This document shows, one piece after another, positions 1-64,000 of a stretch of DNA of 64,000 bases. The stretch is from the NCBI GenBank assembly GCA_938074605.1, contig CALJEI010000007.1, forward strand, positions 1 through 64,000, written 5' to 3'. Within the stretch, counting starts at the first letter, position 1. Every line of letters begins with the position of its first letter. Source of the DNA: an uncultured Ignisphaera sp. GTDB taxonomy: Archaea > Thermoproteota > Thermoprotei_A > Sulfolobales > Ignisphaeraceae. A model generated the notes under the pieces. It was not told the DNA's origin. It saw only the letters and a program-made list of their open reading frames with translations, and made no database searches. The position numbers and the translations under genes were made by a program.

Positions 1-2274
1 GACAATGTTGTAGATGAAGGCCCATGCAATGTTTTCAGCAGATTTTCTCTTAACTATATTGCTTAGGTTTAGGAGGGTTATGAGGTCTGTTAGTTTATTT
101 CTAGTAAGTACGACGTCTCCAGATTCCTTTGAGATTTCAGAGCCACTGCCTATTGCTACCCCAAGTGAGGAGGATGATATGGCTGGCGCATCGTTAATTC
201 CATCTCCAACAAACATTACTTTAGTTCCTTCGTTTTGCATTTTCTTTACTAGTCTTGCTTTCTCATCAGGTTTAAGTTCTGAAAACTCAAGGTCTAGGCT
301 AAGGACTTTTGAATAATATTTTACGCTAGCTTCGGTATCCCCACTTACAAGACCTACCTTCAGGCCACGCGACTTAAGCTCTCTAACAACCTCCTCAGCT
401 TCAGGCTTGAGGGAATCCCCAATTTCAAGCACTGCTAACACCTTATTCCCAATAGCAATGAGAACCGCTATAGAGCCTCTACTCCCAATATCCCTAACAA
501 GCTCCACAACCCTACTATCATAGCCTGCCCCCACTCTCTCCATAAGTTCTAGATTTCCAACGGCAACCATTGTTTTGTTAACAAAGCCAGCAACCCCCAT
601 TCCAGGCATGTGAATGAACTCAGATGGCTCCTCCACACCAATCCCTCTATCAGCACAGTAGCCTAGAAGAGCTTTTGAGATAGGGTGTTCACTCCTAGAC
701 TCAATGCTACAGGCGTGTTGAAGCACCAGCTTCTCATCAATTAATTCATCAATTAGATAAACCCTTCTAACTAACGGCTTTCCAATGGTTAGGGTCCCAG
801 TTTTATCAAATAAAACCACTCTTACCTCAGTCGCCCTCTCAAAAGCATCTCCACGCCTCACTAGTATACCACTTCTAGCAGCTCTTAATACAGCTATTGA
901 AACAACCATTGGAACCGCTATTCCAAGAGCACAAGGACATGCTACAGCCAATACGGCTGCTGTAAATGTTAGTGCAAGAGTTAGTTCGCTAGCTAGAAAC
1001 CACCAGTAAGTTAGTGTAAAAATTGCTGTTACTATAACAGCCCAGGTGAGAAGCCCTACAATTCTATCAGCAATCCTCATTACTTTAGGTTTATAGAACT
1101 GAGCCTCCCTAATAGTCTCAACAATATGGTGGAGGACTGTATCTCTAGAGGTTCTAACTACCCTAACTCTCAAGTAACCACTCGTTAGAATACTACCAGC
1201 TAGTACCGGATCTCTTGCTTCAGCTTTCTTAAGCCTAGGAACAGGCTCTCCAGTAAAACTCGATTCATCTACGTAACCCCATCCATCAACAACCACTCCA
1301 TCAACCGGTATTATCTCTCCAGCCCTAACCTCCACAACCTCTCCAGGCATGATATCCGAAACACTCTTCTCTTGCACTACCCCATTTTCAACCACTTTAG
1401 CCTTTCCATAGAGGGTTTTAGCTAAATCCTCAAGAGATTTAAGAGATTTCTTCCTTAACCTCTCCTCAAGGTATCTCCCAAGACTTATGAAGCCAATAAC
1501 ACCTGCTGATGCCTCAAAGAATGAAGTGTTGTAAAGGCCTTTATGCCACTCTATAAGATTTAGAACTCCAGCCATACCAGCTACTAATGTTGTAAAAACG
1601 GATAGCGCTACTAGGGAATCCATAGTTGGAGAGAGTTTAGCTAAAGACCTTACCCCTCTAACAATTATGTCAAAACCCATACCCACAGCTACTACAGCCA
1701 GCAACGCTAGTAGAAGTTCACTTTCACGATATGGAAGTAGCTCATAATACATGCTCAGCATGGCATAAACTACAACAAAAAGCCCAATTGAGAAGGCTGT
1801 AAGTCTTCTTTGAGTCAGAAATTCTTCTCGAGGCTCTCTACTTAAAACCTCTTCAGCAAGACTAACAACGCTTATTCCAAGACTCCTAATTCTCTCAATT
1901 ACCTCATTAGAGGTAATTGAAAGGGGGTTATATATTATGTTTATAAGGTTGGTCACAGGCGATACATGACACTCTAGAATGCCAGAAATTCTTAAGATTC
2001 TCGACTCTAATATGCTTACCTCATTTTCATCTAATTCATGGGTTGAGAAAACTATTCTTTCTTTAAGGAGATCGTATCCAGCTTCTCTTACCGCTCTATA
2101 TATATCTCTTAAACTACATTTCTCACTTTCATACTCTACAACAGCTTCTCCTGAAGAGAGATCAACATCAATTCTGTGAAAGCCTTTTAGCCTCCCTAAG
2201 CTCCTCTGTATAGAGTAGAGGCAAGTAGGACAATCAATACCTACTATCCTAATCCTTTCTTTCACTAAAGCCAC
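1..2274 (-). CDS. copA: Copper-type heavy-metal P1B-ATPase, C-terminus cut by window edge
   Basis: Membrane pump that uses ATP to move a soft metal ion, probably Cu(I), out of the cell. The frame stays open from a GTG at 2274 to base 1 (758 codons seen). In order it has an N-terminal HMA metal-binding motif GIDCPTC near residue 13, several hydrophobic helices, the ion-path motif CPC (CPCALGIAVP, near residue 446), the phosphorylation motif DKTGT (near 490), SEHP in the nucleotide-binding domain and GDGINDAP near 690. The CPC motif is that of Cu+/Ag+ pumps. Only the last helices should be missing. The start overlaps the stop of the upstream YHS gene by one base (TAGTG), so the two are probably translated together. 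Family call is secure; metal choice is inferred from the motif. Confidence 0.93.
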   Translation of the reverse strand, partial: MALVKERIRIVGIDCPTCLYSIQRSLGRLKGFHRIDVDLSSGEAVVEYESEKCSLRDIYRAVREAGYDLLKERIVFSTHELDENEVSILESRILRISGILECHVSPVTNLINIIYNPLSITSNEVIERIRSLGISVVSLAEEVLSREPREEFLTQRRLTAFSIGLFVVVYAMLSMYYELLPYRESELLLALLAVVAVGMGFDIIVRGVRSLAKLSPTMDSLVALSVFTTLVAGMAGVLNLIEWHKGLYNTSFFEASAGVIGFISLGRYLEERLRKKSLKSLEDLAKTLYGKAKVVENGVVQEKSVSDIMPGEVVEVRAGEIIPVDGVVVDGWGYVDESSFTGEPVPRLKKAEARDPVLAGSILTSGYLRVRVVRTSRDTVLHHIVETIREAQFYKPKVMRIADRIVGLLTWAVIVTAIFTLTYWWFLASELTLALTFTAAVLAVACPCALGIAVPMVVSIAVLRAARSGILVRRGDAFERATEVRVVLFDKTGTLTIGKPLVRRVYLIDELIDEKLVLQHACSIESRSEHPISKALLGYCADRGIGVEEPSEFIHMPGMGVAGFVNKTMVAVGNLELMERVGAGYDSRVVELVRDIGSRGSIAVLIAIGNKVLAVLEIGDSLKPEAEEVVRELKSRGLKVGLVSGDTEASVKYYSKVLSLDLEFSELKPDEKARLVKKMQNEGTKVMFVGDGINDAPAISSSSLGVAIGSGSEISKESGDVVLTRNKLTDLITLLNLSNIVKRKSAENIAWAFIYNIV

Positions 2275-2444
2275 TAAACATGCCCCACAGGACCATGTTT
2301 AAGATAGTATTCAGGGTTTTTATCAAATAATTCCCTACAGTGCTTACTACAGAAGTAGTATACCCTCCCCTTATAGATAGTTTTATGGGCAGTTTTCACA
2401 GGATCTACCTTCATCCCACAGACAGGATCTATCTCAAGAGACAT
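2274..2444 (-). CDS. YHS-domain metal-binding protein
   Basis: Small protein (56 residues) with one YHS domain, a treble-clef-like metal-binding fold often found near or inside heavy-metal ATPases. It shows DPVCGMKV at the N-terminus and a YFCSKHC motif later, which gives the conserved cysteines. I place the start at 2444 because GGAGGTG sits seven bases upstream. A longer reading from 2459 would put that ribosome site inside the gene. The stop overlaps the GTG of the copper ATPase by one base, so it heads this two-gene operon. It may act as a metal sensor or metal chaperone for the pump. The exact role is inferred from context. Confidence 0.85.
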   Translation of the reverse strand: MSLEIDPVCGMKVDPVKTAHKTIYKGRVYYFCSKHCRELFDKNPEYYLKHGPVGHV

Positions 2445-2960
2445 GTTAAACACCTCCACATTTACTTTTAAAAGTTATTAGCTATAATCGACAATATTAA
2501 AGCTACTAACGTACTGCTATGAAGATTAGTAAGAGGAGAAGATTTTTAACTCTACTGAATAAGAATCAGCCCATCACTTTAATATTCTTAGTAACTATTG
2601 ATTTACTTGCTACTAAGCATTTTACATTTGAGGTTTTCTTGGAGGTTGCTAAAACATTAGGATGTAAAATTCTAAAGATTGCTCTAAAAGTTTCTAAACC
2701 CAAATGGAGTATAGGAGGGAAATGAAGTGATAAAAACATAGTAGCTAAACCTTTTAAAGACTTCTGTTTAAATAAATATGCCTAAGGTTCTACAGTATAG
2801 AATCTCTCATCAAAAATTTCACCATATTTATGAAATAAGCCTATGTACCTACTAGAAAGATGGCAAGATTTTTACCAAGTCTGTAAAATCTCTTTAACAA
2901 ACATTTATTCCTCTACATCCAAGCTTAACGTTAATTCTAGTAGTTAGAACAGTAAATTAA
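2445..2960. other. Intergenic stretch, 516 bases, no convincing gene
   Basis: AT-rich spacer between two minus-strand genes. The first part should hold the promoter of the YHS/P-ATPase operon. A 68-codon plus-strand frame at 2519-2725 has no family resemblance and no clear ribosome site, so I do not call it. No hairpin or repeat stands out. Confidence 0.5.
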
Positions 2961-3977
2961 TTATGGTTGGTCTAAAGGGACTCGAACAGGCCTCTTTTCA
3001 CGATAGCTTTGCCAACAGGCCTCAGCTATTTGCGAAACTCTTAAGCCATCGACTATTGTTGGCGAAGACTCTTTATCTTCAATAATAGAGTTTATAAATT
3101 CCTTTAATTCCTCTAAATATGCTTCATCCCATCTTTTTATAAACCATGGAGCTCCGTAGTATATAAGCCCTTGCTTAGAGCCATATGCTAGATTTTCATC
3201 TCTATTCGTCCCTATATATATTACACCATCAGTTCCATAGACTTCATTCCTCAACTCATATCCATATGGAAATCTCCTAGTTGCATGTATTACTCCGTGA
3301 AGACCTCTTAATGTTTTAAATATTATGGCAGCTGCATCTGGATCTCCAAAAGCCTTCATATCTTCATACATATAGCTATCGCCAATAACATATACTTCGG
3401 AGATTTCATCATTTAGTAGGTAGCGCGCTATGTCAAAATCATGTGATAGCTGGTCTGCAAACATTCCACCACTCTTCTTTGGATCTCTAGCCCACTGTGG
3501 TGGAGGCTCTGGGTCTCTAACAATTGCTGTAAAGGCTATAGGTCTTCCTATACCACCATCATCTATAATCTTCTTTGCCTTTCTATATATAGGGTCGTAT
3601 CTTCGTTGGAATCCTATCTGAAACTTAACACCATATTTTTTAACAACACTTACAATTTCGATAGATCCACTTAGTGTTGGAGCTAATGGTTTTTCAGTAA
3701 ATATATGGACACCCCTTTTAGCAGCTTCAACTATATTATCTCTATGGAGATATGTTGGCGTAGCAACAATGGCAGCATCAGGTTTTTCACGCTCTAACGC
3801 CTCTATGTAATCCACATACCATTTAACCTTAAGACTTTCGCCAACCATTTTAGCAATGTTTTCAACAACGTCTATAACGGCAACTAATTCTGCTCCACTA
3901 ATTCTATATCTAAGATTTTCAGCATGAATTCTGCCTATCCTCCCTAATCCAATAACAATACATCGAATTACCTTCAT
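2961..3977 (-). CDS. iolG: Gfo/Idh/MocA oxidoreductase, probable myo-inositol 2-dehydrogenase
   Basis: Cytosolic NAD(P)-dependent dehydrogenase of about 338 residues. It has an N-terminal Rossmann fold with GLGRIGRIHAEN and the family signature EKPLAP at about residues 95-100. The C-terminal half has the active-site stretch around DQLSHDFDIARYLL. The start at 3977 is chosen because GGGAGG lies just upstream; the TATA box at about 4010-4020 would then give a leader of about 12 bases. It is divergent from three genes that look like the remaining steps of the Thermotoga maritima inositol route (IolM, IolN, IolO). I therefore read it as the first step, myo-inositol to scyllo-inosose. From sequence alone it could act on another polyol or sugar. 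Confidence 0.8.
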   Translation of the reverse strand: MKVIRCIVIGLGRIGRIHAENLRYRISGAELVAVIDVVENIAKMVGESLKVKWYVDYIEALEREKPDAAIVATPTYLHRDNIVEAAKRGVHIFTEKPLAPTLSGSIEIVSVVKKYGVKFQIGFQRRYDPIYRKAKKIIDDGGIGRPIAFTAIVRDPEPPPQWARDPKKSGGMFADQLSHDFDIARYLLNDEISEVYVIGDSYMYEDMKAFGDPDAAAIIFKTLRGLHGVIHATRRFPYGYELRNEVYGTDGVIYIGTNRDENLAYGSKQGLIYYGAPWFIKRWDEAYLEELKEFINSIIEDKESSPTIVDGLRVSQIAEACWQSYREKRPVRVPLDQP

Positions 3978-4009
3978 TGGTGCCTCCCACAAAAATTATT
4001 GATGCTATT

Positions 4010-4069
4010 GTTTTTAAACTATAATCTAAATGTGTAATACTTTAAAATTAAGGGGGAATATGTTTTTAA
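4010..4069. promoter_or_regulatory. Divergent promoters of iolG and iolMNO
   Basis: Two TATA-like boxes face away from each other. The minus-strand one is AGTTTAAAAAC at 4010-4020 and lies about 26 bases before an expected start of transcription near 3989. The plus-strand one is at 4062-4069 (TTTTTAAC) and predicts transcription from about 4091. The roughly 50 bases between them are the natural place for a shared regulator site, but I see no clear palindrome there. Confidence 0.55.
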
Positions 4070-4102
4070 CCCTTTCAAGTAGCTTATGGAGTGGGGTATC
4101 TA

Positions 4103-5278
4103 ATGTCTAAAATGTTGGCGGCTAGATTATATGGGGAATGGGTTCCGCGGGGAGGTTATAAACCATTACCTACTGAGGAAAAGAGTAGAAAGGCTTTACA
4201 TGGTAGTAGAGTTTGGAGGAACCCTATGCTAAAACTTGAAGAAATTGAAAAGCCTAGGCCTGGTCCTAGACAAGTAGTTGTAAGAATTAAGGCGTGTGGT
4301 ATTTGTGGTAGCGACGTCCATATGTATGAAAGGGATGGTGAGGGATATATGCTCTATCCAGGTATGGTTCGCCTACCTGTAACTTTAGGACATGAGCTTT
4401 CGGGTATTGTTGAAGAGGTTGGCGAGGGTGTTACTGAGTATAGACCTGGCGATGCCGTTACTGCTGTTGAGATGTGGTACTGTGGAGAGTGTCCAAGTTG
4501 TAAGAGGGGTTACTTTGACCATTGTATAAATCTTGAGGAAATGGGGTTTACAGTTGATGGAGGTTTTGCAGAGTATCTAGTTGTGGATTCAAAATATTTG
4601 TGGAAAATTGATAGCTTTAGGGAAGTGTATGATAATGATGAAAAAATGTTTACAGCAGGTGCTCTTATAGAGCCATTTAGTGTTGCATATAAAGCTATGT
4701 TTATAAGAGCTGGAGGCTTTATGCCTGGAGGCTATGTTGTTGTCTATGGCGCTGGACCAATAGGGCTAGCAGCAATAATGTTGGCAAAGGCGGCAGGAGC
4801 GGGTAAGGTAATAGCATTTGAAGTAGTTTCAGAGAGGTTGGAGCTTGCAAAAACTGTTGGGGCTGACCATGTGTTTAACCCTATGGAGCTTAGGGAAAAG
4901 GGAGTAACAATGCATGAGAAGATACTTGAAGTTACTGAAGGTCTTGGCGCAGATCTACAGATTGAAGCTGCAGGCTATCCACAGCTTATAAGTGAAATGC
5001 AGAAGAGTTTAGCTATAGGTGGTAAGATAACATGGATTGGTAGAGCTGATAGAGAAGCACCAACATGGTTTGAATACTTTCAGATAAAAAGTGGACAAAT
5101 ATATGGCTCCCAGGGACATGTCGATGGAGCACCGTTTATGTGGGTCATAAGGCTTGTGGCAAGTGGAAAAATAGATCCTACAAAAATAGTTACAGCAAGG
5201 TATAGGTTAACACAAATTATTGAGGCTATGGAAAGAGCTAGACTTAGAAAAGATGCTAAGATACATATAACTCCATAG
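4103..5278 (+). CDS. iolM: Zinc-dependent medium-chain dehydrogenase, probable scyllo-inosose 3-dehydrogenase
   Basis: Cytosolic medium-chain dehydrogenase, about 391 residues. The catalytic-zinc region shows CGICGSD and the following GHELSG. The structural zinc loop is CGECPSCKRGYFDHC. The NAD-binding fold has GAGPIGLAAIMLAKAAGAG. In Thermotoga maritima the IolM enzyme of this family oxidises scyllo-inosose at carbon 3. The call here rests on the next two genes being creatininase-family (IolN-like) and xylose-isomerase-like (IolO-like). A GTG at 4091 is an alternative, possibly leaderless, start. I prefer the ATG at 4103. The gene is followed 15 bases later by iolN in the same operon. Confidence 0.78.
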   Translation: MSKMLAARLYGEWVPRGGYKPLPTEEKSRKALHGSRVWRNPMLKLEEIEKPRPGPRQVVVRIKACGICGSDVHMYERDGEGYMLYPGMVRLPVTLGHELSGIVEEVGEGVTEYRPGDAVTAVEMWYCGECPSCKRGYFDHCINLEEMGFTVDGGFAEYLVVDSKYLWKIDSFREVYDNDEKMFTAGALIEPFSVAYKAMFIRAGGFMPGGYVVVYGAGPIGLAAIMLAKAAGAGKVIAFEVVSERLELAKTVGADHVFNPMELREKGVTMHEKILEVTEGLGADLQIEAAGYPQLISEMQKSLAIGGKITWIGRADREAPTWFEYFQIKSGQIYGSQGHVDGAPFMWVIRLVASGKIDPTKIVTARYRLTQIIEAMERARLRKDAKIHITP

Positions 5279-5293
5279 ATTGAGGTGAATCTT

Positions 5294-6259
5294 ATGGCTA
5301 TAGTAAAATCGTTGAGTGAAAGATGGGGGAAGCCTACACTAAATAGATGGGGTAAAAAGATATATTTAGATCAAATGACTATGAGGGATGTGGAGGAGAG
5401 GGTAAAGGAGAATGATATAGTATTTCTACCCATAGGCTCTACAGAAGCCCACGGACCTTTTGCACCACTAGGAGAGGATACAATTATAGGTGTTTCAATA
5501 GCTGAAAGAGTATGCTATGAAACAGGGTGTACAGTAACACTTCCAATTGCATATGGAAGTCATCCAAGTCACCACTATGGTTTACCTGGCACCATACCTG
5601 TAAAAGCTACAGTATTGATAGAATATGTTGCAGATGTAATTAGATGGCTTTCTAATGCAGGTTTTAAGAAAATTATTGTGTGGAATAGCCATGGACAAGA
5701 GTATGTACTTCCAATAGCTAAAGATATAGCTATTATAGAGAAGCAGGTACATGCACTAATAATGGTTACAAGCTGGTGGGCATGGGTTCAAGACCTACTT
5801 AGAAAAGCTGGGACAGGAGAGGAGATAGCACCAGGGGTAAAAATTGAGGTACCATTTATACATGCTGATGAGGTTGAAACAAGCGTTACATGGTATGTAG
5901 CACCAGAGTTGGTAGATGTAGAGATGCTTAAGAAGGAGGGTGACTGGGGTGTTAAAAGACTTCTTCCAAAAGAATATGTAAATACAGCAGGAAATGTATT
6001 TACCGATAGACCATTCAATTGGTATGACATTAGTGCATTACCAGAGCTATACTATTATAGTAAAGGATTTGTTGGATGGCCAAAACTAGCAGATCCAAAG
6101 AAGGGTGAGGTATTAGTGAATAAAGTTATTGAAAGAGTAGTTCAATTTGTAAATAAGCTTAGAGAACTATATCCACCAGGCTCTATACCAAGGACATGGA
6201 TAGAATTTAAAGATATGCTATATCTTAAGCCTGGGGAAGCTGTAGAGCCACGTGGATAA
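5294..6259 (+). CDS. iolN: Creatininase-family hydrolase, probable 3-dehydro-scyllo-inosose hydrolase
   Basis: About 321 residues, creatininase (creatinine amidohydrolase) superfamily. The metal-binding motif GSTEAHGPFAPLGED near residue 45 and the later NSHGQ motif are typical. Other family members open ring amides, and the Thermotoga IolN enzyme of this family opens the inositol ring to give 5-dehydro-L-gluconate. The start at 5294 is chosen because GAGGTGA lies six bases upstream; a GTG at 5285 falls inside that ribosome site. It sits between iolM and iolO, which is the main support for the ring-opening role. Creatinine or formamide substrates are not excluded by sequence alone. Confidence 0.75.
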   Translation: MAIVKSLSERWGKPTLNRWGKKIYLDQMTMRDVEERVKENDIVFLPIGSTEAHGPFAPLGEDTIIGVSIAERVCYETGCTVTLPIAYGSHPSHHYGLPGTIPVKATVLIEYVADVIRWLSNAGFKKIIVWNSHGQEYVLPIAKDIAIIEKQVHALIMVTSWWAWVQDLLRKAGTGEEIAPGVKIEVPFIHADEVETSVTWYVAPELVDVEMLKKEGDWGVKRLLPKEYVNTAGNVFTDRPFNWYDISALPELYYYSKGFVGWPKLADPKKGEVLVNKVIERVVQFVNKLRELYPPGSIPRTWIEFKDMLYLKPGEAVEPRG

Positions 6260-6312
6260 ACAATTCCTACTTTTACCAAATCATTTTTTAAATAGATATA
6301 GAGTTGAGGTTT

Positions 6313-7113
6313 ATGAAACTTAGTATAGTTATAGCAACTGAAGGTATCTTTAAATGCTGTAAAAATTTTGAAGAGGGAGTTAAATTAGCTTTAGAAAGTG
6401 GTTTTGATGGTATTGAACCTTCTATTCCAAATCCATGGAACTTTAATATCAAGGGGTTAAAGAGTTTAGTAAAGGAAAAGAATTTAACTATTTCAGCATT
6501 TAGTACTGGATTAGGTTTTTCTAAGTATGGATGGGACTTAGCCTCTAGTAGTGAAGAAGTAAGAAGTGAGGCAGTTAGAGCTATCTTTAAACATATTGAT
6601 AATGCTGTTGAATTAAATGCTATGGTTATAATAGGCTTGATTAGAGGAAGGGGGGAGGGAGACTATAGTGAGAGAAAAAAGCTATTTTATGAAAGTATTT
6701 TAAAATGTGTTGAATATGCTGAAAAGAATAGTGTTACTCTTCTTTTAGAGCCTTTAAATAGATATGAAACTAAATTAATAAATAATGTAGATGAAGCACT
6801 ACAGTTTATCTCAATGGTAGGGTCTAGGTATTTAAAGCTACTACTAGATACCTACCACATGAATATTGAGGAGTATAGCATTGAGGGAGCACTAGTTAAA
6901 GCAAGTCCCCACATAGGCTATATACATATTGCTGATAGCAATAGACTTCCCCCAGGCTTAGGACACATAAACTTTAGAAATGTCATAGAGGTGTTAAAGG
7001 CTCTTAGCTATAGAGGATTTCTATCAGCTGAAGTTATATTTAGAGAGTCTCCAAAAAAAGTTTTTGAAAAAACATCAAAATTCATGAAAATATTGCTTGA
7101 GGATAGCACCTAG
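6313..7113 (+). CDS. iolO: Sugar isomerase/epimerase (TIM barrel), probable 5-dehydro-L-gluconate epimerase
   Basis: About 266 residues of the xylose-isomerase-like TIM-barrel superfamily. Metal-ligand regions are visible as LLLEPLNRYE, LLLDTYHMNIEE and the C-terminal SAEVIF. In Thermotoga the IolO enzyme turns 5-dehydro-L-gluconate into D-tagaturonate. It is the last gene of the iolM-iolN-iolO operon and starts at the ATG at 6313 behind GAGGT. Downstream enzymes that would use tagaturonate (UxaB/UxaC type) are not in this window. If the pathway call is right, this gene links inositol to the uronate route. The precise epimerisation is inferred from neighbours. Confidence 0.75.
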   Translation: MKLSIVIATEGIFKCCKNFEEGVKLALESGFDGIEPSIPNPWNFNIKGLKSLVKEKNLTISAFSTGLGFSKYGWDLASSSEEVRSEAVRAIFKHIDNAVELNAMVIIGLIRGRGEGDYSERKKLFYESILKCVEYAEKNSVTLLLEPLNRYETKLINNVDEALQFISMVGSRYLKLLLDTYHMNIEEYSIEGALVKASPHIGYIHIADSNRLPPGLGHINFRNVIEVLKALSYRGFLSAEVIFRESPKKVFEKTSKFMKILLEDST

Positions 7114-7181
7114 AATGTCAATAGCTTAACTCTATCTAGTATATAAAAATAGTGGAATTGATGTTAAAGGTGTTCTGCATT

Positions 7182-8180
7182 CTATCTTCTTCCAAGTACT
7201 CTATACAACTCCTTCTCCACTACAGCTAATCTGCTTTCCGCCAACTCTCTATATAGTCTTTTAAAAGTTGGTAGCCCTATTAACTGTTCTAGTGCCCACT
7301 CCTTGGCAAACTCCCCACTTTTAATCTCCTTAGCAGCCTGCCTAATTTTGTTTTTCAAATCCTCTGTAAGGTATCTCTTTAACCTAGTGAGATGCCCATA
7401 CTGACTTGTTCTTGAGTGTAGCTTAAGCTGTTCAAATAGTCCTAGCTCCGCCATATGCTTTGCCACCTCCGCCAACTCTCCAGATGCATAAAGCTCAAGT
7501 ATAACAACCTCTGGCGATACCCCAAATTCCTCTGTCACTACCTCAAAATATGCTATAAAGGCTGCTATTAGAAGGGGGCTCCATGTCTGCTCTGTTAATA
7601 GATCAACCAACGCTTCTTCATCAAAGCTTGACTCTATAGCTACTCCACCCGGTCTCCCAATAGCTCCAATACCCTTTGCTATAGCTCTTGCATAGCCCCA
7701 TGCATTACCTGAAACATTTCTAGCAACACCAAGCAGTACTGGGTATCCCCTACCCTGCTTATGAAGATCAAGAATACCAGCACCAATCATCCTTGGTGCA
7801 ACCATTACTGTATCAGCATTCTGTGGAGGCTCTATAAACCCATAGGCCACATTATAGCCACTTGCAAATACCAATACATAATGTTTTTTATCTCTAGTAT
7901 ACGGCTCTATCTCTCCATAGAAAACCTTTGGCGCAACTTCATCAGGTATTAGAAGAGCAATTATATCAGCCTTCTTAGCAGCTTCACTAATAGAATATAC
8001 CTCAAAACCAGCTCGAATAGCCTCTTCATATGCAGAATCCCTAATATTTCCAACAATTACCTGAAGTCTATAATCCCTTAAAATTGTGGCCCATGCCCTA
8101 CCCTGATTACCAAAACCAATTACAGCAATAGTTTTATCTTGAATTAAATCTAGATCGCCATCAAAATACATTTCAACCAT
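7182..8180 (-). CDS. Ketol-acid reductoisomerase family protein, divergent
   Basis: About 332 residues, same length as class I ketol-acid reductoisomerase (IlvC), the second enzyme of valine/isoleucine synthesis. The N-terminal Rossmann fold has IAVIGFGNQGRAWA. In the knotted C-terminal domain the metal-binding acids appear kept: DLLTEQ, then ELYASGEL, and the serine region LHSRTSQYG. However, the usual APKGPG loop after the second beta-sheet reads APRMIGAG, so the lysine is replaced. No other branched-chain amino-acid gene is nearby. It may be a true but divergent IlvC or a paralogue with a different hydroxy-keto acid substrate. GGTGGT upstream supports the ATG at 8180. The gene is convergent with iolO. 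Confidence 0.75.
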   Translation of the reverse strand: MVEMYFDGDLDLIQDKTIAVIGFGNQGRAWATILRDYRLQVIVGNIRDSAYEEAIRAGFEVYSISEAAKKADIIALLIPDEVAPKVFYGEIEPYTRDKKHYVLVFASGYNVAYGFIEPPQNADTVMVAPRMIGAGILDLHKQGRGYPVLLGVARNVSGNAWGYARAIAKGIGAIGRPGGVAIESSFDEEALVDLLTEQTWSPLLIAAFIAYFEVVTEEFGVSPEVVILELYASGELAEVAKHMAELGLFEQLKLHSRTSQYGHLTRLKRYLTEDLKNKIRQAAKEIKSGEFAKEWALEQLIGLPTFKRLYRELAESRLAVVEKELYRVLGRR

Positions 8181-8478
8181 ACAACCACCACACTAAACAC
8201 TCTAAAACAGACTTTTTAAATTACCAACCCACTACAATAAATTAATACATCATTGCTAAACCTCAAGAATTGTATAAATGTTAGTATTCTTAACACAATA
8301 TCATTCATATATAGAAACAGTAATAAGATGTACTACTACACAGGAGGCTTTTGCATAATAGTGGAAGCATTATATAGATTTCTTAGGCTTTTTGTAAAAC
8401 CTTATAGAACTCTATCCCCAGGAAATTAATGTGTAAAAGATTCACATTGAGTAGTATAGATAGTTTTTATTTTTTTAA

Positions 8479-9525
8479 TTATCTAAGTCTTCTTGTGGTT
8501 AGATAGATATCTAGATATTTTGCAGCTCTTAGACCACTCCCAAATGCTTTACCTATAAAGGTAGGACCAGAAACTACATCTCCAGCTCCAAAAATCTTTT
8601 TAACACCTGTTTGGTAAAATCTATCTACAGCTATTCGACCGTCTCTATCAATTCCAATACCTGTAAACTCTATAAATGGTGGTGTTGGTGTTTCTCCTAC
8701 TGCTGTTATTATTAGATCTGTTTCTATTGTGAATTCAGATCCTTCTATAGGTATTGGCTTTGGTCTTCCACTTTCATCAGGCTCCCCAAGCCTAATTCTA
8801 ATAAACTCAATGTTTTTGGCAAAACCATTTATAGAAATAATTTTCTTTGGCTGTACAAGCTCAATAAAATTAACACCTCTATTAACAAGACTTTTTATCC
8901 AGTATACACCTGCAGGAGCCTCCCTAATACTCCTTCTATATGTTAGATAGACCTTAGCCTCATTTTCTAAAGCTTTTTCAGCTGCATCAATAGCTGAAAG
9001 TCCTGCACCTATAACAACAACATTCATACCTCTAAGAGACTCTTGAGATGATAAGCCTTCTTCATATATTCGCCACATATGGAGATACTCTAATGCTGTA
9101 ATAACATTTCTAGAATTTTCACCCTCAATACCAAGTTTTCTAGATCTCCAAGTACCTGTGGCTATGAGAATAGCATCATATTTTTCTACCATATCCTCAA
9201 GCGCTATAGTTCTTTCAACAAACTCATCACCTTCATCATGCCTTTCCTGATTTCTTGCAAATACCTTTGTTCTAAATATAAATTTCACTGATAGTCTATC
9301 CCTTAAATCCTCTACACCCTCAATAACATTATCTGGAAATATCCTATGGCTTGGTATAGCAAACATCATAAGGCCTCCAGCATATGGAAGCTTATCATAG
9401 ACATCAACATCATAACCCTGGCAGGAGAGATAGCCTGTAGCAGCAAGACCTGCTGGCCCAGCCCCTACAATAGCTATAGACCCCCTTCTACCACCTTTAT
9501 CTCTACACATAAATGCAAACTTCAC
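8479..9525 (-). CDS. GltD/NfnB-like FAD-NAD(P)H oxidoreductase lacking the iron-sulfur domain
   Basis: About 348 residues related to the small subunit of glutamate synthase and the SudA/NfnB flavoproteins. It has an FAD-binding motif VGAGPAGLAATG near residue 20, a second nucleotide-binding motif VVIGAGLSAIDAAE, and a C-terminal GAGDVVSGPTFIGKA typical of the family. Most relatives carry about 100 N-terminal residues with cysteine clusters for [4Fe-4S]; here only MCRDKG precedes the FAD motif. That part is lost or supplied by another protein. No large subunit lies next to it. The GTG at 9525 follows GGTGA, which supports the short form. It probably passes electrons between NAD(P)H and an unknown partner. 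Confidence 0.8.
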   Translation of the reverse strand: MKFAFMCRDKGGRRGSIAIVGAGPAGLAATGYLSCQGYDVDVYDKLPYAGGLMMFAIPSHRIFPDNVIEGVEDLRDRLSVKFIFRTKVFARNQERHDEGDEFVERTIALEDMVEKYDAILIATGTWRSRKLGIEGENSRNVITALEYLHMWRIYEEGLSSQESLRGMNVVVIGAGLSAIDAAEKALENEAKVYLTYRRSIREAPAGVYWIKSLVNRGVNFIELVQPKKIISINGFAKNIEFIRIRLGEPDESGRPKPIPIEGSEFTIETDLIITAVGETPTPPFIEFTGIGIDRDGRIAVDRFYQTGVKKIFGAGDVVSGPTFIGKAFGSGLRAAKYLDIYLTTRRLR

Positions 9526-9787
9526 GTTATATTCACCAACTACCTATTTAATGTTAGCAATGGTTCAAATTTTAAAAATTCATGAATAGTCTTAGCTCTT
9601 CTTAATTAAATGTAGAATTCCATCAACATCTCTATTCTAATTAATTTCTGTTAATAATAATCTAGTATTTAGTGTTACTAAATTTGCTTTCATATTAGTT
9701 TGCTATGTAAAGAAACAATGATACCAACCTCCATAAACTGATATGGGGCTTAGTCTAATAAAGCTGTTGTGTTTCTAATTATGGATT

Positions 9788-10387
9788 CTACTCAACTATT
9801 TCTCTAAATTTTTTTAGATAGTCATATACATTCTCTTCTTCAGCTCTTTTTTCTAGATACCTTACATCAACTCTATCTCTCCACACCATATAGAGCCATA
9901 GGGCCTTGTCCCTATCCTCAGTTGCTCCCCAGAATTTCCAGCCCGCTAGATATGTTATAATTAACTCTTCTACAGGCTCTATATAGAGATAGTACTCCCC
10001 AACCTGAATTTTTGTTGGTTGAATTGGTTTTGTATATATTGTTGATACAATGTCTATAGATTTAAGCTGAAGTATTTCATATTTAGGTAGATAGCCTCTA
10101 CCAATGCTTTCAGAAAATTTTTTTAGAAAAAGCTCTACAGCCTCCCTAGCCCCTACACCCTCAACGATTATATCAACATCCATAGTTCTATAGACCCTAC
10201 CAGTATAGATTTCTACAGCAAAACCTCCTGTCACTATAATTCTTCCAAGATTTCTATCAATCAACTCCCTATTTAGCCAAGCCAAAAAATATAGATATCT
10301 CTTACCTTCATCAGCAATTGAAGTAAGTCTCGATAGAATATTGCTGTAAAAGATTCTATACAGCTCCTCAGCAACACCACTATACAT
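9788..10387 (-). CDS. Nucleotidyltransferase-fold protein (AbiEii-like)
   Basis: About 199 residues. The nucleotidyltransferase signature is visible as VTGGFAVEIYTG followed by RTMDVDIIVEG, i.e. a GG motif and a D-x-D pair. Proteins of this fold include the AbiEii toxin component of abortive-infection and toxin-antitoxin systems, and many solitary archaeal copies of unknown role. The start at 10387 lies behind GGGGGA; a TTG at 10399 is also possible. A short 57-codon frame (10418-10591) precedes it. I cannot identify an antitoxin with confidence, so the toxin idea remains open. Confidence 0.65.
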   Translation of the reverse strand: MYSGVAEELYRIFYSNILSRLTSIADEGKRYLYFLAWLNRELIDRNLGRIIVTGGFAVEIYTGRVYRTMDVDIIVEGVGAREAVELFLKKFSESIGRGYLPKYEILQLKSIDIVSTIYTKPIQPTKIQVGEYYLYIEPVEELIITYLAGWKFWGATEDRDKALWLYMVWRDRVDVRYLEKRAEEENVYDYLKKFREIVE

Positions 10388-10417
10388 TACTTCCCCCAAA
10401 ATCCTAACACCTTCTTC

Positions 10418-10591
10418 TTACAGCATCTCAATTTCTACCTCTAAAACCCTATTAAATCCACTCCAGCAAACCACTCTTACATAGTATCCAATAAGCTCTC
10501 TTGCAATTAAACCAAGCCTAATAGAATCTTTAACATCTCTTTTAGTCGTCCTATATCTACCTCGAGAAATATAAGATAATCTATATACCAC
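10418..10591 (-). CDS. Possible small protein of 57 residues, unknown
   Basis: Frame with GTG start and TAA stop lying 30 bases upstream of the nucleotidyltransferase gene and on the same strand. It is rich in arginine and valine (for example RGRYRTTKRDVKDSIRLG) and reads like protein rather than random AT-rich sequence. The frame is open a further 20 codons upstream of the GTG without another start. It could be a partner of the nucleotidyltransferase or the end of a decayed gene. I recognise no family. Confidence 0.3.
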   Translation of the reverse strand: MVYRLSYISRGRYRTTKRDVKDSIRLGLIARELIGYYVRVVCWSGFNRVLEVEIEML

Positions 10592-10936
10592 CCTAAATAT
10601 ATTCCAATTAGATGTATATATATCCTCTATCTTAGCTTCACCACAAATTCACTAAAATAGATAGCATATTGTTCAACCCCCAATTATATAGATAAAATAT
10701 AATAAACTTTCTACAAGCCTTTATACTATAGATAGTTTCTACAAAGTCTATAAACAGAATGGATTCAGCATAAAATTGTCAATAGCTTTCAAGTAATTAA
10801 AACAAGTAGTACTCTAATCACCCCATCCTTCTAAAGAACAAAGGTTTTTCTTCAGCAATTCACTTGATTTACAGTTTACAATTTTAAGCCTTTTCTAAAA
10901 ACCTTTAATTTTATTTTATATTTAGTTGAAGAACTT
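10592..10936. other. Intergenic stretch, nothing recognised
   Basis: AT-rich spacer of about 345 bases between two minus-strand genes. I see no gene, hairpin or repeat beyond the upstream extension of the small frame described for 10418-10591. Confidence 0.45.
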
Positions 10937-11623
10937 TTATTTTAATATCCTTAGCTCATAGTTAATTTCATCGTTAAGATCTATAGTAGCATAGTATCCT
11001 TTGTAAAGAGGTCCTGGATTTAGAACTAGTGAGTTGCCTATAAAGTCAACACCTCTACCCTCATGTATATGTCCACATACAACCAATCTTGGTCTATACA
11101 ACTCTATGAATTCTCTTAAACTTTTTGAACCAACATGTAGACCACTATATGTTAAATCTACCTTAGTATTGTAGGGTGGTGTATGGGTAAGAAGTATTAA
11201 ATGTTTATTTCTATCTATTTGATTTAGAGATTTAACCACTTCATTTATTAATAATCTATATTCATTATCACTTAACTCAAAGTTTGTATAGAATGGTGAG
11301 CAAAGCCCACCGCTAAAACCAACAATTATATAGTTAAGATATGTAGCTATATTGCCGTGTAGTAGTTTAAACATTTCTACACCAGAAAAAATATCTAGTA
11401 GCTGAGGGCTATCTATATTTCCAAGCACTAAATACACATTAATGTTAGAACTCTTAACAAGATTTGAAATAACATTAATAACTTTATCATATTTTCCACT
11501 ATAATCAGAAATATCACCAGCTAGGAGAACTATATCATAGTTTTCTTTCTCCATAACCTCTTTAAGTGCTTTCCAATTACCATGTATATCAGAAAGTGCT
11601 AAAATCCTCATAACAAATACCAC
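10937..11623 (-). CDS. Calcineurin-like metallophosphoesterase
   Basis: About 228 residues. The five metal-binding blocks of the superfamily are present in order: LSDIHGN near the start, LAGDISD, VLGNID (GN-D block), LLTHTPPYNT and CGHIHEG. The two-metal centre should hydrolyse phosphomonoesters or phosphodiesters; the family includes YfcE-like enzymes and many archaeal proteins of unknown substrate. The GTG at 11623 shares one base with the stop of the zinc-ribbon gene (TAGTG), which argues for coupled translation from that GTG. The ATG at 11611 is the alternative. Confidence 0.87.
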   Translation of the reverse strand: MVFVMRILALSDIHGNWKALKEVMEKENYDIVLLAGDISDYSGKYDKVINVISNLVKSSNINVYLVLGNIDSPQLLDIFSGVEMFKLLHGNIATYLNYIIVGFSGGLCSPFYTNFELSDNEYRLLINEVVKSLNQIDRNKHLILLTHTPPYNTKVDLTYSGLHVGSKSLREFIELYRPRLVVCGHIHEGRGVDFIGNSLVLNPGPLYKGYYATIDLNDEINYELRILK

Positions 11624-11769
11624 TAGATGGTAAACTCATGGCCACAGAATGGACATTTGATGTAGCTACATTTAGCGGTGTACAATAATATGCTACACGA
11701 CTTACATGAATAAGCTCTAGCATAGATTGTATCAAAACGATTTCCACACTTAGGACATACTACCTTCAC
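11623..11769 (-). CDS. Small zinc-ribbon protein, 48 residues
   Basis: Short gene with GTG start behind GAGGTGA and a TAG stop. It has three cysteine pairs: CPKCG at the N-terminus, CKSC in the middle and CPFCG near the C-terminus, enough for one or two zinc knuckles. Such double zinc ribbons are common in archaeal transcription or RNA-binding small proteins. The stop overlaps the start of the metallophosphoesterase by one base. This suggests that the two proteins are made together and may act together, for example with the ribbon guiding the esterase to a nucleic acid. That last point is inference. Confidence 0.8.
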   Translation of the reverse strand: MKVVCPKCGNRFDTIYARAYSCKSCSILLYTAKCSYIKCPFCGHEFTI

Positions 11770-11805
11770 TAAATCACCTCGTAAAAAACAATTATTAGTA
11801 GACAG

Positions 11806-11949
11806 TTAAAAACTATTGCTTTCTTTAAACAATGTCAATAGTATGTCGTAAGAGTCTTGACTTCTAACACTATAAAGGCTGTGGCTTTTTACCCATAAAA
11901 ATTTTCTATAGCCTTCTCTATTTGCTAAAGTAGTTAAACTCTTTAAAGA
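11806..11949 (-). pseudogene. Possible gene fragment, unknown family
   Basis: A 47-codon open stretch with coding-like composition (for example REGYRKFLWVKSHSLYSVRS) but no ATG or GTG, and only a TTG near its end. It is preceded by a stop in the same frame. It may be the tail of a decayed gene. Weak evidence; listed so that the spacer between 11770 and 12068 is described. Confidence 0.2.
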
Positions 11950-12068
11950 TTAACACCTACTTCAATTATAGTGATATGGGATATAGTCTTTGGGAAGACA
12001 GTATTTTATTAACAGATGTTGTATTCATTATTCTATTTATAGATAATTTGGCTTAGACTTTAAGAAAA

Positions 12069-13079
12069 TTATGTATTAATACATTTATGTATGGTATTAA
12101 GAGCTTCACAACACCACTGTGGATTCTTTAGATGAGCTCTACCAACAGCTACTAGATCTACTCTACCTTTAGCAATTAGTTTATTAGCAAAACACGGATC
12201 TTCAATACCTCCTACACCTATTACTGGAACATCAACAAACCTCTTAATCTTCTCAGCTAAAGGTATAAAAAATCCTTGAATTCCTTGTAGTTGTGGTGGA
12301 GCTCCACCACATAATCCTCCAGACACATCAATTATATCAACACCGATCTCCACTAATTTAATTGCTACCTTAATAGCTTCATCTATAGTAAATCCGCCTT
12401 CCAACATATCGTCTACCCCTAGTCTATACATAAGTAATTTACCTTTGGTAGCTCTTCTAACCTCTTCCACAACAGCTAGAGGAAACCTCATTCTACCTTC
12501 AAGAGATCCTCCAAACTCATCCACCCTCTTATTAGTTATAGGTGATAGAAATTGGTTAAGCAGAAATCCATGTGCACCATGTAATTCAACACCATCAAAT
12601 CCAGCCTTAACAGCTCTTATAGCTGCTTCTCTAAATGCCTTTAAAACTCTTTCAAAGTCTTCAGAAGTCATTTCACGTGGAATATCAAAACCTCTTGGAA
12701 CTAGAACTGGCGATGGTGCTATAGGCTTACAGTTACATACTGCTGGATTTGCTCTTCCTCCAGCATGGTTTAACTGTATAACAGCTACTGCACCACACCC
12801 CTTAATAATGCTTGAGAGTTTACTTAAACCTTCAATTAATTCATCACGCCAAATACCTAATTGTCTAGAACTATATTTGCCTTCAGGAGATATATAGGAA
12901 TGTTCAACAATAACTAGACCAACACATGAAGATCTCAACATGTAGTGTGTCAACAATTCATTTGTAACTTCACCTTCAGGACTAGCTAGCTGTGTTGCCA
13001 TAGGTGGTAGGACAACTCTATTTCTAAGTCTTAAAGATCCTATAATTAATTCACTATCTAAAGAGGTGATAAATATCAC
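12069..13079 (-). CDS. Old Yellow Enzyme-family NADH:flavin oxidoreductase
   Basis: About 336 residues from the GTG at 13079, FMN-dependent TIM barrel. Typical parts are IGSLRLRNRVVLPPMA at the N-terminus, VIQLNHAGGRA, the block FDGVELHGAHGFLLNQFLSP, NKRVDEFGGSLEGRMRFPL and the C-terminal VGVGGI and VDLVAVGRA. It is a single-domain form; the iron-sulfur and second flavin domains of 2,4-dienoyl-CoA reductases are absent. It should reduce activated C=C bonds of an unknown substrate. The frame is open to an ATG at 13151, but homologues usually begin a few residues before IGS-LRNR. An inverted repeat covers the GTG at 13079. Confidence 0.85.
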   Translation of the reverse strand: MIFITSLDSELIIGSLRLRNRVVLPPMATQLASPEGEVTNELLTHYMLRSSCVGLVIVEHSYISPEGKYSSRQLGIWRDELIEGLSKLSSIIKGCGAVAVIQLNHAGGRANPAVCNCKPIAPSPVLVPRGFDIPREMTSEDFERVLKAFREAAIRAVKAGFDGVELHGAHGFLLNQFLSPITNKRVDEFGGSLEGRMRFPLAVVEEVRRATKGKLLMYRLGVDDMLEGGFTIDEAIKVAIKLVEIGVDIIDVSGGLCGGAPPQLQGIQGFFIPLAEKIKRFVDVPVIGVGGIEDPCFANKLIAKGRVDLVAVGRAHLKNPQWCCEALNTIHKCINT

Positions 13080-13236
13080 CTTATATCCAAAATACTTTAG
13101 TTGAAGTTTTAAATTTAGACAGTACTTAAAATTAAGCTTCATATAGTTCATGCTAGGGTAAAACTCATAAATCTAATTCCTATAATGTAAATTTTGTTGA
13201 GGTGTTGCAACGATTAAAAAGAAGTCAATAAGGGAG

Positions 13237-13956
13237 GTGCTTAGAAACAGTATATGGAGGGTTATGGAGGAAAGAAATATAGCTAGATTTCCAAGACCTG
13301 TATTTGGTAGAATTCCTAATTTTATTGGTGCTGAGGAAGCTGCCTCAAGGCTAATTAATACCAATATGTTTAGAAATGCTAAAGTCGTTAAAGTTAATCC
13401 AGATTCACCTCAAAGACCTGTTAGAGAAGCTGTTTTAAGAAATGGTAAGTTGTTAGTAATGCCAACACCGAGAATTTCTAAAGGCTTTCTATTAATTAAT
13501 CCTAGAGAGCTACACCCTAGCTCATATGAATATGCTTCAACTATTAGTGGAGCGTTTAGATATGGCAAAATAGTTGAACCAGAGAATCTACCTGAAGTTG
13601 ATTTAGTTGTTGTAGGTTCTACAGTAGTTAGTATCTATGGGGAGAGGTTAGGTAAAGGTGAAGGTTATTCAGAACTTGAATACGGGATTTTAATAGAGTA
13701 CTATAAATTACTACCTGAAGTACCTATAGTAACTACAGTACATGATGTACAGATAGTTGATAGCCATATCCCTCTAGAGCCATGGGATTTTACAGTAGAC
13801 TATATATTTACTCCAACTAGAGAAATAAAAACTGTGGGGGAGAGGATTAGACCTCCCGGCATATTGTGGGAGTATCTAGATGATAAAAAACTTAATGCCA
13901 TACCACTCCTCAAAGAGTTAAAACTTCGTAAAGAGTTGTATAAGAATAGATATTAG
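13237..13956 (+). CDS. 5-formyltetrahydrofolate cyclo-ligase family protein
   Basis: About 239 residues, MTHFS-like fold. Recognisable parts are the N-terminal RFPRPVFGRIPNFIGAEEAA, the central LVMPTPRI and the signature RLGKGEGYSELEYGIL. Bacterial and eukaryotic enzymes convert 5-formyl-THF to 5,10-methenyl-THF with ATP. The archaeal branch is poorly studied and may act on another folate-like pterin. The first standard start is GTG at 13237. A ribosome site GAGGTG at about 13199-13204 sits eight bases before an in-frame ATT at 13213, so a rare ATT start adding eight residues is possible. It is divergent from the Old Yellow Enzyme gene. Confidence 0.8.
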   Translation: MLRNSIWRVMEERNIARFPRPVFGRIPNFIGAEEAASRLINTNMFRNAKVVKVNPDSPQRPVREAVLRNGKLLVMPTPRISKGFLLINPRELHPSSYEYASTISGAFRYGKIVEPENLPEVDLVVVGSTVVSIYGERLGKGEGYSELEYGILIEYYKLLPEVPIVTTVHDVQIVDSHIPLEPWDFTVDYIFTPTREIKTVGERIRPPGILWEYLDDKKLNAIPLLKELKLRKELYKNRY

Positions 13957-14193
13957 AGGCTTAGCATAGCTACCATAAGTTTAAGGTTTACATTGATTAA
14001 TATTTAAAGCTAAGAATTTATATGAAATTACTAAATATATTTAGAGATGGCTATAAGCTATATAGCTAACATCGATTGGATATAGCTTTAAAATAAAGAT
14101 AGAGGGGGTGGCAAGTTTATAGGTTTTTAAACACTATTCTAATGACACAAGCATATAAATTTTAGTATCCAGTAGTGGGTAAATGGTTTTTTA

Positions 14194-14235
14194 GATATAA
14201 AAAAGAGATGTGTATTGCTTTTTATAGTAGAGGTG
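14194..14235 (+). promoter_or_regulatory. Promoter and ribosome site of sufC-sufB
   Basis: A TATA box TATAAAAA at 14196-14203 predicts transcription from about 14225. GAGGTG at 14230-14235 is followed nine bases later by the sufC ATG at 14245. This spacing is the reason for choosing 14245 and not the earlier TTG at 14215. Confidence 0.6.
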
Positions 14236-14244
14236 CTCTTAAGA

Positions 14245-14967
14245 ATGACATCTAGCTGCAATAACATACTGTGTATCAATGATCTAACGGTTAGCGTAGG
14301 CTCTAAAACTGTATTAAAGAATGTTAGTCTTACTGTTAACAAGAATAGTACTGTATTTCTTCTTGGCCCTAATGGTGCTGGCAAAACATCTCTTTTAAGA
14401 GCTTTAATAGGCTATCCAAATTACAATATTGTCTCTGGTAAAATATTATTTGATGGTGAAGATATAACATATAGCCCCATGGAGCATAGGGTATCTAGAG
14501 GTTTAGCTATAGCGTATCAAATTCCTCCAAAGCTTACAGGTGTAAGAGTAAGGGATCTTTTAGTAAGTATATGTAGGAGAACTGGGTGTAGTGTTGATGA
14601 AATTGTAGATGAGCTTGAAATAAACTATCTACTCAATAGAGAGTTTGGTAAAGGTTTTTCAGGTGGTGAATTGAAGAGGATTGAAATTGCAACAATAGTT
14701 GCACAAAAGCCAAGACTTGCTTTTATTGATGAACCTGATAGTGGTGTTGATGTAGATTCCATAGCCATTATCGCTAGGGTTCTTAGGAAACTTATTGATA
14801 TCTCGACATACAGATCAATTGTTATAATAACACATTCTGCATCTATAGCAAAGTATATACGTCCAACACATGTATGTATAATGATTTCAGGTTCTATAAA
14901 GTTCTGCGGAGATGAATCTATACTAGATGAGGTGTTTAGCTATGGGTTTAAAAGAATGGTTAGCTAG
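14245..14967 (+). CDS. sufC: SufC-type ABC ATPase for iron-sulfur cluster assembly
   Basis: About 240 residues. It has Walker A GPNGAGKTS, the Q-loop region, the signature FSGGELKR with the SufC-typical glutamate and lysine, Walker B LAFIDEPDSGVD and a late switch histidine (ITHSAS). SufC drives conformational change in the SufB scaffold during cluster assembly in the cytosol. The C-terminus overlaps sufB by 26 bases. No SufD, SufS, SufE or SufU follows, so this is the two-gene SufBC arrangement widespread in archaea (called SmsCB in recent work). The sulfur donor could be the IscS homologue at 53.6 kb. Confidence 0.93.
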   Translation: MTSSCNNILCINDLTVSVGSKTVLKNVSLTVNKNSTVFLLGPNGAGKTSLLRALIGYPNYNIVSGKILFDGEDITYSPMEHRVSRGLAIAYQIPPKLTGVRVRDLLVSICRRTGCSVDEIVDELEINYLLNREFGKGFSGGELKRIEIATIVAQKPRLAFIDEPDSGVDVDSIAIIARVLRKLIDISTYRSIVIITHSASIAKYIRPTHVCIMISGSIKFCGDESILDEVFSYGFKRMVS

Positions 14968-16129
14968 AGTAGTTGAGGAGGCTAAGCAGGGACTCAATAA
15001 ACCATCTCCATATGGGGTAGATATAGATGTTACTACATATGCTGTTGCTGAGGGGGGTGGGTATAGATTTGATATGGGTAGTATAGATAGAGTTGGGGTT
15101 GATTTAAAGGCAAAAGCTCTTTATCTACAGATTGACCAAAGCTATTTTAAGTATATAAGTAGGATTCCAGGTGTTGAAGTCCTTAGAATTGAGGATTTTA
15201 TTGAGAATTATCCAGATGAAGCAAAAGAATATGTATGGAGGTTGATAAGACCGTCTATGGATAAATATGTAGCAGTAGCAGCACTTAGGGGTATGGGGGG
15301 CTACTTTATAAGAATTAAAAAGAATACCAGAGTTGAAGAACCGATAATGGCATGTCTCTTCATAAGTCTACATGGACTTCAAGCTCCACACAATGTTGTT
15401 ATTGTTGAGGATGGTGCTGAAGCTACGGTGTATACAGGCTGTACTGTAGCTCCAGAGTCTATAGGTCTTCATATAGGGCTTTCTGAATTCTATGTTGGTA
15501 GAAATGCAAAGCTTAGATTTGTTATGGTGCATTCATGGAATAGAGTTACCCACATTAGACCTAGAACAGTTGTAAATGTTTCTGAAAATGGTGAATATAT
15601 ATCATATTATGCTAATTTAAGTAATGTAAAGACTTTACAGGCATATCCAAGAGTTTATCTAGATAGTGGGGCACATGCATATCTAGCCTCTATACTTCTT
15701 GGTATAGGTGATGCTGAAATAGATATAGGTAGTGGAGCAGTACTTGAAGATAGTGATAGTAGTGTAGAGATTATATCAAGAACTATTGCAAGAGATTTAT
15801 CTAGAGTTGTTATGAGGGCTTCAATAGTTGGTAGAGGTGGTAAAGGCCATATAGATTGTAGAGGGCTTATGCTATCCAATAACTCATTAATAACAACTAT
15901 ACCCGAACTCCATGCAGAGTCTTCAAATGCTATTTTAACTCATGAAGCATCGATAGGAAGGCTTGCTGAAGATGAAATTTATTATCTTATGAGTAAGGGC
16001 TTTACAAGAGATGAGGCTATAGGAATTCTTGTAAGAGGCTTTATATCAATTGATATAAAGGGTATTCCAGAGAAGGTTAAAAACTATATAGAAACTATAG
16101 AGAGGTTAACAGCTGAAAAAGCTATGTAG
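14942..16129 (+). CDS. sufB: SufB/SufD-like iron-sulfur cluster scaffold
   Basis: About 395 residues, SufB/SufD beta-helix family. The start at 14942 follows GAGGTG and lies inside the end of sufC. The core beta-helix is seen as repeated short strands with SGAHAYLASILLGIGDAEID and a C-terminal HEASIGRLAEDEIYYLMSKG, the family signature. It is shorter than Escherichia coli SufB (495 residues), as is usual for archaeal stand-alone copies. It probably forms a homodimer with two SufC. The stop is one base from the stop of the convergent membrane-protein gene. Confidence 0.92.
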   Translation: MGLKEWLARVVEEAKQGLNKPSPYGVDIDVTTYAVAEGGGYRFDMGSIDRVGVDLKAKALYLQIDQSYFKYISRIPGVEVLRIEDFIENYPDEAKEYVWRLIRPSMDKYVAVAALRGMGGYFIRIKKNTRVEEPIMACLFISLHGLQAPHNVVIVEDGAEATVYTGCTVAPESIGLHIGLSEFYVGRNAKLRFVMVHSWNRVTHIRPRTVVNVSENGEYISYYANLSNVKTLQAYPRVYLDSGAHAYLASILLGIGDAEIDIGSGAVLEDSDSSVEIISRTIARDLSRVVMRASIVGRGGKGHIDCRGLMLSNNSLITTIPELHAESSNAILTHEASIGRLAEDEIYYLMSKGFTRDEAIGILVRGFISIDIKGIPEKVKNYIETIERLTAEKAM

Positions 16130-16130
16130 A

Positions 16131-16634
16131 TTACAACATAAATATTCTTTTAATTATCTCAATCCCAAGGATAGAGGCTAGCAATACTATAAGTGATGCA
16201 ACTAGAACCCCTAGTTCTATAGCCACTAACGCCCTCCTTCTATCAATCCCAAGAATATGGGCAACCAAAGAACCAGTCCATGCACCAGTACCTGGAAGAG
16301 GAATAGCAACAAATATTATAAGCCCAATTAAGCTATAGCGATTAATTTTAGAAGCCTTAGAATGCGCATATCTCATAACCTTTGCATACACTCTTCTTAC
16401 TATGTTGGGAACAGCTCTAGAATTCATGATGATTATATCTAGCCATTTCAAAACTATAAGCACAATAGGAGCAACTATAAGATTGCCAATAACAGCTATA
16501 GTTAATCCATATACAATAGATGTAGTATCTCTAAAGAGTATAAAAACCATTGGTATAGAGCCTCTAACCTCAGCTATAGGTAAAAGTGAAACAAGAAAAA
16601 CTACAAAATATTCAGCTATACTACCTCCAGCCAT
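16131..16634 (-). CDS. Small multidrug-export family membrane protein
   Basis: About 167 residues with four or five hydrophobic segments, matching the family Pfam calls small multi-drug export protein. The N-terminal SLLPIAEVRGSIPMVF and the central IPLPGTGAWTGSLVA are the recognisable family motifs (a PxxxxxR and a PGTGAW loop reminiscent of DedA proteins). The family name is historical and the transported substrate is unknown. It is convergent with sufB with a one-base gap between the stops. Confidence 0.82.
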   Translation of the reverse strand: MAGGSIAEYFVVFLVSLLPIAEVRGSIPMVFILFRDTTSIVYGLTIAVIGNLIVAPIVLIVLKWLDIIIMNSRAVPNIVRRVYAKVMRYAHSKASKINRYSLIGLIIFVAIPLPGTGAWTGSLVAHILGIDRRRALVAIELGVLVASLIVLLASILGIEIIKRIFML

Positions 16635-16702
16635 AACACATCCACAAATTTTCTACATCTTTAGATAACCCTTAGCTCCTTCAGGCAGAGGCTCATTAGG
16701 AA

Positions 16703-17089
16703 TCAGCATTTTTCAATCCATGCAATAGCTTCAACCTCAATCTCAGCATCTCTAGGTAGTTTAGATACCTCTACAACACTTCTAGCTGGAGGATTATAGG
16801 AGAAAAACTGTCTATACACCTCATTAAATTCTCCAAACCTTGAAATATCCCTTAGGTATACAGTCACCTTAACAATATTCTCTAGAGAACCTCCTATAGA
16901 TTCTACAATTACTTTAATATTCTCTAGAACTCTTCTAACCTTTACCTTAAAATCCCCCTCGACAATGTTATTTGTATTTGGATCAAGTGGTAGCTGTCCA
17001 GATATAAATAGCCAGCCATTTACACAAATAGCCTGGCTATAAGGGCCTATAGGCTTTGGTGCAGCATCTGTATAGACTATCTTCTTCAT
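16703..17089 (-). CDS. ridA: RidA family enamine/imine deaminase
   Basis: About 128 residues, the full length of RidA (YjgF/UK114). It carries the N-terminal APKPIGPYSQA, the GQLPLDP strand and the signature NPPARSVVEVSKLPRDAEIEVEAIA, including the arginine that binds the substrate carboxylate. RidA trimers hydrolyse reactive 2-aminoacrylate or imine intermediates from PLP enzymes. A PLP aminotransferase gene lies about 1.1 kb upstream on the same strand, but it is separated by another gene and by gaps, so an operon is unlikely. Confidence 0.93.
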   Translation of the reverse strand: MKKIVYTDAAPKPIGPYSQAICVNGWLFISGQLPLDPNTNNIVEGDFKVKVRRVLENIKVIVESIGGSLENIVKVTVYLRDISRFGEFNEVYRQFFSYNPPARSVVEVSKLPRDAEIEVEAIAWIEKC

Positions 17090-17339
17090 TTTGCATCACA
17101 TTATATACCATATGTCTAAAATTTATACTTTACTTCCATTTTCTAACACAGTATTAGAAGTAGTTAAAGACTTCATGTTGTTTTAATAACCAAAGACTTT
17201 CTATAGCTGATTAGAGTACAATACTGTAAGCTATATAATTGTTTAAATTGTTGGGTTAAAGTTGGTTGGGTGTTGAAGAAGCTTTGGATAGCACTATACT
17301 ACACTCCTCTCTACGCTATAGATAGATTATGTAATATAT

Positions 17340-18047
17340 TTACTGTAGCTTTAGATAATGCTTTTTTAACATTTTTATTGCACCTCCTATAATTCCCGGT
17401 ATTCTAGATCTATAGAATCTTAGACTTCTCTTTATCTCAATCGCTATTGCTTCTACTTCTGGCGGTCTACCAAATTCTGCTATAAAGGCACCACCTGAAA
17501 AGGGGTGGTCTATAGCAACAGAAAAGCCTTGTTCTTTAAAGTAATTAGCCACCATTTTTACAAGTTCTTTTGATGCTGTTCTATATCCTCTGGATGAAAT
17601 GCAGATATCTGGCCATTTCTTTATATTCTTCATCCCATGTATATCTATAACTATTTTTATTCCCCCTTCTCTAATAACCTCCTCTACTCTTTTCCAAAAT
17701 GGTGTTAAAATAGCATAGGATTTATTTAAATTATAGTCTTGCATGTAAATACCCTCTATTCTATCAATTTTACTTAATGTAGGTAGAATAGCCCATAGCT
17801 CTTCAGCAACAGCAGTTTTATAGGCTATCTCCCACGTATATACATCTACAGCTGAATGATATGGTACTATATTCTTTAATTCATGATATGTATAGAATGT
17901 CTTAAGATATCCACACATTTTTAGACATTTTCTTAAAATTTGAACTACAAGTCTATACCCATCAGATCCAAAGCCATGTACTGCTGTTACTAGTAGTGGG
18001 TATCTCCCCCTAACCTCAATAAAACCCTCAATACCATCAAAATCCAT
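17340..18047 (-). CDS. N-formylglutamate amidohydrolase-like protein
   Basis: About 235 residues. The pattern fits the N-formylglutamate amidohydrolase superfamily: VTAVHGFG near the N-terminus (metal histidine), VIDIHG in the centre and HPFSGGAFI with the later AIEIKRSLR at the C-terminus. Family members are zinc hydrolases of N-acyl amino acids, and some archaeal members have unknown substrates. I start at 18047 because GAGGTGA is placed six bases upstream of that ATG; an ATG-like reading from 18071 has no such support. No histidine-degradation gene is near, so the family name should not be read as function. Confidence 0.7.
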   Translation of the reverse strand: MDFDGIEGFIEVRGRYPLLVTAVHGFGSDGYRLVVQILRKCLKMCGYLKTFYTYHELKNIVPYHSAVDVYTWEIAYKTAVAEELWAILPTLSKIDRIEGIYMQDYNLNKSYAILTPFWKRVEEVIREGGIKIVIDIHGMKNIKKWPDICISSRGYRTASKELVKMVANYFKEQGFSVAIDHPFSGGAFIAEFGRPPEVEAIAIEIKRSLRFYRSRIPGIIGGAIKMLKKHYLKLQ

Positions 18048-18212
18048 AGTAGTCACCTCATAAACTAACATCTTTATCTATATGGTAAGAGGATTCAATT
18101 TTAAACAGATCTATAAACTTTAAATAAATTGCTAAACATTTGTATCGCTACATATTTTTGAGGAGGAAATACTATTATTCTTACTAACTTTGCTACATAG
18201 CTTTAGATATTT

Positions 18213-19451
18213 TCATTGGTTGATTTCTTCTATAATCACTTTAGAGAGTTTCTCTATACCTATCCCTATTTCAGTAATTGTTGGATATGTAAAGTTTAGT
18301 CTCATTGTATCAAAACCGTTTTCATTGTGATAAAATCCTTTGCCAGGCACATATATAACACCTCTACTAAATGCCTTTTGTAAAAGCTTTTCTGTATCTA
18401 TTTCAACATTGAGTTTAATCCATATAAACATACCGCCTATAGGCTTTGTCCACCAGGCGGACTCTATAATATGCTCTTCTATAGCTTTAAGCATTGCATC
18501 TCTCTTTAATCTATATATACTTTTAATTCTAGGTATATTTCTCTCAACAATCCCCTCCCTCAATACAATAGCAGCAATGTATTGGGTAAAAGCTGGTGTA
18601 TGGAGATCTGCTATCTGCTTAAATGGCTCAAGACTCTCTATAATCTCTCTAGGAGCAACTATATGGCCAAGTCTCATCCCTGGGGTTAGAACCTTACTTA
18701 AAGACCCTACATATATAACCCTTCCACTGTAGTCTATTGAAAGTAGAGGAGGTACATATTTATCTTCATCAAATATGATAAGCCCGTAGGCATCATCTTC
18801 AATTATAAGAAAGTCGTATTCTTCAGCAAGCTCAAGTAGATGCTTTCTTCTATCTATAGATAGCGTTACCCCCGAGGGGTTTTGGGCTGTTGGAACTGTA
18901 TAAAGTAGATTGACTTTTTCACCTTTAGATCTAAGTTCTCTAAGTTTTTCCTCAAGAATATCAGTCTTCATACCATCATCATCTATAGGTATGCCAATAA
19001 ATCTTGGTCTTCTTGCTCTAAATGCATTTAAAGCTGCTATATATGTAGGTTCTTCAACAGCTATATAGCTACCCTCATCTAAATACATTCTAGCTATAAT
19101 GTCTATAGCCTGTTGCGATCCTGTGGTAACAATAACATTATCCATACTAGTTTTAATTCCTCTAACCCTATATAGAAAATCTATAAGCTCTTTTATATAC
19201 ATCGATATACCTCTACTAGGCATATACTGAAGTACATCATATCCATAGCTATCCAAAACCTCTACAGCTATTCTCTTAAGATCATCTATAGGAAATGTAG
19301 ATGGATCTGGCAAACCACCTGCAAAACTAATCACATTTCTATCCTCTAAAAATGTAAGTGAATACCTAGCCACTATAGATGCTACATAATCACCGTCTTT
19401 TGATCTAAATCTTCTATAGTCGATCATAACTTTATCCACAAAAATCTTCAT
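18213..19451 (-). CDS. PLP-dependent class I/II aminotransferase (LysN/2-aminoadipate type)
   Basis: About 412 residues, fold type I aminotransferase. Seen are ISFAGGLPDPSTFP near residue 40, the cofactor-binding TTGSQQAID, TVPTAQNPSG, IEDDAYG and the Schiff-base lysine in YVGSLSKVLTPGMRLGH. The C-terminal arginine that binds the substrate carboxylate appears in MRLNFTYP. This subgroup includes 2-aminoadipate and multi-substrate aminotransferases such as LysN. No regulator domain is fused. The substrate cannot be read from sequence. Confidence 0.88.
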   Translation of the reverse strand: MKIFVDKVMIDYRRFRSKDGDYVASIVARYSLTFLEDRNVISFAGGLPDPSTFPIDDLKRIAVEVLDSYGYDVLQYMPSRGISMYIKELIDFLYRVRGIKTSMDNVIVTTGSQQAIDIIARMYLDEGSYIAVEEPTYIAALNAFRARRPRFIGIPIDDDGMKTDILEEKLRELRSKGEKVNLLYTVPTAQNPSGVTLSIDRRKHLLELAEEYDFLIIEDDAYGLIIFDEDKYVPPLLSIDYSGRVIYVGSLSKVLTPGMRLGHIVAPREIIESLEPFKQIADLHTPAFTQYIAAIVLREGIVERNIPRIKSIYRLKRDAMLKAIEEHIIESAWWTKPIGGMFIWIKLNVEIDTEKLLQKAFSRGVIYVPGKGFYHNENGFDTMRLNFTYPTITEIGIGIEKLSKVIIEEINQ

Positions 19452-19720
19452 TGTGTAGGAATAAAACTGTTTATGAAGATAAAGTATATTTAAAAAGTTA
19501 AGACAGGTATAAATCTAGCCTCCACCCTAAATAGTGAAGGGTTTCTAAACATCTAAAATACATCATCCATCTATAAGGTGGTTAAGAGTGTTAGAGCCAT
19601 AAACATATATCTTTAACAAAATTAAGAGTATGAAGTTTAGCTCTTGTTATAGATTTGTATTTGATGGTATAATTGCTTCATCTCTTATAGGTGATGTTTT
19701 TGACTAGCCGTTTCTAAACT

Positions 19721-21052
19721 CTAGCTACTACTATTTGGTGATATGTGTATGGTGTGTGTAGAGCATGAGATGCAGGGGTCATAGCTTCTTATTAGATACA
19801 ATACCCTTTTCTTTATATATTCAACGTTATTTAATTGTCTCTCTATTAGTGTTTCTACCAATTCTTTAATGTCTTGCTCCATTGCTGCTATATTCATGGT
19901 TGTTGGTGTAATGATGTTTGCATATGTTATTAACCCATCTCCACTACATCTATAGTGATGTATTAAAAGTCCTCTTGGTGCTTCAACAATTCCTATACCC
20001 TCGCCTTCTTCCACCATGGTTTTTGCCCTTGGTGTAGCTGGGGTATTTTGTAGCTCATCTAAAACCTCTATGATTTTCTCAAGACAATAAGCTACCTCAA
20101 TGAGTCTAGCTAAATTGTAGAGTAGTGGGTGTTGAGGCCATTTACTTAACACTGCTTTAAAGTCTTTGTAGAATTCTCCACTAACTCCATGTTGTATTTC
20201 CCGCAATGTGGTGAGTCTAGAAAGAGGGCCAACTCTAAATATTTTTTTAGCACCATTTATAGTTATGTACACATTCTTAGAGTAGCTATACTCTATAGGT
20301 TCCTCAACTATAAACTCCATATATCTGCTGGGCTGAAATAGCAGTTCAGCATTGTTATCATCTATAATCTTTACCATACCGTCATAAAACTCTATCTCTT
20401 TACTGCCTACTAATACTGCCATTGACTTTCTTCTATATACTACATCAGTATTGCTTTCAATGAAGCTTTCTATTCTCTCTCTCAGTTCCCCATATAATTC
20501 ACTTAGAATCTTCAATCCATTTTTAGCCTCAGTCCTCATTACATCTATATCTTCCCTCAATGGAAGTTTCAATACACCACCTGGAACAGCATTAAATGGA
20601 TGTACATGTCTCCCCCCACTAATATCAACTATTCGTAAAACACATTTTCGTAGCACTATGAACATTTTAAATAGCTGTGTAGAATATATGTTACGAACCT
20701 CTTCACCATGCTCTATATCTGGATATAGTAGAAAGCCTAATTGTAGTAGGTGGCTTTGAGCTACACCACCTAGCCCCATAACCTCTCTTACCATCCTTGA
20801 AGCTCTAGGAATTTCTACACCAAGTGCAGCTTCTACTGCCTTAACTGAAGCAAGATGGTGTGCAACTGGACATACCCCACAGATACGTGGAACTATATTT
20901 GGTGCTTCCTCAATAGGTCTTCCAATAAGAATTTTCTCAAAACCTCTAAAGCCTTCTGCTCTAAGCTGAACCCTTGCGCCACCCTCCCCAATATCTATAT
21001 ATGCATAGAGATGACCCTCTATACGGGTTACAGGTTTAATCTCTACTAACAT
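19721..21052 (-). CDS. mvhA: NiFe hydrogenase large subunit, MvhA-like (group 3c type)
   Basis: About 443 residues with both nickel-binding cysteine pairs: RICGVCP near residue 57 and DPCISCSTH near the C-terminus. Nine residues follow that histidine and should be removed by a maturation protease. Last gene of the hdrC-hdrB-hdrA-mvhD-mvhG-mvhA operon. The start at 21052 overlaps the end of mvhG and is preceded by GAGAGGAT; a longer start at 21076 is possible. In methanogens MvhADG feeds H2 electrons to HdrABC for flavin-based bifurcation. Here the same set occurs with no methanogenesis genes in view. Direction of electron flow is unknown. Confidence 0.9.
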   Translation of the reverse strand: MLVEIKPVTRIEGHLYAYIDIGEGGARVQLRAEGFRGFEKILIGRPIEEAPNIVPRICGVCPVAHHLASVKAVEAALGVEIPRASRMVREVMGLGGVAQSHLLQLGFLLYPDIEHGEEVRNIYSTQLFKMFIVLRKCVLRIVDISGGRHVHPFNAVPGGVLKLPLREDIDVMRTEAKNGLKILSELYGELRERIESFIESNTDVVYRRKSMAVLVGSKEIEFYDGMVKIIDDNNAELLFQPSRYMEFIVEEPIEYSYSKNVYITINGAKKIFRVGPLSRLTTLREIQHGVSGEFYKDFKAVLSKWPQHPLLYNLARLIEVAYCLEKIIEVLDELQNTPATPRAKTMVEEGEGIGIVEAPRGLLIHHYRCSGDGLITYANIITPTTMNIAAMEQDIKELVETLIERQLNNVEYIKKRVLYLIRSYDPCISCSTHTIHISPNSSS

Positions 21053-21944
21053 CTTTTTCAATCCTCTCTCCACCAACCCTTCTATGATATGGAATTGTTG
21101 AATAGGGTAGTGTAAACATTGATAAAAGGCCTATGGGGTCAGGTATAGCTTTAAGAATTTCTTCTGGTGGTTCAACTGAGTAGAATATACTAAGAGCATC
21201 AATCATATCAGCTGCTTGATCTTTGGAATTAGGTAGAGGGCCCATACAGCCTATACAAGGTGCTCCTTTACTAGGGCATAGAGCTTTACAGCCAGCTAGT
21301 GTTGCTGGACCCATACATAGAATACCCTGCTTTAGAAAACATGTATTTATATCAATATCGTTTAGTGCTAAAAGTTTTCTTCTAGGCTTCTTTAAAGGTT
21401 TTTTATCATCTCTATTAAGTGGACATTCATTACATACACTAACTTTGGGTAATACAAATTCTTTTCCATAGATTAGCGAGTCTAGCAAAGTCTCTATTAA
21501 TGGTTCAGGTGGTGGACAACCTGGAACCATATAGTCAATTTTTACAATGGTGTTAAGTGGTACTATAAATCTTGTGAGTTTAGATCTAGAGTTTGTTGTA
21601 GAGGGTTTTAGAGGGCTGAATATCTCTCTAAGTAATTCTTCTCTCTCAATTGTATTGGCTAGCCCTGGTATTCCTCCAAAACATGCACAGCTACCAAAAG
21701 CAACTATTTTTAAAGCTTTTCTACTAGCTTCTTTAATAATTGCAATATCCTCATAAGTTCTAATTGAACCTGTAACAAACAATATATCTACATTCTCTAG
21801 CTCTTCTCTATCCACTAAAAGTGTTGAATAAGCAATTCTCACCATGCCACTGCCTATAAGCCCACAGAATCTCTCCATAGAGGCTATAGCAACTTCACAA
21901 CCAGCACAATAGGCTAGACTAACAATACCAATGTTTATAGTCAT
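21036..21944 (-). CDS. mvhG: NiFe hydrogenase small subunit, MvhG-like
   Basis: About 302 residues. The proximal-cluster motif CAGCEVA near residue 13, FGSCACFGGIPGL, the VPGCPPPEPLIE block and the later CMGPATLAGCKALCPSKGAPCIGCMGP supply cysteines for three [4Fe-4S] clusters. No twin-arginine signal is present, so it is cytosolic like MvhG. It overlaps mvhD by four bases and mvhA by about 17 bases, in keeping with a tightly coupled operon. Confidence 0.92.
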   Translation of the reverse strand: MTINIGIVSLAYCAGCEVAIASMERFCGLIGSGMVRIAYSTLLVDREELENVDILFVTGSIRTYEDIAIIKEASRKALKIVAFGSCACFGGIPGLANTIEREELLREIFSPLKPSTTNSRSKLTRFIVPLNTIVKIDYMVPGCPPPEPLIETLLDSLIYGKEFVLPKVSVCNECPLNRDDKKPLKKPRRKLLALNDIDINTCFLKQGILCMGPATLAGCKALCPSKGAPCIGCMGPLPNSKDQAADMIDALSIFYSVEPPEEILKAIPDPIGLLSMFTLPYSTIPYHRRVGGERIEKDVSRD

Positions 21945-22381
21945 TTAACCTCTACCTCACGGTACTCTATAAATCTTAGCTTTGGTAGTCTAGTAGCATT
22001 TTCAACAATCTCTTTAGCTATTAAGGCAAATCTATCAGCTTCACCAGCAGCTATCCACTCAAGTCTAAATCTCTCATCCTCAAAACCAAGCTGCTTTAGA
22101 TATGCCTTTAGTAGAGTAGCCCGCACTCTAGCTTTATAATTGCCATTTATAAAGTGGCAATCATATGGTGGATGACAGCCACTCCACAATACTGCATCAA
22201 AGCCGCTGCGAAGAGCTTTAAGCACATAGTAGCTTTTAAACATACCGCTACAGGGTAGTCTAACTATATAGATTTGTGGAGGATACTGAAGCTTACTAAC
22301 ACCAGCTGTTTCAGCAGCAGCATATGCACAATATGTACATGCAAAGACTAAAACTCTTGGCTCTACAGACATTATACTCAC
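21941..22381 (-). CDS. mvhD: MvhD-like [2Fe-2S] electron-transfer subunit
   Basis: About 146 residues. Cysteine motifs are FACTYCAYAAA at the N-terminus, RLPCSGMF and SGCHPPYDCHF, the MvhD/HdrA-partner pattern. In methanogens this protein joins the hydrogenase to HdrA. Its position between hdrA and mvhG, with four-base overlaps on both sides, fits that bridge role exactly. Confidence 0.92.
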   Translation of the reverse strand: MSIMSVEPRVLVFACTYCAYAAAETAGVSKLQYPPQIYIVRLPCSGMFKSYYVLKALRSGFDAVLWSGCHPPYDCHFINGNYKARVRATLLKAYLKQLGFEDERFRLEWIAAGEADRFALIAKEIVENATRLPKLRFIEYREVEVK

Positions 22382-24351
22382 CTTAGTATCTCAGCTACCA
22401 TCTCTTCTACTTGCTTCAGCCCTAGATTTAGAACCTCTATTGCTCTACTTGGGCAAGAACCTACACAAGCACCACACCCCTTACATAAAGCTTCATCAAC
22501 ATAAGCCACATTCCTTCCACCCCTTTCAACAATTTTTATAGCATTGTATTCACAAACAGTAAGACAAATTCTACAGCCACTACACAACTCTTCATCAACT
22601 TTTGCTATATAGGGTTGTGTTTCTATATAGCCTCTTGAAAGTAGTGTTATCACCTTACTAGCAGCAGCACTAGCTTGAGCCACAGTCTCCGGTATATCTT
22701 TTGGTCCAGCAGCTGCCCCACAGATATAAACACCATCAACAGCAGTTTCAACAGGGTTTAACTTTGGATGTAGCTCTAGTAGAAATCCACTACTGGGTAG
22801 AACTCCCAACTTCAATATATTTTTTACAGCCTCTGTACCACGTCCTGCAACTATACCAACCTCAAGAACTACAAAATCAACCTCAATTGATATTTCACGA
22901 CCTAGCGCTGGATCATATGCTCTAACAGATAGTGTTCCATTTGGATTGCCTCTAACCTCACTAGCTCTACCCTTAACTATATAGACCTTTGGTAGCTGCC
23001 TTATCCTTCTATAGAATTCCTCAAAGCCTTTTCCAGAAGCTCTAATCTCATCAGCAAATATAAAGACTTCTGCATCAGGTAAAAGATGCTTAACATACCA
23101 TGTATGTTTTAAGCTAGCCATACATCCAACTCTACAGCAGTAGGGTAGATGTCTTTCATCACGTGAACCAACACAATTTACTATAGCTATACGCCTAGGC
23201 TCTTTGCCAAGTCCAGGTATAATAAGTCTTCCCTCTGTAGGTCCATAGGAGCTAGCTAAACGTTCTAGCTGTAGCCCTGTAACAACATTGGGGTATTTGC
23301 TATAGCCATACTCATAGATGTTTGAAGCATTGTATTCTTCAAAACCTGTTGCAACTACTATAGCACCAACCCTAACCTCTATAACTCCACCCCTTTGGCT
23401 AAAATCTATAGCACCAACTGGACATAGTTTTTCACATATTCTACATACCCCCTTCTGAATATATAGACATGTATTTGGATCTATAACAGGAATACGTGGA
23501 ACTGCCTGTGGATATGGTATATAGATGGCTTTCCTATATGAAAGTCCGGCATTGAATTCATCAATAGCTTTACCAGGGCATTTAGCAATACAAATAAGAC
23601 ATCCTTTACAAAGATCTTCTCTTACATACCTTGGTTTTCTAAGTATTTTAACTAAAAACTCCCCCACTCTACCCTCTATAGACAATACCTCACTATATGT
23701 AAATAGCTTAATGTTTGGATGTTGAGCAACAGCATTCATTAAGGGGCCTAGAATACATATTGAGCAATCAAGTGTGGGAAAGGTTTTATCAAGTTTAGCC
23801 ATATTACCCCCAATACTAGGTTCTTTTTCAACCAAATACACAGTAAAACCAGCATCAGCAATATCTAGAGCAGCCCTTATGCCAGCTATACCACCTCCTA
23901 TAACAAGAGCTGCTGGAATAATGGGGAGTTTCTTACGCTCCAACGGCTTATTGTTTCGAACCTTTGTAATAGCTGCTTTAATAATTCTAATAGCTTTTTC
24001 AGTAGCCTTCTCCTTCTCTCCTTCGTGTACCCATGAACACAACTCCCTTATATTAACCATCTCAAGTAGATATGGATTTAATTCAGCTCTACGAAGAGCT
24101 TCTTGAAATAACGGCTCATGCGTTCTAAAAGAACATGCTGCTACAACAACTCTATCTACACCACTAGACTTTATATTGTTCACCATACTCTCTACACCAT
24201 CTGTAGAACAGAGAAATCTATGGTCCCAGACTACAGCATCTGGTATTCTTCTAATCTCTTTAGCAACTCTCTCAATATCTATAACACCAGCTATATTAGT
24301 GCCACAGTGACATAGAAATACAGCTATCTTAGCTTTACTCAAGCTACTCAC
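22378..24351 (-). CDS. hdrA: Heterodisulfide reductase subunit A (FAD, iron-sulfur)
   Basis: About 657 residues, canonical HdrA length. In order: an N-terminal CHCG and CSTDG cysteine region, the FAD motif VIGGGIAGIRAALDIA near residue 155, four-cysteine ferredoxin motifs (CKGCLICIAKCP and CRICEKLCP), a mid-domain CVGSRDE with CCRVGCMASLKH, and a C-terminal double [4Fe-4S] domain with CSGCRICLTVC and CKGCGACVGSCP. HdrA is the bifurcating flavin subunit. In methanogens it splits H2 electrons between ferredoxin and the disulfide CoM-S-S-CoB. The low-potential acceptor here may be ferredoxin. The disulfide partner in a sugar-degrading archaeon is not known. Confidence 0.95.
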   Translation of the reverse strand: MSSLSKAKIAVFLCHCGTNIAGVIDIERVAKEIRRIPDAVVWDHRFLCSTDGVESMVNNIKSSGVDRVVVAACSFRTHEPLFQEALRRAELNPYLLEMVNIRELCSWVHEGEKEKATEKAIRIIKAAITKVRNNKPLERKKLPIIPAALVIGGGIAGIRAALDIADAGFTVYLVEKEPSIGGNMAKLDKTFPTLDCSICILGPLMNAVAQHPNIKLFTYSEVLSIEGRVGEFLVKILRKPRYVREDLCKGCLICIAKCPGKAIDEFNAGLSYRKAIYIPYPQAVPRIPVIDPNTCLYIQKGVCRICEKLCPVGAIDFSQRGGVIEVRVGAIVVATGFEEYNASNIYEYGYSKYPNVVTGLQLERLASSYGPTEGRLIIPGLGKEPRRIAIVNCVGSRDERHLPYCCRVGCMASLKHTWYVKHLLPDAEVFIFADEIRASGKGFEEFYRRIRQLPKVYIVKGRASEVRGNPNGTLSVRAYDPALGREISIEVDFVVLEVGIVAGRGTEAVKNILKLGVLPSSGFLLELHPKLNPVETAVDGVYICGAAAGPKDIPETVAQASAAASKVITLLSRGYIETQPYIAKVDEELCSGCRICLTVCEYNAIKIVERGGRNVAYVDEALCKGCGACVGSCPSRAIEVLNLGLKQVEEMVAEILR

Positions 24352-25226
24352 CTTTTTACAATATATGGCAGAATTCTATCTATTGGAGAAAGATTAAGGT
24401 TTAGTGCAACATCACTTTCACTTAATCCTATTTGTAAACCAATTAATTGAGATAGAAGCATTACTGATAGCTTTGGCTCATCGCTAAACATTTGCATTAT
24501 AGCCTCCTGCCTAGAGTCAAGCATTTCAAAACAATATGGACATGTTGTTACAAGTAGACTAAATCCCCATCTAGAGGTACCACTAATTTTATTGTATGCT
24601 AACCTCATAGCAAGATTTGGGTTTGTGGCTAGTAGTACAGCTCCACAACAGTCTAGCCTCTCTGGATAGTCTCTAGTTCTAAAGCCTAGAGCTTCAATAA
24701 CTCTCTCCATTTTGCTAGGATTCATAGGGTTGTCAAAAGATGGTGTAGTTGATGGTCTTAAAGCGTGGCAGCCATAGTGTGTAGCCACAACTATATCGCT
24801 GTACTGTCTCCTCTTAGCATTCTCTAGCATCTTAATACCAATAATATCATGGAAGAATTCGATTGGGTGTATAATCCTCGGTATTTCTTTAAGCTCAAGG
24901 CCTTCCTCCTTTAGATGGCTTTTAATACCCTCTAATAATTTTCTATCCTCTTTAAGCCTATAGACAGTTTCTCTAAGCATTAAATAACATCCATTACATA
25001 GAGTAAGAATACCAATGGTTTCAGGATTATGTAGAGAGGCAAGAAGTCTAGCTGTTAAATACAGTGATGTTGATGGATATATGCTTCGAAATGCAAATCC
25101 ACAGCAATTTATATTTCTAGGGACTATAGGCTCTATATTGAGATACTGGAGAACTTTAAGTATAGATACTTCAACAGCAATTTGTTTCACTAAAGTGAAG
25201 CACCCAGTAAAAATTACTACTTTCAT
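24348..25226 (-). CDS. hdrB: Heterodisulfide reductase subunit B (double CCG domain)
   Basis: About 292 residues. Two CCG repeats are intact: first GCFTL, NCCGFAF and LCNGCY; second GCHALRP, DCCGAVL and CPYCFEML. In the methanogen enzyme these hold the pair of noncubane [4Fe-4S] clusters that cleave the heterodisulfide. Keeping all cysteines suggests a working disulfide-reducing site here. It overlaps hdrC and hdrA by four bases each. Confidence 0.94.
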   Translation of the reverse strand: MKVVIFTGCFTLVKQIAVEVSILKVLQYLNIEPIVPRNINCCGFAFRSIYPSTSLYLTARLLASLHNPETIGILTLCNGCYLMLRETVYRLKEDRKLLEGIKSHLKEEGLELKEIPRIIHPIEFFHDIIGIKMLENAKRRQYSDIVVATHYGCHALRPSTTPSFDNPMNPSKMERVIEALGFRTRDYPERLDCCGAVLLATNPNLAMRLAYNKISGTSRWGFSLLVTTCPYCFEMLDSRQEAIMQMFSDEPKLSVMLLSQLIGLQIGLSESDVALNLNLSPIDRILPYIVKR

Positions 25227-25717
25227 TTGCTATCCAAACCTCTTAACATATTTAGTATCTCTTTAAATTTCTCATTACCTATAGGTTCTGGAAGGGGGGC
25301 TAGACCTAGTAGCTCTCTAATATCCTCAGTTGTATAAAAATCTCCATCTTTAGACACTATAGTTTGGCTTGTAAATGCAAGATATGTATTCATAGTATTT
25401 TCAGCCATATTTAGATATATCTTGGGTGCAAGACCCCTCTTTGCAGCTTCATGCTGTAGATATTCAATAATATCGTTTAGAGGTACTTTCTGTGGACAAA
25501 TTTCAACACATTTAAGGCATCGAGCACAAGACCATATACTAGAGCCTCCTATAATCTCCTCATATACATCGCGAAACTCTTTAAATATAGAACTGAGATA
25601 GGCTTTTACAAATAGATTTGGTCGAAGGCCAGCTGGGCAAACACCTATACACTTAAAACAAGTGTAGCATGCTCTAATAGTCTCTAGGGAGATCTCTAGC
25701 AAGATTTCAACCACCAT
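25223..25717 (-). CDS. hdrC: Heterodisulfide reductase subunit C (two [4Fe-4S] clusters)
   Basis: About 164 residues. Two ferredoxin-like motifs CYTCFKCIGVCP near residue 17 and CARCLKCVEICP near residue 63 carry electrons between HdrA and HdrB. It is the first gene of the operon. The ATG at 25717 follows GGTGAGAT. Upstream is a short perfect palindrome between the TATA box and the expected start of transcription. Confidence 0.93.
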   Translation of the reverse strand: MVVEILLEISLETIRACYTCFKCIGVCPAGLRPNLFVKAYLSSIFKEFRDVYEEIIGGSSIWSCARCLKCVEICPQKVPLNDIIEYLQHEAAKRGLAPKIYLNMAENTMNTYLAFTSQTIVSKDGDFYTTEDIRELLGLAPLPEPIGNEKFKEILNMLRGLDSK

Positions 25718-25724
25718 ATTATCT

Positions 25725-25755
25725 CACCATACTATGGTGTGAAACTCCTAAAAAT
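25725..25755 (-). promoter_or_regulatory. hdr-mvh promoter with operator-like palindrome
   Basis: The minus-strand TATA-like element lies at about 25748-25755 (TTTTTAGG), which predicts transcription from about 25726. Between the two sits CACCATA-C-TATGGTG (25725-25739), two perfect 7-base arms around one base. A repressor bound there would block transcription. The function is inferred from position only. Confidence 0.5.
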
Positions 25756-25813
25756 CTTCATAGGCTGTAACTAGAGGTTTTTCAGCCATAGAATGTTGTC
25801 ACCTCATATAAGG

Positions 25814-25852
25814 TTAAAAATTTATGTTGGTGATATCTGGTTTTGGTGGGGT
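25814..25852 (+). promoter_or_regulatory. Promoter and ribosome site of the FucI-like gene
   Basis: TTAAAAAT at 25814-25821 is a TATA box with transcription expected near 25844. GGTGGGG at 25845-25851 then precedes a TTG at 25856. This rules against the longer frame that begins upstream of the TATA box. Confidence 0.5.
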
Positions 25853-25855
25853 ATT

Positions 25856-27352
25856 TTGAGGATTGCTCCTATAGGTATAGCCATGCTTGGAGATGAGAGA
25901 AGAAGTGTTATGGAGCGTCTTGAGGGTGAGTGTCTAAAGCGTATGAAGAGACTTGCAGAAATATTAGATACAAAGCTTCAGTATTACTGGGGTTCTAAGC
26001 CTGAGATAGTTCTTGCACCAAAGGTTGTATCATCTGTTAGAGACTCTAAGGAGGTTGGGGAATATCTTGCTAGAAATAATGTTAAGATATTGATACTACA
26101 GTACTACATATGGGACTATCCATACCTTGTATGGCCTCTAGTTAATGTGTTGGGTAGGGATAAGCCAATACTTAATGTTTCTAATAATGAGGGTGAGTAT
26201 CCAGGTAATGTAGGTCTTTTAGCAACAGATGGTGCTCTTAGACAGGCTGGTCTTAGAACACATAGGGTTATAGGCGATATTGAGGATCCAAAGATTCAGG
26301 AGGAGATAATTGATTGGGTGATGGCTGCAGAAGCTGCTGTATCGTTGCGTGGGCAGGTATATGGTATTTTTGGAGGTCATTCCATGGGTATGGAGACGGG
26401 CTACTTCCATATGATACCTGTTCAGAGGGTGTTTGGTGTTACAGGATATCAGATAGATCAACTACTATTAGCTAAGTATATGGAGAAAGTTCCTAGTGAG
26501 GAGGTTGAAAAAGGATTTAAGTGGCTTAGTGATATGCTTGGAGATAGAATTAAATATGATGGAAAGATGTTAACACCTGAAAAGCTAAAGATGCAGCTAA
26601 AGCTTTATCTAGCTATGAAGATAATTAGTGAAGAGTATGGATTTGACTTCTGTGGAATAAAGGGGCAGAGAGAGTTTACAGAACATGTTGTCATTACAGA
26701 TGTTGCTGAAATGCTTATGAACGATCCATATGATTGGAATGGGCCTAAGGAACCCTTTATATGTTCAACAGAGGCAGACTCATTTGGAGCTATAACAATG
26801 CAGATTCTAAAGTATGTTAGTGGAGGGCTTCCAGTACTTTTTGCAGATGTAAGACTATATGTACCTGAAAAAGATATATGGATATTTGCAAACTCTGGAA
26901 ATCATGCAAGTTGGTATGCAGCAAGAAGCTTTGATCCTAGAGAGAATCTTAAGAAGGTTACCCTCTGGCCAGCTATAGAGATGTACTTCCCTGTGGGAGG
27001 AGCATCAGTAGAATTTGATGCAGCACCTGGTGAAATGACTTTTGCAAGACTTGGGATATATGGAGATAAAATGTATATGGTTATAGTGAGAGGAGACTCT
27101 ATAGATCTTCCAGAGGATGAAAAGAAGAAATTAAGAGATCAAACAAATCCAACATGGCCTCACATGTATGTTAAGCTAAAAGCATCATTTGAAGAATTTA
27201 TAAATGTATTTCCAGCAAATCACATCCATGGAATAGCTGGAAACCACGTGAATAAACTTGTTAAATTCTGTGAAATAGTGGGTATAGAGCCTATAGTGGT
27301 AGGCGAAGATAAACAAAGGATTAGAAAACCCCTATGGAAAATAGTTGGCTAA
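25856..27352 (+). CDS. L-fucose isomerase family ketol isomerase
   Basis: About 498 residues of the L-fucose/L-arabinose isomerase family. Manganese-ligand regions can be seen as STEADSFGAI (glutamate), VLFADVRLY (aspartate) and PANHIHGIAGNH (histidine), matching the E, D, H set of bacterial FucI. It should convert an aldose such as L-fucose, D-arabinose or a related sugar to its ketose. Start at TTG 25856 is chosen from promoter spacing; the frame is open upstream to 25793. It is divergent from the hdr operon and starts the carbohydrate region. An FGGY kinase that could act on the ketose lies at 38.9-40.4 kb. Confidence 0.82.
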   Translation: MRIAPIGIAMLGDERRSVMERLEGECLKRMKRLAEILDTKLQYYWGSKPEIVLAPKVVSSVRDSKEVGEYLARNNVKILILQYYIWDYPYLVWPLVNVLGRDKPILNVSNNEGEYPGNVGLLATDGALRQAGLRTHRVIGDIEDPKIQEEIIDWVMAAEAAVSLRGQVYGIFGGHSMGMETGYFHMIPVQRVFGVTGYQIDQLLLAKYMEKVPSEEVEKGFKWLSDMLGDRIKYDGKMLTPEKLKMQLKLYLAMKIISEEYGFDFCGIKGQREFTEHVVITDVAEMLMNDPYDWNGPKEPFICSTEADSFGAITMQILKYVSGGLPVLFADVRLYVPEKDIWIFANSGNHASWYAARSFDPRENLKKVTLWPAIEMYFPVGGASVEFDAAPGEMTFARLGIYGDKMYMVIVRGDSIDLPEDEKKKLRDQTNPTWPHMYVKLKASFEEFINVFPANHIHGIAGNHVNKLVKFCEIVGIEPIVVGEDKQRIRKPLWKIVG

Positions 27353-27496
27353 TAGTATCGTGAGATAAAGCTTTTTTAGAGATACAGCCTATAAAAATAG
27401 TTATGTTTTTTAATCTAATTTTTAAGATGTTATTTACTAATATGTATAGCAGTTTATTTTATACCAATGTAAAAACTTCTCTATGGTGGAGTGAAA

Positions 27497-28255
27497 ATGA
27501 TTTTTATTGGTTGCTGCGGCTTTTGTGTATCTAGATCTAGATACTATAAACTCTTCAATGCTGTAGAACTTCAAGAGACTTTCTACGATCCACCTGATAT
27601 TGATAAGCTAAAGAGGTATAGATCTGAAGCACCACAACACTTTACCTTTACCCTAAAGGCTTGGCAGGCTATTACACATCCCCTTGATTCATCAACATGG
27701 AGAAGAGCTAGATTTATTCCAGATAAAGGTTTAGCTAATAGATATGGATTTCTAAAACCGACTAAAGAAGTTTTTGAGGCTTGGGAGAAAACTATTGAGG
27801 GTGCTAGAGCCCTAGGAGCTAGAGTTATAGTGATTCAGACACCGCCAAGTTTTGGCTATAGTGAGGAGAACTATAGAAATACTATAGAGTTCTTTTCAGC
27901 AATTAATACAAATGAGTTTATTATTGGCTGGGAGCCTAGAGGGACATGGCTACAAAATATTGATAGAGTAGTAGAAATTGTATCGAGATTTAAGAGTGTT
28001 ATCCATGTTACAGATCCATTTAAGAATCTATCCACTGTAGAAAAAACCACAGTATACTTTAGACTTCATGGGATTGGTGAAGGAGAGGTGAATTATAGAT
28101 ATAAGTATAGTGATAATGATTTAGAGAATCTATCTAGAGTAGTTGTAGAGTATGAAAGGAGGGGCAGGGAGGTATATGTAATGTTTAACAATGTATATAT
28201 GCTACAAGATGCAGAGAGATTTAAATCTATACTTCAAACTAGTACCCGTCTCTAG
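27497..28255 (+). CDS. DUF72 family protein
   Basis: About 252 residues, DUF72 (YecE-like) TIM-barrel-like family. Typical features are the N-terminal IGCCGFCVSRSRYYKLFNAVE (glycine-rich start and E-x-T block), FTFTLKAWQAITHP, VIQTPPSF, GWEPRG and the C-terminal YFRLHGIG and VMFNN. The family is widespread and without an established reaction. GGTGGAG just upstream supports the ATG at 27497. It lies between sugar genes, which may be chance. Confidence 0.9.
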   Translation: MIFIGCCGFCVSRSRYYKLFNAVELQETFYDPPDIDKLKRYRSEAPQHFTFTLKAWQAITHPLDSSTWRRARFIPDKGLANRYGFLKPTKEVFEAWEKTIEGARALGARVIVIQTPPSFGYSEENYRNTIEFFSAINTNEFIIGWEPRGTWLQNIDRVVEIVSRFKSVIHVTDPFKNLSTVEKTTVYFRLHGIGEGEVNYRYKYSDNDLENLSRVVVEYERRGREVYVMFNNVYMLQDAERFKSILQTSTRL

Positions 28256-28457
28256 ATACTCATACCACAAACCTTCTATAGATTAATACCTAGCATATCC
28301 AACATCTATACATTACTGCTTGTACAAAATCTTTAAACCCATCTCCACAGCATAGATTTTAGGCTATTGCTTGAGTTGATTCAGCATATAAATCTCTTGT
28401 GGCATGGTGATACATGTTTATATTTTTGTTCTTGTCTAATTAGATAGGGGGTCTCTA

Positions 28458-30737
28458 TTGGCTATTGAGTTAAGAGTGAAGGAGTTATTGGGGAAGATGT
28501 CTATTGAAGAGAAAATTGCGCAACTACAGTCTATCCCGGTGGATAAACTTTTGGATGGAGGGGAGTTTTCAGAGGAGAAAGCCAGGGATCTACTGAAGCA
28601 TGGTATAGGTGAGATTACTAGAGTTGGTGGTTCTAGGACTAGTTTTAGACCTAGAGATGCTGCTAGAATTATAAATAGGATTCAAAGGTTTTTAGTTGAA
28701 AAAACTAGACTTGGTATACCGGCTATAGTTCATGAGGAGTGTTTAGCGGGTTTAATGGCTCCAACAGCAACAGTTTTTCCACAAGCAATAGCACTAGCAT
28801 CTACATGGGATCCTGATTTAGTATATAGAATTGCTTCAGCTATTAAGGAGCAGGTTCTATCTATAGGATCAAGACACTGTCTATCTCCAGTTCTAGATCT
28901 TTGTAGAGATCCTAGGTGGGGTAGATGTGAAGAGACATATGGCGAAGACCCATACCTTACCTCATCTATGGGGTACGCCTATGTAGTAGGTCTTCAAGGA
29001 GGTGATATATCAAGAGGTGTTGTAGCTACAACAAAGCATTTTGCTGGACACGGCTTTCCTGAGGGGGGAAGAAATATTGCACAAGTTCATATAGGTGCTA
29101 GAGAGTTTAGAGAACAGCACCTCTACCCATTTGAAGTTGCTATAAGAATTGGTGGAGCATTTTCTGTAATGCCTGCATACCATGAGATTGATGGAATTCC
29201 ATGTCATGCAAATAGGGAACTTCTAACTGATATACTTAGACAGCTATGGGGCTTTAAGGGAATTGTTGTATCCGACTATGGTGGAATAATACAACTTGCC
29301 ACAATTCATAAGGTTGCTAAAGATTGTGTAGAAGCATTTAGAGTGGCCTTAGAGGCTGGAGTTGATGTTAATTTTCCTGATGTTGTGTGTTTCAATGAGT
29401 TAGTTCAGGCCGTAAGGGAGGGCATTATTTCAGAATCTCTTATTGATAGAGCTGTTGAGAGAGTTTTAAGGCTAAAGTATCTACTTGGGCTTTTCGATAA
29501 TCCATTTGTTGATGAGTTAAAGGTTCCAGAGACTCTAGATAGTGAGAGTTATAGGATGCTTGCTCTAGAGGCTGCTAGAAAGGCTATAGTACTACTTAAA
29601 AACAATGGGGTTCTACCACTACCAAAAAACATTGGGGCGATAGCTGTTATAGGACCTAATGCAGATAACCCAAGAAATCTACTAGGGGACTACCACTATG
29701 ATGCCCATATGCCAAAAGAGAAAGAGGAGGTCTCTGTAAAGGTTGTAACTATTCTTGAGGGTATAAAGAGGAAGGTTTCTCCATCAACTAAAGTTCTCTA
29801 TGCTAAGGGTTGTGATATTAATTCTTTAGATAGAAGTGGTTTTGAGGAGGCTATAAAGATAGCTAGAGAAGCAGATGTTATTATAGCTGTTATGGGTGAA
29901 AAATCTGGTTTAAATCCAAAATGGTTTGGAAAAACATTTGAGGAAACACAGTATACATCTGGTGAAGGTGTTGATAGACTATCGCTTAGACTACCTGGTG
30001 TTCAGGAGGAGCTTATTAGAGAGTTATACAAAGTTGGTAAACCAATAATTCTAGTGTTAATAAATGGAAGACCTCTTTCAATATCATCAATAATGCCATA
30101 TGTTAATGCTGTTTTAGAAGCATGGCTCCCAGGTGAAGAGGGTGGGAATGCTGTAGCTGATATAATTTTTGGTGACTATAACCCAGGTGGTAGACTTCCA
30201 GTCTCCATACCGTATGACGTTGGACAAATACCTATATACTACTCAAGAAAACCATCCTCATTTAGAGAATATGTTGAGTATCAAGCTGAACCACTCTTCC
30301 CATTTGGGTATGGATTAAGCTACACAGAATATAGATACAGCAATTTAACGATAGATCCTATAGAGGTAAAGCCGTTTGGATATATAAAAATAGGTGTAGA
30401 TGTAGAAAACATTGGAAAATTTGATGGTGAGGAAACGGTACAGCTCTATGTATCAAAAGAATATTCATCTGTAGCAAGACCAGTAAAAGAATTAAAAGGC
30501 TTTAAAAAAGTGTTTATTAAAGCAGGAGAGAGAAAGAGAGTAGTATTTATGCTACCTATAGAGGTTTTAGCGTTCTATGATAAGTATATGAGGCTAGTAA
30601 TAGAGCCTGGGGAGTACAGAATTATGATAGGAAGAAACGCAAAGGAAATAGTACTTGAAGGAAAATTTAGAGTAGTTGGAGAAACAGCTATTATTAGTGA
30701 AAGAAGACAGTATTTCTCACAAGCTGAAGTATATTGA
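28458..30737 (+). CDS. Glycoside hydrolase family 3 (beta-xylosidase/beta-glucosidase)
   Basis: About 759 residues, three-domain GH3. The TIM-barrel half shows TTKHFAGHGFPEGG and the nucleophile motif VVSDYGGI. The alpha/beta sandwich follows with VLLKNNGVLPL and LINGRPLS, and a C-terminal fibronectin-III-like domain has FPFGYGLSYTEY. The SDYG form of the nucleophile motif, as opposed to SDW, is seen in many xylosidase/arabinosidase members. No signal peptide is seen, so the enzyme works inside the cell on imported oligosaccharides. TTG start follows a GGGGG site. Substrate is inferred only. Confidence 0.93.
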   Translation: MAIELRVKELLGKMSIEEKIAQLQSIPVDKLLDGGEFSEEKARDLLKHGIGEITRVGGSRTSFRPRDAARIINRIQRFLVEKTRLGIPAIVHEECLAGLMAPTATVFPQAIALASTWDPDLVYRIASAIKEQVLSIGSRHCLSPVLDLCRDPRWGRCEETYGEDPYLTSSMGYAYVVGLQGGDISRGVVATTKHFAGHGFPEGGRNIAQVHIGAREFREQHLYPFEVAIRIGGAFSVMPAYHEIDGIPCHANRELLTDILRQLWGFKGIVVSDYGGIIQLATIHKVAKDCVEAFRVALEAGVDVNFPDVVCFNELVQAVREGIISESLIDRAVERVLRLKYLLGLFDNPFVDELKVPETLDSESYRMLALEAARKAIVLLKNNGVLPLPKNIGAIAVIGPNADNPRNLLGDYHYDAHMPKEKEEVSVKVVTILEGIKRKVSPSTKVLYAKGCDINSLDRSGFEEAIKIAREADVIIAVMGEKSGLNPKWFGKTFEETQYTSGEGVDRLSLRLPGVQEELIRELYKVGKPIILVLINGRPLSISSIMPYVNAVLEAWLPGEEGGNAVADIIFGDYNPGGRLPVSIPYDVGQIPIYYSRKPSSFREYVEYQAEPLFPFGYGLSYTEYRYSNLTIDPIEVKPFGYIKIGVDVENIGKFDGEETVQLYVSKEYSSVARPVKELKGFKKVFIKAGERKRVVFMLPIEVLAFYDKYMRLVIEPGEYRIMIGRNAKEIVLEGKFRVVGETAIISERRQYFSQAEVY

Positions 30738-31036
30738 ATTGAAAATAGGTCTCAAACTTAATCTACATTTAATTTTTTATTATTTTCCTTTACAACCATA
30801 CTCTTAGTCTCCTATACCAGGTAGTGTTACTTCATTTAGAGGATTTAGTTCCATGCATAGTCTTAGATGTGTTACCCATGTTTGATATGGAAACTACAAG
30901 TTTAATTTTCATCAATATGTAATATAGATGACACTCATTATCTTCATTAATGATTTGTTAATTAATTTAAGTTAAGCACTGTCATTCATTTTTAATGCCG
31001 TAACAACTACACTATTTGTGTATAGAGGTGTATGAT
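30738..31036. other. Intergenic stretch, nothing recognised
   Basis: About 300 AT-rich bases between two plus-strand genes. It must contain the promoter and leader of the glycerol-dehydrogenase gene, whose ribosome site GAGGTG is at 31025-31030. No other signal is clear. Confidence 0.45.
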
Positions 31037-32236
31037 ATGTCCTCCATATTTGAAGGTATATACTCTACAGTTAATGCCATTAAGGGCTTTAGAGCTCCCG
31101 GAAAATATATACAGGGGGCTGGAGCTCTTAAACATATAGGTAAGTTTGTTAAGGTTTTTGGTAGAAAAGGTCTTGCTATAGCCGATGATGTTGTTATGGG
31201 CATTACAAGAGGCATTGTTGAGAGAAGTTTTGCTGAACATAGTCTTTCCATAGAGTTTGAGATTTTTAGAAGGGAGTGTAGTTGGGAGGAAATAAATAGA
31301 GTTAAGGATATAGCATCTAGACTTGGCGTAGACTTTATTATGGCTTTTGGTGGTGGTAAGGCTATAGATACTGGTAAGGCTGTTGCAAATCTTCTTGAGA
31401 TATCATTTGTGAGTGTTCCAACTATAGCCTCTACAGATGCTCCCACAAGTGCTATTTCTGTAATCTATACAGAGCCGTATCCTGGTGAGTTTGTAGAAGA
31501 TGCATTTTGGCCTAGGAATCCAGATCTTGTTTTAGTTGATACAGAGATTATAGCAAAAGCTCCTCCAAGATTTCTAGCCGCTGGTATGGGTGATGCATCC
31601 TCTAAATTCTTTGAGGGTAGAGCTATTGTTCAGTCGTTTAAGAAAAACTTTGTGTTTAGCGAATATGAGGGGAAGAGGGGGCTAGAACCATTAAGAGCAC
31701 CCTTCATAGGCTTTCAGCTATGTAGACTCACATACGATATACTTAGAAGATATGGTGAAGAAGCCATGTACTCAGCAAGAAAACATGTAGTAACGCCAGC
31801 TCTAGAACTTGTTGTTGAAGCAAACACCCTTCTAAGCGGTCTTGGCTTTGAAAATACAGGAGTTGCTGTAGCACATTCAATATACTTTGGATTTACAAAA
31901 ATTCATCACAAGATGAATCCTCCACAGTACCATGGAGAACTTGTAGCTTTTGGAACAATAGTTCAACTCATTATGGAAGGCTTTGCACTAAATGATGTAT
32001 TAGATTATATGAGGTGGGCCCATAGCGTAGGTCTTCCAATAAATCTAGATGAGCTTGGACTTAGAGATGTATCTGATGAAGATCTATGGAAAGTAGTTGA
32101 AACAGCATATTCTATACCACACATACAAAATGAGCCATTTGAAGTTACGCCGGAGATGATATTTAGCGGGATAAAGGCTGCTAATGAGATTGGAAGAAAG
32201 TTTTCACAGCAATGCCCAAGAACGCCATATGAATAG
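31037..32236 (+). CDS. gldA: Glycerol dehydrogenase-like iron/zinc alcohol dehydrogenase
   Basis: About 399 residues of the GldA/glycerol-1-phosphate dehydrogenase group. NAD-binding GGGKAIDTGKAVA, then VPTIASTDAPTSAISVIYT, metal-ligand aspartate in GMGDASSKF and metal histidines in AVAHSIYFG and QYHGELVAFG. The STDAPTSA block is that of glycerol dehydrogenase as opposed to the archaeal lipid enzyme EgsA. It interconverts glycerol and dihydroxyacetone with NAD. ATG at 31037 sits six bases after GAGGTG. Its place among sugar genes fits a role in recycling redox or using glycerol. Confidence 0.85.
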   Translation: MSSIFEGIYSTVNAIKGFRAPGKYIQGAGALKHIGKFVKVFGRKGLAIADDVVMGITRGIVERSFAEHSLSIEFEIFRRECSWEEINRVKDIASRLGVDFIMAFGGGKAIDTGKAVANLLEISFVSVPTIASTDAPTSAISVIYTEPYPGEFVEDAFWPRNPDLVLVDTEIIAKAPPRFLAAGMGDASSKFFEGRAIVQSFKKNFVFSEYEGKRGLEPLRAPFIGFQLCRLTYDILRRYGEEAMYSARKHVVTPALELVVEANTLLSGLGFENTGVAVAHSIYFGFTKIHHKMNPPQYHGELVAFGTIVQLIMEGFALNDVLDYMRWAHSVGLPINLDELGLRDVSDEDLWKVVETAYSIPHIQNEPFEVTPEMIFSGIKAANEIGRKFSQQCPRTPYE

Positions 32237-32444
32237 TCAATTAATTATGGAAATGCTAACTGTTAAACATAGCTATTAATAAATCCCTTTGATGTTTAGA
32301 CAATATATGCCTCCCCCTTCTAATTATAGATGATAGTTGACATCAAACTATTTTTAACGCCATCCTCTGACTTTACTATCTATAGCTCATCATAGAAAAA
32401 TATTTATAGTCGTTCTTTCCCTAAATAACTTGGTGTATGGATAA

Positions 32445-33956
32445 ATGGTTAAAGGGCCTAAGATATCCTTTATAGGAGCTGGAAGCGCTAGGTGGACAAG
32501 TAGGATACTAATTGATATATTTACCAATAAGGATCTTCAGAATTCTGAGATATGGCTTATGGATATAGATGATCGTAGACTAGATATTATAGCAACATTT
32601 GCTAAAAGATATATTGAGGAGCTTAAGATTCCAGTAAAGGTTTATGCTACTAAGGATAGAAGAGAGGCTATAAGAGATGCAGATTTTGTTATTTCTACAG
32701 TTCTTGTAAAAGGCTATACATACTATGAGACTATGAGGAGTATTTCTGAAGAGCATGGCTATAAATATGGTATTAATAGTGTTGAGTGGAACTATGTTGG
32801 AGACTACCATACTATATGGGGCTACTACCAATTTAAGGAGCATCTAAATATTGCAAGAGATATTGAGGAGCTTGCCCCAAATGCTTGGTTCTTTATAGTT
32901 GCAAATCCTGTTCTAGAGCTATCCACAATGGTTAGTAGAGAAACTAAGGTTAAAGTTGCTGGTATATGCCATGGCTTTCTAGGATTTAGAGCAGCTATAG
33001 AAATTATTGCAATGAGGCTTGCAAAAGAGGTGCTGAAAAAGAATATAACACCTGCTTGTGCTGCACATCAGCAGGAGTGTCTAGAGGCTATAATGAAGCT
33101 TATAGAGTTTAGTGAACTAGAGTTTGAAATGGCGGGCCTCAACCATGTTATATGGCTAACAAAGTTTAGGTATAAGGGAGAGAATGCATATAGATATTTA
33201 GATGATTGGATCCGTGAGGATGCAGAAGAGTATTGGAGGATTTGGAGGGAGACAACGGTAAATCCATGGGATTTAGATCTTTGTCCAGCAGCTATAGATA
33301 TGTATAAAACCTATGGATATTTACCTATTGGCGATAGCGTTAGAGGTGGTACGTGGAAGTATCACTGGGATTTAAAAACAAAACAATATTGGTATGGACC
33401 GTATGGAGGTCCAGATTCAGAAATAGGCTATGCATTTAGAGTGTTAGTTGTAAGGAGGAATGTTGAGGAGATGGCTAGAGTGGTATATGATTTATCAAAG
33501 CCTATCACAAGTTCAATACCTCCAAGGCCTAGTGGAGAAGTAATTGCGACACTTATAGACTCGATATATAATGACAAGCCTACAGATAGATATCCACTAC
33601 CAGTCCCAGGGCCAAAGCCGCTATATGCACCAATATATGTTAATATAGTAAATAATGGAGTAGTGCCAGAGATACCAAATAATGTTGTAGTTGAAATTCC
33701 TGTAAAAGTGGATGGAAAGGGCATTCATGCAAAGCCTGTAGGAAATCTGCCAAGCGTTATATATAGATATGCTATTCTGCCAAGGCTAATGAGGATGGAG
33801 TGGGCGCTAGAAGCAAATCTAAAGGGTGGTAAAAACACGTTGTTCAACTGGTTAATTATAGATGTTAGAACAAAAAGTACTAAGCAGGTTGAGGAGGCTA
33901 TAGATGCTATACTGAGAATGCCTGGAAATGAGGAAATGGCAAAACATTTTAGTTAG
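32445..33956 (+). CDS. Glycoside hydrolase family 4, CHGx (alpha-glucuronidase-type) subgroup
   Basis: About 503 residues. GH4 enzymes cleave glycosides by an NAD+ and Mn2+-dependent oxidation/elimination. Visible are the Rossmann start ISFIGAGSARWT, the DIDDRRL NAD site, VANPVLELS, the metal-site motif GICHGFLG and GLNHVIW. In this family the residue after CH tracks with substrate: CHSV in alpha-galactosidases, CHEV in alpha-glucosidases, CHGx in alpha-glucuronidase/galacturonidase enzymes. CHGF here points to a uronic acid glycoside. With the GH3 xylosidase-type neighbour this could mean use of glucuronoxylan fragments. Family is sure, substrate is inference. Confidence 0.9.
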   Translation: MVKGPKISFIGAGSARWTSRILIDIFTNKDLQNSEIWLMDIDDRRLDIIATFAKRYIEELKIPVKVYATKDRREAIRDADFVISTVLVKGYTYYETMRSISEEHGYKYGINSVEWNYVGDYHTIWGYYQFKEHLNIARDIEELAPNAWFFIVANPVLELSTMVSRETKVKVAGICHGFLGFRAAIEIIAMRLAKEVLKKNITPACAAHQQECLEAIMKLIEFSELEFEMAGLNHVIWLTKFRYKGENAYRYLDDWIREDAEEYWRIWRETTVNPWDLDLCPAAIDMYKTYGYLPIGDSVRGGTWKYHWDLKTKQYWYGPYGGPDSEIGYAFRVLVVRRNVEEMARVVYDLSKPITSSIPPRPSGEVIATLIDSIYNDKPTDRYPLPVPGPKPLYAPIYVNIVNNGVVPEIPNNVVVEIPVKVDGKGIHAKPVGNLPSVIYRYAILPRLMRMEWALEANLKGGKNTLFNWLIIDVRTKSTKQVEEAIDAILRMPGNEEMAKHFS

Positions 33957-34002
33957 AGCTACAAAAATTTGAAATAAAATTTTTAATAAATTATAGAACT
34001 TG

Positions 34003-34899
34003 CTATATATACTGCATCAAATACTTTACTGATACCTCTAGGTTTCTAAGCACTTCATCATCTGAGGCTTCAAATGGTGGTATGTACTCTAGAAATAGAT
34101 AAACCTCTTTAGCTCCAGAGTCCTCTATTGCCTCAACGATCTTGCTAGGATCTATTATCCCTATTTTATTGTATTCCTCCGTAAATGGCCAGTGTCTATC
34201 CCCCTTACCATCAGTTTGTTGAATATGTATAGCAGGTGATTCTGAGGCAAATCTTTTTAGCCATTCATATGGATCCGCCTCAATTTCTTTTAACGTACAC
34301 TGGTGACCAACATCTATATTGAGTTTTACTTGAGCGCCTTCACCAACGTTTACTTTTGATAGAATGTCCTTAGTTTCATTCATCGTCCATGGAGGTTCTC
34401 TTGCAACTGGCATAGGCTCCCATAGAATTATTTCAAGCCCTTTATATTGTGCATACCTTTTAAGAGCCATTACATATTCTATGAGTACTGCATCTAGATA
34501 CTCCCTCCTCTGGGGATTTTTAAAATCTTTTACGCTTTTAGCTGCTATATGCCCACCTGTTGCCTTTACCCCTATTTTAGATGTAAAATCTATTGCACGC
34601 ATATACCAATCAAGAGCATCTTGCCTCATTAGGGGATCTGGATGAGATAACATATTAAATGAATAGGCAGCTAGGCCTGTAAAAGTTGAATGAATTGTTA
34701 TACCATTTACTTTTATAGCATTGATTATAAGTCCAGCCATATAGTCAACTACATGACTTAGAGCCCTAGGGTCAAGAAGATCAAATGAAAATTGCACATA
34801 CTTTACATCAAGTTTTGACACAATTTCACTCCAGTCTTTAGGCATAGGCCATCTCTTAACAGCCCAACTAAGATTCAACCCAAATCTTATTTTGGTCAT
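34003..34899 (-). CDS. Sugar phosphate isomerase/epimerase-like TIM barrel
   Basis: About 298 residues, xylose-isomerase-like (AP endonuclease 2 family) barrel. Metal-ligand candidates are ILWEPMPVAREPP (glutamate), LNIDVGHQC (aspartate and histidine), IHIQQTDGKGDRHWPF (histidine) and YLFLEYIPP (glutamate). These resemble ketose 3-epimerases and tetrose-phosphate isomerases. It is convergent with the GH4 gene with a 46-base gap, so it is not in that operon. I cannot name the substrate. It is clearly different from the IolO-like protein at 6.3 kb. Confidence 0.75.
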   Translation of the reverse strand: MTKIRFGLNLSWAVKRWPMPKDWSEIVSKLDVKYVQFSFDLLDPRALSHVVDYMAGLIINAIKVNGITIHSTFTGLAAYSFNMLSHPDPLMRQDALDWYMRAIDFTSKIGVKATGGHIAAKSVKDFKNPQRREYLDAVLIEYVMALKRYAQYKGLEIILWEPMPVAREPPWTMNETKDILSKVNVGEGAQVKLNIDVGHQCTLKEIEADPYEWLKRFASESPAIHIQQTDGKGDRHWPFTEEYNKIGIIDPSKIVEAIEDSGAKEVYLFLEYIPPFEASDDEVLRNLEVSVKYLMQYI

Positions 34900-35048
34900 A
34901 GGGATACCCAGATAGCTACTACTACCTGTAAAATTATAAATTTTCTATAGCTAGTACTATATTAATGTCATTAGTAGAAAGGGAGTTGTTTTCACTATAT
35001 TTACGAACCTCAAAGTATTTAGGTATAGACTTAGCTATAATATATTAG

Positions 35049-36029
35049 ATGTATATGGCTAGTAGATTTGAAGTAGAGCTAGTTAGAATACTAATGCTAT
35101 CTAAAGATTTTGTTAGCGGCTCAAAGATAGCTCAAATGCTTGGCGTCTCTAGGGCTACTGTAAATAGGTTGATTAGAGAGCTTGAGGATAGAGGATTTGT
35201 TATAGAAAGTCATCCAAGGTTAGGCTATAGAATTGTTGTTCACAATGATTTGGAGAGAGTTAGTGGTAGGGAGATATATAGGGGGTTTATTGTCTATAGA
35301 GTTGAGTATATAAAGGAGTGTAGCTCAACTCAGGACATAGTGGATATACTGGCTAGAGAGGGGGCACCTGAAGGCATTACTGTTGTGTGTGAAAAGCTCT
35401 CCAGGGGTAGAGGTAGGCTTGGGAGAAGGTGGGAAGCAGGTGAGGGCGGTCTATGGTTCACCGTCTTGCTAAAGCCTCCTTCAATAAAGTCTTTCCAGCT
35501 ACTCTCACTAGCAAGTGGCGTCGCTGTTGCTAAATCAATTAAATGTCTTTTCAACGTAGATGCAAAAGTTAAGTGGCCGAATGACGTACTAGTTAATGAG
35601 AAGAAGGTGTGTGGAATCCTAATAGAGGCTAGAGTTGAGGCAGATAAAATACACCATATAATGCTTGGCATAGGGGTTAACGTAAATAATACTCTCCCAG
35701 TAGAGCTACAGAGTAATGCTACAACAATAAAGAATATTATGGGGGTAGAAATTCCAAGAACACCACTTCTAAAGAATATAATTAGAGAAATAGATTTTGC
35801 ATATAAGAAGCTTATTGATGGTAATCTAATGGATATAGTGAACGAGTGGATTCTATACAGCTCAACAATAGGTAAAAGAGTAAAAGCAATAACATTTGAT
35901 GAAGAGATAGAGGGTATAGCAATAGGTTTGGATGAAGATGGAGCGCTTCTTATAGAGACTAAAGGTAAGGAGGTGAAAAGGGTAGTAGCTGGTGATGTAA
36001 TACATCTAAAAGAGCAAACCTATACATAG
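35049..36029 (+). CDS. birA: Bifunctional biotin-protein ligase / transcription regulator BirA
   Basis: About 326 residues. The N-terminal winged helix is seen at residues 15-60 (GSKIAQMLGVSRATVNRLIRE). The ligase domain has SSTQD, the adenylate-binding GRGRLGRRW, VKWPNDVLV and GIGVNVNN, and ends in a short C-terminal domain. It attaches biotin to carboxylase carrier proteins, and the DNA-binding domain suggests that it also represses biotin genes. A BioY-EcfA-EcfT biotin transporter occurs at 60.8-63.3 kb and is a possible target, but I see no clear BirA operator there. ATG 35055 is an alternative start. Confidence 0.93.
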   Translation: MYMASRFEVELVRILMLSKDFVSGSKIAQMLGVSRATVNRLIRELEDRGFVIESHPRLGYRIVVHNDLERVSGREIYRGFIVYRVEYIKECSSTQDIVDILAREGAPEGITVVCEKLSRGRGRLGRRWEAGEGGLWFTVLLKPPSIKSFQLLSLASGVAVAKSIKCLFNVDAKVKWPNDVLVNEKKVCGILIEARVEADKIHHIMLGIGVNVNNTLPVELQSNATTIKNIMGVEIPRTPLLKNIIREIDFAYKKLIDGNLMDIVNEWILYSSTIGKRVKAITFDEEIEGIAIGLDEDGALLIETKGKEVKRVVAGDVIHLKEQTYT

Positions 36030-36131
36030 TGTATGGAGAGAAGTAGTGGGGAATAATTATGTTAAAATTAAATAAAATCATTGTATTTAGGTTTGATAAA
36101 AAATTGTTTTACTGAAAACCCCTAGATATAT

Positions 36132-36836
36132 TTAGTGGACTCCAGCTACCCTCTTTAGGAAGGCTCTAGCCATTTCAGCATATTCTGATATGCCTTCTTT
36201 GCAGCATAGCCACCAGTCATAACATGTATATTCTTTGATTTTAACTCTCTCTGCTGCCTCATCAACAGTTCTTGCTGGAGGTACTATAACTCTATCTCCA
36301 ATAAGATCATTATTTGGCCAATTGGCTGGTATAGCTGCAGCAAGTTTTTCACTAACCTGAAGCCCTACTATAATCCTTAAAATTTCATCTATATTTCTTC
36401 CAAGCTCTTGTGGATAGTATAGCACTACTCTTATAACTCCATTAGGGTCTACTATGAATACCGCCCTAACAGTATTGGTTACACTTTGAGCATGGAGAAA
36501 GCCAAGCTTTTTTGCTACCTCAGCAACAGGATCAGCAATAATTGGAAATGGAATCTTTACCCCTAAATTCTTTTCGATCCACTCAATCCACTTAATATGG
36601 CTAAAGACGCTATCGACGCTATGTCCCAATAGCTCTACATTAAGCTTCTTAAAGTCTTCATACCTCTTTGCAAATGCTACAAATTCAGTAGTACATACAG
36701 GGGTGAAATCTGCTGGATGACTGAATAGCACAAGCCATTTACCAGCATAGTCGTTAGGTAGTTTCTTAACACCATGTGTTGTATCTACAGTCATTTCAGG
36801 AAGTTTTTCGCCTATTAAAGGGATTTGCCCAGGCAT
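36132..36836 (-). CDS. Archaeal peroxiredoxin (Prx6-type, long C-terminal arm)
   Basis: About 234 residues. The peroxidatic cysteine is at residue 48 in DFTPVCTTE. The C-terminal extension has [10 protein letters not shown], the DWW-C pattern found in archaeal thioredoxin peroxidases such as that of Aeropyrum pernix, where a C-terminal cysteine resolves the disulfide. It reduces H2O2 and organic peroxides and usually forms decamers. Start ATG follows GTGGGAAT. It is a useful defence for an organism with oxygen-sensitive hydrogenases and heterodisulfide reductase. Confidence 0.94.
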
Positions 36837-37370
36837 ATTCCCACAATAACTAATTTATACAGACTAGTTTATAAATTTTATGTATGTAAATTAAAAGTTT
36901 AAAAAAATGGTTAATTTTACTAAATAGTTACATATATTGTTAAAACTATAAAAATAGTAGAATTCCATAGTCTGGATGAAAAGCTTCTATAAACATATCC
37001 CTATCGATAGATATAGTTAGACCTCCACCCCTAGTTATAGGTTTTTAGTTTCATCTATTGAAAAGTTAATCTATTATATAATCATAATTAAAGTATGTCA
37101 AGACCTATACTTCTCGGCTTCCTCGGTAGTATTTTCAAGATTCTATTCAATATAAGCTAAACAGCATCGTAATAAAGTTTAAAATCGTCTAGTTTTCATC
37201 ATGGTTGCTCCTAGGAGAATCTCTATACCTAGAATTAGATGAGTTTTTAAATTCTATGGATTAACTTTAAGTAGAAGATGTGTAGAAGGTTGTATAGGGT
37301 TACACTAAATGGCTCCCTAATTAATTTTTAAGTGCAAATCTTTGTAGTATTCTTTTTGAGGTTGTTAGAA
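36837..37370. other. Intergenic stretch, 534 bases, no gene recognised
   Basis: Divergent spacer between the peroxiredoxin and acetamidase genes. A short minus-strand frame near 36960-37030 reads protein-like for about 20 residues but has no useful start. A 10-base palindrome CTATCGATAG lies near 37003. The last part should hold the acetamidase promoter. Confidence 0.45.
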
Positions 37371-38267
37371 ATGATTGTAATTCCAAGGGACTATGTTATA
37401 TATAGCTTCTCTAAAAAGCATGTCTCTAAATATAGAGCTAGACCTGGTGATCGCATAGTTTTTAAAACTCTTGATGCTTTAGGTGGTCAGATTGTTGATG
37501 AGAGTACTCCTCTAGAATCTATAGATTGGAGTAGAGTTAATCCAGCTACAGGCCCCCTATATGTAGAAGGCGCTGAACCGGGTGATACACTTGTTGTTGA
37601 AATTGAGTCTATAGAGATTTCAGATCGTGGAGTTATAGTAGTGGTGCCTGGCTTTGGCGCTCTTCAGGATAAGAGTTTTAGATCTAGGGCTAAAATTGTA
37701 AAGATTAGAAGTGGTAAGCTTTTCTTTAATGGTATAGAAATTGATGTAAAGCCTATGGTGGGCGTAATTGGCGTAGCGCCTGAGGGTGACGATATTCCTA
37801 CAGGTAGCTCTGGACATCATGGAGGTAATATGGATGTAAAGCTAATATCTACCGGTACTAAAGTCTATCTACCAGTTTTTGTTGAAGGTGCTCTTCTAGC
37901 TATTGGAGATCTACACGCAGTTCAAGCTGATGGAGAACTCTGTGTAGCTGCAGCTGAAGTTTCTGGTGAGGTTCAAGTAAAACTTGATTTAATAAAGGGA
38001 AGAAGGCCTCGTTATCCAGTTATTGAAACTATGGATGGATATGCCATAATTACCTTTGGAGTAGATATAGATGAGGCAGTTTATAGAGCTTCTGAAGAAG
38101 CCGTTTCTATACTTTCAAGGGCTTTTAATATAGACTTTGAAGAGGCATACATGCTCTCAAGCTTAATAGTTGATATTAGGATAAACCAAGTTGTGGATCC
38201 CGTAAAAGGCGTAAGAGCTGAAATTCCAAAAAGGTTTATTAAATTAGATCACCTCTTATATCCGTAG
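37371..38267 (+). CDS. Acetamidase/formamidase family protein
   Basis: About 298 residues. The family pattern is seen as KYRARPGDRIVFKTLDALGG, NPATGPLYVEGAEPGDTL, PMVGVIGVAPEGDD and SGHHGGNMD (metal and active-site loop), then LAIGDLHAVQADGELC. It should hydrolyse short-chain amides such as formamide or acetamide to ammonia and the acid. The ATG at 37371 follows TTGAGGT. A very strong palindrome starts five bases after the stop codon. Confidence 0.9.
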   Translation: MIVIPRDYVIYSFSKKHVSKYRARPGDRIVFKTLDALGGQIVDESTPLESIDWSRVNPATGPLYVEGAEPGDTLVVEIESIEISDRGVIVVVPGFGALQDKSFRSRAKIVKIRSGKLFFNGIEIDVKPMVGVIGVAPEGDDIPTGSSGHHGGNMDVKLISTGTKVYLPVFVEGALLAIGDLHAVQADGELCVAAAEVSGEVQVKLDLIKGRRPRYPVIETMDGYAIITFGVDIDEAVYRASEEAVSILSRAFNIDFEEAYMLSSLIVDIRINQVVDPVKGVRAEIPKRFIKLDHLLYP

Positions 38268-38271
38268 GGCT

Positions 38272-38309
38272 ATACAACATTAAAAACATGTATGTTTTTA
38301 ATGTTGTAT
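38272..38309. terminator. 38-base near-perfect palindrome after acetamidase gene
   Basis: Two exact 18-base arms, ATACAACATTAAAAACAT and its complement, are separated only by GT. It begins five bases after the stop of the acetamidase and lies in the gap to a convergent gene. It could form a long hairpin in RNA or a cruciform in DNA. A bidirectional transcript terminator is the simplest reading; a binding site for a dimeric protein is the alternative. Confidence 0.5.
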
Positions 38310-38411
38310 TGACTCCTTAATACCAACACGTTTAGGCAAAACTATTATCAGCCATTCTATGGGATGTAAAATAGCTATATTAATACTTTTACAGATCCTC
38401 TTATTTCTATT

Positions 38412-38615
38412 CTACGGCGGTTTTAACTCTTTAAATTTTTCACTAGCCAGTTCTCCTCCTACACCCCAGTTCTCCTTGGGAACCTCAACAACTATAACCT
38501 CAACAGCATGACGTGGAATGCCTACCTCTTCAAAAACTTTTGTAATCCCAGAGATAATCTTCTTCTTAGCCTCATTAGAGACTCCAGCCCACATATATAC
38601 AGTAACTATAGGCAT
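38412..38615 (-). CDS. 4-oxalocrotonate tautomerase family protein
   Basis: About 67 residues, the usual length for the 4-OT family. Choosing the ATG at 38615, just after GGTGG, makes the second codon proline. That proline becomes the catalytic amino-terminal residue after methionine removal (MPIVTVYMWAG). The rest has the family's helix-strand pattern with VIVVEVPKENWGVGG. It tautomerises a keto/enol substrate of unknown identity. It is convergent with the acetamidase gene. Confidence 0.88.
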   Translation of the reverse strand: MPIVTVYMWAGVSNEAKKKIISGITKVFEEVGIPRHAVEVIVVEVPKENWGVGGELASEKFKELKPP

Positions 38616-38877
38616 ATATTCCACCAAAAGATATAGCAATAATTTAGGTAATTAACCTAGATTAAGATTCTAGCTATACTAAAATTAACGTTGAATCATA
38701 CTCTTGTTCTTGTTTAGGTAAGAGTTTCTCCAATAACTAATTATAGCACTAGTTAAATTTATAATCCATTGGTTTAACCTGACTACCTACCACTAAGAAT
38801 TTAGCTAAATCTCTTAGCTATGATGGATTTCATAAATTTGTTTCTAGCCATCCTCTCTAATTCGCCATTTGGTATAT

Positions 38878-40380
38878 CTACTTTGACTTAGATGTGGATC
38901 TATCTAATAGATCTAAAAATCTAGTGTAAGCATCATCATGTTTTACTGTATGATTAGATTGAAATATTTTGATTTGGAGTGAGTTTCTCACATACTCTCT
39001 TGCATCTTTCAATGATTTGATGTAGCCCAAGCCAACGAGTTGTATGAGGATATTGCCTATAGAGGTAGCTTCTTCAGGTCCTGCTACAACAATTCTATCA
39101 CTAAAATCAGCTGTAAGCTGGTTGTGAAGCCAATTTCTAGATCCACCACCAACTATGTTAATCTTCCTAATTCTTTTTCCAGTAAGATCCTCAATTCTCT
39201 CTATAACGTACCTATACTTCATAGCTAGACTCTCTAAAACTATTCTAATTAATTCGCCTATGCCGCTAGGCTTCTCCTGCTTCGATTCCTCAAGATACTT
39301 CATAATTTCATCAATCATATCTAGTGGTGCTAGAAATCTTGGGTCGTCGGGATCTATGAAGCTCTTAAACCCTGAAGCTTTAGCTGCCATCTCCGTTAGC
39401 TCTTGATATGAATAGTTCATACCCCTTCTAATTAGTGAAGCTCTTATTTGTTCAATAAACCACATGCCCTGGACATTCTTTAGAAATCTAATGGTGTTAA
39501 GCGCTCCTCCTTCATTTGTGAAGTTATATTCCATGGCTTTTCTATTTATTAAAGGTCTGTCAAGCTCAACGCCTACCAAACTCCATGTACCACAGCTAAT
39601 ATAAGCAGAATCTTCATCTATAGGTGTTGCCACAATAGCTGAAGCCGTGTCATGTGTAGCTGGCGCTATTACATCTATAGTCCTAGATATACTAAGTTCT
39701 TCAGCTAATTCGCTAGATATAGGTCCTAGCCTAGTTCCAGCTTCTATTACCTCTGGAAATATATTTGTTGGAAAGTTTATTTCCTCTAGAAGATCAAAAG
39801 CCCATTTCTTTGTATATGCATCAAGGAATTGTGTTGTAGAAGCATCCGTATATTCACAACTCGTTACATCTGTAAGCCAATAGTTAAAGAGATCTGGCAT
39901 CATGAGAAATGTTCTTGCTGCATGTAGTAACGATGATCTATCCTTAACCATTGCATAAAGCTGGTATAGGGAGTTTATAGGCATGAATTGAATGCCTGTC
40001 CTCATATATATTCTTTCAGGAGGTATAACCCTTAGAAGTTCCTCATATGCCTCCTTACGTCTTGAATCTCTATAGCAGTAGGGTAAACCAACGAGTTCGC
40101 CATTGTTATCAAGAAGCGCAAAATCTACACCCCAGGTATCAACACCTATAGAAGCTATTTTATTACCATACTTTTTGTAGGCAAGTCTAATACCCTCTTT
40201 AACTTCATTCCAAAGTCTTGGAATATCCCAATACAGATGTCTGCCAATTCTAATTGGGCCATTAGGAAATCTATACACCTCCTCAACATCTAACGTCTTG
40301 GCATCCAAATTAACTTTGCCAATCAATGCCCTACCGCTACTAGCACCAAGATCAAAAGCAAGTATAATAATAAGCTCCAC
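38878..40380 (-). CDS. FGGY-family carbohydrate kinase, rhamnulokinase/fuculokinase-like
   Basis: About 500 residues. It has the FGGY phosphate-binding start LAFDLGASSGRA, GVDTWGVDFALLD, the catalytic-region motif PATHDTASAIVATP, SCGTWSLVGVELDRP and the C-terminal VGGGSRNWLHNQLTAD. The DLGASSGR and THDTASA blocks are typical of rhamnulokinase (RhaB). A ketose made by the FucI-like isomerase at 25.9 kb is a possible substrate. I start at the GTG at 40380, five bases after GAGGTGG. No aldolase for the product is seen next to it. Confidence 0.87.
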   Translation of the reverse strand: MELIIILAFDLGASSGRALIGKVNLDAKTLDVEEVYRFPNGPIRIGRHLYWDIPRLWNEVKEGIRLAYKKYGNKIASIGVDTWGVDFALLDNNGELVGLPYCYRDSRRKEAYEELLRVIPPERIYMRTGIQFMPINSLYQLYAMVKDRSSLLHAARTFLMMPDLFNYWLTDVTSCEYTDASTTQFLDAYTKKWAFDLLEEINFPTNIFPEVIEAGTRLGPISSELAEELSISRTIDVIAPATHDTASAIVATPIDEDSAYISCGTWSLVGVELDRPLINRKAMEYNFTNEGGALNTIRFLKNVQGMWFIEQIRASLIRRGMNYSYQELTEMAAKASGFKSFIDPDDPRFLAPLDMIDEIMKYLEESKQEKPSGIGELIRIVLESLAMKYRYVIERIEDLTGKRIRKINIVGGGSRNWLHNQLTADFSDRIVVAGPEEATSIGNILIQLVGLGYIKSLKDAREYVRNSLQIKIFQSNHTVKHDDAYTRFLDLLDRSTSKSK

Positions 40381-40529
40381 TAAAACCACCTCAGCATAGT
40401 AAATAGAAATGTAGAGGGGATTTATAACCTATTTTCAATACGTATCAAATTAGCCAATAGTGATGCTTTTGATTTCCTTTTAAAATTAAATGCCTCAATG
40501 GGGAGTTTGTCTTAAGCTATTAAGTTGCT

Positions 40530-41423
40530 CTATTTAGTTTTCTTATCTATAGAATCTAGGATGTATTTAGCTACATTAGGATAATCTTTATCGCTATAGC
40601 CGTGAAAAGCTGCTTCGAGATATCTATGCATAGCTGCTGCTGTTATCGGCATATTTAGCTGATATGTTCTAGCAGATTCTATGAAGCATTGAAGATCCTT
40701 AGCTGCAAGCTCAACTTTAAACCTAGGAGGATACTCCCCAGTAGCTCTTTTAAGAAATCGAGTTACTATAGACTCCATCCAGCTTCCCCTTACAAGATCT
40801 TCAAAATAGCTAAAATCTACATCATATATTTTTAGAAATGATAGGGTTTCAGCTAATGTTGCAACAATAACCATGTTTAGCTGATTAAGGGCTAGCTTAA
40901 GAGCCATAGCTCTAGGGACTTTACCAACATATATAATTCTTTGGGTGATACTAGAGAGAAACTCTTGAACATTTTTACTCAACTCCTTATTGCTGGCAAC
41001 CATAGCTATAAGCTTTCCCTCTAAAACCTCTGATACGCTACCCCATACAGGAGCTTCAACATATCTTCCACCATAATTCTCAACAACACTGCACACCCTT
41101 GACGATATACCTGTGGATACTGTAGCCATATTAACAACATCCCTACCACTACTTTTTTCAATAAATCCATTTGGCATAAAAGCTACGTCTACAAGAGCAT
41201 TATCATCGGCAACAAATATTGCTATAACATCTGACTCCTCACAGCATTTAGCAGGCGATTCAGCTACATATGTATTTAATTCGTTTGCTAACCTACGAGC
41301 TTTATCAAGAGATCTATTATATAGAATTACATTAAAGCCAGCACCTTTTAGTCTCTTAGCTAATGCTGAACCCATTAAACCTAAACCCATGACACATACC
41401 TTCATAGATGTTCGCCAAACCAT
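40530..41423 (-). CDS. Beta-hydroxyacid dehydrogenase (3-hydroxyisobutyrate/tartronate semialdehyde type)
   Basis: About 297 residues. NAD(P)-binding GLGLMGSALAKRL near the N-terminus, the substrate-binding block YVEAPVWGSVSEVLEGKL, and the catalytic lysine region ALKLALNQLNMV. The C-terminal AAKDLQCFIESA is the family end motif. Members oxidise 3-hydroxy acids such as 3-hydroxyisobutyrate, tartronate semialdehyde or gluconate derivatives. Here the sequence context is sugar catabolism, which favours a sugar-acid substrate, but this is inference. Starts at 41423 (leaderless) and 41405 are both possible from the TATA-like element near 41445. Confidence 0.85.
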   Translation of the reverse strand: MVWRTSMKVCVMGLGLMGSALAKRLKGAGFNVILYNRSLDKARRLANELNTYVAESPAKCCEESDVIAIFVADDNALVDVAFMPNGFIEKSSGRDVVNMATVSTGISSRVCSVVENYGGRYVEAPVWGSVSEVLEGKLIAMVASNKELSKNVQEFLSSITQRIIYVGKVPRAMALKLALNQLNMVIVATLAETLSFLKIYDVDFSYFEDLVRGSWMESIVTRFLKRATGEYPPRFKVELAAKDLQCFIESARTYQLNMPITAAAMHRYLEAAFHGYSDKDYPNVAKYILDSIDKKTK

Positions 41424-41777
41424 GATTACTATTATAGGCTGGAAATAAACTCTTGAGAACCATTAACTATTAGTTTAACTCTAAAATATAATCTACACTA
41501 TAATGTAGGGAGTAGTATATAGTAGAATACATAGTTATTTTCAGCTATATGGTTAAAAGAAATTAGCTACTCTAAAGCTAGAAACATTAATTAGCCTAGA
41601 TAATTTCACCAAATATCTAAGGAACAATCCTATTGAAAAGGGTGAATAGAGGTAAGAAGTTAAGATATTAAAGTAGATATGTCTTAAAGGCCTAGTTGCT
41701 ATCTATAGTTATAAATGTAATTAAAATTTATTTAGTAAGGCTTGATGAATCTTTTCTAGAAATCAATGGGTAGCATA
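41424..41777. other. Intergenic stretch, nothing recognised
   Basis: About 350 AT-rich bases between two minus-strand genes, with the promoter of the hydroxyacid dehydrogenase at the left side (TATA-like element near 41441-41449). No gene or repeat is clear. Confidence 0.4.
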
Positions 41778-42779
41778 TTATTGAATTGATATCATGCTTC
41801 TTTCTGCTACATCAATTTGTTTCATTATTTTCTCTACAACTCTATGGTTAACTTCAATACCAAGCTTCCTTAAAGCTATTATAATTGGTCCGATAATTGC
41901 TTTATATCCTATAATAGGCTCTTTTAATATAGCTTTTCTCAACATCTTTCTAATATTCTCTTCAAAAACTCTTCTTACTATCTTTGATTTAAATACACTA
42001 CCAATACCGCCAACAACGATTTCCTCATCTATCATATCGAGTTTTTGTGCAACAGTGTATACAGCTAATGCTAATTCTAAACCCGCCCTCCTCATAATCT
42101 CCATAGCTATTTCATCTCCTTTCTCAGCCTCTTCATCAACAAAAACAGCTATAGAGGCTATTCTACCGATATCAAAAGGCTTCATTCTATATATGTATGT
42201 AACAATTTCTAAAAGATCGTTAACGCCAAAAAAGTTTTTTATTCTATCAACTAATGATGTATATCTACCTCTATCATCGTATGCTCTTGAAGCTGCATTT
42301 AAAGCTTGTAGTGCAATCCAAGACGCACTTCCCTCATCTCCAACAAGCCATCCCCAGCCACTTGATCTAGCTCTTCTACCCCTTTTATCAATCCCAAAAG
42401 CTATAGCGCCAGTTCCAGCTATAATGGCTATTCCAGGCTCCCCCCATGTAACTGCATAAAAAGCTGCTACAGCATCATGTTCAATAATGATTTTTTCAAT
42501 TGGGTAGTTAAGTTCTTTAACATAACTCCAAGCAATTTCGAAGTCTTTTTTAGTATCTAGCCCCGCCCAGCTAAAAACAATTAAATCAATGTCGTTAAAT
42601 TTTAGCCCAGAAACATCTAGACAAGTCTTCATAACGCCATCTATATTCCTTTTAATAATATCTGGCTCAAGAATTATATCAGCAGGACCTCCAGAAACAC
42701 TACCTAAAATATCAAGATTTTGATTAAATGTTACTGCTATGGTTTTTGTTTTTCCTATATCAATAGCCATAAACCTCAT
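41778..42779 (-). CDS. BadF/BadG-family kinase, probable amino-sugar kinase
   Basis: About 333 residues of the ASKHA ATPase superfamily. Phosphate 1 loop AIDIGKTKTIAV, aspartate IIEHDAVAAF, IIAGTGAIAFG, the glucosamine-kinase-like GWGWLVGDEGSASWIALQAL and the adenosine motif VVGGIGSVF are seen. This pattern fits N-acetylglucosamine/glucosamine kinase better than the benzoyl-CoA reductase ATPases of the same family, which carry iron-sulfur ligands. It is divergent from a GatZ-like gene and close to a SIS-domain isomerase. Together they suggest amino-sugar use. Start at 42779 follows GGTGG. Confidence 0.82.
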   Translation of the reverse strand: MRFMAIDIGKTKTIAVTFNQNLDILGSVSGGPADIILEPDIIKRNIDGVMKTCLDVSGLKFNDIDLIVFSWAGLDTKKDFEIAWSYVKELNYPIEKIIIEHDAVAAFYAVTWGEPGIAIIAGTGAIAFGIDKRGRRARSSGWGWLVGDEGSASWIALQALNAASRAYDDRGRYTSLVDRIKNFFGVNDLLEIVTYIYRMKPFDIGRIASIAVFVDEEAEKGDEIAMEIMRRAGLELALAVYTVAQKLDMIDEEIVVGGIGSVFKSKIVRRVFEENIRKMLRKAILKEPIIGYKAIIGPIIIALRKLGIEVNHRVVEKIMKQIDVAERSMISIQ

Positions 42780-42933
42780 ACAGATTTCCACCACTGGATA
42801 CCACTATATTTGATTCAAGGCCTTTATTAATTCTTTGTGTTAACATTCTATAGCAAAATACAATCTTCATTAGCTAAATAAAAAGTATTTATACTAACAG
42901 CAAACTAGGTTTTAATACTATAGGCTGTTTTAT

Positions 42934-44097
42934 ATGAAGATTTTTAGATACAACTATAAGACAATAAGAAGTCTTCTAAGTAGAAGAATATATGGTAGAA
43001 ATTTTTGTTTTTTAAGCATATCACCAATATCAAAGTATGTTGTGAATGCTGCACTTAATGTTGCTAGCCAATTTAAAGCACCTTTAATTTTTGTAGCTTC
43101 ATTGAATCAAATAGATGTTGATGGGGGATATACTGGCTGGACCCCTATGGGATTTGCTGAATATGTTAAAGAGTATGTGAGGAGCGCTGAGTTAGATGAG
43201 GTGGTAGTTATTTTACAGCTTGACCACGGAGGTCCTTGGCTAAAGGATGAACATATAATAAGGGGATATTCCTATGAAGATGCTGTAGATAATTTTTTAA
43301 ATTCTTTGAAAGAGTTTATAAAAGCGGGCTTTAATTTAATTCACATTGATACAACCGTAGATCTAGATAGAGCTAGCCATACTGCTGATCTTGAAGTAGC
43401 TATTCTTAGAACTGTAAAGCTTATTGAATACGCTGAAGAAATGAGTAGAGAATACGGTGCTGAAATAGGCTATGAGGTGGGTAGTGATAGATGGGGCTAT
43501 AAATCGCCTGAGGCAATAGATAAATTTACTGAATATGTGGTCTCTAGACTTAAGTCAAATGGGTTTAACATTGAAAAGATAGTTTTTGGAGTAGCTGATG
43601 TTGGCACAGAAGTGAGGCCAGATAACAAAGTTAATCCATTGACTATTCAAATATTTTCAGATATTATGCAACGACATAGTATGTATCTTAAAATCCACTC
43701 TGGAGATTACCTAGATTTTATAGAGACTTTGCTACAGAATAATGTTGGGGGATTGAATGTCGGGCCAATGTTTGCACACACCATGTATTCAACCGTAAAG
43801 AAGCTAATCCTTGGGAACCTTAAAGATGAGTTGGCTAGCGAATTAATTACTGAGTTAAATATGCTTATAATGTCTGCTGATAGACTAAAGAAGTATACAA
43901 CTGGCAAGCTTAGTGTTATTGAGGAGTATAAGCTTGGGCTCGCATCACGATATATATGGACTAGTAATAGAGCAGAGGCATTGTTAGATAAAATCAGTAG
44001 GTATATAGAATTTGATTTAAGAGCTGCACTAGTTAAACAACTTGAGGAAGAAATCTCCAAATATTTTATAAGATTGGGGCTATTCCATATAATCTAG
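42934..44097 (+). CDS. GatZ/KbaZ/AgaZ-like tagatose-bisphosphate aldolase subunit homologue
   Basis: About 387 residues. It resembles the non-catalytic subunit family of class II D-tagatose-1,6-bisphosphate aldolase. Matching blocks are SLNQIDVDGGYTGWTP, VVILQLDHGGPWLKDE, FNLIHIDTTVDL and IGYEVGSDRWG. In bacteria GatZ/KbaZ helps the GatY/KbaY aldolase. No GatY/KbaY partner is present in the window. The archaeal protein may therefore act alone or with a distant partner. ATG 42934 has no ribosome site and looks leaderless or nearly so. Confidence 0.78.
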   Translation: MKIFRYNYKTIRSLLSRRIYGRNFCFLSISPISKYVVNAALNVASQFKAPLIFVASLNQIDVDGGYTGWTPMGFAEYVKEYVRSAELDEVVVILQLDHGGPWLKDEHIIRGYSYEDAVDNFLNSLKEFIKAGFNLIHIDTTVDLDRASHTADLEVAILRTVKLIEYAEEMSREYGAEIGYEVGSDRWGYKSPEAIDKFTEYVVSRLKSNGFNIEKIVFGVADVGTEVRPDNKVNPLTIQIFSDIMQRHSMYLKIHSGDYLDFIETLLQNNVGGLNVGPMFAHTMYSTVKKLILGNLKDELASELITELNMLIMSADRLKKYTTGKLSVIEEYKLGLASRYIWTSNRAEALLDKISRYIEFDLRAALVKQLEEEISKYFIRLGLFHII

Positions 44098-44286
44098 CAT
44101 AGATTATCAACACTTTCATAAAGCCTAGAGGTTTATCTTAAAACCATCCACTACCTACTCTAGAATAATAGTATTGAAATAATTTATTATAGAAAAGCAG
44201 GAAAGTAGGACAAGCTATTTTTTCAAATAGAAAATAAAGTATGTAGAGTTTAAAGATGTCAATATGTTATAGATTTTTAGCAATAG

Positions 44287-44361
44287 AATACATATTTTCA
44301 TATAAGCTTCTGTATATCTATTAAGGAGATATTTATGCTAAAATTATTGAAAATATGTATT
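44287..44361. repeat. 14-base inverted repeat around a short leader frame
   Basis: AATACATATTTTCA at 44287-44300 is matched exactly by its complement at 44348-44361. The 47 bases between include the ribosome site and first codons of a 19-codon frame. If transcribed, the hairpin would hide that start region. Confidence 0.4.
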
Positions 44362-44394
44362 GCCATGGTTAAAATTGCCATTAATGTTTATTGA
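44335..44394 (+). CDS. Possible 19-residue hydrophobic peptide in a leader
   Basis: ATG at 44335 is preceded by AAGGAGAT, a strong ribosome site, and the frame ends at TGA 44392-44394. The peptide is hydrophobic and basic (MLKLLKICIAMVKIAINVY). A second tiny frame with GAGGAG and ATG at 44406 follows and codes about ten residues. Both lie in the long gap before the SIS-domain isomerase gene. They may be leader peptides or chance; there is no homology to judge by. Confidence 0.25.
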   Translation: MLKLLKICIAMVKIAINVY

Positions 44395-44520
44395 AAGAGG
44401 AGCTTATGTTTTTTAGGCAACAGCCATCTAGCTAGATAATCATTTAAAGGATTAGTGATAGAGTTTTTCAAAGGAATTTTTATAGGGAGTGAGAAACCGG
44501 TAGATTCTAGGTGAATTGTA

Positions 44521-45585
44521 TTGAATATTGCTAGTAAAACAGTTCAAGATATTTTAGAGATACCGTATGTAGTAGAGCTCATTAGAGATAATTTCAATGC
44601 TATAGAGTTGCTTTCAAGTGAAATTCAATCTAGGTGTAGATGTCTATATTTTATTGGATGTGGCTCTTCGTATTATATTGCAATGCTTTCCAGCCATCCA
44701 CTATATGCAGCTAAAGATTTTAGCGTATATGCCATGCCATCCTCAGAATTAGTAATATATCATTTGGATAGAATTACTAAAAGTTGTTGTGTTGTTGGTT
44801 TTTCAAGATCTGGTGAAACAGCTGAAACTTTAGAGGCCTTAGAGGGCGCTAGAAGGCTAGGAGCATATACAGCAATGGTTTCTATATCAAGAAGCGAAAG
44901 AGGTATGAATGCTGTTGATAGATATCTCTATATCGATGTTGGTGGCGAAAGAGGTATTGTTATGACAAAAAGTTTTGTCGCATTATCTATAGCAGGGCTC
45001 ATAATCTCTATATCCATAGCATCAAGGTGGAGACGCCTAGATTTAGTGCAAAATATGTTAAGCGCTATATATGGCTATTTTAAGGATGTTATAGATAGAA
45101 GGGAAAGTTATATTGATGTAGGAAGGGAAATTGCTTTAAAAAACATAAAGAGATTTATAATACTAGGTTCAGGACCTTCGTACCCTATAGCCCTTGAAGC
45201 TTCTCTTAAAATAAAAGAGACGTCATATGTAGCTACAGAGGCCTTACATTCTCTAGAGTTTAGACACGGACCTATAGCAACAATAGGTGAAGAACAGTCA
45301 ATTATATTATTGAATCAAAGTGGTAGAAGTTATCCCTATGTTTATAGACTCTATAGAGAGCTTAGAGAAAAAGCTAAGGGTTATAGTAAAACGACTATAT
45401 TTATTAGATTTAGTAGTAGTGATGTAGATGAAAATACTATAGAGATTCCTAAACTAGATGTAGAGGAATTTGAAGCACTAACCTCAATACTCCCTCTACA
45501 GCTTATTGCAGTAGGATATGCAAATGCGCTAGAATTAGATGTTGATAGACCTAGGAATCTTGTTAGATTTGTAAATACATTTTAA
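44521..45585 (+). CDS. Double SIS-domain isomerase/deaminase (AgaS/GlmS C-terminal type)
   Basis: About 354 residues with two SIS sugar-isomerase domains. First domain has GCGSSYYIA and GFSRSGETAETLEAL; second has LGSGPSYPIALEASLKIKE and the catalytic-site block EALHSLEFRHGP. The glutaminase domain of full GlmS is absent. That makes this an AgaS-like amino-sugar 6-phosphate deaminase/isomerase or a stand-alone GlmS isomerase domain. With the neighbouring kinase and GatZ-like protein it suggests a GalNAc/GlcN-type breakdown route. TTG start follows AGGTGA. Confidence 0.83.
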   Translation: MNIASKTVQDILEIPYVVELIRDNFNAIELLSSEIQSRCRCLYFIGCGSSYYIAMLSSHPLYAAKDFSVYAMPSSELVIYHLDRITKSCCVVGFSRSGETAETLEALEGARRLGAYTAMVSISRSERGMNAVDRYLYIDVGGERGIVMTKSFVALSIAGLIISISIASRWRRLDLVQNMLSAIYGYFKDVIDRRESYIDVGREIALKNIKRFIILGSGPSYPIALEASLKIKETSYVATEALHSLEFRHGPIATIGEEQSIILLNQSGRSYPYVYRLYRELREKAKGYSKTTIFIRFSSSDVDENTIEIPKLDVEEFEALTSILPLQLIAVGYANALELDVDRPRNLVRFVNTF

Positions 45586-45626
45586 TTAAATAATGTTGAG
45601 ATATAGGCGCAATATCATAGATTTTG

Positions 45627-46490
45627 CTATCTCCCCTTGATAAACCATTCAAAGTTTCTTTTAAATATTTTTTCAATTTCTTCGTTACTTCTTGCAAGAA
45701 TTTCCTTTACTATCATTAAATCTCTATTGAAAGCATTTTTAATACACTCTCCATCGATAGAACAGTCTGAACCAAACATAAGCATTTCAGCACCTAAATA
45801 GGTTATCGCCTTAAATAATGCATCTATTTTCCACTGCAGTGGTGCACCTGATGAGATATCAAATATTATCTGCGGTCTTCCATAGGGAGATGAAATATAT
45901 CCATATCTTATTGGATAAAGAAATCTACCACCTACTGCAAGCGCTTCGTCAACCCATGGCCAGCATATGTGGGCTAACGCAATTCTCAGTTTTTTAAACC
46001 TCATAAGCGCTTCCCAGAATACTGGTCTACAAAATCTTGATGAGTCTGGAAATCCCCATGAAATTCCACAGTGGAATAATATGGGCGTATTTATTTCTTC
46101 AAGCTTTTCATATAGTGGATAGAATCTTTCTTCATATGGATACCATCCAGCTGGAATCATTTTAACACCGCTTAACTCCTTGTCTACTAAAGCCCATTCA
46201 ATAAGTTTTATCAATTCATTAATATTGCTAAGCATACGGGGATCGACAAAAACAAAGCCATATACTCTATCCTTTAGCATCCTCTGGATATTGGATAAGC
46301 GATTTACAAACTCTCTAAATTCTTCAACACCTATAGGAGTCCATACATCTTTTAACAAATGTGGATGATATGAAATTACAGCCCCCTTCTCTATATCTGC
46401 TTTATCAAAAGCTTTCTCCACGTCGCTAACCGTCTCCTTACCAGAAGAGTGTATGTGGGAGTCACAAATTTTTATACTCAGGATATTCAC
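45627..46490 (-). CDS. Amidohydrolase-2 family TIM-barrel hydrolase
   Basis: About 287 residues. The start ICDSHIHSSG has the metal-binding H-x-H; later ILFHCGISWG, ALAHICWPW and LMFGSDCS give the remaining histidines and the aspartate of the amidohydrolase (PF04909-type) site. Such enzymes include decarboxylases and lactonases of aromatic or sugar acids. It is convergent with the SIS gene. It may be a lactonase or deacylase in the same pathway, but the substrate is unknown. Confidence 0.82.
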   Translation of the reverse strand: MNILSIKICDSHIHSSGKETVSDVEKAFDKADIEKGAVISYHPHLLKDVWTPIGVEEFREFVNRLSNIQRMLKDRVYGFVFVDPRMLSNINELIKLIEWALVDKELSGVKMIPAGWYPYEERFYPLYEKLEEINTPILFHCGISWGFPDSSRFCRPVFWEALMRFKKLRIALAHICWPWVDEALAVGGRFLYPIRYGYISSPYGRPQIIFDISSGAPLQWKIDALFKAITYLGAEMLMFGSDCSIDGECIKNAFNRDLMIVKEILARSNEEIEKIFKRNFEWFIKGR

Positions 46491-46689
46491 CTCTACCCTA
46501 AAACAATATTATGAGGTATTTATAGCTTTATATAATAGATAGACGTTGGAATATATGCCCTGCTGCTTAGGATGGTAAAACTAAGATAGTGTAGTAAAAT
46601 TTTGATTTTAATTGAAGTTATGGAATACTTTTACTATAATAGAGAATATTCGTTGTACTACTTTTATCCTATGTAAAATAAAATAATTT

Positions 46690-46720
46690 AACGTATAAAT
46701 ACGCCAATACGTTTATATAT
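46690..46720 (+). promoter_or_regulatory. Flavodoxin promoter with inverted repeat
   Basis: AACGTAT at 46690-46696 is matched by ATACGTT at 46707-46713 with a ten-base spacer that contains a further ATACG. It directly abuts the TATA box GTTTATATAT at 46711-46720. Transcription is expected near 46742-46744. Confidence 0.45.
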
Positions 46721-46752
46721 CCAAGTTTATACACATAGTATTTGTGATTGCT

Positions 46753-47202
46753 ATGCCTATGGTGTTGGTAGTCTATTTTTCAAAAACTGGTAATACTAAG
46801 AAGCTTGTTGAGGGTTTTGCTAAGGGGGTTAGTAGAGCTGGTGTTGATGTTGTTGTGAAAAGCGTTGATGAAGCTAAGATAGAAGATTTACCAAAAGCAG
46901 ATGCCATAGTGTTTGCAAGCCCATCTTACTTCAGATTACCTGCATGGCCTCTAAAGAAGTTTATAGATGATTCAGTAGAAGTCTATGGTAGACTTAATGG
47001 AAAGATAGGCGGAGCTTTATGCACAGCTGCTTCAGAGCTAGGAGCCGTAAAATGTATTCAGACATTGAAAGAGGTTTTAGAGGAACATGGAATAGTATTT
47101 ATAGGAGAAGGGGTCTGGGCTATAGAAACGCCAGACGTAAAAGCCCTTGAAAAAGCGGCTAAATATGGAGAGGAGATAGCAAAAAAATTGAAAGAGAAAT
47201 AG
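46753..47202 (+). CDS. Flavodoxin/flavodoxin-like quinone reductase
   Basis: About 149 residues. The FMN phosphate loop is VVYFSKTGNTKKL near the N-terminus. SPSYFRLPAWPLKKFID and GALCTAASELG provide the isoalloxazine-binding loops, as in WrbA-like flavodoxins. It is a soluble one- or two-electron carrier or a quinone reductase. It lies next to the group 3b hydrogenase operon (convergent), which suggests redox work. The GTG at 46744 is an alternative, leaderless start. Confidence 0.88.
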   Translation: MPMVLVVYFSKTGNTKKLVEGFAKGVSRAGVDVVVKSVDEAKIEDLPKADAIVFASPSYFRLPAWPLKKFIDDSVEVYGRLNGKIGGALCTAASELGAVKCIQTLKEVLEEHGIVFIGEGVWAIETPDVKALEKAAKYGEEIAKKLKEK

Positions 47203-47553
47203 AAGGATGGATGCAATTTAGCCAATGAGAATAGAATTCGCCTAGCCCTCAATGGTTAAGCACTATACATGCTCATTCCACATCTTTAACCACATTCTTT
47301 TTATTATCTCTTAAAAATTCTCTACCTCTATTAAATGGCTGCTGTTTTAGTATTTTCCTAACTGGTTCAGACACTCATTACTATGGTTGTTGTACTATTA
47401 GGATTGAGAAATAGAAAAGATGTAATTTTAGTCAGGTAGGACGCTACTCTTATGAGGCGGAGGTCCTGACCCAAATCCCAGCGGGTTCGCTAAACCGAGT
47501 TTTATTTACATTTCTACAGTTAGTATTATATGAAATACCTTAGCTCGGTGGTT
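47203..47553. other. Intergenic stretch with a GC-rich structured element
   Basis: Between convergent flavodoxin and hydrogenase genes. Most is AT-rich, but 47431-47497 is strikingly GC-rich and can fold (see the ncRNA entry). No tRNA can be built from it: there is no 5' acceptor strand. Confidence 0.5.
47431..47497. ncRNA. Candidate structured RNA or mobile-element end
   Basis: GTCAGG (47431-47436) pairs with CCTGAC (47465-47470). Inside it a hairpin forms from GC-TA-CTC, loop TTAT and GAGGC (47443-47458). A second hairpin AGCG-GGTT-CGCT spans 47480-47491, followed by AAACCG. In an AT-rich hyperthermophile, GC-rich folded islands often mark RNA genes. The form also recalls the guide RNA at the right end of IS605-type tnpB elements, and a dead tnpB is found at 56.2-56.4 kb. 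No tnpB adjoins this copy. Strand unknown; the minus strand folds equally well. Confidence 0.35.
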
Positions 47554-48852
47554 CTAGACATAGCTGCATTTATTGATGTATTTTATTTTGAGAAAGTGTG
47601 TTGAGCATGATATGCATGGATCGTAGTTTCTAACTATTTGTTCTGCTAACCGTTGCGCATCTATTGGATTTAATGTTACTAGCTTACTACTTAGTGCTAG
47701 AAGGTCTTGCTCTATGCTCGCTAGGTTCTGCGATGTTGGTGGTATTATGTTGGCGTTTACTACATATCCTTCATCATTTATTTCGTATCTATGGTACAGC
47801 ATGCCTCTAGGGGCTTCCGTTATTGCTGCGCCTATGCCTCTCTTCACCACACCCTTAACGTAGGGTTGTTGAGGCTCTCTATAACTGCTGATGAGCTCTT
47901 CTAGCTCTAGGACTGAATGATATACTTCAGCTGCTCTAGCTATTATTGACTGAAAACTGTTGTATAGTGGTGCTCCATAACCGTGAGATTCTATAACACT
48001 ACGAACCTCAGGGTCTAGAAGATCGTAATTGTTGTTATATCTTGCAAGAGGGCCTACGATGTAGCAACCTTTACCCTTAAGTTTATACCTAAGCGACGTC
48101 GAATACCTCGTTTGTTCTACGACAAGATTATCTTCAAATTCATCCTCAGATATGTTGAGACCTTCGCTAGATACTACTCTGCCCTTAAGTATGGGATACT
48201 CGCCTTCACCCCTAAGCGATACGAACTCAGCCTTCATCTTAATGTCGGGTATAGGTAGCTTGAGCACCCACTCTAGCAACTGCCTAGCATACTCTTTCAC
48301 ATAGCTTAACTCTCCTAGCAATGGAAGTAGTTCTTCTCTTCTAATAATTCTATAGAAACCGCCAATCCTGCAGGAAATTGGATGCTCAGAGCGACCACCT
48401 ATAACTCTAATCACTTGATTACCCCACTGCTTTAACTTCATACCTCTCTTAACTATCTCTGAATAATCTTTAGCCATACTTAAAACGGATTCATATCCTA
48501 GAAAGTCTGGTGCGTGTAGCATGAGGATGTGGAGCGTATGACTCTTAATCCACTCACCAAGATATAATATTCGCCTAAGCCTCTCTATCTCCTCAGGTAC
48601 TTCAATATCCAATATCTTCTCTAAAGCCCTACTAGAACTCATTATGTATGCTATAGGGCATATACCGCAGATTCTAGCAGTGATGTCGGGCACTTCATAA
48701 TACTTCCTACTTCTCAAGAATGCTTCAAAGAATCTTGGAGCCTCAAATATGCCTAACTCAACCCTAGAAATGCTACCATCATCTAACTCAATGAATAAAC
48801 TCCCCTCCCCCTCAACCCTAGCTAAGTAATCTACCTTAATAACTTTACTCAT
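47554..48852 (-). CDS. hydA: NiFe hydrogenase large subunit, group 3b (sulfhydrogenase) type
   Basis: About 432 residues. Nickel ligands are in ARICGICPIAY near residue 62 and DPCISCSTH near the end, with 13 residues after the histidine for removal by a maturation protease. The gene order beta-gamma-small-large on this strand is that of Pyrococcus furiosus soluble hydrogenase I (HydBGDA). The ATG at 48852 overlaps the end of the small-subunit gene by eight bases. The enzyme should be cytosolic and couple NAD(P)H to H2. It is distinct from the MvhA-like subunit at 19.7 kb. Confidence 0.92.
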   Translation of the reverse strand: MSKVIKVDYLARVEGEGSLFIELDDGSISRVELGIFEAPRFFEAFLRSRKYYEVPDITARICGICPIAYIMSSSRALEKILDIEVPEEIERLRRILYLGEWIKSHTLHILMLHAPDFLGYESVLSMAKDYSEIVKRGMKLKQWGNQVIRVIGGRSEHPISCRIGGFYRIIRREELLPLLGELSYVKEYARQLLEWVLKLPIPDIKMKAEFVSLRGEGEYPILKGRVVSSEGLNISEDEFEDNLVVEQTRYSTSLRYKLKGKGCYIVGPLARYNNNYDLLDPEVRSVIESHGYGAPLYNSFQSIIARAAEVYHSVLELEELISSYREPQQPYVKGVVKRGIGAAITEAPRGMLYHRYEINDEGYVVNANIIPPTSQNLASIEQDLLALSSKLVTLNPIDAQRLAEQIVRNYDPCISCSTHFLKIKYINKCSYV

Positions 48853-49612
48853 ACTCTTCAATCACCTTTCTAAACTCTTTAGACCAATTAGTGAATTGCC
48901 TAAGAAGAAGCTTTATCTCATTAAGCTTAACACCTAGCTCTTTAAAACGTGCATTCAAAGCCTCTGGCTTAGGATCTTTCATAGGACCATAACATCCATA
49001 ACAGCTCCTACCATACGAAGGACATAGAGCGCCACAACCCCCCATAGTGATAGGACCTAGACAAGGAACTCCTCTCACAACTAAGATACATACATTTCCC
49101 TTCCTCTTACACTCAAGACAAACGGAGTCGATGAGCAGCGTAGGTATCTTACCCTTAAGTAGCTGTAAAATGAAAGAAAGCAATTGCTCCTTGTTGATCG
49201 GGCAGCCGCGTATCTCGTAATCAACATTAATGTACTTTGAGGGAGGCTCTACATACTTAAGCACTTCTATCCACTCAGGCCTTGGATAAACGTATTGCTT
49301 GTACTCCTCTATGTTGGCCCAGTTGCGAAGAGCCTGTATCCCACCAGAAGTAGCACAAGCGCCTATAGCTACCACAATCTTAGACTCCTCCCTAACTTTC
49401 TTAATAATTTCAACCTCATGCGGTGTCGAAATAGAGCCTTCTACGAAAGCAACATCATAAGGGCCCAAGTCAACAAATCTCCTAGCCTCATAAAACAGGG
49501 CAAAATCTACTAAGCTAGTTAAATCCAGTAGCTCATCCTCTAAATTTAGGAACTGTAATTGGCATCCACCGCAACTAGAGAACTTGTAGATTGCTACCTT
49601 AAGCTTCTTCAT
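48845..49612 (-). CDS. hydD: NiFe hydrogenase small (delta) subunit, group 3b type
   Basis: About 255 residues. The proximal-cluster motif SSCGGCQLQFLN near residue 14, VAIGACATSGGIQ, RGCPINKEQ and CLECKRKGNVC with CLGPITMGGCGALCPSYGRSCYGCYGP bind three iron-sulfur clusters. No export signal. It overlaps the gamma gene by four bases upstream and the large subunit downstream. Confidence 0.92.
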   Translation of the reverse strand: MKKLKVAIYKFSSCGGCQLQFLNLEDELLDLTSLVDFALFYEARRFVDLGPYDVAFVEGSISTPHEVEIIKKVREESKIVVAIGACATSGGIQALRNWANIEEYKQYVYPRPEWIEVLKYVEPPSKYINVDYEIRGCPINKEQLLSFILQLLKGKIPTLLIDSVCLECKRKGNVCILVVRGVPCLGPITMGGCGALCPSYGRSCYGCYGPMKDPKPEALNARFKELGVKLNEIKLLLRQFTNWSKEFRKVIEEYE

Positions 49613-50427
49613 ATTTGATCAACCCAGAAGTACTTACTTATAAACCATAAAGGAAACACAGGGCCGTGCTTGCAAACAAAGTATGGACCCATCTGACAAT
49701 GGCCACACAAACCAACGCCACACTTCATTCTTCTTTCAAGAGATAGGTAAATCTTGTTCATCTTGAATCCTTTCTCAAGCAACTCTTGAGCAGCAGATTT
49801 CATCATCATTTCAGGGCCGCATACGAAGGCATAAGACTTGCTAGGATCTATATTCACGTGTTTTATTAGATTCGTTACAACACCTACGTTGCTTCTCCAA
49901 CTCTCACTAGGCTTATCTACAGTCACATAGAACTCGGTATTAGGGATCGACTTGTAGTAATCATATTCGTAGGTGAAGAGAAGGTCTTCGACTGTTCTAG
50001 TACCATAAAGAATTATTAGCTTGCCGTAGGCACTTCTATTCCTAGCCACCTCTCTTATTACTGGTCTTAAGGGGGGTAGGCCAATTCCACCAGCTATCAA
50101 GACTATGTCTTTACCAACTATAGCATCCATAGGCCATCCAATGCCATAAGGACCTCTAAAACCAATTACGTCGCCCTCCCTAATCAGCTCGAAAGTTTTG
50201 GTAACGGAGCCAACAAATCTAACTGTGTGAGCAACAACTCTAGACTTCTCATCTAAGTCGCTAACGGATATGGGTACTTCGCCGACGCCATGTACGTAAA
50301 GCATGTTAAACTGTCCCGGCTTGGGCGGCTCAACGCCATTAGGCAACTTAACGTAGTACGTCTTAACATTCCGAGTCTCGGTTTTCACATGAGTTATTAA
50401 AGCTTTAAGAGGGATTAAATTAGCCAT
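49609..50427 (-). CDS. hydG: Hydrogenase gamma subunit, FAD/NAD(P)-binding with [2Fe-2S]
   Basis: About 272 residues of the ferredoxin-NADP reductase-like family that serves sulfhydrogenases and dihydroorotate dehydrogenase B. FAD region KPGQFNMLYVHG and VPISVSDLDEK, NAD region IVLIAGGIGLPPLRP, and a C-terminal cluster motif MKCGVGLCGHCQMGPYFVC. It takes electrons between NAD(P)H and the small subunit. The ATG at 50427 (or GTG at 50439) follows the stop of the beta gene closely. A longer open frame upstream overlaps the beta gene and is unlikely to be used. Confidence 0.9.
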   Translation of the reverse strand: MANLIPLKALITHVKTETRNVKTYYVKLPNGVEPPKPGQFNMLYVHGVGEVPISVSDLDEKSRVVAHTVRFVGSVTKTFELIREGDVIGFRGPYGIGWPMDAIVGKDIVLIAGGIGLPPLRPVIREVARNRSAYGKLIILYGTRTVEDLLFTYEYDYYKSIPNTEFYVTVDKPSESWRSNVGVVTNLIKHVNIDPSKSYAFVCGPEMMMKSAAQELLEKGFKMNKIYLSLERRMKCGVGLCGHCQMGPYFVCKHGPVFPLWFISKYFWVDQI

Positions 50428-50441
50428 ATGTTTACTCACTT

Positions 50442-51509
50442 CTAACCGCCCATCAGAATCTTCTTTACTGTTTCCCTCAAGTCTATGCCTGTGGGACACC
50501 AAGTAATACATCTACCACATCCTACACATCCATACGTGCCAAACTGTTTTATCCAGTAGGCAAACTTATGGAGAACAAAATGTCTATACCTAGCCCACAG
50601 GTCAGGCCTAAAATGACCTCCAGCTACTTGACCATAAGTAAAGTTCAGACAGCCATCCCACACCCTAACTCTTTTAGCGGATCCATTAATTAAGGGGACG
50701 TCAAGTATATCAAAACAAAAACAGGTTGGACAGACCATGTTACAGTTTGCACAACCAAGACACTTCTCAGCAACCTCCTTATAAATTTTAGACTCTATAT
50801 GTAACTCAAGTCCCTCAGGTAGCCCATTTAGCTCAAATCCGGACCTGGCTTTCTCACTAGCATTACGCATAACAGTTCTAAATCTCTCGTATGTAGCATC
50901 GTCAATAGGCTCCACCTCAAGCAGGTTAAGTAGTTTTAAACCCAGCTCACTACCAGCCTCTAACACCAACCTATCATTTAGCTTAGTATACGCTAAGTCA
51001 AAAGAATCTCTAGCTCTAGGTCCCGTATTCATAGTACTGCAAAAACATGTACCGCCAGGACTAATACAATTTTCAACTATAAGAACTAGGCTTCTTCTAA
51101 GACTAGTGTAGTATTCATCAACGCCTAGGAGAATCTTGTCAAGCACTTTAATGGAAGCTAAATCACAAGGCTTTAAACCGAAGAACGCAAAATTATGTTT
51201 TTCGTACTCTGGAATACTCACAATCCAATCATTGGAAACCATAAAAAGAGTTAAATTAGGCGGATAAAGAAACCTTTTAGGCGAGTCCGGCCCATGCCTA
51301 TAAAAACTTCCATTAACTAACAAATACCTGCCGGGACTCTGGACATCCTCAACATCTTGAGCAAACTCATCAAAGGAATTTAGCTCCCCAAGCCTTAACA
51401 CTCCATCGACTACTCTATATCCGATAACTACATACCCTAATCTCTTCAACTCGCTAAACAAAGTCCTTAAGCTGTCAGCCTTTCCAACGTAAAGGCCAGT
51501 TAATGACAT
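50442..51509 (-). CDS. hydB: Hydrogenase beta subunit with two [4Fe-4S] clusters
   Basis: About 355 residues of the AsrA/sulfhydrogenase beta family. The C-terminal third holds CLGCANCNMVCPTCFC and CVGCGRCITWCP, two ferredoxin-like clusters. The N-terminal part contains LKPCDLASIKVLDK and CISPGGTCFC. First gene of the operon; ATG at 51509 follows GGTGG by seven bases. In Pyrococcus the complex can also reduce elemental sulfur or polysulfide, so an H2S-forming role is possible. Confidence 0.9.
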   Translation of the reverse strand: MSLTGLYVGKADSLRTLFSELKRLGYVVIGYRVVDGVLRLGELNSFDEFAQDVEDVQSPGRYLLVNGSFYRHGPDSPKRFLYPPNLTLFMVSNDWIVSIPEYEKHNFAFFGLKPCDLASIKVLDKILLGVDEYYTSLRRSLVLIVENCISPGGTCFCSTMNTGPRARDSFDLAYTKLNDRLVLEAGSELGLKLLNLLEVEPIDDATYERFRTVMRNASEKARSGFELNGLPEGLELHIESKIYKEVAEKCLGCANCNMVCPTCFCFDILDVPLINGSAKRVRVWDGCLNFTYGQVAGGHFRPDLWARYRHFVLHKFAYWIKQFGTYGCVGCGRCITWCPTGIDLRETVKKILMGG

Positions 51510-51535
51510 ATAATACCACCAACCTAAAATCAATC

Positions 51536-51575
51536 ACATATTTCTTCTAAATATGTAATTGTTATATATTATAAG
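51536..51575 (-). promoter_or_regulatory. hyd operon promoter with operator-like palindrome
   Basis: ACATATTT-CTTCT-AAATATGT at 51536-51556 has exact 8-base arms around five bases. The minus-strand TATA box is at about 51561-51575 and predicts transcription from about 51542, so the palindrome covers the start site. That is the position expected for a repressor. It differs from the palindrome at the hdr promoter. Confidence 0.45.
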
Positions 51576-52010
51576 CTTTAAGGTAATATTGGCTAACCCT
51601 CGAATTACTTTAAGAGTTTCCCATTTCCGGCCAGCGTAGTTAGGGAGAGGTAGAAATGATCGTACACCAGCACTAGGGTTGCCTTAACTGATAACCGTCG
51701 TAATAGTTCTAAGTATAATGTTGATTAAGGGGATTAAGTTAGGAAATGAATTAAGTGATGCATGTATTCGTTACATGGGATGTACCCCCTTTATAATTCT
51801 AATTTTAATGCCTAAAATTCTAGGAAAACAATAATACATTTTGTCAGAATCTTTATAGGTAATGAAATTCTAACAACACGTGGGGAAGTAGTTATCATGA
51901 CGTACACCTACCTTAAGCTAACTATACCTATTTCACCCTGTATTCCATATCTCATCATTTAAACACTAGCTTTAATTGATATCTGAGGTATATTCAGCAT
52001 AGGTGAGTAT
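51557..52010. other. Intergenic stretch with a GC-richer relic-like island
   Basis: About 450 bases between divergent genes. Bases 51590-51690 are clearly richer in G and C than their surroundings and hold two short protein-like frames (LRVSHFRPA, then LGRGRNDRTPALGLP) broken by a stop. This looks like the relic of a gene or mobile element. The rest is AT-rich, with the HD-protein ribosome site AGGTGA at its end. Confidence 0.35.
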
Positions 52011-52568
52011 ATGAACTTAGAGAGAATCTCAAATCTTAAATACGTTGTTAGGAGTGGGTGGGTGATAAGGGGAGTTCCAAACTCTATTGCTGAGACGGTA
52101 GCTAGCCATACTTTTGAGGTAATGTTAGTTAGCATCTATCTAGCAGACACGCTAAGAAGTGGGTGTCTTGAAGTTGATGTTGAGAAGGTTTTGAAGATGA
52201 GTTTACTGCATGACGTACCTGAAGCAGTTATAGGAGATGTTGTAAAGCTAGTTAAGACCAAAGCTCCTGAACTCTTCACGAAAATAGAGATGGAAGCTAT
52301 GAATCAACTCAACCTAAGTAAATATATGAATTTATTGGAGGACCTAAATAAGGATCTTACCATTGAAGCAAGGCTAGTGAAGCTTTCAGATGCAATAGCA
52401 ACATATCTTCAAGGTATGCGCTATCTTAAAGCAGGTTACGAGAACGTAAGAGAGATAGTACTAAACGTTAAAACAACCATTGGGGAAACAATTAACTCCT
52501 GGCTACCTAAAGATTGCCGCTACTTATTAAGAAATGCATTGAAAGATATAGGTATAGACATTACATAA
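52011..52568 (+). CDS. HD-domain phosphohydrolase, 5'-deoxynucleotidase (YfbR-like)
   Basis: About 185 residues. The HD signature is spread as SHTFEV (first histidine), LLHDVPEAVIGD (the HD pair) and LVKLSDAIATYL (last aspartate). This is the YfbR-like subgroup, which removes phosphate from deoxyribonucleoside 5'-monophosphates. The ATG at 52011 follows AGGTGA by five bases. It seems to be a single-gene unit. Confidence 0.87.
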   Translation: MNLERISNLKYVVRSGWVIRGVPNSIAETVASHTFEVMLVSIYLADTLRSGCLEVDVEKVLKMSLLHDVPEAVIGDVVKLVKTKAPELFTKIEMEAMNQLNLSKYMNLLEDLNKDLTIEARLVKLSDAIATYLQGMRYLKAGYENVREIVLNVKTTIGETINSWLPKDCRYLLRNALKDIGIDIT

Positions 52569-52987
52569 TAGTCATTTAGGTTTATAAAAAGAGATGGTAT
52601 GAAAACTCCTCTAATTCATAAATATTTTTATCCTTATCTTTTCAGTCAACTCTATGAAAGAAAACCTCAAGAAGCTAAAGAAACTACATATGATGTTTCT
52701 AATCTAAAAACTTAAATTACAGTTGAAAAGTATGGAATGCACTGACTATACGAAGGTCTCCTCAAGTATATGAAATGATATAAACAGATGGTTGTAGTTA
52801 TCTAGAGCTCTTATTAAGAAATCTCAATGTTTATTTCTTGTGATGAAACTTATTTTATTACTAATTATCCTATTATCTTTATAGGTAGATAAATTTTGGG
52901 GTAAAGACAAGTAGATAGATTTTTGAGGTAGTGTTCAAGAAAATAAACTTTATGTAATGCTATTATATAATTATATTTGGTGATTTA
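52569..52987. other. Intergenic stretch, nothing recognised
   Basis: About 420 AT-rich bases. No frame, repeat or RNA-like fold is clear. The end carries a TATA-rich run (TTATATAATTATA near 52962-52975), which fits a near-leaderless start of the DsrE gene at 52988. Confidence 0.4.
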
Positions 52988-53398
52988 ATGCCAAAAATAT
53001 CTTTAATAGTTGCCTCAGAAAAATTGGATAAACTACTTCCAGCAGCAACTCTAGCTACAACAGCAGCTATCATGGGTTGGGAGTCAGAGATGTTTTTTAC
53101 ATTTTGGGGACTCCTAGCCCTAAAAAGAGGTTATGAGCCAAAGGAGGTTAGCTCAGATTATAAAGTTTATGAAGATAGTTTAAGAAGAGCTATTAGCTCT
53201 GGAGCTATACCAAGTTGGCTAGAAGTATTGGAACAGGGGAAGAAAACTGGAAAGTTAAAGATTTACGCCTGTTCTACAACAATGGATTTTCTCGGTTTGA
53301 AGGTTGAAGACCTAGTGGATTATGTTGATGAAGTTGTTGGTGCTGCATCTTTTCTAAGTAAGGCAAAGGATTCAGATATTACTCTCTTTATATCCTAA
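52988..53398 (+). CDS. DsrE-family sulfur-handling protein
   Basis: About 136 residues of the DsrE/DsrF-like (DsrE2-like) fold. A conserved-looking cysteine is at residue 95 in KIYACSTTMDF, in the position of the persulfide-carrying cysteine of DsrE proteins. It is the first of four genes (DsrE, TusA, cysteine desulfurase, IscU). The order suggests a sulfur relay in the cytosol. The short gap of 16 bases to tusA supports one operon. Confidence 0.85.
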   Translation: MPKISLIVASEKLDKLLPAATLATTAAIMGWESEMFFTFWGLLALKRGYEPKEVSSDYKVYEDSLRRAISSGAIPSWLEVLEQGKKTGKLKIYACSTTMDFLGLKVEDLVDYVDEVVGAASFLSKAKDSDITLFIS

Positions 53399-53414
53399 TG
53401 TAGGTGGTAGTTTT

Positions 53415-53645
53415 ATGAAAGTTGATATAGTTGTGGATGCGCGATACAAGTCTTGTCCAGGCCCACTTTTAGCATTAGCTGAAGCAGTTATGAAAGCTAG
53501 CCCAGGTCAAATAATTATGCTCTTAGCAACTGATCCAGCTGCTCCTCGGGATGTTAAGGAGTGGGCTTCAAGCGTAGGTCATAAGGTTCTAAATATTGAA
53601 AAAGTTGATGAAACATACCAAATATATTTGGAGGTGTCAAGATGA
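53415..53645 (+). CDS. tusA: TusA-family sulfur carrier
   Basis: About 76 residues, typical TusA length. The sulfur-carrying cysteine is residue 14 in the family motif CPGP. The fold pattern continues with PGQIIMLLATDPAAPRDVKEW. TusA proteins take persulfide sulfur from cysteine desulfurase or DsrE and deliver it to tRNA modification, molybdopterin synthesis or sulfur oxidation. The end overlaps the desulfurase start by four bases. Confidence 0.92.
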   Translation: MKVDIVVDARYKSCPGPLLALAEAVMKASPGQIIMLLATDPAAPRDVKEWASSVGHKVLNIEKVDETYQIYLEVSR

Positions 53646-54880
53646 CTTATAGCGATCTATCAAAATCAATAGATGAGTTAATCAAGTCACATGGTTTACC
53701 AAAGAGGGAAGTTTATTTAGATCATGAGAACTCTGGTTTAATAATCCCAGAAGCCATAAAGGCTATGAATGAAGCATATGAGTTAAGCGGTAAAGGACAT
53801 CCATCTATAACACATTTAATGGGCTGGAGAAGCTATCAAGCTCTTTATGAAGCCACTGTAAATATTGCTTCTGTAATTAATTGTAGTCCAGAAGAAATAG
53901 TTTATACTCATAGTGGAACTGAAGCAAACAACTTAGCCATAATAGGCTCGTCTGAGCTCTCGCCAAAGAGAAAGAAGATTATAGTGTCAAGCATAGAACA
54001 TTTAAGTGTAATTTTTCCAGCTGAAAAACTTGAAAAACGTGGGTTTAAGGTTATAAGGATACCTGTCGATGGAGAAGGTTTTGTAAACTTAGATTTTCTA
54101 TCTAAACATGTCGATAAGGAGACCTTAATAGTAAGTATAGCAGCTATAAACCATGAGATAGGCACTATACAAGACCTAAAAGCCATAAGGGATATTGTTA
54201 GAGATAAAGATGATAGAATTTTGATTCACACAGATGCCTGTGATGCTCTTGGGAGAATCCCACTAGATATGAAGAAACTTGATGTTGATTTGGCATCCTT
54301 TAGTAGCCATAAGGTATATGGACCTAAGGGTGTAGGTGCATTATATGTTAGAGAAGGGATTAAGCTTGAACCAATTATCCATGGACAGCTTAGCACACAA
54401 AAACTCTGGCCAGGTGTTGAGAATACGCCTAGCATAATTGGTTTCTCTAAGGCTGTTGAAATTATACATAGAAATTTTGAAGAAAATGTGTCAAAGATGA
54501 TTAGCTTTAGAGATCGTTTAATTAACGGTATTTTAAGCAATATTGATTATACTTTATTAAATGGTCCTTTAGGCTATAAACGCGCTCCTGACAATGTGAA
54601 TATTAGCTTTCTTTATTGTGAGGGGGAGGCTTTAACGGTTGAATTAAGTATGAAGGGCGTCTACGTCTCTAGCGGAAGTGCTTGTACGAGTCGTGTTTTA
54701 GAGCCTAGCCATGTACTTTTGGCTATTGGGCGAAAATATGAAGAGGCGCATGGGAGTTTGCTAATGAAGGTTTCACCATTTCATACAACATTAGAAGACA
54801 TAGAATATGTTTTAGAGGTTCTACCTGATGCTGTTAGAAGAATTAGATCACTAAGTCCAATTAAACCCAAAGTGAGGTGA
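53642..54880 (+). CDS. iscS: Cysteine desulfurase (NifS/IscS family)
   Basis: About 412 residues, PLP-dependent. VYTHSGTEANNLA binds the cofactor phosphate; IHTDACDALG and FSSHKVYGPKGVGAL contain the PLP aspartate and lysine. The active cysteine is in SSGSACTSRVLEPSHVLLAIG, the class with an extended catalytic loop. It releases sulfur from cysteine for TusA and for the IscU scaffold encoded next. It overlaps tusA by four bases, and the ribosome site for iscU covers its stop codon. Confidence 0.94.
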   Translation: MTYSDLSKSIDELIKSHGLPKREVYLDHENSGLIIPEAIKAMNEAYELSGKGHPSITHLMGWRSYQALYEATVNIASVINCSPEEIVYTHSGTEANNLAIIGSSELSPKRKKIIVSSIEHLSVIFPAEKLEKRGFKVIRIPVDGEGFVNLDFLSKHVDKETLIVSIAAINHEIGTIQDLKAIRDIVRDKDDRILIHTDACDALGRIPLDMKKLDVDLASFSSHKVYGPKGVGALYVREGIKLEPIIHGQLSTQKLWPGVENTPSIIGFSKAVEIIHRNFEENVSKMISFRDRLINGILSNIDYTLLNGPLGYKRAPDNVNISFLYCEGEALTVELSMKGVYVSSGSACTSRVLEPSHVLLAIGRKYEEAHGSLLMKVSPFHTTLEDIEYVLEVLPDAVRRIRSLSPIKPKVR

Positions 54881-54887
54881 TATAGAT

Positions 54888-55388
54888 TTGTCAAGTCGAG
54901 TACCTCTAACATATGGAAAGAAGGTTCTTGAGCTATTTAGAAACCCAAAAAACCTTGGCAGAATAGAAGACGCTAACGCTGAAGCACTTGCTGGCAGTCT
55001 AGCATGTGGAGACATGATAGCAATATACTTAAAAATTGATGAATCAACTGAAAAAATTATTGATGCAAAATTTGAAAGCTATGGCTGTGCTGCAAATATA
55101 GCTGCAGCAAGCATATTAACTGAAATGATTAAGGGGAAAAACATCCAAGATGCTTGGAAAATCTCGTGGAGAGACATATCTAATGAGCTCGGTGGGCTGC
55201 CGCCCGTTAAATATCATTGTAGTGTGCTTGCAGTTGGATCGCTTAAGAGAGCTATAAGAGCTTACTACGCAAATAGATCTAAACCAGATTGGCTTCCTGA
55301 GGAGTTAACACAAGAGGAAAAACATGTTATAGAGGAAGAAAAGTTGATGGAGATTCTCGCCAAAAGAATACAAAAAACAGAGCTTTAA
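54888..55388 (+). CDS. iscU: IscU/NifU-like iron-sulfur scaffold with C-terminal tail
   Basis: About 166 residues. The three scaffold cysteines are in SLACGDMIAIY, SYGCAANIAAAS and KYHCSVLAVG. The aspartate after the first cysteine is kept, as in IscU/SufU proteins. A charged tail of about 30 residues follows the usual domain. TTG start at 54888, seven bases after GAGGTGA. With the desulfurase it makes a second iron-sulfur assembly set besides SufBC at 14.2 kb. Confidence 0.92.
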   Translation: MSSRVPLTYGKKVLELFRNPKNLGRIEDANAEALAGSLACGDMIAIYLKIDESTEKIIDAKFESYGCAANIAAASILTEMIKGKNIQDAWKISWRDISNELGGLPPVKYHCSVLAVGSLKRAIRAYYANRSKPDWLPEELTQEEKHVIEEEKLMEILAKRIQKTEL

Positions 55389-55790
55389 CAAGTTAAAACA
55401 TTGATTGGTTAACAATACAACGTTTATATCATTTCTATTTTTTCATAAATCATAAACTCTGGTATTTTATGTGTAGCCAATAAAAAGGTCTTTATATCTA
55501 GAAGTTTTCATTGTCTTAATCAATAGTATAGTGAAACTTTTCAACATTAAATGAAAGCAAAATATTCCTTGATGAAATAGGTTTCTCAATTAACATTTGA
55601 ACTCATTACCCTTTGGACCAATTGGAATTAGCCTTTTATTCTTTTTTAATCTACTTTTCCCTCCACGACATGTTCTTCAGACCTTATCAACAGCTTTCTG
55701 CAACAAACATCTATCCAGCAGTTTCTCATAGAAAGATTTAAACATCTATTAAATTTCTTAATTATTGAAGCTAAACATTGATAGAAGACT
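55389..55790. other. Intergenic stretch, nothing recognised
   Basis: First 400 bases after iscU. AT-rich, many stops in all frames, no clear repeat. It leads into decayed gene remnants from 55791 onward. Confidence 0.4.
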
Positions 55791-56140
55791 TCAATTCACA
55801 TAGACTATACCGTAAGCATTGAGGGTTAGGATCCTCATCACGTTCTCAAGATAATCAGAATATCCTAGCCTCTCCTCTAGAAATGAGAAACTTGCTACAA
55901 TAAAATTCCATAGAGACTCTACATCTAGTCCTTTAATTACTTCCTCAAATGCTAGGCCATACAAAGATCTATAGACTTTAACCTAAACCCCACAAATGTA
56001 GTCTTAAATCTATCCTATATTCTTTTATAGCTGGCCCTGTATAGCCTTATGTAGCTTAGATCCTTGGGCTTGTAGGCTATTATTTGGCGAAAATATTTAA
56101 AGGAAGCATATGTTTTCAAAGATGAGGAAGTAGAATATTT
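55791..56140 (-). pseudogene. Decayed gene of unknown family
   Basis: From the stop at 55791 a frame reads upstream for about 60 residues with clear protein character (SLYGLAFEEVIKGLDVESLW and FLEERLGYSDYLENVMRIL). It stops in frame near 55980. A second piece in another frame (QIIAYKPKDLSYIRLYRASY) continues upstream to about 56140, with one internal TAG. One frameshift and at least one stop would join them, so this is probably a broken gene. A 57-codon working fragment from TTG 55964 cannot be excluded. No family recognised. Confidence 0.4.
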
Positions 56141-56188
56141 TAATGAATTAAAGTAATGCAATAGAAAAATGTTACAAAGAGTAGTTGA

Positions 56189-56380
56189 AAAGCTATAATC
56201 AGATTGATTATCTATAAACTAGAAGTTTGAATCCTAAATTCGTATAACTTAAGCAAGGAATGTTCTAGGTGTGGAAAGATAAGCTTCGAAAGGAGTAATG
56301 CATGAATGTGTTTGTTGAGGATGGATAGACTTTTGAATAATCCAATAAATCTCTACTTCAATAAATTGAGAAAAGTTTAA
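56189..56380 (+). pseudogene. tnpB: Relic of tnpB (IS605-family), C-terminal zinc finger
   Basis: The frame reads LNSYNLSKECSRCGKISFER, then after a stop MCLLRMDRLLNNPINLYF. This matches the end of TnpB proteins, where a C-x-x-C-G-K half-finger, a second cysteine pair and a D-R-x-L-N-A-x-I-N-L segment follow in that order. In-frame stops at 56228 and 56303 and loss of most upstream sequence show that the gene is dead. No TnpA and no intact ends are seen. It shows past IS605-type activity. Confidence 0.65.
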
Positions 56381-56548
56381 GGTTAGTGAATCTCAAGAGT
56401 TGTGTAGATTTATCAAAAGCCATGTGCTCAGAATTCTATGCATAGGTTAGCAATATACATGAACATTGTTTTCAACTCAATGAAACTTAGCTAGAAACCT
56501 TTGAATTGCTAATCAACTTTAGCAGGCTATTTTAAATTAACCGAAAGA

Positions 56549-56592
56549 CTTATATAGGTGCACTAGTATCCATTTTTGGTACACTACTATGC
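56549..56592 (+). promoter_or_regulatory. cbiM promoter with tandem repeats two helical turns apart
   Basis: TATA box CTTATATA at 56549-56556 predicts transcription near 56578. GGTGCACTAGTATCC (56557-56571) and GGTACACTACTATGC (56578-56592) agree at 12 of 15 positions and start 21 bases apart, i.e. about two turns of DNA. The second copy includes the cbiM start codon. This looks like a binding site for a metal-responsive repressor. Confidence 0.45.
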
Positions 56593-57209
56593 ATATACCG
56601 GATGGATATCTTTCACCACCTGTTGCCGGAATTACACTGCTCCTAACGTTGGGAGTTTTGCTAATAGCTATTCGAAAAATTTCCTCATCAAAGGAAGCTC
56701 TAAGTGAGAAAATATCTTTGTTTACTGCTTTAAGTGCAGGAATTTTTGTTGCACAAATGATTGCATGGCCCATCCCAGGAGGCACTAGCCTACACCTAAT
56801 AGGAGGTGCGCTAATTGGAATTTTAATAGGTCCCTGGCTAGGTATCCTATCTATGGCCTTAGTACTTTTAGTTCAATGTTTAATCTTCCACGATGGTGGG
56901 TTAACAGCTATAGGAGCTAACATACTGAATATGGGTGTTATAGGAGTTTTAGCTGGTTATATGGTATTTAAGATCGTCTATAGAGCCACTAGGAAAGTAT
57001 GGTTGAGTAGCTTTCTTGCTGGATGGCTTAGCTTAGCATTAGCTGGACTTATGTGTGGTATTGAGTTAGGAATTTCATGGAGCTCCACTCTGCCCATATA
57101 CGTGATGGCTCTATGGCATACAGTCTTAGGCCTCATAGAGGGTTTAATAACTAGTAGTGTGGTAAGTTATATTGTTATAAAATCTCCCAAGATCGTAGGG
57201 TGGTTCTAA
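56589..57209 (+). CDS. cbiM: Nickel/cobalt ECF transporter substrate-binding membrane protein
   Basis: About 206 residues with six to seven hydrophobic segments. The N-terminus MHIPDG is diagnostic: in CbiM/NikM the amino group and His2 hold the metal, which fixes the start at 56589. Further features are HLIGGALIGILIGPWLG and DGGLTAIGANILNMG. It brings Co(II) or Ni(II) across the membrane with CbiQ and CbiO from the following genes. With two NiFe hydrogenases in the window, nickel is the attractive substrate. CbiM and NikM cannot be separated by eye. Confidence 0.93.
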   Translation: MHIPDGYLSPPVAGITLLLTLGVLLIAIRKISSSKEALSEKISLFTALSAGIFVAQMIAWPIPGGTSLHLIGGALIGILIGPWLGILSMALVLLVQCLIFHDGGLTAIGANILNMGVIGVLAGYMVFKIVYRATRKVWLSSFLAGWLSLALAGLMCGIELGISWSSTLPIYVMALWHTVLGLIEGLITSSVVSYIVIKSPKIVGWF

Positions 57210-57484
57210 TGCTCTCCCGCAAAACACTACTTACCATATTTATCCTCCTAGCGTTAAGCCCAATCTTTGGTGTTATTTTAGCCGAAAAGCTAGGATATCA
57301 TGAGCCCCTAGATTTAGTGGCTGAAGAATTAGGGTTAAGCGAGTTTGAATTTACGTGGACGCCTCTAAAGGACTATGTAGTGCCTGGATTGCCCGATTGG
57401 CTAGGGTACATGGTCTGTGGTATTTTAGGAGTGCTAGTAATAATGTTTATAGGCTTTATCATAAAGGCTATGGTAAGGCGGTAG
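57209..57484 (+). CDS. PDGLE-domain subunit of Ni/Co ECF transporter (CbiN-like)
   Basis: About 91 residues with an N-terminal and a C-terminal membrane helix. The core DYVVPGLPDWLGYMVCGILG is the PDGLE-domain pattern, which replaces CbiN in many nickel/cobalt transporters. The ATG at 57209 overlaps the TAA of cbiM by one base and follows GGGTGG. Confidence 0.85.
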   Translation: MLSRKTLLTIFILLALSPIFGVILAEKLGYHEPLDLVAEELGLSEFEFTWTPLKDYVVPGLPDWLGYMVCGILGVLVIMFIGFIIKAMVRR

Positions 57485-57488
57485 GGAA

Positions 57489-58250
57489 TTGAGTTCTACA
57501 GTAGCTAGAAAATTCCTTGAGGCTGCTTCTCAAACTCTTGAAATAATAGATCTACAAGGCCAAGGGGAGGCTTCTCTTATTTTCATGGTAATGTCCTTGG
57601 TCATTATAGTTTTAACTTCCTTTACAACAAGCTTGCATGTGGTGATCCTCACATTAGCTGCTTCAATTGCAATACTCATCACACACAGTTCAAGAAATCA
57701 TCTAAGAAAACTCTTTTCAGCTCTCGTGTATGTGTTTCTATTTTCATTAGTGGCCTTAACACCCTTCTTAATTGAGGGTTTCATAAACCTCTACTTTTTC
57801 TATGTGCTTAGAGCTATTAGTGCAACTAGCTTCTTACTAACTACAACAATAGTTTTGGGTTGGGAAAGACTAAGTGAGTTTATGAGAAAGCTTAAACTAC
57901 CTGACGTAGCGCTACTTTTAACAATGCACATTAAAATAATTTCAGTTTTACTTCGTGATACATCAAAGATACTCTTAGGTAGAGAAGCAAGGCTGATTAG
58001 AAGTAGAGGTGTGAGAAGCTTGCCAATCTACGCTACTGTTATAGGAGATCTTATAATTAGAAGTAGTGAAAGGGGCAAGAAGGCCCTTCTAGCCGTAGAA
58101 GCTAGGATGTTCGGTAAAACATCTGATAAGCTAAGCTTTTGTAAATTCTTCAGGCCATCAAAACTAGATGTAGTAGTTTCTCTAGTAGCATCTATTGAGT
58201 TTCTAATATGTTTGATGGGTGGAACACCTTGGTGGCTAAGCTACAGTTAA
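57489..58250 (+). CDS. cbiQ: ECF transporter transmembrane protein CbiQ
   Basis: About 253 residues with several hydrophobic segments and the charged coupling helix region ending in LIRSRGVRSLPIYATVIGDLIIRSSERGKKALLAVEAR; the A-x-x-x-R style motif that contacts the ATPase is seen in EARMFG. It links CbiM to CbiO. TTG start. Its end overlaps the start of cbiO. Confidence 0.88.
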   Translation: MSSTVARKFLEAASQTLEIIDLQGQGEASLIFMVMSLVIIVLTSFTTSLHVVILTLAASIAILITHSSRNHLRKLFSALVYVFLFSLVALTPFLIEGFINLYFFYVLRAISATSFLLTTTIVLGWERLSEFMRKLKLPDVALLLTMHIKIISVLLRDTSKILLGREARLIRSRGVRSLPIYATVIGDLIIRSSERGKKALLAVEARMFGKTSDKLSFCKFFRPSKLDVVVSLVASIEFLICLMGGTPWWLSYS

Positions 58251-58915
58251 GAAATGTGTGGTTTAGGTATTCTAAAGAAGAAGACTATGTTTTAAGAGGT
58301 GTAGAACTAGATTTAAATGAATCAGAACTTGTAGTGGTTAGAGGACCTAATGGATCAGGCAAGACAACATTGATTTTAGTAGCTGCTGGACTCTTAAGGC
58401 CTGAAAATGGAGAGATCCTATTGGAGGGTAAGCCAATATATGAGCAGCTACCGCTAGCTAGAAGAAGGATAGGAGTGACTTTCCAAGATCCGGAAGACCA
58501 ATTCTTTAACGCTACGGTATACGATGAGATAGCTTTTGCACTAAGACAACTCAAAATTAGTGAGGATAAAGTAAAGGCTTGTGTTACCAAAATTGCTCAC
58601 AGACTGGGTATAGAACATTTACTAAGTAGGTCGCCCTATAGATTGAGTGGTGGGGAGAAGGTCAAGGTAGCTCTAGCTTCAATTCTGGTGTATGAGCCCG
58701 AGATACTATTACTAGATGAGCCAACTGCATACCTAACACCTGAAGGTAAAGATGAGGTGATGAAAATTCTTAGCGAGCTTAAGAATAGTGGAAGATCTAT
58801 CCTCATAGCTACTAATGATTTAGACATCATTAAATATCCAGTGGATAGAATCTTAAGGATAGTCAACGGCAAATTATTTGCTGAGGCCAACAGAACCTTA
58901 GATAAAATATGTTGA
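58232..58915 (+). CDS. cbiO: ECF transporter ATPase CbiO
   Basis: About 227 residues. Walker A GPNGSGKTT, Q-loop GVTFQDPEDQFF, signature LSGGEKVKVALA and Walker B ILLLDEPTAYL. A GTG at 58232 follows GGGTGG by about eight bases and lies within the end of cbiQ; an ATG at 58208 is less well supported. It drives metal uptake with CbiM and CbiQ. Confidence 0.92.
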   Translation: MAKLQLRNVWFRYSKEEDYVLRGVELDLNESELVVVRGPNGSGKTTLILVAAGLLRPENGEILLEGKPIYEQLPLARRRIGVTFQDPEDQFFNATVYDEIAFALRQLKISEDKVKACVTKIAHRLGIEHLLSRSPYRLSGGEKVKVALASILVYEPEILLLDEPTAYLTPEGKDEVMKILSELKNSGRSILIATNDLDIIKYPVDRILRIVNGKLFAEANRTLDKIC

Positions 58916-59922
58916 AAATCTAAACTTTAGAAAAATTACCATGCTTTACAGCTTTAATGGGTTAATATTCCCTCTGAAGAAAATCTTTATGCATTACTCT
59001 CAATTCTATTGCGCTTTTTACTTGTTTTTAATGTTACAAGTATTGAAGATAATACTGAAAAATTTTCCTTATCTCTACTTCACAACTTAGCTTCCTCAGA
59101 CATACTCTTTACATCATGTATTGTATATATTAACACCACTAACCTAGGAGAAAGCCTTTAATAACTTTTCTTAAGCTCAACTACTTCACTAACATACACT
59201 ATCGTTCTAGTGATATACTTAAAGTTAGAGTATTAACAATCATTCTTAATAGTCTCCTTATCTCTAGCTTTTAAGCCATCCAGAATAAATCTCAATTCTT
59301 TTACATAGAATTTAGCTTATAGCAACTATATCTCAATTATTTTCCTCTAGTTTCTTAGATCGAATTAACTCAATATAAGTCTTTAACCTTAATGTATGTA
59401 ACTAGGTATCTGATAACTGTTTTTCTACCCATTCCACTACACTTTACGATAACTAATTTAATCCATCGTCCTCTACCTTAGTATTTACCATTACTAAATT
59501 AAGTCTATCAATTTCCAGATATCATGATAGTCTAAATTATGTTGCACCTTTGAATTCAGCTTAAGCAAACAACGTACCTCTTTTTACGAATATTGTTAAC
59601 TAAATTCCTTGGGCTTAGCTTAATTATTTTCCCTTGATCGATTATATCCTTAATTTCCTCAATCCATACACGTATTTTCTTAATTCTACTTATTTTCAAC
59701 CCTATTTCTAACTTAGTAGAAGTGGAGGGGCGTTGAATGGTTTTATGTACCAAGTACTTTCAATTCTATTCTAAGTTTCTTACCTACATAGATATGTAAG
59801 GAACAAATTTATTACCCCTATTGGATACGTAGATGAGGTTTATACTAGTCTTATATAACTTTACATTATCACAAAAATTTTTATATATGTTGATTGGATG
59901 GCTGTACTGGGGTAGGTGTATA
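58916..59922. other. Long intergenic stretch with possible gene decay
   Basis: About 1 kb without a sound gene. On the minus strand, 59230-59753 in one reading frame keeps protein-like blocks (VVEWVEKQLSDT, TYIELIRSKKLEENN, RIKKIRVWIEEIKDIIDQGK) broken by many stops, so a long-dead gene is possible. Bases 58916-59230 show nothing. The last 60 bases hold the mscS promoter and the ribosome site GGTAGGTG. Confidence 0.3.
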
Positions 59923-60534
59923 ATGTCTACTGAAGTAAATATTCCTAAAGAAGTATCAAAAGCTACTGTAAAGGTAGTTATATACATAATACTTTATGTG
60001 GTTGTAGCTGCTGTTGTCCAGTATATATTTACAGGTCTTCTACCATCATTTAAGCTAAAAGTAGCTGAATATGTAGTGTATGCCCAAATACTTTTAGCAA
60101 TAGCATTTGGCTATATAATAATTATGGGTATTTCAAATGTAGTCTACTGGATTACAAGGGCTAAATATGACCATCCAGCAGCTGCTGCCATTAGAAATGT
60201 TACTAGAATAGTTGGCATAGGCGCATTAGCAGCTGCAATAGCTGGAGGTGTTGCTGGTGGAGCTGCTGGAGTAGCTCTAGGCGGCTTTCTAGGTATTGTA
60301 GTAGGCTTTGCCGTTCAACAGGTCTTGGGCCAAGCGGTAGCCGGTCTATTCCTATTAATAGCAAGACCGTTTAAAATAGGCGATAAGGCAGTTCTAGCTG
60401 GAGAGGATGGTGTTGTTGAAGATATTGCTGCACTCTTTACAACAGTATCTAAAGCAGATGGTAGTAAAGTACTTATACCAAATAATATCATCATTGGCTC
60501 AAAGATTTATCTAAAACCCAAGGGGAGTAGCTAA
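59923..60534 (+). CDS. MscS-type mechanosensitive channel, short form
   Basis: About 203 residues. Two N-terminal membrane helices are followed by a glycine/alanine-rich pore helix (GALAAAIAGGVAGGAAG, then GFLGIVVGFAVQQVLG). After that come the MscS beta-domain motifs RPFKIGDKAVLAGEDGVVEDI and KVLIPNNIIIGSKI. The large C-terminal cage of E. coli MscS is mostly absent. Start at 59923 follows GGTAGGTG. It releases solutes during osmotic downshock. Confidence 0.87.
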   Translation: MSTEVNIPKEVSKATVKVVIYIILYVVVAAVVQYIFTGLLPSFKLKVAEYVVYAQILLAIAFGYIIIMGISNVVYWITRAKYDHPAAAAIRNVTRIVGIGALAAAIAGGVAGGAAGVALGGFLGIVVGFAVQQVLGQAVAGLFLLIARPFKIGDKAVLAGEDGVVEDIAALFTTVSKADGSKVLIPNNIIIGSKIYLKPKGSS

Positions 60535-60756
60535 ACCATATTTTTTACAAACTTCTCTACAACTTCATAAATTAATACTTCAACTCTATTAGATGAAGCT
60601 ATATAGCTACATTCCATAGCTCTAAACAACCCCATGTTGCTACATGGAGATAAAAACTCTAACGCCAAAGCCTTAGGCTAACTACGAAATAGATCTAATT
60701 GAATGTAGAAATCCTTTCCAATGGTAGAACTATCTGCACAATACACCATTTTTACT

Positions 60757-61413
60757 TTAAGTATGACGATTGTAGGGCTTTTGTTTAGCCATCCACATTC
60801 TGCTATATCTACTATAGATGGATTCTCCTACATTAAGTACCGTGTATATGAATATCCTTGTTATAGCTTTTGCTAAAAGCGTTATGTATTCTACTCTACA
60901 TCTGAAGCGACTACATTTAGTGCCTATATTTACACTATATATAGCTTTTACCTCATTTAGTGTGTGTAGACCTATGGTAAACATTCTAATACCTATTGCA
61001 ATTGATAGTGCCATAACTGGGCTAAGCTTAGATAGATCCCTCATTAATTTACCTATAGATAGCATTCTAATTGATAGTATTGTTGAAAGATAGAGTAGCA
61101 TTACCCTTGCCATAAATAGCATCAGTATAGATACATCTATACCACTATTGACTACAATTTGAATAGCAGCTGAAAGTAAAAGAAATGGTGCTATAAATAC
61201 AGCCATTGGCGGTATAGCGGTTTGAAGAAACTTTTTAACGCCATCCATATGAATTAGGTAGATGAATTCTATAGTAAGTAGGGCTAAAAGTAACTGTAGT
61301 GGTGCTATAAATACTGTTATTGTTGCTAAGGCTAGAAGCAATATTGGTATAGCGGTAGGTGCTTCATACCGATATTTCTGTATAGCCTTAACAACACTAT
61401 TCATCACAACCAT
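60757..61413 (-). CDS. ecfT: ECF transporter transmembrane subunit EcfT (CbiQ family)
   Basis: About 218 residues, strongly hydrophobic with five to six helices. The CbiQ/EcfT family is suggested by position directly after a double ATPase and by the cytosolic loop near IGKLMRDLSKLSPVMALSIAIGIRM. Family motifs are weaker than in CbiQ at 57.5 kb. It overlaps the end of the ATPase gene by about 17 bases. Likely partner of BioY. Confidence 0.72.
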   Translation of the reverse strand: MVVMNSVVKAIQKYRYEAPTAIPILLLALATITVFIAPLQLLLALLTIEFIYLIHMDGVKKFLQTAIPPMAVFIAPFLLLSAAIQIVVNSGIDVSILMLFMARVMLLYLSTILSIRMLSIGKLMRDLSKLSPVMALSIAIGIRMFTIGLHTLNEVKAIYSVNIGTKCSRFRCRVEYITLLAKAITRIFIYTVLNVGESIYSRYSRMWMAKQKPYNRHT

Positions 61414-62644
61414 TTAAATTCCCAAGCTCAACTACTCTACTAGCTTGTTCTACAATCAATCTACTATGTGTTGCCATAATTATGCATACACTACTTCTTC
61501 TAGCTACATCTAGGTAGCTATATAGAATTTCAGTAGAGTTATTGTCTAAACCAAGTGTTGGTTCGTCTATTAGAAGTATTTTAGGTGAAGCTATATATGA
61601 TAGTGCAAATGAAAGTCTTCTAGCTTCACCAACACTTAATGTATAGGGATCTCTATCAATAATTTTAGAGAGATTAAAAAACTCTATAGCATTTTCAACA
61701 ACATCTAGGTTTTTACTATAGATTTTTGAATATAGTTTAAGCTCATCTATAACACTAGCTGTAGAAAACCAGTATATGGGTCTTTGAGGTATGTAGAATA
61801 GGCTTCCAAATCTCCTAATAGATCCTTTATCAGGTTTTATAAAGCCTGCCAATACTTTAATAAGAGTTGTCTTACCAACTCCATTTCTACCATATAGAGC
61901 TATAACCTCACCCTCTCTTGCTTTTAGACTAAGCCCCTCCACAATATATCTATCTCCAAGCTTAACCCATACATCATCTACCCTTAGAGCAACGCCGCCG
62001 TAGTGGTTGTAATACTCTGTTTTTGTAGCCCTATTTATGCTATAGCTATCTTTAGCAATCTCTATAACAGCATCTACGTATTTCGCATAGCTTTGATAGC
62101 CGTGATCTGCTACAACGACCGTTAGCCTCCCTTCATCGACCAAACCTCTAAATTTCTCCATAACATATACTAGTTTGCTATAGTCTAGATGTGTAGAAGG
62201 TTCATCAACAAGTATTAGCTTAGCGCCAAGAGATAGAGAGAGCTGTATAAGCATATCATATAGCTCGCCATCAGATAGCGTTTCTATGGGTCTTAAACAA
62301 AGTTCATCGCTATACCCCCTCTTTAAACCAAGTACTGTAAGTTCGTCGCATACAGTGCGCCCTATAAGGAATGACCATGTATCTTGTGGAATGTATGTTA
62401 CTAAACCATTTAGTAGGGCGTTGAGAGGCTGCATGTTAAATACTTTAACTACCCCAGATACACTATATAGCTTATATAGATTAGGGATGTAGCCCGCTAA
62501 AACCTTTAGCAACGTCGTTTTTCCAGAGCCTGAGGGCCCTGTAATAATGGTTATTGTGTTTTCCTCTACATATAGATTAATTCCATTCAATATAGTTTTA
62601 CCGTCTACCGATAGAGAAAGATCTCTAATCTCTATAGCATTCAC
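61397..62644 (-). CDS. ecfA: Fused double ABC ATPase of ECF transporter (EcfA1A2)
   Basis: About 415 residues made of two ABC domains. The first has Walker A GPSGSGKTT, an unusual signature LSDGELYDML and Walker B LILVDEPSTHLD. The second has GRNGVGKTT, signature LSVGEARRLSFAL and ILLIDEPTLGLD. Both signatures depart from LSGGQ. The start at GTG 62644 comes five bases after the bioY stop; GTG 62662 is possible. It energises uptake of biotin with EcfT and BioY. Confidence 0.88.
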   Translation of the reverse strand: MNAIEIRDLSLSVDGKTILNGINLYVEENTITIITGPSGSGKTTLLKVLAGYIPNLYKLYSVSGVVKVFNMQPLNALLNGLVTYIPQDTWSFLIGRTVCDELTVLGLKRGYSDELCLRPIETLSDGELYDMLIQLSLSLGAKLILVDEPSTHLDYSKLVYVMEKFRGLVDEGRLTVVVADHGYQSYAKYVDAVIEIAKDSYSINRATKTEYYNHYGGVALRVDDVWVKLGDRYIVEGLSLKAREGEVIALYGRNGVGKTTLIKVLAGFIKPDKGSIRRFGSLFYIPQRPIYWFSTASVIDELKLYSKIYSKNLDVVENAIEFFNLSKIIDRDPYTLSVGEARRLSFALSYIASPKILLIDEPTLGLDNNSTEILYSYLDVARRSSVCIIMATHSRLIVEQASRVVELGNLNGCDE

Positions 62645-62648
62645 ATTA

Positions 62649-63302
62649 CTACACCACAACACCTCTAAACCTCAATAGCCTAGCAACATACTTCGATATA
62701 ACGATAGCAAATAGGGAGTCCATAAAGATATCCTGTGGTATAAAGATTACTACTGTAGCTATAAATAATGTGGCTAGAGGATTGTGAATATCTATACCAA
62801 TTGATTTAACTAGATTGGCAGCCCATAGCATAAACCTTTGATCGCCAAGCGCATAGTATGTAAATATCGTAAAGCCAAGAAGATATGTTGGGAGTAGAGC
62901 TAGGAGCGAAAAACATAGCAGCACTATAGTATCAATGGGTTGAATATTGGTTAGATTGCGTCCTCTAAATTTAAAGTAGAATCTAGTAAGAATGCTCATA
63001 AGAGGTGCTGATATAAGAAATCCAAGTAGATAACCACCCGTTGGACCAAACAACACCACTATACCACCTCTAAAACCTGCTGCTAGAGGAAGTCCAAGTG
63101 CTATAAATATAAGGTAGAGTGCCATAGAGAATAGTGAGTATCTTGGGGGTAGAAGAAGCCCAGCTAATATAACACCCATACACTGTAGGGTATATGGAAT
63201 AGGCCCTAGATAGAGGTATAGCTGTGCTAGTAATCCAGTAAGTATAGAGAGACCTATACTCAATACATAATATACAATATCCCCCAAACCCCTATTCATC
63301 AT
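62649..63302 (-). CDS. bioY: Biotin transporter substrate-binding protein BioY
   Basis: About 217 residues with six membrane helices. Typical BioY blocks are LGPIPYTLQCMGVILAG and GPTGGYLLGFLISAP. A minus-strand TATA box at about 63337-63346 predicts transcription from about 63316, which favours the ATG at 63302 over an earlier in-frame start at 63323. First gene of the bioY-ecfA-ecfT operon. Together with birA at 35 kb it suggests that the organism imports biotin. Confidence 0.92.
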   Translation of the reverse strand: MMNRGLGDIVYYVLSIGLSILTGLLAQLYLYLGPIPYTLQCMGVILAGLLLPPRYSLFSMALYLIFIALGLPLAAGFRGGIVVLFGPTGGYLLGFLISAPLMSILTRFYFKFRGRNLTNIQPIDTIVLLCFSLLALLPTYLLGFTIFTYYALGDQRFMLWAANLVKSIGIDIHNPLATLFIATVVIFIPQDIFMDSLFAIVISKYVARLLRFRGVVV

Positions 63303-63346
63303 GAAACTGTCACAAAAACACAATAGTATTCCAACAGATATAAAAG
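63303..63346 (-). promoter_or_regulatory. bioY operon promoter
   Basis: CTTTTATATC at about 63337-63346 on the minus strand is a TATA box; a leader of about 14 bases would precede the ATG at 63302. I looked for an inverted BirA-type operator and found none that is convincing. Confidence 0.5.
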
Positions 63347-63466
63347 ACTTTCCAGCTATTAGACTAAGTGAAACTGTATCAAAACAATTAAAAGATTAGC
63401 AATGTTGATAGCTGATTAGTGTTGGTTAGAGGAAACTATATGGATTATATAAATTTTGATGAGTTT

Positions 63467-63880
63467 TTAGTAAATCTTTTGTTTAAGTAGTGTTTTTAGT
63501 GAAATACCTAGTTTTATTGTTTCAATCCAGTAGGGTATAGCTAGAGCTATTAGTAGTATAGCTATGTGTATAGGGGGTTTAGCTAAAGCTATATAGAGGG
63601 TGATTGTAGTTGTTGTATATAGTGTATAGATGGCTATTCTTGGAATAATATATCCCTTGACTATTGCATATGCTGCTAGCTGTGGTGGAAGGTCTGCTTT
63701 AACTATATATTCATTAGATTTTGTTTTCTCTATAAAACCTAATCTCTCTAGCCTATTTAATATCCTTTGAGCTTTTCCAGGGCTGCTATAGTTCATTAGC
63801 CTCTGAAATCCTCTAACAGATATTGGTTTACCATGGCTTCTAAGTTTTAGATATGCATCAAGATCTTCTCTAGAAATCAC
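63467..63880 (-). CDS. Membrane-anchored winged-helix protein
   Basis: About 137 residues. The first 65 residues resemble a winged-helix domain (RLMNYSSPGKAQRILNRLERLGFIEK gives the recognition helix and turn; quoted in two parts: RLMNYSSPGKAQ and RILNRLERLGFIEK). Two hydrophobic helices follow (IPRIAIYTLYTTTTITLYIA and IHIAILLIALAIPYWI). A DNA-binding domain tied to the membrane may sense membrane or transport state. It lies upstream of bioY on the same strand with a 165-base gap. Function unknown. Confidence 0.75.
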   Translation of the reverse strand: MISREDLDAYLKLRSHGKPISVRGFQRLMNYSSPGKAQRILNRLERLGFIEKTKSNEYIVKADLPPQLAAYAIVKGYIIPRIAIYTLYTTTTITLYIALAKPPIHIAILLIALAIPYWIETIKLGISLKTLLKQKIY

Positions 63881-63926
63881 CTTTTAGCACCAGCCAAATA
63901 CATTGCTATATAGATGGAAAAATAGT

Positions 63927-64000
63927 TTAAATTTTGTATAGAGTTCTCCAAATAATGTATACAACTAGTGCTACAGACACTCCTATAGCTATAGCGATTG
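63927..64000 (-). CDS. C-terminal tail of a membrane-anchored protein, cut by window edge
   Basis: The minus strand is open from the right edge to a TAA at 63927-63929 and ends in one hydrophobic helix (IAIGVSVALVVYIIW) plus a short basic tail. This looks like a C-terminal membrane anchor. Too little is visible to name a family. It would be just upstream of, and co-directional with, the winged-helix gene. Confidence 0.5.
   Translation of the reverse strand, partial: IAIAIGVSVALVVYIIWRTLYKI

Follow-up and report, generated by a model that had tools for sequence, protein, structure and literature searches.

Genome analysis of an uncultured Ignisphaera sp., a hot-spring archaeon represented by a MAG of 1.63 Mb with 97.8% completeness, showed the presence of an operon for a predicted soluble, H2-linked, flavin-based HdrABC-MvhADG complex. 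The disulfide partner of this complex in the fermentative Ignisphaera is probably lipoamide bound to a GcvH-like carrier protein, and not CoM-S-S-CoB. The operon lies in the window, i.e., the whole stretch of 64,000 nucleotides that was analyzed, and consists of six intact open reading frames, positions 19721-25717, minus strand, in the order HdrC-B-A/MvhD-G-A. According to profile searches, all six subunits are encoded within it:

HdrC, 25223..25717, minus strand: subunit of the two [4Fe-4S] ferredoxin type; TIGR03290, 64.9 bits (below the equivalog cut-off); HdrC in PDB, E 5e-14
HdrB, 24348..25226, minus strand: catalytic disulfide reductase subunit; PF02754 twice; HdrB in PDB, E 1e-38
HdrA, 22378..24351, minus strand: FAD subunit, proposed site of bifurcation; NF040770, 775 bits; PDB 8rvu_a, E 1e-197
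MvhD, 21941..22381, minus strand: [2Fe-2S] linker from the hydrogenase to HdrA; PF02662, 1.7e-40; MvhD in PDB, E 2e-33
MvhG, 21036..21944, minus strand: hydrogenase small subunit; NF045875, 168 bits; MvhG in PDB, E 1e-48
MvhA, 19721..21076, minus strand: [NiFe]-hydrogenase large subunit; NF041785, 258 bits; MvhA in PDB, E 4e-75

The description of these genes in the earlier note as a full H2-linked heterodisulfide reductase was thus borne out, with the six frames at the expected positions and profile and PDB matches far beyond chance. The four-base overlaps (ATGA/GTGA) reported there are present at four of the five junctions; MvhG and MvhA overlap by 41 bases from the listed TTG start, or by 17 bases from the ATG at 21052, which fits homologues better and is the likely start of MvhA. 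The GC content of the operon is inside the range of the window. The sugar genes said to adjoin the operon, a fucose isomerase-like gene and a gene of the beta-xylosidase family, are also in place, but the link recurring across lineages is with genes of the GcvH-like protein, LutAB and lipoate assembly instead. A group 3b sulfhydrogenase is also encoded within the window.

The cluster cysteines of HdrB and HdrC and both nickel sites of MvhA, noticed earlier, proved complete in the motif check. HdrB contains two noncubane-cluster CCG motifs, C-x31-CC-x34-CxxC and C-x39-CC-x34-CxxC, and HdrC contains the motif CxxCxxCxxxC twice. Four ferredoxin-type motifs, one of them Cx7CxxCxxxC, were found in HdrA, which aligns end to end with 8rvu_a and includes the inserted ferredoxin, FAD and C-terminal ferredoxin domains. 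MvhD has five cysteines, and MvhA has both Ni-ligand CxxC motifs, RICGVC and DPCISCSTH. The AlphaFold model of HdrB (pLDDT 84) has the HdrB fold (VIA comparison with HdrB chains: Z 32-33, rmsd 2.4-2.5 A, 278-287 residues). The best NCBIfam and PDB matches of MvhA are Vhu/Mvh, though far below the equivalog cut-off, and in the tree MvhA forms a deep branch on the Mvh side, apart from group 3b, shared only with MvhA of Ignisphaera SKYB63. With a large subunit closest to the Mvh/Vhu type, the hydrogenase is assigned by sequence to group 3c [NiFe]-hydrogenases. A first contig scan with MvhA as the sole query gave no match.

For the DNA in view, an absence of methanogenesis genes was noted earlier; in the whole genome, gene mcrA was not found, and it is also absent from the 30 related genomes checked. 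The term 'methanogen-type', used earlier, fits the architecture of the complex but not its catalytic subunit. In the alignment, HdrB lacks both CCPAPG and CCGAGGG, the active-site loops adjoining the cluster cysteines in CoM-S-S-CoB enzymes. Both loops are present in all four methanogen HdrBs from PDB, but among 46 HdrBs sampled from Thermoproteota only 2 have the pair. This argument rests on the alignment, since the passages of PMC12350162 consulted for residues binding CoM-S-S-CoB speak only of a 'conserved architecture'. The HdrB phylogeny, proposed earlier as a check, groups the protein with non-methanogen HdrBs, outside the methanogen clade; its clade also holds the HdrBs of genomes G080 and G381 (support 99). 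Like the methanogen complexes (M. thermolithotrophicus, 5ODC; M. marburgensis Hdr, 8RVU), the Ignisphaera complex has six homologous subunits, the cofactor motifs, the HdrB fold (Z 33) and H2 as the mid-potential partner; unlike them, it occurs without methanogenesis, its MvhA forms a deep separate branch, and the conserved Lys of the methanogen HdrB motif HYGCHxLKP is replaced by Arg. Lateral transfer from a methanogen was rejected on the position of HdrB among non-methanogens and on the MvhA branch shared only with SKYB63. The missing mcrA, the missing loops and the grouping of HdrB therefore make the identity of the disulfide the right question. The earlier note asked it and regarded the disulfide as unknown; carrier-bound lipoamide is now a strong candidate.

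Genes for such a carrier were found in one cluster on contig C15, containing LipS1 (over the cut-off), LipS2, lipoate ligase, the GcvH-like protein, LutB and LutA. The GcvH-like protein, the only one in the genome, retains the lipoyl lysine in the motif E[ST][AG]KWxG and has no cysteines. The genome encodes one HdrB, while the second CCG protein is LutA-like. Genes for glycine decarboxylase GcvP and the 2-oxoacid dehydrogenase E2 acyltransferase were not found in the genome search, although both searches give matches in 10 control genomes; since both were negative, no classical lipoate user was found. A role of the GcvH-like protein in glycine cleavage or for 2-oxoacid dehydrogenases was accordingly rejected for this genome.

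The operon is present in 2 of 11 Ignisphaera species, namely, that of the window and SKYB63, where the homologues are 64-81% identical (75% for HdrC) and both the order of the genes and their upstream neighbours are kept. The GcvH-like gene was found in both Ignisphaera genomes with the operon and in none of the nine without it; in G002, G004 and G011, PF01597 gave partial weak matches, of 37-45 positions and with E about 1e-4, that were read as other biotinyl/lipoyl-type domains. In the second Ignisphaera, the lipoate/LutAB cluster keeps its order (69-82% identity), and after it come orthologues of genes 18213-19451 and 17340-18071, which in the window flank the Hdr operon.

In other lineages the genes are directly linked. 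LutA-LutB-GcvH-HdrCBA-MvhDGA are contiguous in Brockarchaeota JZ-2.bins.136, and HdrCBA-MvhDGA-LutA-LutB-GcvH are contiguous in a Sulfolobales MAG; GcvH adjoins HdrCBA in G262 and G381 and is linked to Hdr genes in Asgard Borrarchaeum. Among Thermoproteota, GcvH is present in 96 of 98 genomes with HdrB and 151 of 300 without it (raw counts, shared ancestry included), and HdrB lies within 15 kb for 9 of the 22 closest GcvH relatives. Several related HdrCBA-MvhDGA loci have no GcvH within the DNA examined. The fumarase-linked Hdr operons of G001 and G005 were rejected as the same system: their genes are arranged differently, with HdrC and HdrB behind MvhA, the HdrB of G005 belongs to another clade, and GcvH is missing from G005.

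In the proposed mechanism, MvhAG would exchange electrons with H2, and MvhD would pass them to the flavin of HdrA, where they would be divided between ferredoxin on one side and HdrC/HdrB on the other (bifurcation) or merged from both (confurcation). With its two noncubane clusters, HdrB would reduce lipoamide or oxidize dihydrolipoamide on the carrier, the cofactor of which is presumably assembled by LipS2, LipS1 and the lipoate ligase. The LutA/LutB-like pair, a CCG protein and a LUD ferredoxin protein, may transfer electrons between a 2-hydroxy acid, e.g., lactate, and the carrier. For a sugar fermenter at low H2, the expected direction would be from dihydrolipoamide and reduced ferredoxin to H2. 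The textbook value for the potential of lipoamide is -290 mV. With the revised value of -281 mV for CoM-S-S-CoB (PMC12054007), the energy gap between the two disulfides is at most 2 kJ. Free lipoate had no co-substrate activity with the HdrABC module of the acetogen MTHFR complex (PMC9430772), although this is another enzyme and the lipoate was not attached to a carrier.

The partner may instead be the disulfide of a small molecule or of a thioredoxin-like protein (CoA disulfide, polysulfide or protein disulfide), with the lipoate cluster serving LutAB only and merely co-travelling. The Hdr operon (contig C7) and the GcvH cluster (C15) are on separate contigs of the Ignisphaera MAG, the operon itself contains no partner gene, and GcvH is missing from the vicinity of some related operons; the contiguity of the LutAB, GcvH, Hdr and Mvh genes in two separate lineages, the GcvH-Hdr linkage in others, including Borrarchaeum, and the exclusive co-occurrence within Ignisphaera make this rather unlikely. 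A sulfur system like sHdr-LbpA (PMC6067878, PMC10332631), in which sulfane sulfur is held on a lipoyl carrier and H2 or ferredoxin is coupled to sulfur reduction or oxidation, appears more doubtful still. An LbpA-type carrier with LipS1, LipS2 and ligase genes is its hallmark, Ignisphaera shares with it the Hdr-like complex tied to a GcvH-like carrier with a conserved lysine and the LipS1, LipS2 and dedicated ligase genes, the sHdr-like two-HdrB cluster of G159 bears the same lipoate genes, and the group 3b sulfhydrogenase also speaks for it. Ignisphaera, unlike sHdr, has a hydrogenase partner and a single HdrB and HdrC rather than a C1B1-A-C2B2 set; sulfurtransferase genes were noticed neither in its operon nor in its C15 cluster, and its carrier lacks the two conserved cysteines of bacterial LbpA, which are also absent from some archaeal LbpAs.

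The subunits and gene types are those of the methanogen complex, yet the mcrA and HdrB results render a classical CoM-S-S-CoB heterodisulfide reductase, whether a remnant of methanogenesis or alkane metabolism or a component of either, highly improbable. Least credible of all is an ordinary lateral acquisition with no working role, decaying or unexpressed: the distribution in the genus is patchy, but all frames are open, sequence, order and upstream neighbours are kept in the second species, and GC content is unremarkable for the window.

If lipoamide on the carrier is the partner, lipoate, a cofactor of 2-oxoacid dehydrogenases that is also known from glycine cleavage and sulfur oxidation, has a further function in H2 metabolism, that of a partner in bifurcation, and the disulfide question for non-methanogen HdrABC-MvhADG reduces to a simple enzyme assay. 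It would also bear on which is older in archaeal energy metabolism, lipoate or the cofactors of methanogens. Somewhat short of an even chance is a broader proposal, that lipoate bound to protein takes the place of the CoM/CoB thiol pair in archaea without methanogenesis. The soluble HdrABC-MvhADG, the hydroxy-acid module of LutAB type and a fumarate reductase of TfrAB type would then share a dedicated GcvH-like carrier (E[ST]xKWxG), and its disulfide would form an electron pool in contact with H2 and ferredoxin.

As suggested earlier, the gene content speaks for an Hdr complex that is linked to H2 and bifurcates or confurcates electrons in an organism without methanogenesis, but not for an undescribed kind of energy step: HdrABC-MvhADG without methanogenesis has been described in Culexarchaeia (PMC9723716) and Atabeyarchaeia/Freyarchaeia (PMC11291895), where the disulfide was called unknown or unidentified. 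For Culexarchaeia, a GcvH-bound disulfide was suggested for the Ehe/HdrA2B2C2 cluster (PMC9723716), whereas in Ignisphaera the link is between a soluble Mvh-type complex and LutAB with LipS1, LipS2 and ligase. New are the LutAB link, the missing usual lipoate users (GcvP and E2 searched) and the genus-level co-occurrence. The LutB LUD-ferredoxin and LutA CCG proteins resemble those of the LutABC/LdhH modules of lactate oxidation (TIGR00273, NF045670; PMC3924224), but in Ignisphaera they adjoin a lipoyl carrier, with lipoamide as the proposed acceptor.

All six HdrABC-MvhADG genes named in the earlier note were found on the window DNA (19721-25717, minus strand), and the subunits were identified by profiles and PDB sequences. 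The four-base overlaps claimed for the operon stand at four of five junctions (ATGA/GTGA); the MvhG/MvhA genes overlap by 17 bases, taking the likely ATG start of MvhA at 21052. Cysteine motifs for two noncubane clusters in HdrB and two clusters in HdrC, as well as the nickel-site motifs of MvhA, are present as described, and HdrA contains all cysteine motifs for four ferredoxin-type clusters. For the AlphaFold model of HdrB (pLDDT 84, pTM 0.87), comparison with the HdrB chains from three methanogen complexes gives Z 32-33 over ~280 residues. The genome (1.63 Mb, 97.8% complete) has one HdrB copy; in agreement with the earlier note, which saw no methanogenesis gene in the window, mcrA was not found in a search of the whole genome, nor in any of 30 relatives checked. 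Ignisphaera aggregans is a fermentative hyperthermophile with a genome of 1,875,953 bp (PMC3035270).

At 47554-51533, 22 kb from the Hdr operon, lies a group 3b sulfhydrogenase-type operon with all four genes (alpha, delta, gamma, beta), and further hydrogenase large-subunit matches are on contigs C1 and C4. In Ignisphaera sp. SKYB63, a group 3b-like large subunit shares a contig with HdrCBA.

The second CCG protein of the genome, of the LutA type, is encoded on contig C15 in a cluster of the following genes:

LipS1, above its curated cut-off
LipS2
lipoate-protein ligase
GcvH-like protein
LutB/LdhH-type LUD-ferredoxin protein
LutA-type CCG protein

Neither glycine decarboxylase nor 2-oxoacid dehydrogenase E2 was found in the genome; thus, no classical lipoate user was found there. 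The GcvH-like protein retains the lipoyl lysine in the motif E[ST][AG]KWxG, the E, K, W and G of which are invariant in all 12 aligned sequences. Two loci (L073:15129-15722, L075:14933-15526) encode 197-aa GcvH-domain proteins, the N-terminal stretch of which resembles a ribbon-helix-helix DNA-binding domain.

Of the Ignisphaera genomes, the two that carry this Hdr operon have a GcvH-like gene, and the nine others lack one. The second of these, SKYB63, encodes HdrC-B-A-MvhD-G with 64-81% identity to the window's subunits and the same upstream neighbours (fucose isomerase-like, DUF72-like), and its lipoate/LutAB cluster (TrpB, LutA, LutB, GcvH, ligase, LipS2, LipS1, MetB) is syntenic with that on C15 (69-82% identity). 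It is followed by orthologues of the aminotransferase (77%) and N-formylglutamate-hydrolase-like (67%) genes, which in the window lie directly downstream of MvhA. 

Contig JANXEL010000059.1 of SKYB63 and G006:C56 are both 37,175 bp.

The two gene sets are joined in other archaea. Brockarchaeota JZ-2.bins.136 (G080) contains the single run LutA-LutB-GcvH-HdrC-HdrB-HdrA-MvhD-MvhG-MvhA, with HdrA and MvhA frames broken in its assembly; Sulfolobales S1_Bin_MAXBIN_086 contains HdrCBA-MvhDGA-LutA-LutB-GcvH, and Thermoproteota S9B2_HD70 contains GcvH-HdrCBA. HdrABC, GcvH, LipS2, LipS1 and ligase form a single cluster in genomes G275 and G159, and GcvH is near HdrB in Scotarchaeum, Crenarchaeota JZ-1.bin_83 and the Asgards Borrarchaeum and Sifarchaeum. 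Among 398 Thermoproteota genomes, GcvH is present in 96/98 with HdrB versus 151/300 without (Fisher p 4e-21, which takes no account of shared ancestry). HdrB is no more than 15 kb away from nine of the 22 GcvHs most similar to that of Ignisphaera, and from 15 among the 150 matches listed, versus ~3 expected for the latter.

In Borrarchaeum, HdrA-MvhD-MvhG-MvhA-HdrC-HdrB-GcvH-like form one run (L235:4184-11461, L250:4225-11461), so the lipoyl link extends past Thermoproteota.

Four methanogen HdrBs were aligned with 46 Thermoproteota HdrBs, including the window's. The window's HdrB is two residues shorter in each of the two methanogen loops, CCPAPG at the first cluster and CCGAGGG at the second, and has Arg instead of the Lys of HYGCHxLKP; both loops occur in only 2/46 Thermoproteota HdrBs. 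In the phylogeny proposed earlier as a check, methanogen HdrBs are set apart, and the window's HdrB groups with those of G080, G381, G262 and G371 (support 99), its exact position being unsure because of a long branch. The two HdrBs with both methanogen-type loops, the sole ones sampled, are L205:8512-9402 (G236) and L111:13449-14342 (G233); that of G236 also adjoins a GcvH-like gene.

HdrABC-MvhADG is already known in non-methanogens, and its disulfide was termed unidentified (PMC11291895). In Culexarchaeia, the disulfide of a membrane Hdr cluster is possibly GcvH-bound (PMC9723716); in sHdr sulfur oxidation, lipoate-binding proteins are essential and mostly accompanied by LipS1/LipS2 (PMC6067878, PMC10332631). 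The GcvH of the brockarchaeon was earlier assigned to a glycine pathway (PMC8065059); two GcvH genes are present in its genome, and either may be meant. In the literature searched, no paper was found tying LutAB, GcvH and the soluble Mvh-Hdr complex together.

By homology, MvhA would oxidise or form H2, with electrons passing via MvhD to the HdrA flavin and from there by one path to ferredoxin and by the other through HdrC to HdrB. The proposed HdrB substrate is the lipoamide of the GcvH-like carrier, to which LutAB would link a 2-hydroxy acid. The textbook potential of lipoamide is -290 mV. The revised potential of CoM-S-S-CoB is -281 mV (PMC12054007). With disulfide and ferredoxin potentials not temperature-corrected, the computed bifurcation energies for the two disulfides are within 2 kJ per 2 H2, and that with lipoamide is ~0 at 85 °C, 1e-4 bar H2 and ferredoxin at -420 mV; accordingly, the complex could run in either direction.

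In two genomes of the same family, a GcvH-like carrier gene is directly upstream of TfrA-/TfrB-like genes of the CoM/CoB-type fumarate reductase (L170:4723-8394, G012; L171:4972-8655, G015), which suggests a lipoyl-thiol fumarate reductase; in G016 (L172), GcvH adjoins a similar flavoprotein fragment. A different operon, HdrA-MvhDGA-HdrC-HdrB, with HdrB in a separate clade, was found in L036, L037, L096 and L097 (G001, G005, G160, G361), HdrB of L036 being lost at the contig end. It adjoins fumarase alpha and beta genes in L036 and L037, and malic enzyme and TRAP transporter genes are also beside it in L037.
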